A model generated the notes under the pieces. The model searched no databases, had not been told where the DNA came from, and saw nothing but the letters and a program-made list of their open reading frames with translations. Positions 1-40,201 of a stretch of DNA of 40,201 bases are shown here, piece after piece; position 1 is the first letter of the stretch, and each line of letters starts with the position of its first letter. A program made the position numbers and the translations under genes. This stretch comes from an uncultured Bacteroidales bacterium (GTDB taxonomy: Bacteria; Bacteroidota; Bacteroidia; Bacteroidales; UBA932): the NCBI GenBank assembly GCA_900320185.1, contig ONRD01000020.1, forward strand, positions 1 to 40,201, in the 5' to 3' direction.

Positions 1-1
1 G

Positions 2-1249
2 CCAGTCTTTACGCATTATGTCGATGCCCATGTTCCCTATTCGCCCGTTTCGGTTCCGTTCGCCTGGCGTTGGGATTTCGGAACGGTCGCTATGGTCATC
101 GGCCTTGCTCTCCTGATCGGCCTGGTTGCCGGATGGGTTCCCTCCCGCATCGCGTCCCGATTCGACGCCATCCGCGTCATCAAGGGTGATTATCGCACGA
201 CCTCCAAACGGATACTGTCCAAGGTTTTCATCGTTTTCCAGACGGGTTTGTCCGTCCTGCTGATCGCCTTCTCGCTGGTCATGGAACGGCAATACAGCCA
301 TATGATCCATCGGCCGCTGGGCGCGAATGTCGATGGCCTTTACAATCAGTATCTTGTGCTGGGAACCGGCCATGAAGACGCCTTGAAGGCCTTGCCGTTC
401 GTCTCCGAAATGGACCAGACTAGGGGCTACCCTGGAAACCCCTATATGACCATGTCCATGCAGGATAAAGAGACGGGCGGCACGGTCAGTATTGCTTTCC
501 TGGGCTGCGGTCCGGAGGCATTCAAGATGTACGGTTTCGAAGTCGTGGAGGATTTCCACGCTCCGAATGGAGAAGGATACTGGCTCTCGGAGTCGGCCTT
601 CCGTAAATTCGGAACGGATCCCGCCGAACCCAAGATACCGGAGATCCTGGTCGAGTGGTACCCGGGGACTGTGGCGGGTGTCGTCAAGGATTTCGCGCTG
701 ACGGATGCCGCCCATGTCAACGACGACTTGCTGGGCATCCTCTACGTATATGACGACCTAGACTCGCCTTATCGGGTTCTTCGTATCGAAGGGGAGCACA
801 AAGAAGCAGAGAAGGAACTCCAGGCGCTTTATAAGCGGTTCAGCATGGAACGGGATGGCTATGAGGGCATCCCTGAACTCTGTGGATTCATGAAGGACCA
901 GTTGGATGCCAAACTCGGCGAGGCGGAGAATTACATGCGCCTGATCGAACTGTTCATGTTCCTTGCGGTCATGGTCGCGCTGTTGGGCTTGCTGGCCATG
1001 TCGGCTCTTTACGCGTCCGAGCGCACGCACGATATTGCCGTCCGCAAAGTCTTCGGCAGTACCGTCCGAGGGGAGACCCTCAAATCGGTCGGATCGTATA
1101 TGGTTCTCGTCGGCATCTCCTGCTTGATTGCCGTTCCTGTGGCTGTGTGGCTGGCCGGAAAGTATCTGGAGGACTTTAATTACAGGATATCTGGCTATGG
1201 ATGGATCTTCGTCCTGATGCCAGGCAAGGCCTGGAAAGACCCTGCTTGA
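2..1249 (+). pseudogene. FtsX/MacB-type ABC transporter permease, both ends missing
   Basis: The reading frame is open from base 2, so the 5' part lies outside the window; the ATG at 92 is internal. What is visible is the second half of a Bacteroidota FtsX/MacB-type permease: a membrane helix (VIGLALLIGLVAGWVP), an extracytoplasmic region of about 200 residues, then the closing FtsX domain with helices near LIELFMFLAVMVALLGLLAMSALYA, the conserved ERTHDIAVRKVFGS segment and a further helix. In the family the last helix is followed by about 40 residues with a conserved NP-V-SL end. Here homology stops at GYGWIF (about base 1205) and a short unrelated tail runs to a stop. The break coincides with minus-strand mobile-element debris. 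Such proteins usually export small molecules or peptides with a separate ATPase. The family call is firm; calling it non-functional is inference. Confidence 0.75.
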
Positions 1250-1289
1250 GAGAGGGAGAAAAAAAGAACTCTTACAGGCAAGATTTCGC

Positions 1290-1659
1290 ACCCTTGACTG
1301 GTCTGTGGCGAGCCAGACGTATTCCGGGATGAACAGATAACGGCTGTCTTCTCTGATTCCACGAGGGCGACAGTCCGGTCCGGATACAGCGAGAGCAGAT
1401 GCTCTCCGAAAAGGCATTGGCTTAACTCCCATTCTTCCGGCAGCAGCCCTTTTCTTCTCATCAGCGCAGCTGGGACACGAGGGACAGTGGGACAAGTTGG
1501 GACAGTTTCGATTTCCTTGAACAGGCGGCCGACGGTGGATTTGCTGAGGCCCAGCTCGACGGCGACCGCGCGGATCGTTTTTCCGGTTGCTTTCAGTTCG
1601 GCCACTTGCTGCTTGCGCTCTACCTTGTCTTCAGGACTGAAAGCCCGAAGATGCTCGCT
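1290..1659 (-). pseudogene. Remnant of a mobile-element HTH/toprim-like (DUF6371-type) protein
   Basis: On the minus strand the open stretch below base 1659 encodes FSPEDKVERKQQVAELKATG, then a resolvase-like helix-turn-helix (IRAVAVELGLSKSTVGRLF), then a segment matching the toprim-like core of DUF6371 proteins of Bacteroidota mobile elements (QCLFGEHLL, then VALVESEKTAVICS). The natural continuation, IPEYVWLAT, is present but in a different frame just after ICS, so the gene is frameshifted near base 1330. It is also missing the zinc-ribbon N-terminus, and the HTH and toprim pieces look joined by an internal deletion. The remnant abuts the truncated permease and probably marks an old insertion and decay event. 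The family assignment rests on remembered motifs. Confidence 0.5.
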
Positions 1660-1853
1660 TTAGCGGGCTATATTCTCTTTTCTTACCCTTTGTTTAATCC
1701 TGTTAAGTGTTTTTACAGAGTGCGGCCACATTAATATAACCAAAAACCTGCCGATTCTTCACCTCTCGCTTTAGAATCGGCGGATTATAAAATTATATTT
1801 TGCCGATTTGGGTGCTTTTCTTATCTTTACGGCAACTTATAGTCAAGAGCGTC
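1660..1853. other. AT-rich intergenic stretch with inverted repeat
   Basis: No gene is apparent. The stretch contains a perfect 9-bp inverted repeat (GCCGATTCT at 1750-1758 and AGAATCGGC at 1773-1781, 14-base loop). A further partial copy of the left arm (TGCCGATT, 1801-1808) lies inside the spacer of the promoter of the downstream ATPase gene. Base composition is clearly more AT-rich than in the rest of the window. Confidence 0.6.
1799..1829 (+). promoter_or_regulatory. Bacteroidota-type promoter for the DUF234 ATPase
   Basis: A -33 box TTTG (1799-1802) is followed after 19 bases by TATCTTTA (1822-1829), a 7/8 match to TAnnTTTG. The start codon at 1854 is 24 bases downstream. A TGCCGATT motif in the spacer repeats the arm of the upstream inverted repeat, so binding there could block transcription. 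Confidence 0.55.
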
Positions 1854-3296
1854 ATGAGAATCATAGGAAGAAAACGAGAGCAGGACGAGTTGATGACTCG
1901 TTATCATAGTAGCAATTCAGAGTTTGTCGCCATTTATGGACGAAGACGCATAGGTAAAACTTATTTGGTTAATTGCACCTTCAAAGAGCAATATGCCTTT
2001 AAACATACCGGTCTGTCTCCATTCGACGATGGGAGAAAAGTCACGATGGTGGATCAGCTACAGGCATTCCATTATTCTCTCCTACGGTTTGGCCAAAGTG
2101 AAGAGACTCCTGTCCCCAAGACTTGGTTGGAAGCTTTCTTTCGACTAGAAAAGCTGCTGTCGTCAAAGGCTGATGGGACGAAACAAGTTGTATTTATCGA
2201 TGAACTACCCTGGATGGATACACCCAGATCAAAATTCGTAACTGCATTTGAAGGCTTTTACAATAATTGGGCGAGCGAAAGAGGCGATATCCTTCTGATT
2301 ATTTGTGGTTCTTCCAGCGCTTGGATCTTGAAGAACATCGTTAATAATCAAGGCGGGCTATATGACAGATTGACTTGCCAAATGAAACTATCTCCGTTTA
2401 CCCTGAAAGAGACAGAAGAGTTTTTCCGTAGCAAAGGGATAGAAATGGAGCGATACGATATTGTCCGCGCTTATATGGCCTTTGGAGGCGTACCTTATTA
2501 TCTGGGATATGTAAAATCCGGAGTAAGTATAGAACAGAGTGTTGATGAGGCGATTTTTAAGGAGAATGCACCCTTGGGAGGAGAGTTTAAGCGCCTTTTC
2601 AACACATTGTTTACCAATTCCGATAAATACCTCAAAATTGTACGGTTCCTCGCCAAACGCAACTACGGATATACACGGGAAGAGATTGCGAAGTCAACCG
2701 GGATATCAGCCGGTGGCGGATTGTCCGATTACCTTGACAGGCTCTCAGAGGCGGATTTTGTCGAACAGTATCGTCCAGCCATGTCCGTGTCAAAGGAAGA
2801 TTATTATCGTTTGAAAGACTGTTTTTGTGTTTTCTGGCTCCGTTTCGTCGATGGCGTTTCAGGTTTGGATCCTCATTTTTGGCAGAACAATCACGGATCT
2901 AATAAAACTGTCAGTTGGCAAGGCATCGCCTTTGAACAGATCTGCCTATCGCATCTAGAGAGTATCCGTCGCGCTCTCGGAATAAGTGGCATCAGTACGG
3001 TTTCATCTAAAATGATTATCCCTTCCGAAAAAGCAGGTGACGGAGGGCAACTTGACCTCGTAATCGAACGTGGCGACAGACAGGTCAATTTGTGTGAAAT
3101 GAAGTTCTACTCGTCAGAAGTCTCGATAGACCAGAAGGAAAGTTTAAAACTGAGAAACCGGAAGGATTCTTTCAAGGAGAGATTCAAGGTTAGAGGTTCC
3201 GTCTTCCTCACCTTGGTAACGACATTCGGATTAAAGTACGGAACCTGGTCAAGTGTATATCAGCAGGTTCTTACACTGGATGACCTTTTTCAGTAG
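1854..3296 (+). CDS. AAA-type ATPase with DUF234 / PD-(D/E)XK-like C-terminus
   Basis: A 480-residue cytoplasmic protein of the ATPase_2/DUF234 family, common in archaea and Bacteroidota, often multicopy and of unknown cellular role. The Walker A is GRRRIGKT (residues 29-36), a Walker B is in VVFIDELPWMD (about 115-125), and ICGSSSAWI follows as the sensor strand. A winged-helix-like middle region (YTREEIAKSTGISAGGGLSDYL) is followed by a C-terminal DUF234 region with a nuclease-like signature: D401, then E415-M-K417 (LDLVIE...CEMKF). The ATG at 1854 is chosen because MRIIGRK is the usual family start; an upstream in-frame ATG at 1800 overlaps the promoter. The gene is AT-richer than all neighbours, stands alone with its own promoter and terminator, and is flanked by debris, which suggests acquisition by transfer. 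A defence or addiction role is conceivable but not shown. Confidence 0.85.
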   Translation: MRIIGRKREQDELMTRYHSSNSEFVAIYGRRRIGKTYLVNCTFKEQYAFKHTGLSPFDDGRKVTMVDQLQAFHYSLLRFGQSEETPVPKTWLEAFFRLEKLLSSKADGTKQVVFIDELPWMDTPRSKFVTAFEGFYNNWASERGDILLIICGSSSAWILKNIVNNQGGLYDRLTCQMKLSPFTLKETEEFFRSKGIEMERYDIVRAYMAFGGVPYYLGYVKSGVSIEQSVDEAIFKENAPLGGEFKRLFNTLFTNSDKYLKIVRFLAKRNYGYTREEIAKSTGISAGGGLSDYLDRLSEADFVEQYRPAMSVSKEDYYRLKDCFCVFWLRFVDGVSGLDPHFWQNNHGSNKTVSWQGIAFEQICLSHLESIRRALGISGISTVSSKMIIPSEKAGDGGQLDLVIERGDRQVNLCEMKFYSSEVSIDQKESLKLRNRKDSFKERFKVRGSVFLTLVTTFGLKYGTWSSVYQQVLTLDDLFQ

Positions 3297-3300
3297 CGAA

Positions 3301-3319
3301 AAAACACAGCTTGTGTTTT
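3301..3319 (+). terminator. Hairpin after the DUF234 ATPase
   Basis: A perfect 8-bp stem (AAAACACA / TGTGTTTT) with a 3-base loop starts 5 bases after the stop codon. The 3' arm ends in four T, so it works as a short intrinsic terminator. Confidence 0.55.
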
Positions 3320-3856
3320 AGCTTGGAAATTTTGTAATACGCTGATAATAAGCATACAAAAGTGCTCCCGCTTCCGACGCAAAACTATTATATATTATGT
3401 CAATAATTCAAATAATTGACAAGATTTATAATATTCCCCCAGGTTTTATTCCTCTTACAAAGAAAAACTACACCAGAACGGATGCAAAAAGAGTAAAAAG
3501 GCTCCAATTACATTCGATAGCATATAATTCCATCGCATATTAATCATGCCGCCAGCTCGGGACAAACTCACCACAATAATTGTTATCTGTGGTCTATTTG
3601 TACGGATTTGCGAAAACGATCTTCTACGCACTTCTGGGACCACTTGTGAAACTTCGCGTTTCGTTTGAGGTATTCTTCTGGATCCTGGATCTCGAAGAAG
3701 TTCACCGCTAGGGTATAGTTCCGAATGCCTCCCATGCAGCCATTGAGGGGCGTGGGCAGCAGGCCCTGAGTCATAGGAACGTTACCAAATGTGCAGTGCT
3801 GCCGCCCCTGCCGTCATTGAAGGACGAAGGCTACGGGGGTGATGGCGGGAATATGC
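3320..3856. other. AT-rich non-coding or decayed stretch
   Basis: No convincing conserved gene. It contains an interrupted palindrome with GTCAAT / ATTGAC arms (3399-3404 and 3415-3420). A minus-strand ORF of 63 codons lies at 3583-3774 (listed separately). Composition shifts back to GC-rich near 3730, just before the M28 peptidase gene, so this probably marks the right edge of the foreign segment. Confidence 0.5.
3583..3774 (-). CDS. Short hypothetical ORF, possibly a gene remnant
   Basis: 63 codons on the minus strand, beginning MTQGLLPTPLNGCMGG and continuing with a charged, helix-like segment (DPEEYLKRNAKFHKWSQK). I do not recognise a family with confidence. The LLPTP motif recalls repeats seen in phage-type DNA methyltransferases, but that is a loose resemblance. 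The residue composition looks more protein-like than most chance frames. It lies in the AT-rich debris zone between the ATPase gene and the M28 gene and may be the tail of a decayed mobile gene. Confidence 0.2.
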   Translation of the reverse strand: MTQGLLPTPLNGCMGGIRNYTLAVNFFEIQDPEEYLKRNAKFHKWSQKCVEDRFRKSVQIDHR

Positions 3857-5326
3857 TTACTCCTCCTTGAAGAGGCCTTCGCGGGAAAGGAGGTGGTCAA
3901 GGTTGGCCAGGCCGTAGGCAGTGACTGCCTGGACGACGGCCGAATGCTCCATGTAGGCCGGGATGAGCTTGTCGAAAAGGTCGTCTTCGGTGTGCCAGAT
4001 GTCGCGGTAGTTGAAGTCATAGCCGAAGATGTCGCTTTCCCGGAAAGAGATGGCCGGGATGCCCCGCATCTGGAAATATGCGTGGTCCGAGCCACCCGCC
4101 CGGGTGGGACGTGGCTGAGGTTCGCCCTCTCTTCTGTTCACCTTGAACGGGATGTCGGGATTGTAGTCGGCAAGAGGCTCGCAGACCTTGACGAAGTCGT
4201 CGTACATGGCGGGAGGAACGGTAATGGATGTCGCTGCCAGCGGTCCCCCGTCGCGGTTGAAGTAGTTGGAGATCTTGTCCCATGGTACGGTCTTGTTCTC
4301 CACGAAGTACTTCGAACCGAGCAGGCCGTATTCCTCGCCCGTCCAGATGCAGAACATGATCGACCGCTTCGGTTTCGCGCCGGCGGCGGCAAGCAGGCGG
4401 GCCGCCTCCATGGTGACGCAGACTCCCTGGCCGTCGTCCGTGGAGCCGGTGGCGATGTCGTAGGCGTCCAGGTGGCTGCCCATCATCACATATTCATCCG
4501 GATAGCGGGTGCCTTTTATGACTCCGAGGATGTTGTGGAACTTCATCGGTCCGGGGAAGAAGTGGTTGCGTATGTCGAATTCCAGGGAGAAGTCCTCGCG
4601 GTTGAGGGCTTTTTGCTTTATTATGGCGAACTGGTGCTCGTCCAGGAGTATGTCGCACGCCCTGGGCAGGTTGTCCATCGTCAGGTCGAAGCACATGGCC
4701 CGGTTGTAGAGGACCTGCATCGGCAGCCTTGAGGGCCTGATGAAGCCCAGCACGCCGGCGTCGACCATCTGGCGGTAGAAGGGCACGGACGCTTCCTCCC
4801 CGGCGGCGAGCCTGGCGGCCCGGACTGAATCCGCCGCAGCGCTTGCATCTATCGCAAGGCCGCCCGCCGGACCGGTCTCCAGGAGGACCCAGGCACCCTT
4901 GAGGGCGCCTTTCACACGGTCGAACTCCCTTTGGTTCTTAGGCTCGAGGTAGACCTTGCCTTTCTGGGGGCCGCATGTACCGGCAGTGTAGGCCGGGGTC
5001 CCGAAATGAAGCTGGAAACCGTCTTCCGAAAGCAGGCGGCCGGACCAGGGACCGCGGTCGAAGCCGACTCCGATGGTGATGGCTTCCTGGACTCTTACCT
5101 CCAGGCCCCATGACTTGAACTGGCTTGCTACCCATTCTTCGGCATGGTTGAGCATGTGTGTGCCGACGAGGCGTCCACCGATGTTCCTGGCGATGTATTC
5201 GGCATGCTGCATCGTGCGGTTGTCGGTGCGCCCGAGTTCCAGGACGGTCTTCGTCACCTTGTCCTGGGCGGAGACGGCCAGCGCCATCAGCAGCATGGCC
5301 GCAAGGGAAAGGATGGTCTTTTTCAT
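3857..5326 (-). CDS. Secreted M28-family zinc aminopeptidase
   Basis: 489 residues with a Sec signal peptide (MKKTILSLAAMLLMALAVSAQ), so it acts in the periplasm or outside. The order is signal peptide, an N-terminal region with a PA-like insert (about 100-230), then the M28 catalytic domain. Metal-binding motifs of the family are in order: GSHLDAYD (H285, D287), the STDDGQG segment, TGEEYGLLGS with the general-base and metal Glu pair, NRDGGP, and GGSDHAYF with the last metal His. Two zinc ions are expected, and release of N-terminal amino acids from peptides is the likely reaction. The start is set at the Met opening the signal peptide; the longer frame upstream is not protein-like. The gene stands alone, divergent from the hydrolase gene. 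The substrate cannot be read from the sequence. Confidence 0.88.
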   Translation of the reverse strand: MKKTILSLAAMLLMALAVSAQDKVTKTVLELGRTDNRTMQHAEYIARNIGGRLVGTHMLNHAEEWVASQFKSWGLEVRVQEAITIGVGFDRGPWSGRLLSEDGFQLHFGTPAYTAGTCGPQKGKVYLEPKNQREFDRVKGALKGAWVLLETGPAGGLAIDASAAADSVRAARLAAGEEASVPFYRQMVDAGVLGFIRPSRLPMQVLYNRAMCFDLTMDNLPRACDILLDEHQFAIIKQKALNREDFSLEFDIRNHFFPGPMKFHNILGVIKGTRYPDEYVMMGSHLDAYDIATGSTDDGQGVCVTMEAARLLAAAGAKPKRSIMFCIWTGEEYGLLGSKYFVENKTVPWDKISNYFNRDGGPLAATSITVPPAMYDDFVKVCEPLADYNPDIPFKVNRREGEPQPRPTRAGGSDHAYFQMRGIPAISFRESDIFGYDFNYRDIWHTEDDLFDKLIPAYMEHSAVVQAVTAYGLANLDHLLSREGLFKEE

Positions 5327-5468
5327 AAGTTCGTGGATATACTTCGCTAAGTTAGGAAAAAAAACAATCCGCAGTACGCAGGAGGTTATGATTCCGGCGA
5401 CTGGACTTCGCTCACCCAGGTGGTAGGCCAGTAAAGGGCACCTCCGGAGCTGATGCCAAGGCACAGGC

Positions 5469-5511
5469 GCATTCCCGCCGGGAATCATTGAGGGGATTCC
5501 CCGGCGGGAAT
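5469..5511. repeat. Strong imperfect palindrome between divergent genes
   Basis: CATTCCCGCCGGG (5469-5481) pairs perfectly with CCCGGCGGGAATG (5499-5511). The stem continues inward for about 4 bp (AATC/GATT) past a bulge. It lies between the divergent M28 and hydrolase genes and is not followed by a T-run, so it looks more like a REP-like or folding element than a simple terminator. Confidence 0.6.
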
Positions 5512-5537
5512 GACTGCTTGTTGCGGACTTGCCGTAG

Positions 5538-5578
5538 CGGTTGTAATCTTGCCATGTCGGTTGTAATCCTTATCTTTG
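5538..5578 (+). promoter_or_regulatory. Promoter of the alpha/beta hydrolase gene with 20-bp-phased direct repeat
   Basis: TATCTTTG (5571-5578) is a perfect Bacteroidota -7 box, and CTTG (5548-5551) sits 19 bases upstream as the -33 box. CGGTTGTAATC occurs twice, at 5538-5548 and 5558-5568, exactly 20 bases apart (about two helical turns) and overlapping or flanking the -33 position, which is how a dimeric regulator's operator would be placed. The start codon follows at 5603. Confidence 0.6.
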
Positions 5579-5602
5579 TCTTGAACCGACAACCAAAATG
5601 GT

Positions 5603-6895
5603 ATGAAAAAGATTCTTACAATCGCGGCGATCCTCCTGGCTGCAGCCGTTTCTGCATCCGCCCAGAGCGGCACATGGTCCGGCAAACTTGAGGTGCAGGG
5701 CATGGAGCTACCCATCGTTTTCCACCTCGAAGATGAGAATCCGACAGCAGATTCTCCGGACCAGGGCGCCCGCGGAATACCCATTGAAGTGGACAGGAAA
5801 GCTACCGGTGCCATCGTGATCAGGATCCCTTCCCTGGGGGCAGTCTTCGAAGGGCAGTGGGTGCTGCGGCAGATCGTCGGCACCTTCACCCAGATGGGGA
5901 TGTCGTTCCCGCTGACCCTGGTGCCAGGAGACTTGAAGCGGAACCGCCCGCAAACTCCCCAGGGCCCGTTCCCTTACGGGCAGGAGGAAGTGACATTCAA
6001 GAACGGTGGGGCCACCCTGAAGGGTACGCTGACCCTTCCTTCGGACTTTACCAGGGAAACGCCTGCCCTTGTGATGGTTACAGGCAGCGGCCAGCAGAAC
6101 CGCGACGAGGAGATATTCGGCCACAAGCCTTTCGCCGTCATCGCGGATGCCTTGGCACGCGCAGGGATAGCTACGCTGCGCTATGACGACCGCGGCTTCG
6201 GCGAATCGACCGGAGACCTGGCTTCCGCGACTACCGAAGACCTCAAGGACGATGCCCTCGCCGGATTGGACCTTCTTCGCGGCCGCTTCGACCGGGTCGG
6301 TGTGATCGGCCACAGCGAGGGCGGGACAATAGCCCTGATGATTGCCGCAGAAGGGAAGGCGGATTTTGTCGTGAGCCTTGCCGGAGCCGTGGTCTCAGGT
6401 GCGGAAACGCTCCTGTGGCAGAACCGACTGGCCCTTTCCGCCGCCGGTCTGCCCGATGAGACCGTGGAAACTTACTGCTCCCTTCTTTCCGAGGCCTTCG
6501 ACGCCGTAAGGTCAGGCCTGCCGATGCCTTCTGCAGCGAACAAGGACCTTCCGGACGGCCTCAAGCAGAATTACCAGCAGGTTGTCCAGCAGCTCAGGAT
6601 TCCGTACATGCAATATTTCATATCACTTGACATGCGTCCCCTGCTGGGCGGGATAAAGTGCCCGGTCCTTGCACTTAACGGAAGCAAGGACCACCAGGTC
6701 GAACCCGTGAGCAACCTCGGTGCCCTCAAGGATGGCCTGCCCTCGAATCCTGCGACCCTGGTCGAGGAGATAGAAGGACTCAACCACCTCTTCCAGCACT
6801 GCAAGAGCGGAGAGGTGGTTGAATACAAGGAAATCGAAGAGACTTTCTCTCCCGAGGTCCTGGACTTGATGGCCCGCTGGATCGGCGGACTCTGA
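5603..6895 (+). CDS. Secreted alpha/beta-hydrolase with N-terminal accessory domain
   Basis: 430 residues. A signal peptide (MKKILTIAAILLAAAVSASAQ) is followed by an N-terminal domain of about 100 residues starting SGTWSGKLEVQGMELPIVFHL, a form common in Bacteroidota hydrolases. The alpha/beta-hydrolase domain runs from about residue 125 to the end. The nucleophile elbow is GHSEGG (S238), the acid is in NGSKD (D363) and the His in GLNHLF (H395), giving a complete Ser-Asp-His triad in canonical order. The DDRGFGES segment and oxyanion region TGSGQQNRDE fit esterase or peptidase-like hydrolases. It is presumably periplasmic, cleaving esters or short peptides; the substrate is unknown. The next gene on the opposite strand ends only 4 bases away, with no visible terminator between them. 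Confidence 0.87.
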   Translation: MKKILTIAAILLAAAVSASAQSGTWSGKLEVQGMELPIVFHLEDENPTADSPDQGARGIPIEVDRKATGAIVIRIPSLGAVFEGQWVLRQIVGTFTQMGMSFPLTLVPGDLKRNRPQTPQGPFPYGQEEVTFKNGGATLKGTLTLPSDFTRETPALVMVTGSGQQNRDEEIFGHKPFAVIADALARAGIATLRYDDRGFGESTGDLASATTEDLKDDALAGLDLLRGRFDRVGVIGHSEGGTIALMIAAEGKADFVVSLAGAVVSGAETLLWQNRLALSAAGLPDETVETYCSLLSEAFDAVRSGLPMPSAANKDLPDGLKQNYQQVVQQLRIPYMQYFISLDMRPLLGGIKCPVLALNGSKDHQVEPVSNLGALKDGLPSNPATLVEEIEGLNHLFQHCKSGEVVEYKEIEETFSPEVLDLMARWIGGL

Positions 6896-6899
6896 CCTT

Positions 6900-7913
6900 T
6901 TACTGCTTGACCTTGGCGATCTCTTCCTGGAGGATGTCGTAGTAGATTGACGGCTTGTCCACGGTCGAGGCGTTCTTGTGGCAGGCGGTCTGGGACTTTG
7001 ACACGTCTGCTATGCCCCAGAAGATGGCGTCGCAGGTGTCGTCGTAGGAACCGAAGATCACATATTCCTTGGCCTTGAGTCCCCATTTCACGCGGTCTCT
7101 CCATTCCTCGGCATCGACTCTCGCCCAGGTGCTCGGGGCGACTCCGGAGTTCGGGCTTACGAAGCGAACGGCATCATTGGCGCTCGCCGATTTGTTGCGG
7201 TAGCCCCATCCGTCAGTCTCGGTTGCGCGGATAGGATCGTTGACCTGGCAGGTGCCGATGTGGAACTTGGCAAGGTTGTCCTTTTCGTTGTCCGGAGTAG
7301 CGTTCCAGACGGTCTTGAAGTCTGTCCCGGGGATGAACACCGGCAGGATGGGACGGTTGTCCGAAGTGCTGTACCTGCGGTAGGACTTCCTGCTTGCGTA
7401 TTTCTCATAGATGAAACCGGCGACCTGGTTCCAGTACTTCATGGTCCAGGCGGCGGGGTTGCCGATGAATATGATGAACTGCATGCCTTCCTCTTCGCAG
7501 ACCTGCACGATGTTGTCGAGCATCTTGCCGTAGCCTTCCCAGTTGAGGCCGTCAGTCTGGCCGTCGAGGTGGATCTTGCCGTTGTCGGCCCCGTCCCACT
7601 CCGGCGGGTTGGTGAAGTCGACGCTCACGACCGTGATGCCTGCGGCCTTGATGTCCTGCAGGATGCTGCGGGTCTGTTCTATGTCGCGGTAGTCATGCGC
7701 CGCTTTCCATTCGTTGTTGACCAGGAACTTCGTTCCCTTGTTCATGCTGCGGCAGCAGATCAGCAGGTGGCACACCTTTGTCGGGTTCGTCGGTTTTGCG
7801 ACGACGGTGGTGCTGCCTCCTTTTTCATCCGTGGTTTCACTTTTCTTTCCGCATGCAACCGACCCTGCCAGCAGGGCGGCTCCAATTGCAATCAATGTAA
7901 ACAACTTTTTCAT
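6900..7913 (-). CDS. Lipoprotein with glycoside-hydrolase-like TIM-barrel features
   Basis: 337 residues. The N-terminus MKKLFTLIAIGAALLAGSVAC is a lipoprotein signal peptide with Cys at the cleavage site, followed by a charged linker (GKKSETTDEKGGS), so it is membrane-anchored outside the cytoplasm. The mature part has alternating strand/helix segments typical of a TIM barrel: KVCHLLICCRSM, GITVVSVDFTNPPEW, LDNIVQVCEEEGMQFIIFIG, KEYVIFGSYDDTCDAIFWG. Such proteins in Bacteroidota are often glycosidases of GH71/GH99-like type or relatives, but I see no motif that fixes a family or catalytic residues. The start is chosen at the signal peptide; the longer frame upstream crosses the intergenic region. 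It converges tail to tail with the hydrolase gene. Confidence 0.6.
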   Translation of the reverse strand: MKKLFTLIAIGAALLAGSVACGKKSETTDEKGGSTTVVAKPTNPTKVCHLLICCRSMNKGTKFLVNNEWKAAHDYRDIEQTRSILQDIKAAGITVVSVDFTNPPEWDGADNGKIHLDGQTDGLNWEGYGKMLDNIVQVCEEEGMQFIIFIGNPAAWTMKYWNQVAGFIYEKYASRKSYRRYSTSDNRPILPVFIPGTDFKTVWNATPDNEKDNLAKFHIGTCQVNDPIRATETDGWGYRNKSASANDAVRFVSPNSGVAPSTWARVDAEEWRDRVKWGLKAKEYVIFGSYDDTCDAIFWGIADVSKSQTACHKNASTVDKPSIYYDILQEEIAKVKQ

Positions 7914-7967
7914 GAGTCTTACGTTTAATATCGAGTGCAAGTTAGTAAAAAACCTTGGGTTTTTTTG

Positions 7968-7975
7968 TAATTTTG
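7968..7975 (+). promoter_or_regulatory. -7 box upstream of the aldehyde dehydrogenase fusion gene
   Basis: TAATTTTG is a perfect TAnnTTTG match 46 bases before the start codon at 8022. No good TTTG -33 box is found at the right distance. A short AT-rich hairpin (AAAAAACC / GGTTTTTT, 7947-7965) lies directly upstream. Confidence 0.45.
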
Positions 7976-8021
7976 TGTTTACGGGCCACGGAAACGCCCT
8001 GTAATAAGAAATCATCGGCAC

Positions 8022-10880
8022 ATGGAAATTCAGAATACATCCCCAGAAAAAATAGCGGAAACAGTTGAAAGTCAGCGTCGTTTCTATGCCACTGGCACCA
8101 CCCGCGGCATCCCCTGGCGCAAAGAAAGGCTCATCGCTTTCCGGGATGGCCTGCGAAAATGGGAGGAGCCCTTGTACGAAGCTCTCTGGAAGGACTTGCA
8201 CAAGTGCAGGGAAGAAGCCTTCATGACTGAGATTGGCCTTGTGTTCAATGAGTTGAAGGATGCCATCTCACACGTAGGCAGGTGGTCTCGGAAACGTTCC
8301 AGGCGGACCCCTCTATCCCTCTTCCCTTCGACCAGCCACATAGTCAGGGAGCCCATGGGATGCACCCTCATCGTCGCCCCATGGAATTATCCCGTCCAGC
8401 TTCTGCTGAGCCCCCTGGTCGGGGCGGTGGCGGCAGGCTGTACGGCAGTGCTGAAGCCGTCTCCGTACGTCCCGAACGTGTCGGCGACCCTTGCAGCCTT
8501 CATCAAGGACACCTTCGAAGAAGACCATGTCGCGGTGGTCCAGGGCAACCGCGAAGTGAACGCGGCTCTTTTCGCCATAAGGTTCGACATGGTGTTCCTG
8601 ACAGGGAGCCCGTCCCTTGCGAAGGTCGCCGCCGCTGCGCAGGCTCCCTACCTGACCCCGATGGTGCTCGAGCTGGGAGGCAAGAGCCCGTGCATCGTGG
8701 ACAGGGATGCCGACATAGGGGTGGCGGCCAGGAGGATCGCGTGGGGGAAGTGCCTCAACTCCGGCCAGACCTGCATAGCCCCCGACTACCTCTTCCTCCA
8801 TGAGGACATCAAGGACCGGTTCGTCGAAGAGTTCCGCAAGAGCGTGTCGGAACTCTATCCGGAGGGAACCGAGGATTCCGGGGAATATGTCCACATGGTA
8901 CGCGCCAAGGCTTTCGACCGCGTCGTCGGTTATCTCAAGGACGGCAAGGTGGTTTGCGGAGGGCGCAGCGACAGGGACAGGCTGTGGATAGAACCGACCC
9001 TCCTTGACGAGGTGTCTCCCGACGCCCCGGTGATGCAGGAGGAGATCTTCGGGCCCATATTCCCGATCCTCACTTTCAAGGACCGGAAGGAGGTGGCGGA
9101 CTTCGTCACGGCCCGTGAAAAACCGCTGGCCTTCTACTATTTCGGCCGTTCGGCGGCAGGCTGGGACCTCATCGGGAAGACCTCGTCCGGCGGGGCGTGC
9201 ATCAATGACACGATAATGCATGTGGTCAACCCGCGGCTCCCGTTCGGCGGCGTCGGCAATTCCGGCATGGGTTCCTATCATTCCGAGCGCACGTTCCTCG
9301 CATTCAGCCATGAACGCTCGGTGGTGAAGTCTCCCGCCCGCGTGGACACTCCGTTCCGTTACATGCCCTACAGGCTGTTTCCCCTGATCCGGAGATTCTT
9401 TTCCGTGATCTCATGCCTGGCGCTGCTCTTGTCCTGCGGCAAGGAGGCCCCTGCCGACGACGGGAAGCAGGAGCCGGAGCCCGAGGTGAAGAACGAGTAC
9501 AAGTTCACCGCCGAAGCCGGCTGGGACATCTACAAGGCCGGGACCTACCGCTACGGCCCGTCCATAATCATCAACGATGACGGCTCGTTCGATGCGTGGT
9601 TCGCCGCCAGCGGCTCGACTTTCGTCGACGACCTGGGAGAGAAGCTGTTCGTGGACGAAGGCACCCTCCCCGTGGAGCTCGCCAAGGTCGAAGTCGGGAT
9701 CGCCTTCACCACGGAAAAGCCCTTCTACGACGTCCAGGCATATTGCCCTACCTGGAACACCAACGGGACAGAATCCATGACGATGTCCTTGTACGAGTGG
9801 GATTCTTCCTACGCGACGACCGTCTCCAGGCCTCCCATCGCCAGCAAGCGCTTCATCCAGATGCAGGACAATTCATGGTGCGAAGTCTGGAACGAGGATT
9901 CTTCAAAGTTCCCTGCGGGCAGCTACCTTCTCACCCTTGGCCGGGGAAGCGAGAAAGCGGGCGTCTGGTTCGCCGGCGTGAAGGCCTCCATCCCAGGAAG
10001 GGACATCCGCTCCTTCCAGGACGGGGAAGAAACCACCGGGGCGCCCTATGTGGTGATAAACTATGACACCGAGGCCGGTCTTCACGGCGTGTACTGGGAC
10101 CAGGTAGCCTACTGGCACAGCACCGACGGGGGGTACACGTGGTCTGAAGAGGAGATGGTGCTCAAGCCCACCAAGGGGGCGAGGGACGAGTTCTCGTGCT
10201 GCGATCCCGGCGTCATCAAGCTCGGGGACTACTACTATCTCGGCTACACGTCCACGGAGAACCCCGCCATGGTGGAGAACCATGTGTACATGTCCCGCTC
10301 CAGGGATCCCAGGGGTCCATGGGAGAAATGGGACGGCAGCGGCTGGGGAGGCGGTCCAGTCGAACCGGTCGTGACTTACGACGGGGACAAGACCCAGTGG
10401 GGCGCCGGCGGGCCGAGCATGGTCGAAAAGGACGGCACCTTGTACATGTACTACACCTGGAACGACGGCAAGGGCAGCACCAGGGTTGCGACAGCCCCGG
10501 CCGACGATCCTCTCTGGCCCGCCCATCTCACCTTCCATGGGACGGCTGTCAATACGAGCAACCTTTCGGCGGCCGACCATTGCGACGTCAAGTACTGCCC
10601 CCAGATGGAGAAATTCATAGCCCTCCAGGCCGTGAACTGCATCTCGTCCTCGGCTTACCTCCAGATCTGGGCCTCCTCGGACGGCCTTAAGTTCCATGAA
10701 TACAGGAGGCTGACGGGGAAACTCGGCAGCGGGCTCCACAATGTCGGGCTTAGCGGGGATGCCCGCGGACACATCGACCTGTCCCGGCAACAGTACATCG
10801 GCTATGCCTACGGAATCGGAGAGGGATTCTCCTGGGGACAGTGGAACACCAAATGGAATCCTTTGAAAATCAGTAATTGA
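8022..10880 (+). CDS. In-frame fusion: aldehyde dehydrogenase + lipoprotein beta-propeller glycosidase
   Basis: 952 codons without a stop. Residues 1 to about 460 form a complete class-3-like NAD(P)+ aldehyde dehydrogenase, with catalytic Glu in LELGGKS (E217), nucleophile Cys in NSGQTCIAP (C251), EEIFGP and the closing PFGGVGNSGMG motif. Its usual family end (PFRYMPYR...LIRRF) runs straight into FFSVISCLALLLSC (lipobox Cys at 472), an acidic linker, and about 450 residues of secreted-type protein. That part shows a sialidase Asp-box (STDGGYTW) and GH43-like blade motifs (DPGVIKLGDYYYLGYTS, GPSMVEKDGTLYMYYTW), so a beta-propeller glycosidase or lectin-like protein is likely. Met448 (ATG at 9363) followed by PYRLFPLIRRFF would on its own be a good lipoprotein signal peptide. 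Two nested products from one frame are therefore possible. An assembly or deletion origin is not excluded. Confidence 0.8.
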   Translation: MEIQNTSPEKIAETVESQRRFYATGTTRGIPWRKERLIAFRDGLRKWEEPLYEALWKDLHKCREEAFMTEIGLVFNELKDAISHVGRWSRKRSRRTPLSLFPSTSHIVREPMGCTLIVAPWNYPVQLLLSPLVGAVAAGCTAVLKPSPYVPNVSATLAAFIKDTFEEDHVAVVQGNREVNAALFAIRFDMVFLTGSPSLAKVAAAAQAPYLTPMVLELGGKSPCIVDRDADIGVAARRIAWGKCLNSGQTCIAPDYLFLHEDIKDRFVEEFRKSVSELYPEGTEDSGEYVHMVRAKAFDRVVGYLKDGKVVCGGRSDRDRLWIEPTLLDEVSPDAPVMQEEIFGPIFPILTFKDRKEVADFVTAREKPLAFYYFGRSAAGWDLIGKTSSGGACINDTIMHVVNPRLPFGGVGNSGMGSYHSERTFLAFSHERSVVKSPARVDTPFRYMPYRLFPLIRRFFSVISCLALLLSCGKEAPADDGKQEPEPEVKNEYKFTAEAGWDIYKAGTYRYGPSIIINDDGSFDAWFAASGSTFVDDLGEKLFVDEGTLPVELAKVEVGIAFTTEKPFYDVQAYCPTWNTNGTESMTMSLYEWDSSYATTVSRPPIASKRFIQMQDNSWCEVWNEDSSKFPAGSYLLTLGRGSEKAGVWFAGVKASIPGRDIRSFQDGEETTGAPYVVINYDTEAGLHGVYWDQVAYWHSTDGGYTWSEEEMVLKPTKGARDEFSCCDPGVIKLGDYYYLGYTSTENPAMVENHVYMSRSRDPRGPWEKWDGSGWGGGPVEPVVTYDGDKTQWGAGGPSMVEKDGTLYMYYTWNDGKGSTRVATAPADDPLWPAHLTFHGTAVNTSNLSAADHCDVKYCPQMEKFIALQAVNCISSSAYLQIWASSDGLKFHEYRRLTGKLGSGLHNVGLSGDARGHIDLSRQQYIGYAYGIGEGFSWGQWNTKWNPLKISN
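9363..10880 (+). CDS. Possible internal in-frame gene: GH43/sialidase-like lipoprotein
   Basis: Alternative reading of the second half of the fusion, starting at the in-frame ATG at 9363. The first 24 residues have Arg residues, a hydrophobic core and LLSC, fitting a signal peptidase II substrate. The mature part (about 481 residues) begins CGKEAPADDGKQEPEPE, typical of Bacteroidota surface lipoproteins. It carries an Asp-box and propeller-blade motifs and would be exported, which an N-terminal cytoplasmic aldehyde dehydrogenase would prevent. No separate promoter or ribosome site is visible, but Bacteroidota genes often lack both signals. Listed because the export logic favours a separate start; evidence for internal initiation is indirect. 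Confidence 0.4.
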   Translation: MPYRLFPLIRRFFSVISCLALLLSCGKEAPADDGKQEPEPEVKNEYKFTAEAGWDIYKAGTYRYGPSIIINDDGSFDAWFAASGSTFVDDLGEKLFVDEGTLPVELAKVEVGIAFTTEKPFYDVQAYCPTWNTNGTESMTMSLYEWDSSYATTVSRPPIASKRFIQMQDNSWCEVWNEDSSKFPAGSYLLTLGRGSEKAGVWFAGVKASIPGRDIRSFQDGEETTGAPYVVINYDTEAGLHGVYWDQVAYWHSTDGGYTWSEEEMVLKPTKGARDEFSCCDPGVIKLGDYYYLGYTSTENPAMVENHVYMSRSRDPRGPWEKWDGSGWGGGPVEPVVTYDGDKTQWGAGGPSMVEKDGTLYMYYTWNDGKGSTRVATAPADDPLWPAHLTFHGTAVNTSNLSAADHCDVKYCPQMEKFIALQAVNCISSSAYLQIWASSDGLKFHEYRRLTGKLGSGLHNVGLSGDARGHIDLSRQQYIGYAYGIGEGFSWGQWNTKWNPLKISN

Positions 10881-10901
10881 CGGACGGTCAGGATGGGAAA
10901 G

Positions 10902-11600
10902 CTACAGATTGAGCCTTGACAGTTCCTCCCGGTTGCGGATGCTCTCGTCCATCGTCTGGAACAGCGACTTGGCTTCCTTGTCAAGGCCCATCGACATCAG
11001 GTTGTAGATGCAGCTCAGGCCTATGAAGTCGCCTGTGTGCAGGGGGGCCATCTTGTGTATCTGTTCGAGTATCGTGTCGTTCATCTTCGTGGTGAGGATG
11101 AAGTCCAGGCTGTCGTTCTGCTCCTTCGTGTAGCCCTCGGCCGGTTCCGTAGCCTTGAACTCCCTGAAAAGGCTCCATTTCAAGGAATCGAGAGTCGAGA
11201 TCATCCGGTTGTAGTCGTTGGTTATCGAAGGGTTCCTGGAGGACACGCATTTCACTGCGGCGTTCCTGGTGTCCAGCGACACGAAGACGGTGTCTCCCTC
11301 GGGGATGAAGAAGGCGTTGCCCATGCCCTCGTCGTAGGTCACCACGACTTCGGCGCGTTTCATCACGTCGGTCGGGATTTCGAAGGTGAACTTCTCATCG
11401 AACACGGGGATGGTGTAGACAGTGTCCATGTCCACGCCGTCGTTCATCCCGATCATTACGGTGTCGCAAAGGGCTCCGGCAGGGAATTCTCCTTTGACGA
11501 TCGTGGTGGCTGGCCGTACTTCGGCTTTCCTTCCGCAGGAAGCCAGGGAGAGGAGCGTAATGGCCGAAGCCATAATGGCCTTGAGTGTCCGTTTGTCCAT
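10902..11600 (-). CDS. Small lipoprotein with DUF4369-like domain, last gene of the rod-shape operon
   Basis: 232 residues. The N-terminus MDKRTLKAIMASAITLLSLASC is a lipoprotein signal peptide. The following strand-rich region (VKGEFPAGALCDTVMIG, DTVYTIPVFDEKFTFEIPTD, GNAFFIPEGDTVFVSLD) resembles DUF4369, which in Bacteroidota normally precedes a thioredoxin-like TlpA domain. The rest is helical and ends at about the point where the thioredoxin domain should begin; no CxxC motif is present. It starts 1 base after the rodA stop, so it is co-transcribed with the elongasome genes. A role in envelope assembly is suggested by context only. The start is set at the signal-peptide Met, the longer frame running into rodA. 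Confidence 0.7.
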   Translation of the reverse strand: MDKRTLKAIMASAITLLSLASCGRKAEVRPATTIVKGEFPAGALCDTVMIGMNDGVDMDTVYTIPVFDEKFTFEIPTDVMKRAEVVVTYDEGMGNAFFIPEGDTVFVSLDTRNAAVKCVSSRNPSITNDYNRMISTLDSLKWSLFREFKATEPAEGYTKEQNDSLDFILTTKMNDTILEQIHKMAPLHTGDFIGLSCIYNLMSMGLDKEAKSLFQTMDESIRNREELSRLNL

Positions 11601-11601
11601 G

Positions 11602-13050
11602 TCAATAGTATTTCTTTTCGCGCCTGTAAAGGGCAATGAATATGAATATCAGCACCGTGAATGCCCACAGCGACGAGCCTCCGTAGCTGAGCAGCGGGAG
11701 CGGGATCCCGATGACCGGCATCAAGCCGATGGTCATCCCGATGTTTATGAACAGGTGCATGAATATGCATGACGCCACGCAGTAGCCGTAGATCCGGGTG
11801 AACGCCTCCCGGCTGCGTTCCGAATCGGCGATTATCCTCCAGATCATGAACACGTACAGGAGGATTACCACGAGGCAGCCTACGAACCCCCACTCTTCTC
11901 CGACAGTGCAGAAGATGAAGTCGGTGCTCTGCTCCGGCACGAAGCCGAAGGTCGTTTGCGTCCCGTTGAGGAAGCCCTTGCCCGTGACGCCTCCCGAGCC
12001 GATGGCTATCATGGACTGGTTCACATTGTAGCCGACTCCGGCGGGGTCTTCCTTCAGGCCCAGCAGGACCTCTATCCTCTTGCGCTGGTGGTCCTGCATT
12101 ATGTTGTTGAATATGAAGTCGGTCGAGAAGACCAGCATGATTCCGGCGACCACGCCCAGCGAGGACAGGGACAGGAACCTGTTGTGGGACTTGTAGCCCT
12201 TTATCACGAAGAAGGGGATGGACACGAGGGCTATGCCGATAAGGACGTACAGCGGCTTGACCTTCTCGAGGAAGGACTCGGGTCCGGCCGCCTTCTCCAT
12301 GATCCACGGCAGGAAACAGAGCAGCAGGAAGGCCGCGATGTTGGCTCCCAGTTCCCAGTTCAGTTTCCCCTCGTTGAGGGCGTTGATGAAGAACACCACC
12401 CCGATGATGACCAGGATGGCGGTGTAGGCGGAGGTCACCAGAGTCAGGATGAACAGCAGGATGGCCATTCCGATGGCGAACAGCCACCAGCCTGAGAACC
12501 CTTCCCTGTAGAGTACGAAGATGAATCCGGCGTAGACGAGGGCGGATCCGGTCTCGCTCTCTGCCAGGATGACCATCATCGGGATTCCGATTACCAGAGC
12601 GACCAGCATGAGGTCCTTCAGCCGGTCTATCTTGAAACTCTGCTGGCTCATGACCGTAGCCAGCAGCAGCGACGTAGTGATCTTGCTCACTTCCGCCGGC
12701 TGGAACCTGACCGGACCGAATTCGAACCACGAGCGCGACCCCTTCACTTCCAGCCCGAGGAAGATCACCGCCACCAGCAGTCCGAGCACCATCAGGTACA
12801 TCGGCAGGGAGGTCGATTCCCAGAACTGGGCCGGGATCACGAACAGGATCAGGGCGGCCAGGCCCAGTGCCGTGAGTATCCAGACGAACTGTTTGCCCGA
12901 ACGGTAGTCGAAATCGAAGATGGTCGCCGGACCGTCGGAGTGGATGGAGGCGTAGATGTTCACCCAGCCGATGACTATCAGGAGCAGGTAAGCGATTACC
13001 AGCTTCCAGTCAATGCTGCCCTTGACTCCTCTGTCCGAAAAATTGCCCAT
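11602..13050 (-). CDS. rodA: RodA peptidoglycan polymerase (SEDS family)
   Basis: 482 residues with about ten or more membrane helices. It polymerises lipid II glycan strands in the elongasome together with PBP2. Family signatures are GSRSWFEFGPVRFQPAEVSKI, the ESETGSALVY segment, the VNQSMIAIGSGGVTGKGFLNGTQT loop, FVPEQSTDFIF and the closing GLMPVIGIPLPLLSYGGSS. It is longer than the Escherichia coli protein (about 370), with extra helices in the middle (residues about 180-290), as usual in Bacteroidota. It begins 2 bases after the pbp2 stop codon, which fits translational coupling of the transglycosylase and transpeptidase partners. Confidence 0.95.
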   Translation of the reverse strand: MGNFSDRGVKGSIDWKLVIAYLLLIVIGWVNIYASIHSDGPATIFDFDYRSGKQFVWILTALGLAALILFVIPAQFWESTSLPMYLMVLGLLVAVIFLGLEVKGSRSWFEFGPVRFQPAEVSKITTSLLLATVMSQQSFKIDRLKDLMLVALVIGIPMMVILAESETGSALVYAGFIFVLYREGFSGWWLFAIGMAILLFILTLVTSAYTAILVIIGVVFFINALNEGKLNWELGANIAAFLLLCFLPWIMEKAAGPESFLEKVKPLYVLIGIALVSIPFFVIKGYKSHNRFLSLSSLGVVAGIMLVFSTDFIFNNIMQDHQRKRIEVLLGLKEDPAGVGYNVNQSMIAIGSGGVTGKGFLNGTQTTFGFVPEQSTDFIFCTVGEEWGFVGCLVVILLYVFMIWRIIADSERSREAFTRIYGYCVASCIFMHLFINIGMTIGLMPVIGIPLPLLSYGGSSLWAFTVLIFIFIALYRREKKYY

Positions 13051-13052
13051 CG

Positions 13053-14894
13053 TTACTTGTATGCCTTTACCCTTCCCATCAGGTTTCCATTGATGATCCT
13101 TGTCTCGAGGTCGGTCCTGCTGACAGTGTCCCTGAGGTATTTCTCAATCAGGAGCGAAGCGATAGGAGCCGCCCAGGTGGCACCGAAGCCAGCGTTCTCG
13201 ACATAAGCCGCCACGGCGATCTTCGGGTCGTCCTTCGGGGCGAAGCAGATGAACACCGAGTTGTCGGCTCCGCGAGGGTTCTGGGCCGTGCCGGTCTTCC
13301 CGCATATGTCCAGACCCTTGACTTCCGCCACCCATGCGGTACAGCCTGAGCCACGGCCGTTGTTGACGGCCCTCCACATCCCATTGATCACCTTCTTGAA
13401 GTTATTGGTGTCGACCATCGTGTACTGCCTCTCGTAGTATTTCGGATCCAGTTCCACACCCTCGGACGCCTTCACTATGTGGGGGATCTTGTACCATCCC
13501 CTGTTCGCGACCGTGGCCGACAGGTTGGCTATCTGGAGCGGAGTGACTCCGACCTCTCCCTGCCCGATGGAGATGGAGATGATCGAGGTGAACTTCCAGC
13601 CACCCTTGCCGTACCTCTTGTTGTAGAGCTTGGAAGAGGGTATCGTCCCTCCCAGCTCTGCCGGGAAGTCGCTTCCCAGCTTGTGTCCGAAGCCGAAACT
13701 CTGGACATAGGCGTTCCACTTGTCCATGGCGTCGTCGATGCTCTTGTACTTCTTGTTTTCGAGTATCGCCTTCAGGACGTAGCAGAAATAACCGTTGCAG
13801 GACATCATGATCGCTTCTTCCAGTTTCAGCGGGGACCGGTGCCCGTGGCATCCGAGCTTGTGGTTGCCGAAGTGGTAGCCGTGCGAGCAGGGGTATGCCA
13901 TCTCTGTGTTCAGAGTCCCTTCCTGCAGGCCGATCAGCCCGTTGACGAGCTTGAACACGGATCCGGGAGGGTAGGGAGCCTGGACAGCCCTGTTGAACAT
14001 GGGCTTGTGGGGGTCCTTGAGGATTTCCGCATAGTGCTGGCCGAAGTCCGACAGCATGCTGACGTCGACACCGGGGCTCGACACCAGCGTCAGGATCTCC
14101 CCGGTCTTCGGTTCGATGGCCACGAGGCTGCCCACCTTGTTGTTCATCAGCCTCTGTCCATATTGCTGGAGGTCGGAATCGATCGTGGTCACTATGTCGT
14201 GGCCGGGAATGGCTTCCTTGTCGAACTCTCCGTCGCGGTAGCGCTGTTCTATCTGGTTGCGGGAGTTGCGAAGGTAGATGTGGTAGCCTTTCTCACCGCG
14301 CAGGTCCTTCTCGCGGGCTGCCTCTATGCCGGTTTTCCCGGCATAGTCTCCCGGACGGTACTCCCCGGGATGCTTGTCGATGTAGTCCTGGTCGACTTCC
14401 GAGACGTAGCCCAGGAGGTTGCCGCCCGCATTGACAGGGTAGTAGCGGATGCTTCTGGCCTGGCCCTTGAAACCCGGGAAATTGTACTGCAGTTCGGCGA
14501 ACTTCATGTAGGTCTCGGGCTTGACCTGCTTGAGCATCACCATGCTCTGGTAGCCGATCTTCCGCTTGTTCTTCTCATATTCGGCCATCTTCGTCCTGAT
14601 GAGGTCGGGGGACACCTCCAGCACGCTGGCGAGCATGAGGGTGTCGAACTGCTGGACCTCCCTGGGGGTAACCAGGATGTCATAGGCCACCTTGTTGCCC
14701 ACGATTATCTTCCCGTTGCGGTCGTAGATTATCCCCCTGGTCGGGTAGATGATGTCATAGACCATCGAGTTGTTGGACGCGTTGATCTTGTACTTGTCGT
14801 TTATGATCTGGATGTAGAACAGCTTCGCCAGGATGATGGCGGCCACTACCACCAGGCCGATAAGCAGCTTTCGGCTTCTACCGTCGGTCGTCAT
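13053..14894 (-). CDS. mrdA: Penicillin-binding protein 2, elongasome transpeptidase
   Basis: 613 residues. One N-terminal membrane helix (KLLIGLVVVAAIILAKLFYI) anchors a periplasmic class B PBP. The pedestal domain begins at YPTRGIIYDRNGKIIVGN; the transpeptidase domain has the acyl-serine motif SVFK (S312, K315), a SCN motif in MMSCNGYF and KTGT (K533-T-G535). It cross-links the strands made by RodA along the lateral wall and is the target of mecillinam-type beta-lactams in relatives. It overlaps mreD by 17 bases at its start and precedes rodA by 2 bases. Confidence 0.95.
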   Translation of the reverse strand: MTTDGRSRKLLIGLVVVAAIILAKLFYIQIINDKYKINASNNSMVYDIIYPTRGIIYDRNGKIIVGNKVAYDILVTPREVQQFDTLMLASVLEVSPDLIRTKMAEYEKNKRKIGYQSMVMLKQVKPETYMKFAELQYNFPGFKGQARSIRYYPVNAGGNLLGYVSEVDQDYIDKHPGEYRPGDYAGKTGIEAAREKDLRGEKGYHIYLRNSRNQIEQRYRDGEFDKEAIPGHDIVTTIDSDLQQYGQRLMNNKVGSLVAIEPKTGEILTLVSSPGVDVSMLSDFGQHYAEILKDPHKPMFNRAVQAPYPPGSVFKLVNGLIGLQEGTLNTEMAYPCSHGYHFGNHKLGCHGHRSPLKLEEAIMMSCNGYFCYVLKAILENKKYKSIDDAMDKWNAYVQSFGFGHKLGSDFPAELGGTIPSSKLYNKRYGKGGWKFTSIISISIGQGEVGVTPLQIANLSATVANRGWYKIPHIVKASEGVELDPKYYERQYTMVDTNNFKKVINGMWRAVNNGRGSGCTAWVAEVKGLDICGKTGTAQNPRGADNSVFICFAPKDDPKIAVAAYVENAGFGATWAAPIASLLIEKYLRDTVSRTDLETRIINGNLMGRVKAYK

Positions 14895-15387
14895 AGGTCA
14901 GCAGGTTGACAAACAGTATTGAAACCAGATAGCTTGCGAGGACGGACAGGCCGAGGCGCGCGCCGATGAACCAGAGGGGGCGCGTCCCCGCGCATTCGGC
15001 AAGGATGTAGATGGTGAGGAAGACGGCGATTTCGAGGATAAGGGCCATGGATATCCTTCCGAAGCCGTATTTCTTCAGGCTGATGTTCTCGTTCTGCTCA
15101 AAAGGCTCCTGGCCGCATGTCATCTCTATCAGCGGCCTGCGCAGGAAGGCTACGGGAACCAGCGAGAGGGCGTTTATCCCGAGGAGGCCTTCGGCGAAGA
15201 AGTCCACTGCGAGGCCGGTGGCGAAGGCTATGAGCATCGCGGCCGTGGTGCCGACGCTTACCGGGATGAAGAACACCAGCATCGGGAGCAAGGTCAGGGT
15301 CACGTACGGGGTGAAATGGAAGAAGTTGCACAGGATCATCTGGGCCACTACGAACAGGATGTATGTCAGGGTGTAGTTGTTCCTCAT
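14878..15387 (-). CDS. mreD: Rod shape-determining protein MreD
   Basis: 169 residues, five or six membrane helices, usual family length. Hydrophobic segments include YILFVVAQMILCNFFHF, VTLTLLPMLVFFIPVSVG and MALILEIAVFLTIYILAE. The motif pattern G-AVDFF-EGLLGINALSL matches MreD (the D-F-G-L-G-A signature). The ATG overlaps the mreC stop codon by 4 bases and the end overlaps pbp2 by 17, giving a tightly coupled operon. It works as a membrane scaffold connecting MreC to the enzymes. Confidence 0.9.
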   Translation of the reverse strand: MRNNYTLTYILFVVAQMILCNFFHFTPYVTLTLLPMLVFFIPVSVGTTAAMLIAFATGLAVDFFAEGLLGINALSLVPVAFLRRPLIEMTCGQEPFEQNENISLKKYGFGRISMALILEIAVFLTIYILAECAGTRPLWFIGARLGLSVLASYLVSILFVNLLTYDDRR

Positions 15388-16217
15388 GGCTTCTGGATGT
15401 CTGGTGAACCCTCGATGGCACGGATCTCTTCCGCCCGTATGTTCTCGACTATGGTAACGTATTTAAGTGCCGACTGGCCCTGGAAGAGCCTGACTTTCAC
15501 TTCGTTGGTTGCCCCGTTGATGACTTTTGCCTCTCCTGCGACACCCAGGGGGATGTCGGGAGGGAAGATCGCCGAATAACCGCTTGTGTAGACGGTGTCT
15601 CCCGGTTCGAACCGGAACTGGAGCGGAACCTCTCTCATGACGGCCCCGTCGGTGGATATCCCGTCCCAGGACAGAGGCCCCACCGCACCCGAAGTACCCA
15701 TCCTGGCGGAGATGTTGACCTCGGCGTTCAGGAAGGAGATAGCATAGGAATAGTGCCTGCTCACGGCATCCACGATACCGATCACGCCCTTGCCCGTGAC
15801 GATTCCGGAATTCTCCTTGATGCCGTCGTCGCTCCCTTTGTCCAGGATCAGGTAGTTGTGCTGGTTACTGGTGCCGGACTTGATTATCTTCGCCGGAATG
15901 TACTTGAAGCCGTCCCCGGGGGTGTAGGGTGCGAAAGAAGAGTCGGCTGCGGCCGCTTTCACCCCGTAATCCCTCAGCAGGTTCCTCAGGGCCTCGTTCT
16001 CAAGGGCGAGCTCGTCGTTCTGCTTCCTGAGCATGAAGTAGCCGGCAACACCCTGGCAGGCACCCCAGGTCTTTGCCATGAATGCATGGGAGACCCTGGA
16101 AAGCCAGAGTCTCTGGAGGGTGTTGTTGTTGTTGAGCATAAGGAGGGACGCGATCTCCAGCAGAATGAAAACCGCGGTACTGAAGATCCTTGCGGAAGCC
16201 GATCTCTCCTTGGGCAT
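15384..16217 (-). CDS. mreC: Rod shape-determining protein MreC
   Basis: 277 residues: a short cytoplasmic tail, one membrane helix (IFSTAVFILLEIASLLML), a coiled-coil-like segment (RKQNDELALENEALRNLL) and the periplasmic beta domain with IIKSGTSNQHNYLILDKGSDDGIKENSGIV, the family's conserved N-Y-LD-G---GI--GM motif. It links the MreB cytoskeleton to PBP2. It follows mreB by 19 bases and overlaps mreD by 4. Confidence 0.93.
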   Translation of the reverse strand: MPKERSASARIFSTAVFILLEIASLLMLNNNNTLQRLWLSRVSHAFMAKTWGACQGVAGYFMLRKQNDELALENEALRNLLRDYGVKAAAADSSFAPYTPGDGFKYIPAKIIKSGTSNQHNYLILDKGSDDGIKENSGIVTGKGVIGIVDAVSRHYSYAISFLNAEVNISARMGTSGAVGPLSWDGISTDGAVMREVPLQFRFEPGDTVYTSGYSAIFPPDIPLGVAGEAKVINGATNEVKVRLFQGQSALKYVTIVENIRAEEIRAIEGSPDIQKP

Positions 16218-16236
16218 TACTTGACCAGGTTAGGCA

Positions 16237-17259
16237 CTACTTGATCAGGAATGAGTAGTTGGAAGTCTTCTTCAAGGCGATGCAGGTTCCGCGAGCCACT
16301 GCCCTCAGCGGGTCCTCGGCCACATGGAACTGGATATTCACCTTCTCGGTGAACCTCTTTGCGAGTCCGCGCAGAAGGGCGCCGCCTCCGGAGAGGAATA
16401 TTCCGTTCTCCACTATGTCCGAATACAACTCCGGGGGAGTCACCTCGAGGACGTGGAGGATGGAGGATTCGAGTTTAGCTATGGACTTGTCCAGGCAGTG
16501 TGCGATCTCCTGGTAGGTCACGGTGGCCTCCACTGGGTGGGCGGTCATCAGGTTCGGACCGTTGACCACGAAAGGCTCCGGCTCCTCGTCCAGGTCCGGA
16601 ATCACGGCGCCTACAGCGAACTTGATCCTCTCCGCCGTAGTCTCTCCGATCTTGATGTTGTGCTGCTGGCGCATGTAGTACTGGATGTCGTTGTTGAACA
16701 CGTCTCCGGCAGTCTGCACGCTCTCCTGCTCCACGATGCCTCCGAGGGAGATCACGGCGATCTCCGCGGTACCGCCGCCTATGTCCACCACCATGTTTCC
16801 TTTCGGCGCCTCCACGTCAAGGCCGATACCGAGCGCGGCGGCCATAGGTTCGTAGATCAGGTAGACTTCGCGGCCTCCGGCATGCTCGCAGGAATCGCGC
16901 ACGGCGCGGATCTCCACCTGGGTGGATCCCGAAGGGATTCCGACCACGATCTTGAGGTTGGGGGCGAAGAGGGACCTCCTCTTGCTGTTGACCTGCTTGA
17001 TGAAGCCCTTGATCATCATCTCAGCCGCCTCGAAGTCGGCGATGACCCCGTTCCTGAGGGGCCTGACGGTCTTTATCCCGGGATTTGTGTGTTCATGCAT
17101 CAGTTTCGCCGGCTGCCCGATGGCGATGCATTTCTTGGTGCTGTTGTCGATAGCCACTATGCTCGGCTGGTCGAGAACGATTTCGTCATTGTTGAATATG
17201 ACGGTGTTCGCCGTGCCGAGGTCCATTGCAATTTCTTGAGTCAGAAACGAAAATGCCAT
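16237..17259 (-). CDS. mreB: Actin-like cytoskeletal protein MreB
   Basis: 340 residues, normal for MreB. The actin-type nucleotide-binding motifs are phosphate 1 MDLGTANTVIF, phosphate 2 VVDIGGGTAEIAVISLG and adenosine LSGGGALLRGLAKRF, with the conserved EPMAAALGIGL segment. Filaments under the inner membrane position the elongasome. It is the first gene of the operon mreB-mreC-mreD-mrdA-rodA plus a lipoprotein. The 93-base gap to the divergent ispD must hold its promoter; I found no convincing TAnnTTTG box on the minus strand there. Confidence 0.96.
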   Translation of the reverse strand: MAFSFLTQEIAMDLGTANTVIFNNDEIVLDQPSIVAIDNSTKKCIAIGQPAKLMHEHTNPGIKTVRPLRNGVIADFEAAEMMIKGFIKQVNSKRRSLFAPNLKIVVGIPSGSTQVEIRAVRDSCEHAGGREVYLIYEPMAAALGIGLDVEAPKGNMVVDIGGGTAEIAVISLGGIVEQESVQTAGDVFNNDIQYYMRQQHNIKIGETTAERIKFAVGAVIPDLDEEPEPFVVNGPNLMTAHPVEATVTYQEIAHCLDKSIAKLESSILHVLEVTPPELYSDIVENGIFLSGGGALLRGLAKRFTEKVNIQFHVAEDPLRAVARGTCIALKKTSNYSFLIK

Positions 17260-17310
17260 AATTTGATGTCTTCCTTAGTTTTGTCAGTTGAACAAAAGCC
17301 ATTATACAAG

Positions 17311-17339
17311 TTGTAAATATACAAAAAAAGTTATATTTG
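17311..17339 (+). promoter_or_regulatory. Promoter of ispD
   Basis: TATATTTG (17332-17339) is a perfect -7 box. TTG at 17311-17313 lies 18 bases upstream. The start codon at 17353 is only 13 bases below the -7 box, so the mRNA leader would be very short, a few bases to about ten. Confidence 0.6.
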
Positions 17340-17352
17340 CGAGGAAAAAATC

Positions 17353-18078
17353 ATGGCTTCAGACAAAATATTGATAGTGATGGCTGCGGGCAGCGGAGTC
17401 CGCATGGGAGCCTCCGTCCCCAAGCAGTTCCTCGACCTGGGAGGCAAGCCCATCCTCCGCCATACGATCGAACGCTTCCTGTCCGCGGCGCCCGGCATAC
17501 GTATCGTGACCGTGCTCCCCAAGGAGTATGTTCCGTACTGGAAGGACTACTGCCTTTCAAATTCCTTCGACTGCCCCCAGACCTTGGTCCAGGGTGGGAT
17601 AACAAGGTTCCATTCCGTAAGGAACGCCCTAGGAAGGGTCCCCGGAGGCTGCATCGTGGCAATCCACGACGGAGTCAGGCCGCTGCTGTCCGCCGACCTT
17701 GTCAAAAGCATGTTCGAACGCATGGAATCGGGCTCCTGCCGGGCCCTCGTCCCGGTGGTCCCGACCGTCGACACCCTGAAGGTCCTGGACATTGAGAAGG
17801 ACCCTTCGGGCAACGGGCAGCACCTGGTCTGCCATCCCGGCGAGGCAGTGGACCGAAGCAGGATCTACGGCGCCCAGACTCCCCAGATGTTCCTTTCCGA
17901 CGACATAAAGGCTGCATATTCCCAGCCGTACGACGTCGCCTTCACCGACGATGCCTCCGTGGCGCAGAAAAAAGGAATACCCCTCAGCTTCTGTGAAGGT
18001 GAGAGGTACAATTTCAAGATCACTTCCCGCGAGGACCTGGAGATGGCCAGGCTGGTGGTCACTTCCTGGTCGCGGTGA
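17353..18078 (+). CDS. ispD: 2-C-methyl-D-erythritol 4-phosphate cytidylyltransferase IspD
   Basis: 241 residues. It transfers CMP from CTP to methylerythritol phosphate, third step of the MEP isoprenoid pathway, in the cytoplasm. Family motifs: nucleotide loop MAAGSGVRMGASVPKQFLDL at the N-terminus, GGITRFHSVRNAL, IHDGVRPLLS, PVVPTVDTLKV, YGAQTPQMF and FTDDASVAQ, then the NFKITSREDLEMA end. The gene is divergent from mreB and its 3' end overlaps the 3' end of the lrp-like gene by 20 bases. The pathway partner ispF is at 35659. Confidence 0.95.
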   Translation: MASDKILIVMAAGSGVRMGASVPKQFLDLGGKPILRHTIERFLSAAPGIRIVTVLPKEYVPYWKDYCLSNSFDCPQTLVQGGITRFHSVRNALGRVPGGCIVAIHDGVRPLLSADLVKSMFERMESGSCRALVPVVPTVDTLKVLDIEKDPSGNGQHLVCHPGEAVDRSRIYGAQTPQMFLSDDIKAAYSQPYDVAFTDDASVAQKKGIPLSFCEGERYNFKITSREDLEMARLVVTSWSR

Positions 18079-18562
18079 CGAAACTCGTGTTCTTGTAGTC
18101 CTTGACCCAGACCTGGCGCTCGATGGCCTGGTCCAGCGAGATCATCGTGTCGGTCGACTGGATGTACGGAATGTTCTGGATCGTGTTCAGGAGCACCTCC
18201 ATCAGGTGGTCGTTGTCAAAGCAGTAGACCTTCAGCAGCAGGGCGGCGCGTCCGGTTACGAAATGGCACTCCACGATCTCGGCGATCTTTTTCAGGTTCT
18301 CGACGACCTCCGGGTATTTGTTGGCTTCCGAAAGCGTGACGCTGACGAAGGCGCAGATGTTCAGTCCGAGGGCCTGCGGCTTGACCAGCAGGCGTGACCC
18401 TGTGATCACTCCGTTGCTTTCAAGCCTCTTCACCCTTTGATGGATGGCGGCTCCGGAAACTCCGCATTCGCGCGCAATTTCCAGGAAGGGCATCCTGGCA
18501 TTCTTGACCAGGAACGAAAGGATTTTCTGGTCGATCTGGTCGATGTGATAAGTAGTAGCCAT
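18059..18562 (-). CDS. Lrp/AsnC-family transcriptional regulator
   Basis: 167 residues. The N-terminal winged helix-turn-helix has QIDQKILSFLVKNARMPFLEIARECGVSGAAIHQRVKRLESNGVI, matching the Lrp/AsnC DNA-binding domain; the C-terminal RAM ligand-sensing domain follows (AFVSVTL, VVECHFVTGRAALLLKVYC, STDTMISLDQ). Such proteins bind amino acids and act as oligomers. It has its own promoter inside the 3' end of topA. Its target genes cannot be read from the window. The 3' end overlaps ispD tail to tail. Confidence 0.9.
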   Translation of the reverse strand: MATTYHIDQIDQKILSFLVKNARMPFLEIARECGVSGAAIHQRVKRLESNGVITGSRLLVKPQALGLNICAFVSVTLSEANKYPEVVENLKKIAEIVECHFVTGRAALLLKVYCFDNDHLMEVLLNTIQNIPYIQSTDTMISLDQAIERQVWVKDYKNTSFVTATRK

Positions 18563-18589
18563 TGCTTACAATTTATAACTTCCAGATGA

Positions 18590-18620
18590 CAAATATAGGA
18601 ATAATATTTAATAATTCAAG
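18590..18620 (-). promoter_or_regulatory. Promoter of the Lrp/AsnC gene
   Basis: On the minus strand TATATTTG (18597-18590) is a perfect -7 box, with CTTG (18620-18617) 19 bases upstream. The -33 box lies across the topA stop codon. The start codon is 28 bases downstream. Confidence 0.6.
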
Positions 18621-20931
18621 ATTTGCGGAAGCGCCTGCGGCCCTTCGAGGTCGGTTTTGAACTGTCAATCAGGTTCCGGCATTCCTCCAGTGTCAGCGAC
18701 CCTGCATCCGTCTCCTTGGGGATCCTGTAGTTCGACCCGGCATGCTTGATGTAAGGACCGTAGCGGCCGTTGATCACTTGGATGTCGGCGTCCTTGAACT
18801 CAAGGATGACCGGGTTGGCGGAGTCTTTCTTCAGCCCTTCCTCGATGATGGCGGCGCATTCTTCCAAAGTCACTTTCAGGGGATCCTTCGAACGCGGAAG
18901 CGAGAAATTCTTGTCCCCGTACTTGATGTAAGGACCGAACCGGCCCTTCGTGGCGACCACTTCGATGCCGTCGTGGACTCCTACCTTGCGAGGCAGTTCG
19001 AACAGTTTGAGGGCTTCCTCAAGGGTGATGTTCTCGATCAGCTGGCCCTTCTCCAGGGATGCGAAACGGGCATTCTCGCCTTCACCGATCTGGACGAAAG
19101 GACCGAACTTGCCGAACTTCGCGATCACCGGATGGCCTTCGGGGTCGGTGCCGATCTCCCTGGAGACCCGGCTGTAGCTGCCGTCGGAAAGGACTTCCTC
19201 CACCTTCTTGTGGAAAGGGGAGTAGAACTGGGCTATGACATCGTTCCAGACCATGTCTCCTTCGGCGACCTTGTCGAAATCCTTCTCGACGTTGGCGGTG
19301 AAGTCGTAGTCCATGATCGTGGTGAAGTTGCTCTCAAGGTAGTCGGACACTATCATTCCGATTTCCTGGGGAATGAGCCTGCCCCTTTCAGCCCCTATGG
19401 TCTCCGTCCTTACGGTCTCGCTGATGACACCGTCCTTCTCGGCCATGTCGGTTACCTCGACCTTCCTGCCTTCCTTGTCGCCCCTGGCTATGTAGCCGCG
19501 GCCCTTCGTCAGGGTCTCTATCGTCGGGGAATATGTGGAAGGACGGCCGATCCCGAGCTCCTCGAGCTTCTTGACGAGGGTGGCTTCGGAATACCTGGGA
19601 GGGGCGGCGGTGAACTTGCACTCGGCCTTCATTCCCTTGTCTTCCATCACGTCGCCGGTCTTAAGGTCGGGGATGTTCTGCTCGTCGAGGCCGGAATCCT
19701 GGTCGTCGGAACCTTCCATGTAGAGCTTGAGGAATCCGTCGAAAAGGATCCTTGTAGCCTGCACGCTGAATTTCTCGCTCCTCTTGTCGGAGGATATCTT
19801 CATGTTGGTGTAGAGCACTTTCGCGTCGGCCATCTGCGAGGCGACCGTCCTCTTCCAGATCAGGTTGTAGAGTTTCTTCTCCTGGGCCGAGCCTTCTATG
19901 TCGATGTTGCGGATGTCGGTGGGACGTATGGCCTCATGTGCTTCCTGCGCTCCTTTGCTGTGGGTGCGGAACTGCCTCGGCTTGGAATATTCCTCACCGA
20001 AGGCGCCGCAGATGTAAGCCTTTGCGGAGCTTATCGCCAGGGCCGACAGGTTGACGGAGTCGGTTCTCATGTAGGTTATGATACCCCTCTCGTAAAGCTG
20101 CTGCGCGACCTTCATGGTCTGGCTGACGGGGAAGTGGAGTTTCCTGGCGGCCTCCTGCTGGAGCGTCGAGGTCGTGAACGGGGCGGCGGGGAAGCGGGGG
20201 GCTTCCTTCTGTTCCATCCCGGAGATGGTGAACCTGGCTCCGATGCTGTCCTCGAGGAACGAGAGGGCATCCTCCTTAGTCCCGAACCTGGTGTCCAGGG
20301 TCGCTTTCACCTTCACCCCTGCTGGATATCCTTCAGGGTGGAACACCGCTTCGATCCGGTAGTAGGCCTCGTTATTGAAGGCCATGATCTCTTTTTCCCG
20401 CTCCACCACGAGCCTGAGCGCCACGGACTGGACCCTTCCGGCCGAAAGCTTCGGCTGGATCTTCCTCCAGAGCACCGGAGACAGTTCGAAACCGACCAGG
20501 CGGTCGAGTATGCGGCGTGCCTGCTGTGCGTTGACAAGGTTGAGGTCTATGTCCCTGGGGGTCTCCACGGCCTTCAGGATGGCGTTCTTCGTGATTTCAT
20601 GGAAGACTATCCTCTTGGTGTTCTCCTTGTCCAGCCCCAGGGTCTCGAACAGGTGCCATGAGATGGCTTCCCCTTCGCGGTCCTCATCGGATGCAAGCCA
20701 GACAGTCTTTGCCGACTGGACGGCCTTCTTGAGCTCTGCGACCACCTTCCTTTTGTCCGCGGGTATGACATATTCAGGAGTGAAACCCTTCTGCACGTCC
20801 ACGCTCAACTTGTTGTCCTGAAGGTCCCTGATGTGCCCGAAACTGGACATCACCTTGAAGTCTTTCCCGAGGAATGAACCAATGGTCTTTGCCTTGGTCG
20901 GAGACTCTACTATTACCAGATTGTCTGCCAT
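18616..20931 (-). CDS. topA: DNA topoisomerase I
   Basis: 771 residues. Type IA topoisomerase relaxing negative supercoils. The toprim domain opens with NLVIVESPTKAKTIGSFLG and has SDEDREGEAISWHL; the active-site Tyr is in GIITYMRTDSVN (Y287). The SAGRVQSVALRL and RPSTYSPTIETL motifs follow. Instead of cysteine zinc fingers the C-terminus has repeated FGPF/YGPY modules (KFGKFGPFVQIGE, KGRFGPYIKYGD, NGRYGPYIKHAG) ending in a basic tail (GRRRFRKS), the usual Bacteroidota form. The start at MADNLV is chosen over the longer frame because a promoter overlaps the extra codons. Confidence 0.96.
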   Translation of the reverse strand: MADNLVIVESPTKAKTIGSFLGKDFKVMSSFGHIRDLQDNKLSVDVQKGFTPEYVIPADKRKVVAELKKAVQSAKTVWLASDEDREGEAISWHLFETLGLDKENTKRIVFHEITKNAILKAVETPRDIDLNLVNAQQARRILDRLVGFELSPVLWRKIQPKLSAGRVQSVALRLVVEREKEIMAFNNEAYYRIEAVFHPEGYPAGVKVKATLDTRFGTKEDALSFLEDSIGARFTISGMEQKEAPRFPAAPFTTSTLQQEAARKLHFPVSQTMKVAQQLYERGIITYMRTDSVNLSALAISSAKAYICGAFGEEYSKPRQFRTHSKGAQEAHEAIRPTDIRNIDIEGSAQEKKLYNLIWKRTVASQMADAKVLYTNMKISSDKRSEKFSVQATRILFDGFLKLYMEGSDDQDSGLDEQNIPDLKTGDVMEDKGMKAECKFTAAPPRYSEATLVKKLEELGIGRPSTYSPTIETLTKGRGYIARGDKEGRKVEVTDMAEKDGVISETVRTETIGAERGRLIPQEIGMIVSDYLESNFTTIMDYDFTANVEKDFDKVAEGDMVWNDVIAQFYSPFHKKVEEVLSDGSYSRVSREIGTDPEGHPVIAKFGKFGPFVQIGEGENARFASLEKGQLIENITLEEALKLFELPRKVGVHDGIEVVATKGRFGPYIKYGDKNFSLPRSKDPLKVTLEECAAIIEEGLKKDSANPVILEFKDADIQVINGRYGPYIKHAGSNYRIPKETDAGSLTLEECRNLIDSSKPTSKGRRRFRKS

Positions 20932-20980
20932 AATGTTCTCTTTCGCAAGTTTTTCAACTGAAGTTTTCAGTTTCAGCCTG

Positions 20981-21013
20981 CAAAGTAAACCACAAAACGG
21001 GCAATTTTCCAAA
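20981..21013 (-). promoter_or_regulatory. Promoter of topA
   Basis: On the minus strand TTACTTTG (20988-20981) is a 7/8 match to the -7 box, with TTTG (21013-21010) 21 bases upstream. The leader would be about 45 bases. It sits back to back with the divergent pbp1A -7 box at 21022-21029, so the two promoters share a small interval. Confidence 0.55.
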
Positions 21014-21021
21014 TTTTGTTA

Positions 21022-21029
21022 TAAATTTG
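21022..21029 (+). promoter_or_regulatory. -7 box of the pbp1A-ddl-prmC operon
   Basis: TAAATTTG is a perfect TAnnTTTG box only 8 bases before the start codon at 21038, so transcripts would be leaderless or nearly so. No TTTG -33 box is present at 19-21 bases. Confidence 0.45.
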
Positions 21030-21037
21030 TCTCTATT

Positions 21038-23386
21038 ATGACTGAAGCGAAACAGAAAAAAATAGTAAAATGGTTCTGGATCATTCTTTTATGTCCGATC
21101 CTGCTGGTCCTGGTGCTCATCCTTCTGGTCTGGGCGCTGGCCGACATACCATCTTTCAAGGAACTCGAGAATCCTGAGAGCAAGCTCGCCACCCAGGTCA
21201 TTTCGGCCGACGGAGTGGTGCTGTCCACGTTCCACATCGAGAACAGGACTTTCGTGAGCTACGACGAACTCTCCCCGAATATCGTGAACGCCGCCGTGTC
21301 CACCGAGGACGCCCGCTTCTACAAGCATTCCGGAATAGATTTCAAGGGCCTTGGGCGTGTCCTTGTCAAGACCATACTGATGCGCAATTCCAGCCAGGGC
21401 GGAGGTTCCACCATCACCCAGCAGCTTGCAAAGACCTTGTACCCCCGTCCGGAAGTGAACAGCAGTTTCCCCGGAGCGTGGCAGGCAGTGATGGTCTGGA
21501 CGAAGCTCAAGGAGTGGATCACCGCCGTCAAGATAGAAAGGGACTACACGAAGGAGGAGATTGTGACGATGTACCTCAACAGCATATTCTTCGGAAGTTC
21601 CGCCTACGGGATCCGCTCTGCCGCTGAGACCTTTTTCGGGAAGCTCCCCATCGACCTCACGGTCGAAGAGAGCGCCATGCTCGTGGGGATGCTCAACAAG
21701 CCCACCCGCTACAACCCGGTGCTCAATCCGGACAAGGCGCTTGCGAGGAGGAACTTCGTGATTGGGCAGATGGCCAAGTCCGAGTTCATCACCCCGGAGC
21801 AGAGGGATTCGATACGGGAGATTCCCATCTACCTGAATTATGAGGTGCAGGACCACAATGCCGGCCACGCCCCTTATTTCAGGGACATGCTGCGCCGCCA
21901 GATGTCGGCCAAGAAGCCCCGCAGGTCGGATTACACCTACCGCGAGGAATATTCGGCGGATTCCCTGGCCTGGGCCACCGACGAACTTTACGGGTGGCTG
22001 GAGAAGCACCAGAAGTCCGATGGCTCGAAGTACGACCTCGACCGTGACGGACTCCGCATCTACACGACCATCGACTCGAAGATGCAGCAATATGCGGAAG
22101 AGGCTGTGGTAGAGCGTCTCGCCGCCCTTCAGAAAGATTTCCAGAAGGACCTCAGGAGCAAGCGCAACAAGCCCTTCTCGAACGACATCGACGCCGCGAC
22201 CCGGGAGAGGGTGATGAAGAATGCGAGGAAGTGGAGCAGCCGTTACCGCGCCCTCAAGGAGGACGGGATGACGGAGGAGGAGATCCTCCAGACCTTCAAG
22301 GAACCGGTTCCGATGAGGGTTTTCGCCTACAACTCCAAAGGCTACTGCGACACGACCCTCACCCCTGACGATTCCATCCGTTACTACAAGTCCCTCCTCC
22401 GTACGGCGATCGTGGCGATAGAGCCTGTCACCGGACACGTGAAGGCCTATGTGGGCGGACCCAACTACCGTTACTTCAAGTACGACAACGTCCGCCAGGG
22501 CAAGAGGCAGGTAGGTTCCACCATCAAGCCCTACCTCTACACCCTGGCCATGCAGGAAGGCATGACTCCCTGCGACAAGGTCATCAACGTCCCGCAGACC
22601 ATCTCGATACCGGGAGGTACCTGGTCCCCCAGGAGCGGCGACAGCCAGCAGTGGATAGGCAAGTCGGTGTCCCTGAAATGGGGGCTTACGAATTCGTCCA
22701 ACAACATCTCGGCCTACCTGATGAAGCAGCTTGGACCGACAGCCATGGTGAGGATGATGCGCAAGATGGGGATCCAGACCCATGTCGAAGCTGTCCCCGC
22801 CCTCTGCGTCGGAGCGGCCGACCTGAGCCTTTGGGAGATGGTGGCAGCCTATAACACCTTCCCCTCCAGGGGAGTCTACATAACCCCCCTGTGCGTCACA
22901 AGGATAGAAGACAACCAGGGCAACGTGATCACCGAGTTCTCCAACCGCAAGCGCGACGCCATCAGCGAGAACACTGCTTACGAGATGATGGACATGATGA
23001 TGAGCGTGGTGCAGGCCGGAACCGGAAGCCGCCTGCGCTACCGCTACAACCTGATGGGCGAGATAGCCGGAAAGACCGGAACCACGAACGACAACGCCGA
23101 CGGCTGGTTCATCGGCTACACTCCTACCCTGGTGGCCGGAGTCTGGACGGGCGCCGAGGACCGGCAGGTCCATTTCCAGGCGACGGCCCTGGGCCAGGGC
23201 GCCCACATGTCCCTTCCGACATTCGGAATATTCCTCAGGAAGGTGTGGAATGACGGTACTCTCGGAGTCACTCCGGACGACCATTTCATCGTGCCTTCGA
23301 CGCTTGTGAACGGAGGCTGTACCGGAAACGAGGAGGACCCGGTCTCGGAAGAGGTCGAGAAGAAGGAAGAATATTACTTTGAATAG
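21038..23386 (+). CDS. Class A penicillin-binding protein (PBP1A type)
   Basis: 782 residues. One N-terminal membrane helix (WIILLCPILLVLVLILLVWAL), a GT51 glycosyltransferase domain (catalytic Glu in TEDARFYKHSGID, E90; GGSTITQQLAK; RDYTKEEIVTMYLN; second motif ESAMLVGML) and a transpeptidase domain with STIK (S494), SSNN in LTNSSNNIS and KTGTTND. It both polymerises and cross-links peptidoglycan. The start at MTEAKQKK is chosen because the longer frame would run through the promoter and antisense to topA. It is the first gene of an operon with ddl (2 bases later) and prmC. Confidence 0.93.
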   Translation: MTEAKQKKIVKWFWIILLCPILLVLVLILLVWALADIPSFKELENPESKLATQVISADGVVLSTFHIENRTFVSYDELSPNIVNAAVSTEDARFYKHSGIDFKGLGRVLVKTILMRNSSQGGGSTITQQLAKTLYPRPEVNSSFPGAWQAVMVWTKLKEWITAVKIERDYTKEEIVTMYLNSIFFGSSAYGIRSAAETFFGKLPIDLTVEESAMLVGMLNKPTRYNPVLNPDKALARRNFVIGQMAKSEFITPEQRDSIREIPIYLNYEVQDHNAGHAPYFRDMLRRQMSAKKPRRSDYTYREEYSADSLAWATDELYGWLEKHQKSDGSKYDLDRDGLRIYTTIDSKMQQYAEEAVVERLAALQKDFQKDLRSKRNKPFSNDIDAATRERVMKNARKWSSRYRALKEDGMTEEEILQTFKEPVPMRVFAYNSKGYCDTTLTPDDSIRYYKSLLRTAIVAIEPVTGHVKAYVGGPNYRYFKYDNVRQGKRQVGSTIKPYLYTLAMQEGMTPCDKVINVPQTISIPGGTWSPRSGDSQQWIGKSVSLKWGLTNSSNNISAYLMKQLGPTAMVRMMRKMGIQTHVEAVPALCVGAADLSLWEMVAAYNTFPSRGVYITPLCVTRIEDNQGNVITEFSNRKRDAISENTAYEMMDMMMSVVQAGTGSRLRYRYNLMGEIAGKTGTTNDNADGWFIGYTPTLVAGVWTGAEDRQVHFQATALGQGAHMSLPTFGIFLRKVWNDGTLGVTPDDHFIVPSTLVNGGCTGNEEDPVSEEVEKKEEYYFE

Positions 23387-23388
23387 AC

Positions 23389-24405
23389 ATGGGCAAGTAC
23401 AAGAAGATCGCAGTCATCTATGGAAGCGACTCCTCCGAGTGGGAGGTCTCCTGCCGTAGCGGCGAGTTCACCGCATCCCGCATCGACGGGACACGCTATG
23501 ACGTTTACGAGATTTTCGCCAGGTTCGGGAAATGGCAGCTGGTGGCCATGAAGAAGCAGGATGCGATGCGCATCCCCTTCCCGGAAGGCTCCAGGCCGGA
23601 GATCGACAAGACCGACTTTTCAGTGAAGGTGCTGGGCGAGAAGGTCAAGTTCGACTATGCCTACATAATGCAGCACGGCTATCCCGGAGAGAACGGCCTG
23701 CTCCAGGGCTATCTCGAGATGCTCGGCGTCCCTTTCAGCAGCTGCAGCGCCTTCGTCTCAGCGGTAGCATTCGACAAGTTCGCCTGCAAGAGCTACCTGC
23801 GCGACGTCGATTTTGTCAAGACGGCTCCCTCTGTGTTCGTACGCAGCGGAATGGACTTGGATGAGACGGTAGAGAAGGTGGTCGGTACGCTCCGTTTCCC
23901 GGTGTTCGTCAAGCCTACGGATGGCGGCTCCAGTTTCGGCATCACCAAAGTCCGGAAAGCCGAAGACTTGAAGGAGGCGATCGAGTTCGCCTTCTCCGAG
24001 GGGCCCATGGCTATCATCGAACAGGGCATCGTCGGCCGTGAACTCACCTGTGCCGCCTATGCCGATGCCGAAGGTGTCAAAGCTCTGCCCGTCATCGAGA
24101 TAGTCACCGACAACGACTATTTCGACTATGACGCCAAATACAATGGAAACAGCCGGGAGATCTGTCCTGCGCCTATTCCCGACGAGCTCCGCGACGAGGT
24201 GCAGTCCACCAGCAGGAAGATATATTCACATTTGGGCTGTGCAGGCGTGGTCCGCATCGACTACATCGCCTCCGACGAAGGGCTTTATTTCCTGGAAGTG
24301 AACACTATTCCCGGAATGACAAGCGCCTCTCTGGTGCCGAAGATGATCCGTACCGCCGGGATGGACATAACGGACTTCCTCACCCAGATCATCGAGAATT
24401 CCTGA
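23389..24405 (+). CDS. ddl: D-alanine--D-alanine ligase
   Basis: 338 residues. ATP-grasp ligase making D-Ala-D-Ala for the peptidoglycan stem peptide. Motifs: IAVIYGSDSSEWEVS (N-terminal GG-S-E-like loop), MQHGYPGENGLLQGYLEMLGVPFSSC, FVKPTDGGSSFGITKV and the metal-binding end FLEVNTIPGMTSASLVP. It begins 2 bases after pbp1A, so supply of the dipeptide and its use by the transpeptidase are encoded together. Confidence 0.94.
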   Translation: MGKYKKIAVIYGSDSSEWEVSCRSGEFTASRIDGTRYDVYEIFARFGKWQLVAMKKQDAMRIPFPEGSRPEIDKTDFSVKVLGEKVKFDYAYIMQHGYPGENGLLQGYLEMLGVPFSSCSAFVSAVAFDKFACKSYLRDVDFVKTAPSVFVRSGMDLDETVEKVVGTLRFPVFVKPTDGGSSFGITKVRKAEDLKEAIEFAFSEGPMAIIEQGIVGRELTCAAYADAEGVKALPVIEIVTDNDYFDYDAKYNGNSREICPAPIPDELRDEVQSTSRKIYSHLGCAGVVRIDYIASDEGLYFLEVNTIPGMTSASLVPKMIRTAGMDITDFLTQIIENS

Positions 24406-24409
24406 CCCG

Positions 24410-25312
24410 ATGCTGCTGAAGGATTTCCTGAAGGAGGGCATATCACGCCTTGAACACCTCTATCCCACCGCCGAGGCCCGCAGCATAATGCTGATGGTCT
24501 GCGAAAGCCGCATCGGAACCAAGAGCTATACCCACATCGTTGAACCGGGCTACACCATCAAGGACAAGTTCGTGGAACCCCTGATGGCGGACCTCGCCCG
24601 TCTCGAAGCAGGCGAGCCTGTCCAGTACGTCATCGGAAGCACTGAATTCTGCGGACTTGACTTCAAGGTATGTCCGTCCGTCCTTATTCCGCGTCCGGAG
24701 ACCGAACTGCTTTGCCGCGAGGCGATCAAGGCCGGGTCCCGGATAGCCAGGCAGAGGAAAGCCTACGGGAAGTCGGCAAGGCCGGTGAGGATCCTTGACC
24801 TGTGCACCGGTTCCGGCTGCATTGCCTGGACCGTGGCCCTGAACATCCCGGGAGCTGAAGTAATAGGTGTCGACATCTCCGAAGAGGCGATAAAGGTGGC
24901 GATGGCCCAGGATTTCTCGTCCAGGATGAAGGAGACCCATGCCGTGTCGCCCCAGTTCCTGATCTCCGACATCCTTGACACGGAACAGGACTTCGGCCAT
25001 GGGGAATTCGACCTCATACTCAGCAATCCTCCGTACATAATGGAGTCTGAGAAGAAGGACATGAGGGTCAATGTCCTCAATTACGAGCCGGCCACCGCCC
25101 TTTTCGTCCCAGACGGGGATCCCCTGGTGTTCCACCGCGCCGTGGCTGCCTGGTCGGCCAGGTACCTGGCTCCCGAGGGCAAGGGGATGACGGAAATAAA
25201 CGAGAGGCTTGGGAAGGAGACCGAGGCGGTTTTCAGGGAGGCAGGGTTCACCGTTACCGAGACAGTCAAGGATTTTTACGACAGAAACCGCTTCGTCCAT
25301 TATTCAAGATAG
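24410..25312 (+). CDS. prmC: Peptide chain release factor N5-glutamine methyltransferase PrmC
   Basis: 300 residues. It methylates the GGQ glutamine of release factors 1 and 2 using S-adenosylmethionine. The N-terminal helical domain is followed by EPVQYVIGSTEFCGLDFKV and VLIPRPETELL, the SAM motif ILDLCTGSGCIAWTVAL and the catalytic LSNPPYI. It follows ddl by 4 bases. The function is unrelated to the cell-wall genes before it, so the link is probably only transcriptional. A strong terminator follows. Confidence 0.93.
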   Translation: MLLKDFLKEGISRLEHLYPTAEARSIMLMVCESRIGTKSYTHIVEPGYTIKDKFVEPLMADLARLEAGEPVQYVIGSTEFCGLDFKVCPSVLIPRPETELLCREAIKAGSRIARQRKAYGKSARPVRILDLCTGSGCIAWTVALNIPGAEVIGVDISEEAIKVAMAQDFSSRMKETHAVSPQFLISDILDTEQDFGHGEFDLILSNPPYIMESEKKDMRVNVLNYEPATALFVPDGDPLVFHRAVAAWSARYLAPEGKGMTEINERLGKETEAVFREAGFTVTETVKDFYDRNRFVHYSR

Positions 25313-25342
25313 GCCCTGCAGGCCAGAGGGTGCGAGGTTTTT

Positions 25343-25381
25343 AAAAATAGCCGTGGAATATTTCATCCTACGGCTATTTTT
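25343..25381 (+). terminator. Intrinsic terminator of the pbp1A-ddl-prmC operon
   Basis: A perfect 12-bp stem (AAAAATAGCCGT / ACGGCTATTTTT) with a 15-base loop starts 30 bases after the prmC stop. The 3' arm ends in five T, the 5' arm begins with five A, so it could act in both directions. Confidence 0.85.
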
Positions 25382-25439
25382 GTTTCTCTTTGTACCCGGA
25401 AACAGTTTTTTTGTGACCGTAAACCTTAACTCGTTCAAA

Positions 25440-26657
25440 ATGAAAAATTTCAAAACAAAGATGAGCTTGCTGCCACCGGTGGTGGCGGCGCTCGCGGCCC
25501 TGTGCCAGCCGGTATTCACAGCCTGTGATTCAAAGATCGACGTTCCATCCGCCATGGTCTCTCCGGAAGTTCCGGAAGCCGGCCCTGAGGCCGGCGGGGA
25601 AGTGGAAATGACCCCCTATGGCATCGCATCCATGCTTGCTTCCCTGGACTTCGGCATCGAGCAGGTAAAGGAAGTGTGGGATGCCGCCATGGCATCTTCG
25701 GCCAACGGCTACGATGAAGAGTACACCTTCAGGGACGTCATGGAATCTCCGGGCGCCGGAGTCGGAGATGCACTGCTGCGGACCAGGGCCGCGGAAGGGA
25801 AGTACCTTGAACCGCTGCGGCTCTACATCTCAAGCTTTGCGGAGGACCATGCCCCCACCAGGGCCTCTTCATTCCAGGAAGCCCTCAAGGAGTCGGGGCT
25901 CCAGATCTACTGGCCCTGTTGCGAGGACTGGGACGGGGAGACCATTCCGGTGATAACCTTCGATCCAGGGAACGATTCGGGAGTCAGCACCGGTTTCCTG
26001 AGGGAGCAGCTGACAAACGGATCGTGGATAATCAGGCAGTTCACCGTCGACGAGGACTATGCGATGACCCATCCGGTCTGGGTCGTCAACCATAACGACG
26101 ATGCCTCTTACCTTACTCCCCAGATGGTGGAGCGGCTGGGCGGAGGGGCACCTTCCAAGGTTCCGGCGACAAGGTCTGCAACCTCTATCAAGACCCTTAA
26201 GATCAAGGAATTCAAGACCCACAAGCAGTATGACCCGTGGTACAGCGGCGGAAGTGAGTTCTTCATAAAGTGCGGCTCGATAGAAAGCTTCACCGCAGCC
26301 GTGGCTGCCGACCTCAGGGCGTACAGCCCGGAGATAACGGATTTCATGATAAAAGTGAAAAGGAAGCAGGTGGGTACCTTCCTCCGTTTCAACTCCATCC
26401 TGGTTTCGGAATGGACCCCGCAGCTGGACGAATGCGCCTTCCTGATGGTCGAAGACGACGGAGGCCCAAGGACGACCTGGAAGGCTTCGGGCTCAGTGAA
26501 GATCAAGTCCAAGGCCTATGGCTTCGACATCGAGTTCCCGCTGCACCGCAACGATGACATCGTGTGGCGCGGCAAGCTGTCGAGGAACTATTTCGAGAAG
26601 TACAACGGGGCTCCCAACAGGTTCGGGGACACGTCGGTCACTTTCACCATCGACTAG
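25440..26657 (+). CDS. Hypothetical lipoprotein
   Basis: 405 residues of unknown function. The N-terminus MKNFKTKMSLLPPVVAALAA continues with LCQPVFTAC, a plausible lipoprotein signal peptide, followed by a Pro/Glu/Gly-rich linker (SPEVPEAGPEAGGEVE). The mature part has an N-terminal helical region, a segment with DWDGETIPVITFDPG, and a strand-rich C-terminal half with SVKIKSKAYGFDIEFPLH and a closing FGDTSVTFTID. I do not recognise a family; the shape fits a surface-exposed or secreted lipoprotein. The start is set at the signal peptide, just after the upstream terminator. It converges with the GH5-like gene over a shared hairpin. Confidence 0.65.
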   Translation: MKNFKTKMSLLPPVVAALAALCQPVFTACDSKIDVPSAMVSPEVPEAGPEAGGEVEMTPYGIASMLASLDFGIEQVKEVWDAAMASSANGYDEEYTFRDVMESPGAGVGDALLRTRAAEGKYLEPLRLYISSFAEDHAPTRASSFQEALKESGLQIYWPCCEDWDGETIPVITFDPGNDSGVSTGFLREQLTNGSWIIRQFTVDEDYAMTHPVWVVNHNDDASYLTPQMVERLGGGAPSKVPATRSATSIKTLKIKEFKTHKQYDPWYSGGSEFFIKCGSIESFTAAVAADLRAYSPEITDFMIKVKRKQVGTFLRFNSILVSEWTPQLDECAFLMVEDDGGPRTTWKASGSVKIKSKAYGFDIEFPLHRNDDIVWRGKLSRNYFEKYNGAPNRFGDTSVTFTID

Positions 26658-26664
26658 CCGTGCA

Positions 26665-26702
26665 ATCCGCAGGACCGCCGTGTAACGGAGGTTACTGCGG
26701 AT
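26665..26702. terminator. Hairpin between convergent genes
   Basis: ATCCGCAG (26665-26672) pairs with CTGCGGAT (26695-26702). The plus-strand arm is followed by CCTTTTCC. It lies between the end of the lipoprotein gene and the end of the minus-strand glycosidase gene and overlaps the latter's stop codon, so it probably serves the plus-strand gene. Confidence 0.5.
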
Positions 26703-27783
26703 CCTTTTCCGCAACGCCGTTGACCTGCTTTATGCAGGCGATCTCCTCTTCGCTGAAGGGCGACCCGTCCTGGCGGATGATGTCGTGGAACCACAGTTCC
26801 GGCTCTTTCCCGTCAGGCCGGAGATCGTCCCAGGCAAAGTTGGTGTTGGTCTTCCCGGCCACAAAGCCCCAGTTGATGGCAGAAATGTTCAATTCCTTCA
26901 TCACGGGAAGGTTGTCCTGGAAGGTGCCTCCGAATTTGCGGGCCATATACTCGGTACAGAAGACAGGCCTGCCAAGAAGGGAAAGGGTGTCATACGCGGC
27001 CCTATGCACGAGAGCCGGGCCGTAGCCGTGGTAGGAGGAGACATCCGAGAGATCGAGCTGGGCCCGGTTGAGGTCCTTGAGGTCGGTCGTCCAGATGCCC
27101 GAGGTCAGCGGCTGGGTGTTGCCCGCTTCACGCGCCCATTTGAAGGCGTTCCTGAGCAGCGGGAGGGATTCGTTCCCGAATTTTCCGTTTCCGGGTTCGT
27201 TGTAGAGGTCCCACATCAGCACCCTGTCATCGTTCCGGAACGATCCGACGATATCCTTTACATATGCTTCAAGCATGGGGAACAAGGAGGTGGTGTCCGC
27301 CCTGAGAGACTTGGAAGGGTCCTTGACCCAACCGGAGTTGTGCTTGCCGGGTACGGGGGCGCGCTGCGGACCATAGGAGGATTCCGGATCCCAGCAGTCG
27401 TCGAAAAAGACGAAGAAGGGCTTGATCCCGTGGGATTTGCAAATATCCAGGAAATCGTCCATGCGCCTTTTCAGCCCTTCCGCGTCGTGGCTCCAGACCA
27501 CGCTGCTCAGGAATACTCTCATCGTGTTGAAGCCCAGTTCCCCGGCCCATCCCAGCTCTTTGTCGATCTGGGCGTGGTCGTAGGTGTCGGCGCTCCACAT
27601 CTCTATCTGGTTGACGGCCGTCGCGGGGACGTAGTTGCAACCTGAACGCCAGCCCTGTTCGGCATACCATGCGGTTGCTTCTTCCGGTGTCCAGCGGGTG
27701 GAAGGGGTGACAGGTTTTCCTCCCTGCCTGCAACCGGTAGCCAGTATTGATACGGTTGCCAAGATAACCAGGATCTTCTTCAT
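26692..27783 (-). CDS. Secreted GH5-like (clan A) glycoside hydrolase lipoprotein
   Basis: 363 residues. MKKILVILATVSILATGC is a lipoprotein signal peptide. The mature protein is a TIM barrel of clan GH-A: GFNTMRVFLSSVVW, GIKPFFVFFDDCWD, RVLMWDLYNEPGNG with the acid/base Glu (E196), and GRPVFCTEYMARKFGG with the likely nucleophile (E278). Spacing of 82 residues fits the fold. The AINWGFVAGKTNTNFAW segment near the end fits the substrate cleft of cellulase/mannanase-type enzymes. The exact family and sugar are not determined. It sits alone on the minus strand, after the U32 gene. Confidence 0.8.
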   Translation of the reverse strand: MKKILVILATVSILATGCRQGGKPVTPSTRWTPEEATAWYAEQGWRSGCNYVPATAVNQIEMWSADTYDHAQIDKELGWAGELGFNTMRVFLSSVVWSHDAEGLKRRMDDFLDICKSHGIKPFFVFFDDCWDPESSYGPQRAPVPGKHNSGWVKDPSKSLRADTTSLFPMLEAYVKDIVGSFRNDDRVLMWDLYNEPGNGKFGNESLPLLRNAFKWAREAGNTQPLTSGIWTTDLKDLNRAQLDLSDVSSYHGYGPALVHRAAYDTLSLLGRPVFCTEYMARKFGGTFQDNLPVMKELNISAINWGFVAGKTNTNFAWDDLRPDGKEPELWFHDIIRQDGSPFSEEEIACIKQVNGVAEKDPQ

Positions 27784-27845
27784 GACATAGTTATAAAATG
27801 GAACGGTTCGATGACGGTTTTGATTTGTCTGTCCAGGCAGGGCTG

Positions 27846-29753
27846 TCACTGACGCGAGGGCGGCATCATGCCAGACGCTTCGCGCGGGCCGGCTGCGCGG
27901 AGGACCATCTCGCAATGCTTGCAGTCGAAGTCCAGGGAGTAACTCCTGCCGTTGTTGACAAGTATCAGGGGCCGCGGTGCGGCGGCTCCCTGCCTGACGG
28001 GGCAGAGACCAAGTTCGTACCGGATGCAGTAGCGCGTCCGCATAAGTTCCGCTCCGTGAGGATGGCCCAGTTCGAATGCGGGCTCGACCGACGAGGCCCC
28101 GGCTTTCTTGTAGACGGACTCCGTGACGTGGTTGGCGATGTTCTCCTTGTAGGTGGCGGTGCCACTGAATACGGCCTTTCCGTCGTCGATGCGGGCTCCG
28201 GCAGCCTTCATCGGGCGCTTGGGGCAAGGCGCCCCGTCAAGCTTCACGGCAAGGTCGCGCCGGATCGAGTTTAGCGCAGATGCAGGGAGCAGGGGCAGGG
28301 ACCCGTCTTCGGATTCCAGGGATTCAAGCCGGAAGGAGAAGATTCCGGAGGCTTTCGAAACCTGAGAAGCGAAGAGAGCCTTCATCCTTTCCTGGTTCGA
28401 GGCGGTCACGTCCCCGGCGTGCAGGACCGTCCCTGCGGTCCTTCCGTCCTGGCTCGCGGCCTCTATCCTAAGGATCCTTTCCCCGCCTTCATCCAGGACC
28501 TTGATCCTGACGCCCACCGGAATCCTTCGGGAGGGCAGGTTGCCTTCCAGCTCTTTCTCGAAGGCGGCGTCCATGTTCCTGAACAGCCTGGCTCCGGGGT
28601 GGATTCCGGGTACATCCTTGCAGATTATCGACGAACCGGTGCAGACGTCGCCCCTGAATCCGACAATCTCGTTCCTGTCCCCGGAAACGAAGGAGAATCC
28701 GTCTCCGTTCCTGAGGGTGGTGGAAGGGTGGTCCAGCCTTACTTCGATCCGGATACTTCCTTGATTGCCCTTGCCGGGGTTTGTCTTGACTCCGGTCACG
28801 GTCCCGATGGCTTCCCCCATCGATTTTGTCGCCTCCATGGACGACCATCCGCTCCTCTTCCCGTCCAGGTACAGTTGCGTGTAGCCCCTGTTGAAGGTCT
28901 TGTCAGGATCGGGTGTGAATCCTCCTTCAACCATGCCGAACGAGGACCTCCTGAACGATTCCGGATGTTCCCCGACCAGGGTGTCGAGCATGGCGGAACA
29001 ATACCTGGTGACATTCCTGACATAGGAAATGTTCTTCAGGCGGCCTTCGATCTTGAAGGAGCAGATTCCTGATCCGGCAAGGTCGCCAAGCCTTTCCGAG
29101 AGGTTGTAGTCCTTGAGCGACAGGAGGGCCTTGTTCCTCACCAGCACCTTCCCGGTGTCGTCCACGAGGTCGTAGAGCGAGCGGCAAGCCTGGATGCATG
29201 CGCCCCTGTTGGCGCTCCTTCCGGCGATATGCTCGGAGAGGTAGCAGTTTCCGCTGTAGCAGACGCACAGTGCCCCGTGTACGAAGAATTCCAGCTCGCA
29301 GCTGACGGCCTTGCGTATCGCGACGATCTCTTCCAGTGACATTTCCCTTTCGAGGACGAGCCGCGAGAACCCGAGGTCTTCCAGGAACCTTGCCCTTTCC
29401 GGGGTGCGTATCGCACACTGCGTGGATGCGTGGACAGGGAGTCCGGTCATCTTGAGAACGGCCGGGTCCTGGGCTATTATGGCATCCACCCCTGCATCCT
29501 CGGCCTCTTCGAGTATCCTCCGGGCCGCAGGGAGCTCTTCGTCGTAAAGTATGGTGTTCAGGGTGAGGAATATCCTTGCTCCGTACCTGCGGGCGTACGC
29601 GCACAGCCGCCGGACGTCTTCCATGGAGTTTCCGGCGGCCTGGCGGGCCCCGAAGGCCGGGCCCGCGATATACACAGCATCGGCACCGCAGTCTATTGCC
29701 GCGATGCCGATGTCGGCGTTTCTTGCAGGAGCAAGAAGTTCAAGGTCTGTCAT
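27846..29753 (-). CDS. Peptidase U32 family protein (RlhA/TrhP-type RNA hydroxylation)
   Basis: 635 residues. The U32 domain is complete: ELLAPARNADIGIAAIDCGADAVYIAG at the N-terminus, NTILYDEELPAARRILEEAEDAGVDAIIAQDPAVL, the cysteine cluster FVHGALCVCYSGNCYLSEHIAGRSANRGACIQACR, and SFKIEGRLKNISYVRNVTRYCSA. The long C-terminal part matches the DUF3656-type extension. Characterised members hydroxylate cytidine 2501 of 23S rRNA or uridine 34 of tRNA with an iron-sulfur cluster and prephenate. The old collagenase annotation is doubtful. The start overlaps the preceding TPR gene's stop codon by one base (TAATG). Confidence 0.88.
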   Translation of the reverse strand: MTDLELLAPARNADIGIAAIDCGADAVYIAGPAFGARQAAGNSMEDVRRLCAYARRYGARIFLTLNTILYDEELPAARRILEEAEDAGVDAIIAQDPAVLKMTGLPVHASTQCAIRTPERARFLEDLGFSRLVLEREMSLEEIVAIRKAVSCELEFFVHGALCVCYSGNCYLSEHIAGRSANRGACIQACRSLYDLVDDTGKVLVRNKALLSLKDYNLSERLGDLAGSGICSFKIEGRLKNISYVRNVTRYCSAMLDTLVGEHPESFRRSSFGMVEGGFTPDPDKTFNRGYTQLYLDGKRSGWSSMEATKSMGEAIGTVTGVKTNPGKGNQGSIRIEVRLDHPSTTLRNGDGFSFVSGDRNEIVGFRGDVCTGSSIICKDVPGIHPGARLFRNMDAAFEKELEGNLPSRRIPVGVRIKVLDEGGERILRIEAASQDGRTAGTVLHAGDVTASNQERMKALFASQVSKASGIFSFRLESLESEDGSLPLLPASALNSIRRDLAVKLDGAPCPKRPMKAAGARIDDGKAVFSGTATYKENIANHVTESVYKKAGASSVEPAFELGHPHGAELMRTRYCIRYELGLCPVRQGAAAPRPLILVNNGRSYSLDFDCKHCEMVLRAAGPREASGMMPPSRQ

Positions 29754-30691
29754 TATTTGCTCAGGGCTGTGATCTGCTGCTTTGCAGAGGCTCCGTACTT
29801 GGCGTCATTGGCAACCTTCTTGTAGAACTCGATGGCCTTTGCCTTGTTCTTCTGGCCCTGGTAGAGGGCTGCGATGGTGAAGTAGATGCCGTTGGCGTCC
29901 TGGGCGGAGGGATTCAGCTCGAGGTACTTCTCATAGCTCTCGATGGCCTGGGAGGTCTTTCCGAGTTTCTGGGAAGCGCTTGCCATGAGCTTGTAGGCGT
30001 TGGCGTTCTCGGCGATTTCGTTGACCTTCTTGGCTGCGTTGATGCATTCGGCGAGCTTGTTGCCCTTAAGGGCGGCCTGGGCCTCCTTCAGGAATACATT
30101 GGACATGAGCTTCTTGGCCTGTGCCTCCTGGCCGTTCCATGCGGCATGCTGCAGAGCTTCGAGAGCCTTCTCGTTGTTGCCGAGCTGGCTGTAGAGCTGG
30201 CCGATGGTTATGGCTGTCTTGGCGTCGGTGGTGTCGATGGCGTAGGCCTTCTCGAACGATTCGACGGCAGCAGCGTAGTCCTTGATGCTGAAGGCGTCGT
30301 TCGCTTTCATCTTCCAGATCTGGGGCAGGAACTTGTCTGCAGTGTCATAGACATCGAAGACTTCATATTCTTCGGCGATCTTTTTCACTTCATCGATCTT
30401 CGAGGCTGCCTCTTCGTATTTCTTGTCCTTGATGAGATCCTTGGCGATTTCGAGGGCGATGTTGGGGATGATACCCTTGCACTGCTCGACGAGGGCGGCC
30501 GCTTCGTCTCCTTCGAGTTGAGTTGCCATGTCGAGGGCCTGCTGGAAGTAGTTCAGAGCTTCAGTGTAGTTCTGTGCACCGAGCGCGTCGTTGCCGTTCT
30601 TCGCAAGTTCAGTGGCCTGGGCCATGTCCTGTGCGGAGATCAAACCGGCGGTCAAAACCATTGCCGCGAGGGCGAGAATAAATTTTTTCAT
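29753..30691 (-). CDS. Secreted tetratricopeptide-repeat protein
   Basis: 312 residues. The signal peptide MKKFILALAAMVLTAGLISAQ is followed by about six TPR units; clear ones are ALGAQNYTEALNYFQQALDM, AFSIKDYAAAVESFEKAYAI, LGKTSQAIESYEKYLELNP and QGQKNKAKAIEFYKKVAND. It probably acts as a periplasmic binding scaffold; the partner is unknown. The stop codon overlaps the start of the U32 gene, so the two are coupled although they act in different compartments. Codon use favours high-expression choices. A promoter lies at 30738-30769. Confidence 0.85.
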   Translation of the reverse strand: MKKFILALAAMVLTAGLISAQDMAQATELAKNGNDALGAQNYTEALNYFQQALDMATQLEGDEAAALVEQCKGIIPNIALEIAKDLIKDKKYEEAASKIDEVKKIAEEYEVFDVYDTADKFLPQIWKMKANDAFSIKDYAAAVESFEKAYAIDTTDAKTAITIGQLYSQLGNNEKALEALQHAAWNGQEAQAKKLMSNVFLKEAQAALKGNKLAECINAAKKVNEIAENANAYKLMASASQKLGKTSQAIESYEKYLELNPSAQDANGIYFTIAALYQGQKNKAKAIEFYKKVANDAKYGASAKQQITALSK

Positions 30692-30737
30692 CGTTTTATG
30701 AAGTTATGTTGTTTGCGTTCAATCGAAGCCGTGACGA

Positions 30738-30769
30738 CAAATTTAATAAATATTTGCGTTATTGTCACA
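30738..30769 (-). promoter_or_regulatory. Promoter of the TPR-U32 operon
   Basis: On the minus strand TAAATTTG (30745-30738) is a perfect -7 box; TGTG (30769-30766) is a weak -33 box 20 bases upstream. The leader is about 40 bases. It interleaves with the divergent promoter on the plus strand. Confidence 0.55.
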
Positions 30770-30785
30770 TTATTCGCTATTTTTG
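30753..30785 (+). promoter_or_regulatory. Promoter of the M16-like gene
   Basis: TTTG (30753-30756), a 21-base spacer and TATTTTTG (30778-30785), a perfect -7 box. The start at 30805 is 20 bases downstream, so the leader is about 12 bases. Confidence 0.6.
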
Positions 30786-30804
30786 CATAAAGGGGGTGTG
30801 AGTG

Positions 30805-33333
30805 ATGAGTTACTTTTATAAAATCGTCCTGTGCTTCGTCCTGCTTGGATTTTCAATAAGCGTGCCAGCCCAGAACCTGCCTGCTCTGCAGAAAGACGGT
30901 GCGGTGTCGACGGGGACGTTGCAGAATGGGATAACATATTATCTTGTAACTAATTCCACAACCAAGGGGGTTGCCGATTTCGCCCTCGTGAGGAAGGGCT
31001 GCAGCGATACCCTTGCATCAAGGGAAGAACTGGTAAGCCTTCCCCATTTCAACAAGACCATACCATACCGTTTCCTTTCAAGGAAGGGCATAGGCTGCCG
31101 TCCTGAAGGTTACATGACCTATGGCGGAGGCAACACGGTGTACCGGTTCGACGATGTCCCGGTCTTCGACCAGGCCGCCTCCGACACCACCCTTCTCCTG
31201 CTTTTCGACCTGATCGCCGCCCAGCCGTGCCAGCATGCGGTGGTAATTGCCGGTGACATCACGCCCGCCGCCCTCCTGGAGAGGATGAAGGTGTTCTCGA
31301 TGATGGTCCCTTCCAGGAATCCGGGCTACACGAAAGAAGCATATTCATTCAAGCCGTCGGACGGGACTCTCTATTCCTTCACGGAGTCGGCCAGGCCTTC
31401 ATTGAAGGTGGAATTCCGCTCCCCGAGGACCCCTGATGCGCAGATGAACACCATCCAGCCTTTCATCTCCCGGCTGTATGCCCTTGAACTCAAGGAGATT
31501 GTGGACAACCGCCTCGGGGAGGTCTTCTCGGAACGGGGCATCCCCGCCCTCGACCTCGCGACGACCTGCCTCGGCAGCGCAGAGACTTCCGGCGACGAGC
31601 GTTTTACGGTGGAGGTCGTCACTTCCCCCGACCAGCTGGTGCAGGCGACCCTGGCCGTGGCCTCCGTCCTTTCCGAAATCGGTTCGCGGGGAGTGGACGG
31701 GGACGAGTACAGGACGGCGAAGTCCACGGTGATATCCCGCCTCGGGCATCCGCGGAGCAATGACGACCTGGTGCGCCAGTGCATCTCGTCGTACCTCTAC
31801 GGCTCCGACCTCGCCTCCACGGACACCAAGGTCAAGTTCCTGATCTCCAGGCCCATGGATGCCGACACGGAAGCCCGGCTGTTCAACAACTACATCTCCG
31901 CCATACTTTCGGACACCGACAACATGTCCGTCAGCTGGACCGGGACTCCGGAGGAATATGGGGTCCTCTCCTACGAGTTGCTCTTCAAGGCGATGTGGAA
32001 CTCGGTGGCCATGCTGGACACCCGCACCTACCAGTGGTCCGTCAACGCCGCCGACACCTCCAGGCTGTGGAACGGCAAGGGGAAGACCAAGTTCAAGAAC
32101 GCGGAAAGCGAGTTCGTCTCCGGCGGGGAGACCTGGACCTATGCCAACGGGATGAAGGTCATCTACAAGAAGCTGGCAACCCCCGGCAGGTTCGCATATT
32201 CCCTGATGATACGCGGCGGCTATACCATGGTCCGCGACCTCGGGAAGGGCGAAGGCGCCTTCTTCTCCGACATGCTCTCCCTTTGCAGCGTCGCCGGGAT
32301 GTCCGGCAAGGACTTCATAAGGCTGATGAACATCAACGGGATCGAGATGAAGTACCAGGTGAGCGGAGCGGACCTGAGGGTTTACGGCGAGGCCCCTTCC
32401 AACCGCCTCGACCTCCTGATGAAGGGCCTCCTGTCTCTCGCCGATGAAAGGAAGCCGGACAACGCCGCCTTCGTCACCTACCGGAGGGCCCAGGCCTCGA
32501 GCCTGAAGCCGGCCTTCCTGGACAGCCTGATGCACAAGGATTACATGTATTCTCCGGTGAAGACCCCTTCGGGCCTTACCGACCAGACTTATGCTAAGGC
32601 GCTCGGCTATTTCAACAGCGAGTTCATCAGGGTCAACGACGGAGTCCTTGTGCTCGCCGGCGACCTGGGCTACGATGCCACCCAGAAGAAGCTTGCCATG
32701 TACCTGGGAGGCTTCAGGACCACGAAGACTGTCGTGGGCCGTACTCCGGTCTCCTATAAGCTGGGCTCGGGATCGACTTCCTACTCCATGCCCGGTACCC
32801 CGACCCGCGTCATGATAGGGATGGCTTTCACAAAGCCGTTCACCACGGAGAACTACATGGCGTTCCGCATCGCCAGCCTCGCCCTGAAGAGAGCGGTGAC
32901 GGGGGCCATGGGGGCCGTCGGCTTCAGCGTCGCGATGGATGAGAATTACGGAATATACCCTCTCGAAGGAGGTGAGCTGGTGTTTACTTGCTCGCCTGTT
33001 CCCGACGCCGGCCTGCCGAAGGCGATCGCCGGGGGAGAGGACCATCCGCGCAAGGCTCTCCTCGATGCCCGGAAGGCCATAGACGACATCCTCAAGAACC
33101 CTATACCGGCGGCGGAGCTCCAGGCCTGCAAGTCGCTCCTGACCAACAGCTACACATCCGTCCTCGCCGACCCGCAGGGGTATGTCGACGCCATACTGAT
33201 GCGTTATACCTATGGGAAGGATGTCCTGACCAACTACAACGCCAGGATCGGCAGCGTCACTGCCGCCAACGTCCAGCAGATCTACCAGGCGCTTTCCGAA
33301 GGAATAAGAATCGAGTATGTCGTCAAGGAATAG
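30805..33333 (+). CDS. Secreted M16-fold protein lacking the zinc-binding motif
   Basis: 842 residues with a signal peptide (KIVLCFVLLGFSISVPAQ). The M16 insulinase-like architecture is visible: LQNGITYYLVTN at the start, VADFALVRKG, a middle region ARPSLKVEFRSPRTP, and a second half again starting YANGMKVIYKKLATPGRFAYSLMIRGGYTM. The catalytic HxxEH signature, expected after the VRKGCSD strand, is absent: that place reads SREELVSLPHFNK. The first lobe is also short; LLLLFDLIAAQPC runs almost directly to HAVVIAGDI, about 100 residues earlier than usual. It is therefore probably a non-catalytic member, perhaps a partner of another M16 protein. The start is set at ATG 30805; a GTG just before is possible. 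Confidence 0.75.
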   Translation: MSYFYKIVLCFVLLGFSISVPAQNLPALQKDGAVSTGTLQNGITYYLVTNSTTKGVADFALVRKGCSDTLASREELVSLPHFNKTIPYRFLSRKGIGCRPEGYMTYGGGNTVYRFDDVPVFDQAASDTTLLLLFDLIAAQPCQHAVVIAGDITPAALLERMKVFSMMVPSRNPGYTKEAYSFKPSDGTLYSFTESARPSLKVEFRSPRTPDAQMNTIQPFISRLYALELKEIVDNRLGEVFSERGIPALDLATTCLGSAETSGDERFTVEVVTSPDQLVQATLAVASVLSEIGSRGVDGDEYRTAKSTVISRLGHPRSNDDLVRQCISSYLYGSDLASTDTKVKFLISRPMDADTEARLFNNYISAILSDTDNMSVSWTGTPEEYGVLSYELLFKAMWNSVAMLDTRTYQWSVNAADTSRLWNGKGKTKFKNAESEFVSGGETWTYANGMKVIYKKLATPGRFAYSLMIRGGYTMVRDLGKGEGAFFSDMLSLCSVAGMSGKDFIRLMNINGIEMKYQVSGADLRVYGEAPSNRLDLLMKGLLSLADERKPDNAAFVTYRRAQASSLKPAFLDSLMHKDYMYSPVKTPSGLTDQTYAKALGYFNSEFIRVNDGVLVLAGDLGYDATQKKLAMYLGGFRTTKTVVGRTPVSYKLGSGSTSYSMPGTPTRVMIGMAFTKPFTTENYMAFRIASLALKRAVTGAMGAVGFSVAMDENYGIYPLEGGELVFTCSPVPDAGLPKAIAGGEDHPRKALLDARKAIDDILKNPIPAAELQACKSLLTNSYTSVLADPQGYVDAILMRYTYGKDVLTNYNARIGSVTAANVQQIYQALSEGIRIEYVVKE

Positions 33334-33922
33334 GTTCGGAACGATCCTCCAGATCGGGGACATCCTTGTCAGCGAGGATGTCCTTACCGAGTGGTTCGCC
33401 TGCGACTATCAGGCCTGCAAGGGCGCCTGCTGCATCATAGGAGACAGCGGTGCGCCGCTTGAGGAACATGAGCCCGGCCAGCTGGAGGAAGACTATGATT
33501 CCTTCTCGCCCCTGATGAGCCCCCGGGGAAGGGCCAAGGCGGAAAAGGAAGGCTTCTTCTCCATCGACAGGGACGGCGACCTCGTCACCCCGGTCGTGGA
33601 TGGAAGCGAGGAATGCGCCTACACTACCTTCGGCGAAGACGGGAGCTGTTTCTGTGCCATAGAAAGGTGTTTCCTTTCCGGCGGCTGCAAGTTCAACAAA
33701 CCCATTTCCTGCAGGCTGTATCCTATCCGCGTCAAGAAGCTTTCCAACGGGACCATCGCGCTGAATCTCCACCGGTGGGACATCTGCGCCGCTGCCTTCG
33801 AGAAGGGGAAGCGTGACGGGACTAGGGTCTATGAATTCCTCCGCGGACCGCTGACCGATGCTTTCGGGAAAGAGTTCTACGACGCGCTCTGCACCGGGGC
33901 GGAAGTCGTCAGGCAGGCTTGA
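33317..33922 (+). CDS. DUF3109 family protein, cysteine-rich
   Basis: 201 residues. The N-terminus has CDYQACKGACC, then CAYTTFGEDGSCFCAIERCFLSGGCKFNKPISCRLYPIRV, a cysteine pattern shared by DUF3109 and related YkgJ-like proteins and suggestive of metal or iron-sulfur binding. No signal peptide or membrane segment, so it is cytoplasmic. The family is conserved in Bacteroidota but its function is unknown. It overlaps the M16-like gene by 17 bases and is probably translated with it. Confidence 0.85.
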   Translation: MSSRNRFGTILQIGDILVSEDVLTEWFACDYQACKGACCIIGDSGAPLEEHEPGQLEEDYDSFSPLMSPRGRAKAEKEGFFSIDRDGDLVTPVVDGSEECAYTTFGEDGSCFCAIERCFLSGGCKFNKPISCRLYPIRVKKLSNGTIALNLHRWDICAAAFEKGKRDGTRVYEFLRGPLTDAFGKEFYDALCTGAEVVRQA

Positions 33923-33927
33923 TATCC

Positions 33928-34863
33928 CTAAAGGAGGAAGAACATCGCTACACCAAGCATGGTGACCGCCACGCCCACCATCTCCTTCAGCTTCACCGGG
34001 TGCTTGTTGACCAGGGTGTCCGGGATGATTATGAGTACGGGGGTGAGAGCCATCAGGGTGGAGGCTATCCCCGCGTCGGCGTAGCGTACCGCCATCAGCG
34101 ACAGGGACACTCCCAGGGCAGGTCCGAAGATGGTCAGGAGGGTCGCATATTTCATCCCTTTCCCGTCATGGACGGCTTCCTTCAGGCGCCCCATGCCTTT
34201 CTGGAGGCTCAGCAGGATGAGGAATCCTGCACCTCCTACTATAGCCCTTATCATGGTCGATGCAAACGGCAGCATGCCGGTGACGGCATCCCCTGCACCG
34301 GCAGGGATCGCCGCCGAGTAGTGTTCCATCCCGACCTTGCTGAGGACCAGGCCTACGCCTTGCCCGATCCCCGCTCCCGCCCCGAGCAGGATTCCCCTGG
34401 CGGGCAGGGAAAGGTTGAAGTGGTGCCCTTCTCCTTTGTTGAGGATGGATATGGCGATGCCGCCGAGGGTGACGGCCATTGCGAGCCAGGATTTCCAGGA
34501 AAGGGATTCCCCCAGGAGGACCCAACCGGCGATCGCAGCGCTGGGAGGGGCCAGGGTCATCAGCAGCTGTCCGAACCTTGGTCCTATGCAGACATAGCAG
34601 TTGAAAAGGCACCAGTCGCCGAAAACGTACCCGACAAAGGCGGAAAGCGCCAGCCACAACCAGGCCTTTCCGTCTGCATGGACAGGATACGGGCGGCCGA
34701 CGGTCACCCAAAGCAGCAGCCCCAGGAATATGGCAGCCAGGACCAGACGGATGACGTTGGTCTCCATCGACCCTATGCGGCGGCTGGCCTTGTCGGCGTA
34801 CCATGCCGAGAAGGTCCACGAAACCGCTACCGCGAGAGAGATGATCTCTCCGAGATGATACAT
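33928..34863 (-). CDS. EamA/DMT-superfamily transporter
   Basis: 311 residues, about ten membrane helices in two EamA repeats: the first from IISLAVAVSWTFSAWYAD to WVLLGESLSWKSWLAMAVTLGGIAIS, the second from ILLGAGAGIGQGVGLVLSKVG to GVAVTMLGVAMFFLL. The GESLSWKSW segment is a typical hallmark of the repeat end. Members export or import small metabolites; the substrate is unknown. It overlaps the DUF2007 gene stop by one base (TAATG). Confidence 0.9.
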   Translation of the reverse strand: MYHLGEIISLAVAVSWTFSAWYADKASRRIGSMETNVIRLVLAAIFLGLLLWVTVGRPYPVHADGKAWLWLALSAFVGYVFGDWCLFNCYVCIGPRFGQLLMTLAPPSAAIAGWVLLGESLSWKSWLAMAVTLGGIAISILNKGEGHHFNLSLPARGILLGAGAGIGQGVGLVLSKVGMEHYSAAIPAGAGDAVTGMLPFASTMIRAIVGGAGFLILLSLQKGMGRLKEAVHDGKGMKYATLLTIFGPALGVSLSLMAVRYADAGIASTLMALTPVLIIIPDTLVNKHPVKLKEMVGVAVTMLGVAMFFLL

Positions 34864-35105
34864 TATTCTTCCGGAAGCTCTTCTTCTTCAGGCAGTTCTT
34901 CGCCTGGAGAATTGATGAGTTCCATGGCTGCGTCATAGTCGGCGGCATTGACCTTGACATCAATGTTGCCGACCATGTTGGTCAGAGCCGTGGAGTCCGC
35001 GCCGAACACTGCGGCCGGGATTCCGTTGTCCATCAGCATCGCCGCGACCATCTGCGCGCTGACGGCGTCATTCAGGGTGATGACAGTCTTGAATTCTTCT
35101 TCCAT
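34863..35105 (-). CDS. DUF2007 small protein
   Basis: 80 residues. FKTVITLNDAVSAQMVAAMLMDNGIPAAVFG followed by IDVKVNAADYDAAMELI matches DUF2007, a ferredoxin-like small domain annotated as putative signal transducing. The end is acidic (PGEELPEEEELPEE). Its role is unknown. Stop and start with the transporter gene overlap as TAATG; the upstream gene ends 15 bases before its start. Confidence 0.85.
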   Translation of the reverse strand: MEEEFKTVITLNDAVSAQMVAAMLMDNGIPAAVFGADSTALTNMVGNIDVKVNAADYDAAMELINSPGEELPEEEELPEE

Positions 35106-35120
35106 GACCGTAATATTGGG

Positions 35121-35582
35121 TTATTGTTCCTGTTTCCCGAGATTGTATTCAAGGTTTCCGGCTACCCTCACCACGTCTTTCGTAAGGCCTTCCACGTCGT
35201 AGCCTGTCGCCGTACGGGTGAAAGTGATCCTGTCCTCGAGCATCCTGGTAATGGCGTTCAGCTTGTTCCGAAGCCTGAAAGTGATTGTCCCTCCGTCTTC
35301 TGTCTCGATGCGGTAGCCTCTCGATTCCATCACTTCGACTATCTTGCCGCGCACGTCTCCTTCCCCTGTCTCCACTTTCCTGGTGGTGAAGCCGAGCCTG
35401 GGGTAGAACGCCGCCACGGCCCCGAAGAGGAAGGCGATCTGGCCAACCGACTTCCAGCCGTCCCTCAGGATTCCCCCCTGGTCTTGGCCGGCCAGCCCCA
35501 GGAGTACGAGGACAAGGATGATCAGGGCGAAGATCAGGGAAAAGTAGATGAAGTATTTGACAGCCCTTACAAAGTATCTCAT
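35121..35582 (-). CDS. Membrane protein of unknown function
   Basis: 153 residues. Two N-terminal membrane helices (FIYFSLIFALIILVLVLLGL and VGQIAFLFGAVAAFYP) and a cytoplasmic C-terminal domain of about 90 residues with strands GYRIETEDGGTITFRLR and DRITFTRTATGYDVEG. It resembles small conserved membrane proteins of Bacteroidales; I do not recognise a named family. First gene of a three-gene minus-strand unit with DUF2007 and the DMT transporter. A -7 box lies immediately upstream. Confidence 0.7.
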   Translation of the reverse strand: MRYFVRAVKYFIYFSLIFALIILVLVLLGLAGQDQGGILRDGWKSVGQIAFLFGAVAAFYPRLGFTTRKVETGEGDVRGKIVEVMESRGYRIETEDGGTITFRLRNKLNAITRMLEDRITFTRTATGYDVEGLTKDVVRVAGNLEYNLGKQEQ

Positions 35583-35586
35583 GAGG

Positions 35587-35594
35587 CAAAGATA
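35587..35594 (-). promoter_or_regulatory. -7 box of the membrane protein-DUF2007-DMT operon
   Basis: On the minus strand TATCTTTG (35594-35587) is a perfect -7 box only 4 bases before the start codon at 35582. The transcript would begin at or inside the first codons, so either it is leaderless or the true start is further in. No good -33 box is seen. Confidence 0.45.
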
Positions 35595-35610
35595 GCAATA
35601 AAAATGTCTT

Positions 35611-35642
35611 TTTGCAGGAGATTCGTTTTTTGTGTAAGTTTG
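35611..35642 (+). promoter_or_regulatory. Promoter of ispF
   Basis: TTTG (35611-35614), a 20-base spacer and TAAGTTTG (35635-35642), both perfect matches to the Bacteroidota consensus. The start at 35659 is 16 bases below the -7 box. Confidence 0.75.
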
Positions 35643-35658
35643 CAGTAAAGACAGCGGT

Positions 35659-36141
35659 ATGAGAATAGGTAACGGTTATGATGTCCATGCCCTCGCGGAG
35701 GGGTTGCCGATGAGGCTGTGCGGAGTCTCCGTGGACAGCCCGGCGGGTTTTGTCGCGCATTCCGACGGTGACGTGGCCATACACGCCCTCTGCGACGCCC
35801 TCCTCGGTGCGGCCGCCCTGGGCGACATCGGGCAGCATTTCCCGGACAGCGACCCGCGTTTCAAGGGCATCGACAGCCGCCTGCTCCTCTCGGAGGTCGC
35901 AAGGATGCTCTCCGCCGAGGGCTACACGACGGTCAACGTGGACATTACCATCGCCCTCCAGGCCCCGAAGCTTCGTCCCTACATCGATTCCATGCGCGAG
36001 AGCCTTGCCGGTATCCTCGGCATCGGGACGGCCCGGGTCTCGGTGAAGGCCACCACCACGGAAAGGCTCGGCTTCGTCGGCCGTGGGGAAGGATGCGAAG
36101 TCTGGGCGACGGTCTTGATTGACAGGGACGGTCAGGTTTGA
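35659..36141 (+). CDS. ispF: 2-C-methyl-D-erythritol 2,4-cyclodiphosphate synthase IspF
   Basis: 160 residues. A trimeric zinc enzyme closing the cyclodiphosphate ring in the MEP pathway. Motifs: GNGYDVHAL (metal Asp and His), HSDGDVAIHALCDALLGAAALGDIGQHFPDSD, the DITIALQAPKLRPYI segment and the KATTTERLGFVGRGEG end. It precedes the symporter gene by 15 bases and is probably co-transcribed with it. Confidence 0.96.
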   Translation: MRIGNGYDVHALAEGLPMRLCGVSVDSPAGFVAHSDGDVAIHALCDALLGAAALGDIGQHFPDSDPRFKGIDSRLLLSEVARMLSAEGYTTVNVDITIALQAPKLRPYIDSMRESLAGILGIGTARVSVKATTTERLGFVGRGEGCEVWATVLIDRDGQV

Positions 36142-36156
36142 TAATATTGGAATGAA

Positions 36157-37605
36157 ATGTCTCCTTGGGTTGTAATATTCACTGCGCTGGCGTATTTCGC
36201 CGTCATGTTCGCAGTGTCGTGGATCTCTTCCAGGAACTCCGACAACGCCGGATTCTTCAACGGCGGCCGCAAGGCGCCGTGGTGGGTCGTGGCACTAGCC
36301 ATGGTCGGGGCCCCCATGTCCGGGGTGACCTACGTCTCCGTGCCGGGGATGGTCGGAGTCGGAGGTACGGCGATGGGTTACATGCAGATGGTGCTGGGCT
36401 TCTTCGTCGGTTACCTGGTGATCGCCTTCGTGCTGACCCCGGTGTTCTTCAAGAAGAACATGGTCTCCATCTACCAGTACCTGGACGACCGCTTCGGAGT
36501 CTCTTCCCACAAGACCGGGGCCTGGTTCTTCTTCATCTCCAAGATCCTCGGCGCCGCGGTGAGGCTCTTCCTCGTGTGCGTCACCCTTCAACTGATGATT
36601 TTCACTCCGCTCCGCCTGCCCTTCGTGCTCAACGTCGCGGTGTCGGTGGGGATAGTGCTCCTTTACACCTACAGGGGCGGCATGAAGTCCGTGATCTGGA
36701 CCGACACCCTCAAGACCGTGTGCATGATCGCGTCCATAGTGCTTGCCATCGTCTTCATAGCCCGGGACATGGGCCTCGACTTCAAGGGAATATGCAGCAC
36801 CATCGGCGAGAGCGACTACTCGCGGGTATTCTTCTTCGACGACGTCAATTCGGGCGAATATTTCTGGAAGCAGTTCCTGGCCGGAGTGTTCACCGTCATC
36901 GCCATGACGGGCCTGGACCAGGACATGATGCAGAGGACCCTTTCCAGCAAGAATGCCCGTGATTCGAGGAAAAACCTGATAACCAGCGGCCTGATGCAGA
37001 TTCCGGTGATATTCCTCTTCCTCTGCCTGGGAGTCCTTCTCTACGTGTTCGCGGGGACGAAGGGGATTACCGAGACCGGAGATGCCATATTCCCTGCCGT
37101 GGCCACCGGAGGCAGCCTTCCGGCAGTGGTGGGAGTCCTGTTCGTGCTTGGGCTTGTGTCGTGCGCGTTTTCAGCCGGAGGGTCCGCCCTCACCGCCCTG
37201 ACGACCTCTTTCACGGTGGACATCATCGGGACCGCGGGGAAGAGCGAGGAGAAGGTCGCGTCCACCAGGAAGAAGGTGCACCTCGTGATGGCCGTGCTGA
37301 TGGGGCTGGTGATAATCGTCTTCTACCTGCTGGACACCAAGTCGGCGATCGACGCCGTGTACAAGCTGGCCTCCTACACCTACGGTCCCATCCTCGGGAT
37401 GTTCGCTTTCGGAATATTCACCAAGAGGGAGGTCCACGACCGCTGGGTGCCCCTGGTCGCGGTGCTCTCGCCAGTCCTCAGCTTCATCCTCCAGTACAAC
37501 TCGGAACGCTGGTTCGGCGGTTACAGGTTCTCCTACGAACTGCTTCTTTTCAATGCGTTGTTCACCTTCCTGGGCCTCTGTCTGCTGATAAAGCGAAAAA
37601 AATAG
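36157..37605 (+). CDS. Sodium:solute symporter (SSS/SLC5 family)
   Basis: 482 residues, about 13 membrane helices. Family features: SWISSRNSDNAGFFNGGRKAPWWVVALAMVGAPMSGVTYVSVPG at the N-terminus with the unwound helix 1, the AGVFTVIAMTGLDQDMMQRTLSSKN segment, and GLVSCAFSAGGSALTALTTSFTVDI, which corresponds to the sodium-binding helix 8 region. It imports an organic solute with sodium; the substrate is not readable. It begins 15 bases after ispF and is followed by a tRNA promoter. Confidence 0.92.
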   Translation: MSPWVVIFTALAYFAVMFAVSWISSRNSDNAGFFNGGRKAPWWVVALAMVGAPMSGVTYVSVPGMVGVGGTAMGYMQMVLGFFVGYLVIAFVLTPVFFKKNMVSIYQYLDDRFGVSSHKTGAWFFFISKILGAAVRLFLVCVTLQLMIFTPLRLPFVLNVAVSVGIVLLYTYRGGMKSVIWTDTLKTVCMIASIVLAIVFIARDMGLDFKGICSTIGESDYSRVFFFDDVNSGEYFWKQFLAGVFTVIAMTGLDQDMMQRTLSSKNARDSRKNLITSGLMQIPVIFLFLCLGVLLYVFAGTKGITETGDAIFPAVATGGSLPAVVGVLFVLGLVSCAFSAGGSALTALTTSFTVDIIGTAGKSEEKVASTRKKVHLVMAVLMGLVIIVFYLLDTKSAIDAVYKLASYTYGPILGMFAFGIFTKREVHDRWVPLVAVLSPVLSFILQYNSERWFGGYRFSYELLLFNALFTFLGLCLLIKRKK

Positions 37606-37612
37606 AATAAAT

Positions 37613-37644
37613 TTTGCGGAATTGAGGATTAATCTCTATTTTTG
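37613..37644 (+). promoter_or_regulatory. Promoter of tRNA-Gln
   Basis: TTTG (37613-37616), 20 bases, TATTTTTG (37637-37644): a full consensus promoter 37 bases before the mature tRNA. Confidence 0.75.
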
Positions 37645-37681
37645 CAGTCCCGTTTCAGTGGAAGCGCTGTTTCGGAACCAT

Positions 37682-37752
37682 TGAGATATGGTGTAATGGT
37701 AGCACTACAGATTCTGGCTCTGTCAGTGAGGGTTCGAATCCTTCTATCTCAA
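37682..37752 (+). tRNA. tRNA-Gln (anticodon CUG)
   Basis: 71 bases. The acceptor stem TGAGATA pairs with TATCTCA; the anticodon arm ACAGA-TTCTGGC-TCTGT places CTG at 34-36 (codon CAG). The T-loop is the standard TTCGAAT. CCA is not encoded. A terminator-like hairpin follows. Confidence 0.95.
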
Positions 37753-37753
37753 C

Positions 37754-37796
37754 AAAGCACGGACTCCTGCCGAGAAGCAATCCGTGCTTTTATTTA
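37754..37796 (+). terminator. Hairpin with T-run after tRNA-Gln
   Basis: A perfect 10-bp stem (AAAGCACGGA / TCCGTGCTTT) with a 17-base loop, followed by TTATTT. It lies between the two tRNAs. If it terminates fully, tRNA-Met and sdhC need another promoter, and none is visible, so readthrough or processing is likely. Confidence 0.75.
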
Positions 37797-37804
37797 AAAA
37801 GGAC

Positions 37805-37881
37805 GGCGGGGTAGCTCAGCTGGTTAGAGCGTCGGATTCATAATCCGGAGGTCGTGGGATCATGCCCCACCCCCGCTACCA
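37805..37881 (+). tRNA. tRNA-Met (anticodon CAU), CCA encoded
   Basis: 77 bases. The acceptor GGCGGGG pairs with CCCCGCT (one G-U pair); the anticodon arm TCGGA-TTCATAA-TCCGG gives CAT. The first pair is not the mismatch of initiator tRNA and the stem lacks three G-C pairs, so an elongator type is likely; a lysidine-modified isoleucine tRNA cannot be excluded. The T-loop reads ATCATGC rather than TTCRANY. The 3' CCA is encoded, unlike the neighbouring tRNA-Gln. Confidence 0.9.
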
Positions 37882-37897
37882 ATCAAATTGCACGGCA

Positions 37898-38626
37898 ATG
37901 GCTAACGCATTCCATTATTCAATCGGCAGGAAGCTGATCCAGGCTGTCAGCGGTGCTTTCCTTATAGTTTTCCTGCTCCTCCACGTTACCATCAACCTTT
38001 TTTCTGTGATCGATTCCTTTACCGGGAAATTCGGAGCAGTAGCCGACGACGACACGCTATTCTCCCATGGTGACGGACTCTTCAAGCTTGGCTGCGACTT
38101 CATGTCGACTTCCTTCATCGACATCATGGTCCCCATCCTTGCCCTCGGATTCCTGGTCCACATCGTTTACGGCTGCATCATTTCCTACAAGAACGTCAAG
38201 GCTCGCGGCGGACTGAAGCGTTACGAGTCGAAGAGCGTCGCTGCCGCTGATTCCTGGTCTTCCAAGAACATGTTCGTCCTTGGAATCGTGATCCTCGGCC
38301 TGCTGTTCTTCCATCTGAGCCATTACTGGGCAAAGATGCAGATGCCCGAGCTTTTCGGAGTCGGAAACTTCGAGAACGATCCCTACAAGCTCCTCACGGT
38401 CACTTTCGGATCCTGGTGGATGCTCCTTATCTACCTGGTATGGTTCGTCGCCATCTGGCTCCATCTCTGCCATGGGTTCTGGTCCATGTTCCAGACTGTC
38501 GGCTGGAACAACCAGGTCTGGTTCAAGAGGCTGAAGGTCATCGGAGTGGTTGTCGCCACGCTGATCTGCCTTGGCTTCGCCGCAGTGGCAGTGAACGCTT
38601 TCGTACAGGCGAACTTCATTTCCTGA
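37898..38626 (+). CDS. sdhC: Succinate dehydrogenase/fumarate reductase cytochrome b subunit
   Basis: 242 residues, five membrane helices, the one-piece diheme type of Bacteroidota. Helices with candidate heme His: GAFLIVFLLLHVTINLF, IMVPILALGFLVHIVYG, GLLFFHLSHYWAKM, LVWFVAIWLHLCHGFW and VVVATLICLGFAAVAVNAF. It anchors the flavoprotein and iron-sulfur subunits and passes electrons to or from menaquinone. In most relatives sdhA and sdhB follow at once; here a 216-base gap and trpB2 follow. The ATG at 37898 is used because the longer frame starts inside the tRNA. The start lies 16 bases after the tRNA end. Confidence 0.93.
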   Translation: MANAFHYSIGRKLIQAVSGAFLIVFLLLHVTINLFSVIDSFTGKFGAVADDDTLFSHGDGLFKLGCDFMSTSFIDIMVPILALGFLVHIVYGCIISYKNVKARGGLKRYESKSVAAADSWSSKNMFVLGIVILGLLFFHLSHYWAKMQMPELFGVGNFENDPYKLLTVTFGSWWMLLIYLVWFVAIWLHLCHGFWSMFQTVGWNNQVWFKRLKVIGVVVATLICLGFAAVAVNAFVQANFIS

Positions 38627-38634
38627 CGGATTTG

Positions 38635-38666
38635 CTTGCATTTTAGATTCTAATTGCTCATATTTG
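38635..38666 (+). promoter_or_regulatory. Promoter of the trpL-trpB2 unit
   Basis: CATATTTG (38659-38666) matches 7 of 8 positions of TAnnTTTG, and CTTG (38635-38638) lies 20 bases upstream. The leader ATG at 38673 is 6 bases below the -7 box, so the leader peptide message would be leaderless or have a very short 5' end. Confidence 0.5.
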
Positions 38667-38672
38667 TTGGCG

Positions 38673-38729
38673 ATGGTACACACGACGGACAGATTCTTCT
38701 GGTGGCGCACTTGCAGTCGAAAGCTGTAA
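38673..38729 (+). CDS. Tryptophan-operon leader peptide (TrpL-like)
   Basis: 18 codons, MVHTTDRFFWWRTCSRKL. Two adjacent Trp codons (38700-38705), preceded by two Phe codons, lie eight codons before the stop. Tandem Trp codons in such a short ORF are very unlikely by chance, and it lies directly upstream of a tryptophan synthase beta gene. The product is expected to be made only so that ribosome position reports charged tRNA-Trp. The stop TAA (38727-38729) lies within the antiterminator strand of the attenuator. Too short for ordinary gene finders. Confidence 0.8.
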   Translation: MVHTTDRFFWWRTCSRKL

Positions 38730-38798
38730 GTCGATCGTCGTAGTTACCCTCCAACAGGCAGATACAGGTGGCACGCTGACTTACAGCGTGCCATTTTT
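38710..38798 (+). promoter_or_regulatory. Tryptophan transcription attenuator (mutually exclusive hairpins)
   Basis: Strand 1 CTTGCAG (38710-38716) pairs with strand 2 CTGTAAG (38724-38730; 7 bp with one G-U). Strand 2, extended as GCTGTAAGTC (38723-38732), is perfectly complementary to GACTTACAGC (38778-38787), the antiterminator. That site overlaps the loop and 3' arm of the terminator GGCACGCTG (38770-38778) / CAGCGTGCC (38784-38792), which ends in a T-run. A ribosome stalled on the Trp codons covers strand 1 and frees strand 2, so trpB2 is transcribed; one that reaches the stop codon covers strand 2, so the terminator forms. Without translation, 1:2 and the terminator form. Confidence 0.8.
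38770..38798 (+). terminator. Intrinsic terminator of the trp leader
   Basis: A 9-bp GC-rich stem (GGCACGCTG / CAGCGTGCC) with a 5-base loop, followed by ATTTTT. It lies 45 bases before the trpB2 start codon, so it must be conditional for the gene to be expressed from the leader promoter. Confidence 0.88.
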
Positions 38799-38842
38799 CA
38801 TTTTACGCCCAATAACAGTCAAACCATAAAACAACAAGACAA

Positions 38843-40201
38843 ATGAGACAGAAAAAGTACTTGCTTCCGGAATCGGAGATTCCCACGCACTATTTCAACA
38901 TCCAGGCTGTAATGCCCAACAAGCCGTTGCCTTTCCTCAATCCCGCCACCCGCGAGCCGATGAAGCCGGAGGACCTTTACCCCATCTTCTGCAAGGCCTG
39001 CGCAGACCAGGAGCTCAACCAGACCGACGAATGGATCCCCATCCCGGAGGCGGTCCGCGAGCAGTATGCGGCCTACCGCTGCACCCCGCTCGTCAGGGCA
39101 TATGAACTGGAAGAGGCGCTCGGTACCCCAGCCCACATCTTTTTCAAGAACGAGAGCGTGTCTCCGGCAGGAAGCCACAAGCTCAATTCCGCCATTGCCC
39201 AGGCCTATTATGCCAAGGAGCAGGGCGTGACCAACCTGACGACCGAGACCGGAGCCGGCCAGTGGGGCGGAGCCCTCAGCTATGCGACCAAGAAGTTCGG
39301 CATCGACTGTGCCGTGTACATGGTCAAGGTCAGCTACGAACAGAAGCCTTACCGTCGTTCGATAATGCAGACTTTCGGGGCCGCCATCACACCTTCTCCG
39401 TCGATGTCGACGCGTGCCGGCAAGGACATCATCACCCGGAATCCCAACGACCGCGGATCCCTTGGATGCGCAATCTCCGAGGCGATAGAACTGGCGATGA
39501 CCACGCCCAACTGTAAATATGCACTGGGTTCCGTGCTGAACCACGTCTGCCTGCACCAGACCATAATCGGCCTTGAGGCCGAGAAGCAGATGGCCCTCAC
39601 AGGCGAGTACCCGGACATCGTCATAGCTTGCTTCGGCGGCGGGTCGAACTTCTCCGGCATCGCATATCCCTTCATGCGCCACAACATCCAGGAAGGCACG
39701 AAGACCCGCTTCATCGCGGCGGAGCCTTATTCGTGTCCGAAACTGACCAAGGGCAAGTTTGAATATGATTTCGGGGATGAGGCCGGGATGACTCCGCTGC
39801 TTCCCATGTACACCCTCGGACACAGTTTCAAGCCTGCCTCCATCCATGCCGGCGGTCTCCGCTACCATGGCGCCGGAGTCATCATGTCGCAGCTGATGAA
39901 GGATGGCTACATGGAAGCAGTCGACATCGAGCAGCTTGAATCGTTCAAGGCCGGCGTCCTGTTCGCCCGTACGGAAGGCATCATCCCTGCTCCCGAGTCC
40001 TGCCATGCCATCGCCGCCACCATCAGGGAGGCACTCAAGTGCAAGGAGACAGGCGAGAAGAAGACGATCCTTTTCAACCTTTCAGGCCATGGCTTCGTGG
40101 ACATGGCAGCCTATGACCAGTATTTCTCCGGCGAGATGCAGAACTACCATGTCTCCGATGCGGACCTGGCGGAGTTCATCAAGTCGGCCGACGCGCTGAA
40201 C
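38843..40201 (+). CDS. trpB: Tryptophan synthase beta subunit, TrpB2 type (3' end beyond window)
   Basis: 453 codons are visible to the last base without a stop. The PLP lysine is in SPAGSHKLNSA (family motif with K), the ETGAGQWGGAL segment holds the catalytic Glu, and CFGGGSNFSG binds the cofactor phosphate. The long N-terminus (YLLPESEIPTHYFNIQAVMP) and the HSFKPASIHAGGLRYHG region mark the TrpB2 branch (COG1350), which condenses indole or a related molecule with serine and lacks the normal TrpA-contacting surface. No trpA or other trp gene is in view. Expression appears tied to tryptophan supply by the attenuator directly upstream. The ATG at 38843 follows an A-rich leader without a Shine-Dalgarno site. 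Confidence 0.93.
   Translation, partial: MRQKKYLLPESEIPTHYFNIQAVMPNKPLPFLNPATREPMKPEDLYPIFCKACADQELNQTDEWIPIPEAVREQYAAYRCTPLVRAYELEEALGTPAHIFFKNESVSPAGSHKLNSAIAQAYYAKEQGVTNLTTETGAGQWGGALSYATKKFGIDCAVYMVKVSYEQKPYRRSIMQTFGAAITPSPSMSTRAGKDIITRNPNDRGSLGCAISEAIELAMTTPNCKYALGSVLNHVCLHQTIIGLEAEKQMALTGEYPDIVIACFGGGSNFSGIAYPFMRHNIQEGTKTRFIAAEPYSCPKLTKGKFEYDFGDEAGMTPLLPMYTLGHSFKPASIHAGGLRYHGAGVIMSQLMKDGYMEAVDIEQLESFKAGVLFARTEGIIPAPESCHAIAATIREALKCKETGEKKTILFNLSGHGFVDMAAYDQYFSGEMQNYHVSDADLAEFIKSADALN

Follow-up and report, generated by a model that had tools for sequence, protein, structure and literature searches.

A predicted tryptophan-responsive transcription attenuator in front of trpB2 in Bacteroidales

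Main finding

The short region between sdhC and trpB2 in a stretch of 40,201 nucleotides of DNA from an uncultured Bacteroidales bacterium (the window, meaning the whole stretch that was analysed) is, with a probability of about 0.88 on sequence evidence, a tryptophan-responsive, ribosome-mediated transcription attenuator that senses charged tRNA-Trp. A reading frame with tandem Trp codons, an intrinsic terminator, an antiterminator that competes with the terminator and a helix 1:2 that competes with the antiterminator were all found there. Attenuators of this kind have already been catalogued in the Bacteroidota, and what appears to be new is the target, trpB2.

Layout of the leader region

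All features lie on the forward strand. The leader is preceded by sdhC (37862-38626), which is on the same strand as trpB2, and contains a leader peptide ORF of 18 codons (MVHTTDRFFWWRTCSRKL, 38673-38729) that ends with the stop codon TAA at 38727-38729. Its tandem Trp codons TGG TGG (38700-38705), the putative sensor, directly follow TTC TTC. Strand 1 (38710-38716) is complementary to 38724-38730, and the resulting helix 1:2 has 7 pairs, one of them G-U. These bases belong to strand 2 (38723-38732), which overlaps the leader stop and can alternatively pair with 38778-38787 to give an antiterminator core of 10 pairs; this second partner is made up of the last base of the terminator 5' arm, the loop and the first four bases of the 3' arm. 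The predicted intrinsic terminator (38768-38798) has an 11-pair stem, a 5-nt loop and a T run at 38794-38798, its core stem being 38770-38778 with 38784-38792 and two extra pairs being possible, which extends it to 38768-38794. The gene for the TrpB-like PLP enzyme, trpB2, follows at 38843-40201, its reading frame still open at the contig end. The folding of RNA 38673-38800 is 4.7 s.d. better than that of its shuffles. The ORF, the three helices, the terminator and trpB2 were all located where an earlier note on this DNA had put them.

Conservation of the leader in related loci

The related loci are the best 80 of 461 confirmed trpB2 matches, with titles that name Bacteroidales, Bacteroidia or Prevotellaceae and frequently mention a sample from a ruminant gut; L055 and L077, with less than 100 nt upstream, were set aside, leaving 78 informative loci. 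A leader was scored when a short ORF started by ATG contained TGGTGG and lay no more than 300 nt from trpB2, the Trp-Trp pair itself being the search criterion. Such an ORF is present in 73 of the 78 loci, the same search gave none on the 78 reverse strands, and 50 doublet shuffles averaged 0.58 (maximum 3 of 78), so that the conserved Trp codons which the earlier note had proposed to look for in relatives are indeed there. By the same ORF criterion, the Trp-Trp leader is absent from five of the 78 (L005, L013, L052, L070 and L076). In a protein tree with an unsettled bootstrap and many open forks, used solely for this placement, L005 is the nearest row to the protein of the window.

With the window added, the 73 loci from the best 80 of 461 give a set of 74 leaders, in 68 of which, the window included, the residue following the Trp pair is Arg. 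They fall into two sequence types, AB (56, including the window) and C (18); taken at face value, the starred branches of the protein tree, with the forks just mentioned, force at least five changes for type C. An automatic rule detected a hairpin followed by a T run in 69 of the 74 loci, and none in L051, L065, L069, L080 and L081.

Three mutually exclusive helices

The type AB alignment holds 42 non-redundant sequences, in which TGG TGG is invariant by construction. In the terminator, 10 of the 11 pairs change on both sides, with a covariation of 0.513 against a shuffled mean of 0.222, a value reached by 0 of 500 shuffles. In the antiterminator core, 93.3% of cells are paired and 8 are two-sided, versus 1.8 in shuffles (0 of 500 as high); a control in which the antiterminator was slid gave more, namely 19 two-sided cells, but with 33% of cells paired. 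The perfect 10-bp antiterminator of the earlier note is present as 10 pairs in the window, but its outermost pair (38723-38787) is not conserved and forms in only 17 of the 42 sequences. For helix 1:2, 92.9% of cells are paired, with no covariation beyond shuffles in these 42 sequences (a score as high in 488 of 500), and four rows of a WWW.LQL subtype are apparently out of register there.

The type C set (18 loci, 17 distinct rows) has the same architecture in other letters, with 97.1% of cells paired in helix 1:2, 97.8% in the antiterminator and 94.1% in the terminator, and covariation scores that were matched by 10, 0 and 0 of 500 shuffles, respectively. Although these counts ignore kinship and the structures were derived from the very sequences tested, the comparison indicates that the terminator covaries strongly and the antiterminator modestly, and that helix 1:2 is conserved. 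The covariation that the earlier note had suggested seeking upstream of related trpB2 genes was accordingly found for the terminator, the antiterminator and type C, but not for helix 1:2 in type AB. The best evidence that the pairing matters is that both types possess three mutually exclusive helices while differing in their letters.

In all 69 loci in which the automatic rule detected a terminator, the best duplex between the region after the Trp codons and the terminator contacts the 5' arm, the loop and the 3' arm. The core of the antiterminator is directed at the loop and the 3' arm in type AB and at the 5' arm and the loop in type C; in the window it pairs with the loop and the 3' arm, and additional pairs reach the 5' arm. 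The window differs in this from the fold of E. coli trpL, where the partner of strand 2 is the 5' arm of the terminator. The classic enteric mechanism invoked by the earlier note has to be qualified on this point.

Folding with a ribosome on the leader

The competition between the helices was followed in transcripts that end at the third base of the terminator 3' arm, with the edge of the ribosome assumed to lie 12 nt beyond the first base of the A-site codon, and the readout was the mean probability that the 5' arm and loop are paired upstream. This value exceeded 0.5 in 69 of 69 loci when the ribosome was placed at the first or the second Trp codon, against 9 of 69 with the ribosome at the stop codon; the cut RNA of E. 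coli trpL gave 0.42 when stalled and 0.03 at the stop. Transcripts without a ribosome exceeded 0.5 in 33 of the 69 loci (the window is conspicuous here with 0.92, versus 0.24 in E. coli trpL), which means that helix 1:2 is not always the winner; in this model, untranslated leaders may permit read-through. Equilibrium folding of the complete leader was set aside as a test of mechanism, as E. coli trpL, the control, does not pass it either. In most states the complete RNA favors the terminator, even when the ribosome is stalled at Trp (terminator mean of 0.73-0.80 in 52 loci of type AB and 0.76-0.77 in 17 loci of type C, and 0.61-0.90 in the window), and this is read as a limit of the test because E. 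coli trpL behaves likewise (0.92-0.94 when stalled).

A promoter-like box close to the start codon

The promoter consensus of the Bacteroidota is TAnnTTTG, and the sequence CATATTTG at 38659-38666 is presumably such a promoter box with one mismatch. Together with a TTG at 38636-38638 and a spacer of 20 nt, it forms a putative Bacteroidota-type promoter (38636-38666). A [TC]AnnTTTG box lies at most 45 nt from an in-frame ATG in 63 of the 74 leaders (best 80 of 461 plus the window); the closest pair of box and ATG is 6-10 nt apart in 62 of these 63, and a TTG is found 19-20 nt before the box in 50. The box is present in 23 of 26 trp leaders from other families, and in 22 of the 23 it lies 17-49 nt from the ATG. 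The distance is 6, 7, 7 and 14 nt in the four trpB1 leaders with a box from the genus of the window, and 21 nt in both leaders of a second trpB2 type (L145, L148; see below). A short distance is not, then, special to trpB2.

In Bacteroides promoters, transcription starts a few bases after the box. A start just past a box that is 6-10 nt from the ATG would make the leader mRNA leaderless or nearly so. Two reports on the trpL of Sinorhizobium meliloti and the trpL1 of Streptomyces lividans describe leader mRNAs that start at the leader ATG (PMC7298713, PMC8079986); the leaderless state is a reported one in these two organisms, whereas in the window it is suggested by the position of the promoter-like box.

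Proposed mechanism and alternative explanations

The component parts, together with their conservation and mutually exclusive pairing, lead us to infer a transcription start, translation, stalling and termination that would be linked as follows. The leader would be transcribed from the promoter just upstream, and a ribosome would start the leader ORF at the 5' end of the RNA or very close to it. When charged tRNA-Trp is scarce, this ribosome would stall at TGG TGG and cover strand 1, so that strand 2 could pair with the emerging terminator sequences and trpB2 would be transcribed. With charged tRNA-Trp in good supply, the ribosome would arrive at the stop codon and cover strand 2, the terminator would fold and trpB2 would be off. 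Indole salvage would in this manner be switched on only when tryptophan is short. Stalling at Trp codons, alternative helices and an intrinsic terminator, all proposed in the earlier note, gain support from the comparison of related loci.

The hairpin might instead do no more than terminate the upstream sdhC transcript, with the short ORF being incidental. The position of sdhC, which ends at 38626 on the same strand, would fit this, as would L005, L013 and L070, where inspection by eye shows a terminator-like hairpin after the upstream gene and ahead of trpB2, although no Trp-Trp leader is present; against it stand the leader in 73 of 78 loci from the best 80 of 461, the complementarity of strand 2 that is kept in both sequence types, and L014 and L018 (of six loci for which ORFs were listed), which have the leader even though the ORF directly upstream is not sdhC. 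An sdhC terminator alone is thus a highly improbable explanation. Hardly any more credible is a leader that works through control of translation or through Rho and not through an intrinsic transcription terminator, because a hairpin with a T run is present in 69 of the 74 loci and the stem in the window ends 48 nt before the ATG of trpB2, which lies outside the stem and is left uncovered; the five loci of the 74 in which the automatic rule found no hairpin directly before a T run are the ones that would agree with it.

The earlier note had described an FFWW leader peptide, and the TTC TTC immediately before TGG TGG in the window raises the question of whether phenylalanine is sensed as well as tryptophan, the more so as L014 and L020 have a prephenate dehydratase gene beyond trpB2 and frr on the same strand. 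The Trp pair stood up to comparison, but Phe did not: any Phe at all is found in 39 of the 74 leader peptides, and the residue preceding the Trp pair is F in 34, N in 20 and W in 8, which indicates that the two Phe residues in the leader of the window do not belong to a conserved sensor. Sensing of both amino acids is accordingly very unlikely, and the element is best read as an attenuator that would respond to tryptophan.

Relation to known leader families

No leader family of Rfam matched the window at its cut-off. The best match is RF00513 (Trp_leader), the family with which the earlier note had proposed a comparison; at 23.3 bits (E of 0.012 in 301 bases and 0.022 in the genome) it falls short of the 41-bit cut-off. 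Matches of the window to Six3os1 and HOTTIP were discarded as chance, and a second RF00513 candidate in the same genome (L002, E of 0.05) was dropped, there being no recognisable trp gene nearby. E. coli trpL is identical to window positions 38700-38712 at the corresponding stretch, TGGTGGCGCACTT, and this common sequence may reflect ancestry, transfer or convergence.

There is no support for regarding such an attenuator as unexpected in the Bacteroidota: Rfam already contains RF01692, the 'Bacteroidete tryptophan peptide leader RNA' (Bacteroid-trp), listed in 2010 as a probable cis-regulatory motif (PMC2864571). RF01692 was found in 16 of 198 sampled Bacteroidales genomes (10 above the cut-off), followed by trpB1 in 13 cases (one at about 0.9 kb), trpE in two and a contig end in one, and in no case by trpB2. 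These sites resemble the window, being from the same phylum, having a WW or WWW leader in 16 of 16 and, as judged by eye, a strand that spans the stop codon and is complementary to the loop and 3' arm of the terminator. RF01692 itself has no match in the window, nor in its genome at E 0.001 (family cut-off of 49 bits), and none in the 28 loci scanned from the related set (best 80 of 461; 20 searched at the gathering threshold, 8 at E up to 1); a trpB2 leader from another family (L202) reaches 40.8 bits against the cut-off of 49. R1, a covariance model derived from the 42 trpB2 leaders, recovers 15 of the 16 RF01692 sites at E 0.012 or better (84 kb), the sixteenth being cut by a contig end. 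Common descent of the trpB2 leaders and RF01692 appears likely from these sequence matches; R1 also finds E. coli trpL (28.4 bits), meaning that shared function alone could explain part of the scores.

In Corynebacterium diphtheriae, a classical Trp attenuator is predicted upstream of an operon called trpB2A (PMC1262725). There, in the Actinobacteria, trpB2 precedes trpA in a biosynthetic operon, whereas the window has a TIGR01415-type gene and no trpA was found in its genome. A literature search with partial coverage, and hence weak evidence of absence, found no description of a Trp attenuator on a trpB2 of the Bacteroidota.

Distribution in the genus and the order

A scan of the 198 Bacteroidales genomes with R1 matched 53 of them at E 0.05 or better, and the 30 loci that were examined lie before trpB1, trpE, trpD or trpB2, apart from several without a leader or trp gene, which look like chance matches. 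One of these loci (L118, 1425-1640, G178:C29) has a WWW leader and a terminator directly before trpD, the latter assigned by TIGR01245 with 291 bits against a cut-off of 199. The R1 scan of the order had suggested that trpB2 attenuators are confined to the genus of the window, and this was overturned by a direct survey of trpB2 genes. TrpB2 is present in 68 of the 198 genomes (E 1e-80 or better), and the regions upstream of the other 67 trpB2 genes were inspected, one with only 128 nt and one from the genus of the window. A Trp-rich leader (WW or WxW) with a terminator precedes 24 of these 67 genes; the rule was chosen after a first look, and controls under the same rule gave 0 of 67 on the reverse strands and 0 in each of five shuffles. 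R1 has same-strand matches over the leader in 18 of the 24 at E 0.04 or better, and an Rfam scan of 20 of the 24 yielded none at the cut-off of a leader family, the best being the 40.8 bits with RF01692 noted above. Trp attenuation of trpB2 would therefore seem, by sequence, to be spread across the order, in a minority of trpB2 genes by the WW/WxW rule, and such attenuators appear largely to escape the current Rfam models.

Within the genus, 19 regions (17 weak and two strong R1 matches) comprised four leaders of trpB1 operons, two of a second trpB2 type, the two strong trpB2 controls and 11 without a convincing leader, so that many weak R1 matches are due to chance. The second trpB2 type (L145, L148) has Trp leaders of its own (MMNINKYWWWCPLQLKWS; MKFRTNNYWWWRSYNSDSRRRLQP), and the trpB2 of L145 is 54.6% identical to that of the window. 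A further trpB2, 85% identical to that of the window, occurs in a genome of another family (L161, G178:C54:39438-40796), with one in-frame TAG in the search and a leader similar by eye to those of type C (MKQIHIQALFFFWWRLTDTSGQCLA), which suggests transfer of trpB2 plus its attenuator between families.

TrpB2 and the supply of tryptophan

The protein encoded from 38843 is of the TrpB2 type, with NF009057 and TIGR01415 both above their cut-offs; the latter, at 592.9 bits against 518.85, places it in the family. The best matches among solved structures are 6hul, 4qys and 6hte, whose chains carry the names tryptophan synthase beta chain 1 and 2. A search of the genome of the window, which is 92.8% complete, found TrpB2 only and no TrpA, TrpB1 or indole-glycerol-phosphate synthase (IGPS), and the remark of the earlier note that TrpB2 is controlled here instead of a trp operon can thus be sharpened. 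Since none of these three enzymes was found in that genome, TrpB2 probably serves in indole salvage, making tryptophan from scavenged indole and serine. Of a Bacteroides TrpB2, BT_RS23500, it is reported that a trpA-deleted E. coli benefits from it only beside wild-type E. coli, which its authors interpret as the use of secreted indole (PMC11535334).

IGPS occurs in 13 of 100 genomes of the genus that are at least 85% complete, and R1 matches in 46, of which 35 are strong (E under 1e-10). One of the 35 strong-R1 genomes has IGPS as opposed to 12 of the 65 others (Fisher p 0.03, uncorrected for kinship); genomes with type C leaders, which score weakly with R1 (8 of 18 at E 0.05 or better), are counted among the 65.

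The earlier note had called trpB2 isolated. The contig of the window ends within the gene; in two relatives, L014 (4463-7137) and L020 (4460-6033), frr and a prephenate dehydratase gene lie downstream of trpB2 on the same strand. L014 also has an aminotransferase gene downstream, and the frr of L020 was assigned from the similarity of its start only. In these two loci, trpB2 may form part of an aromatic amino-acid gene cluster.

On balance, we favor a broader picture in which the stand-alone trpB2 genes of the Bacteroidales belong to a Trp-attenuation regulon, and in which clades that lost the tryptophan pathway would keep the attenuator on trpB2 alone, on a nearly leaderless mRNA, admitting indole cross-feeding only when charged tRNA-Trp is short. 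Regulation of its own would tie TrpB2 to the tryptophan supply in bacteria that are seemingly unable to make tryptophan from chorismate, and it predicts when gut and rumen Bacteroidales would use the indole made by their neighbors.
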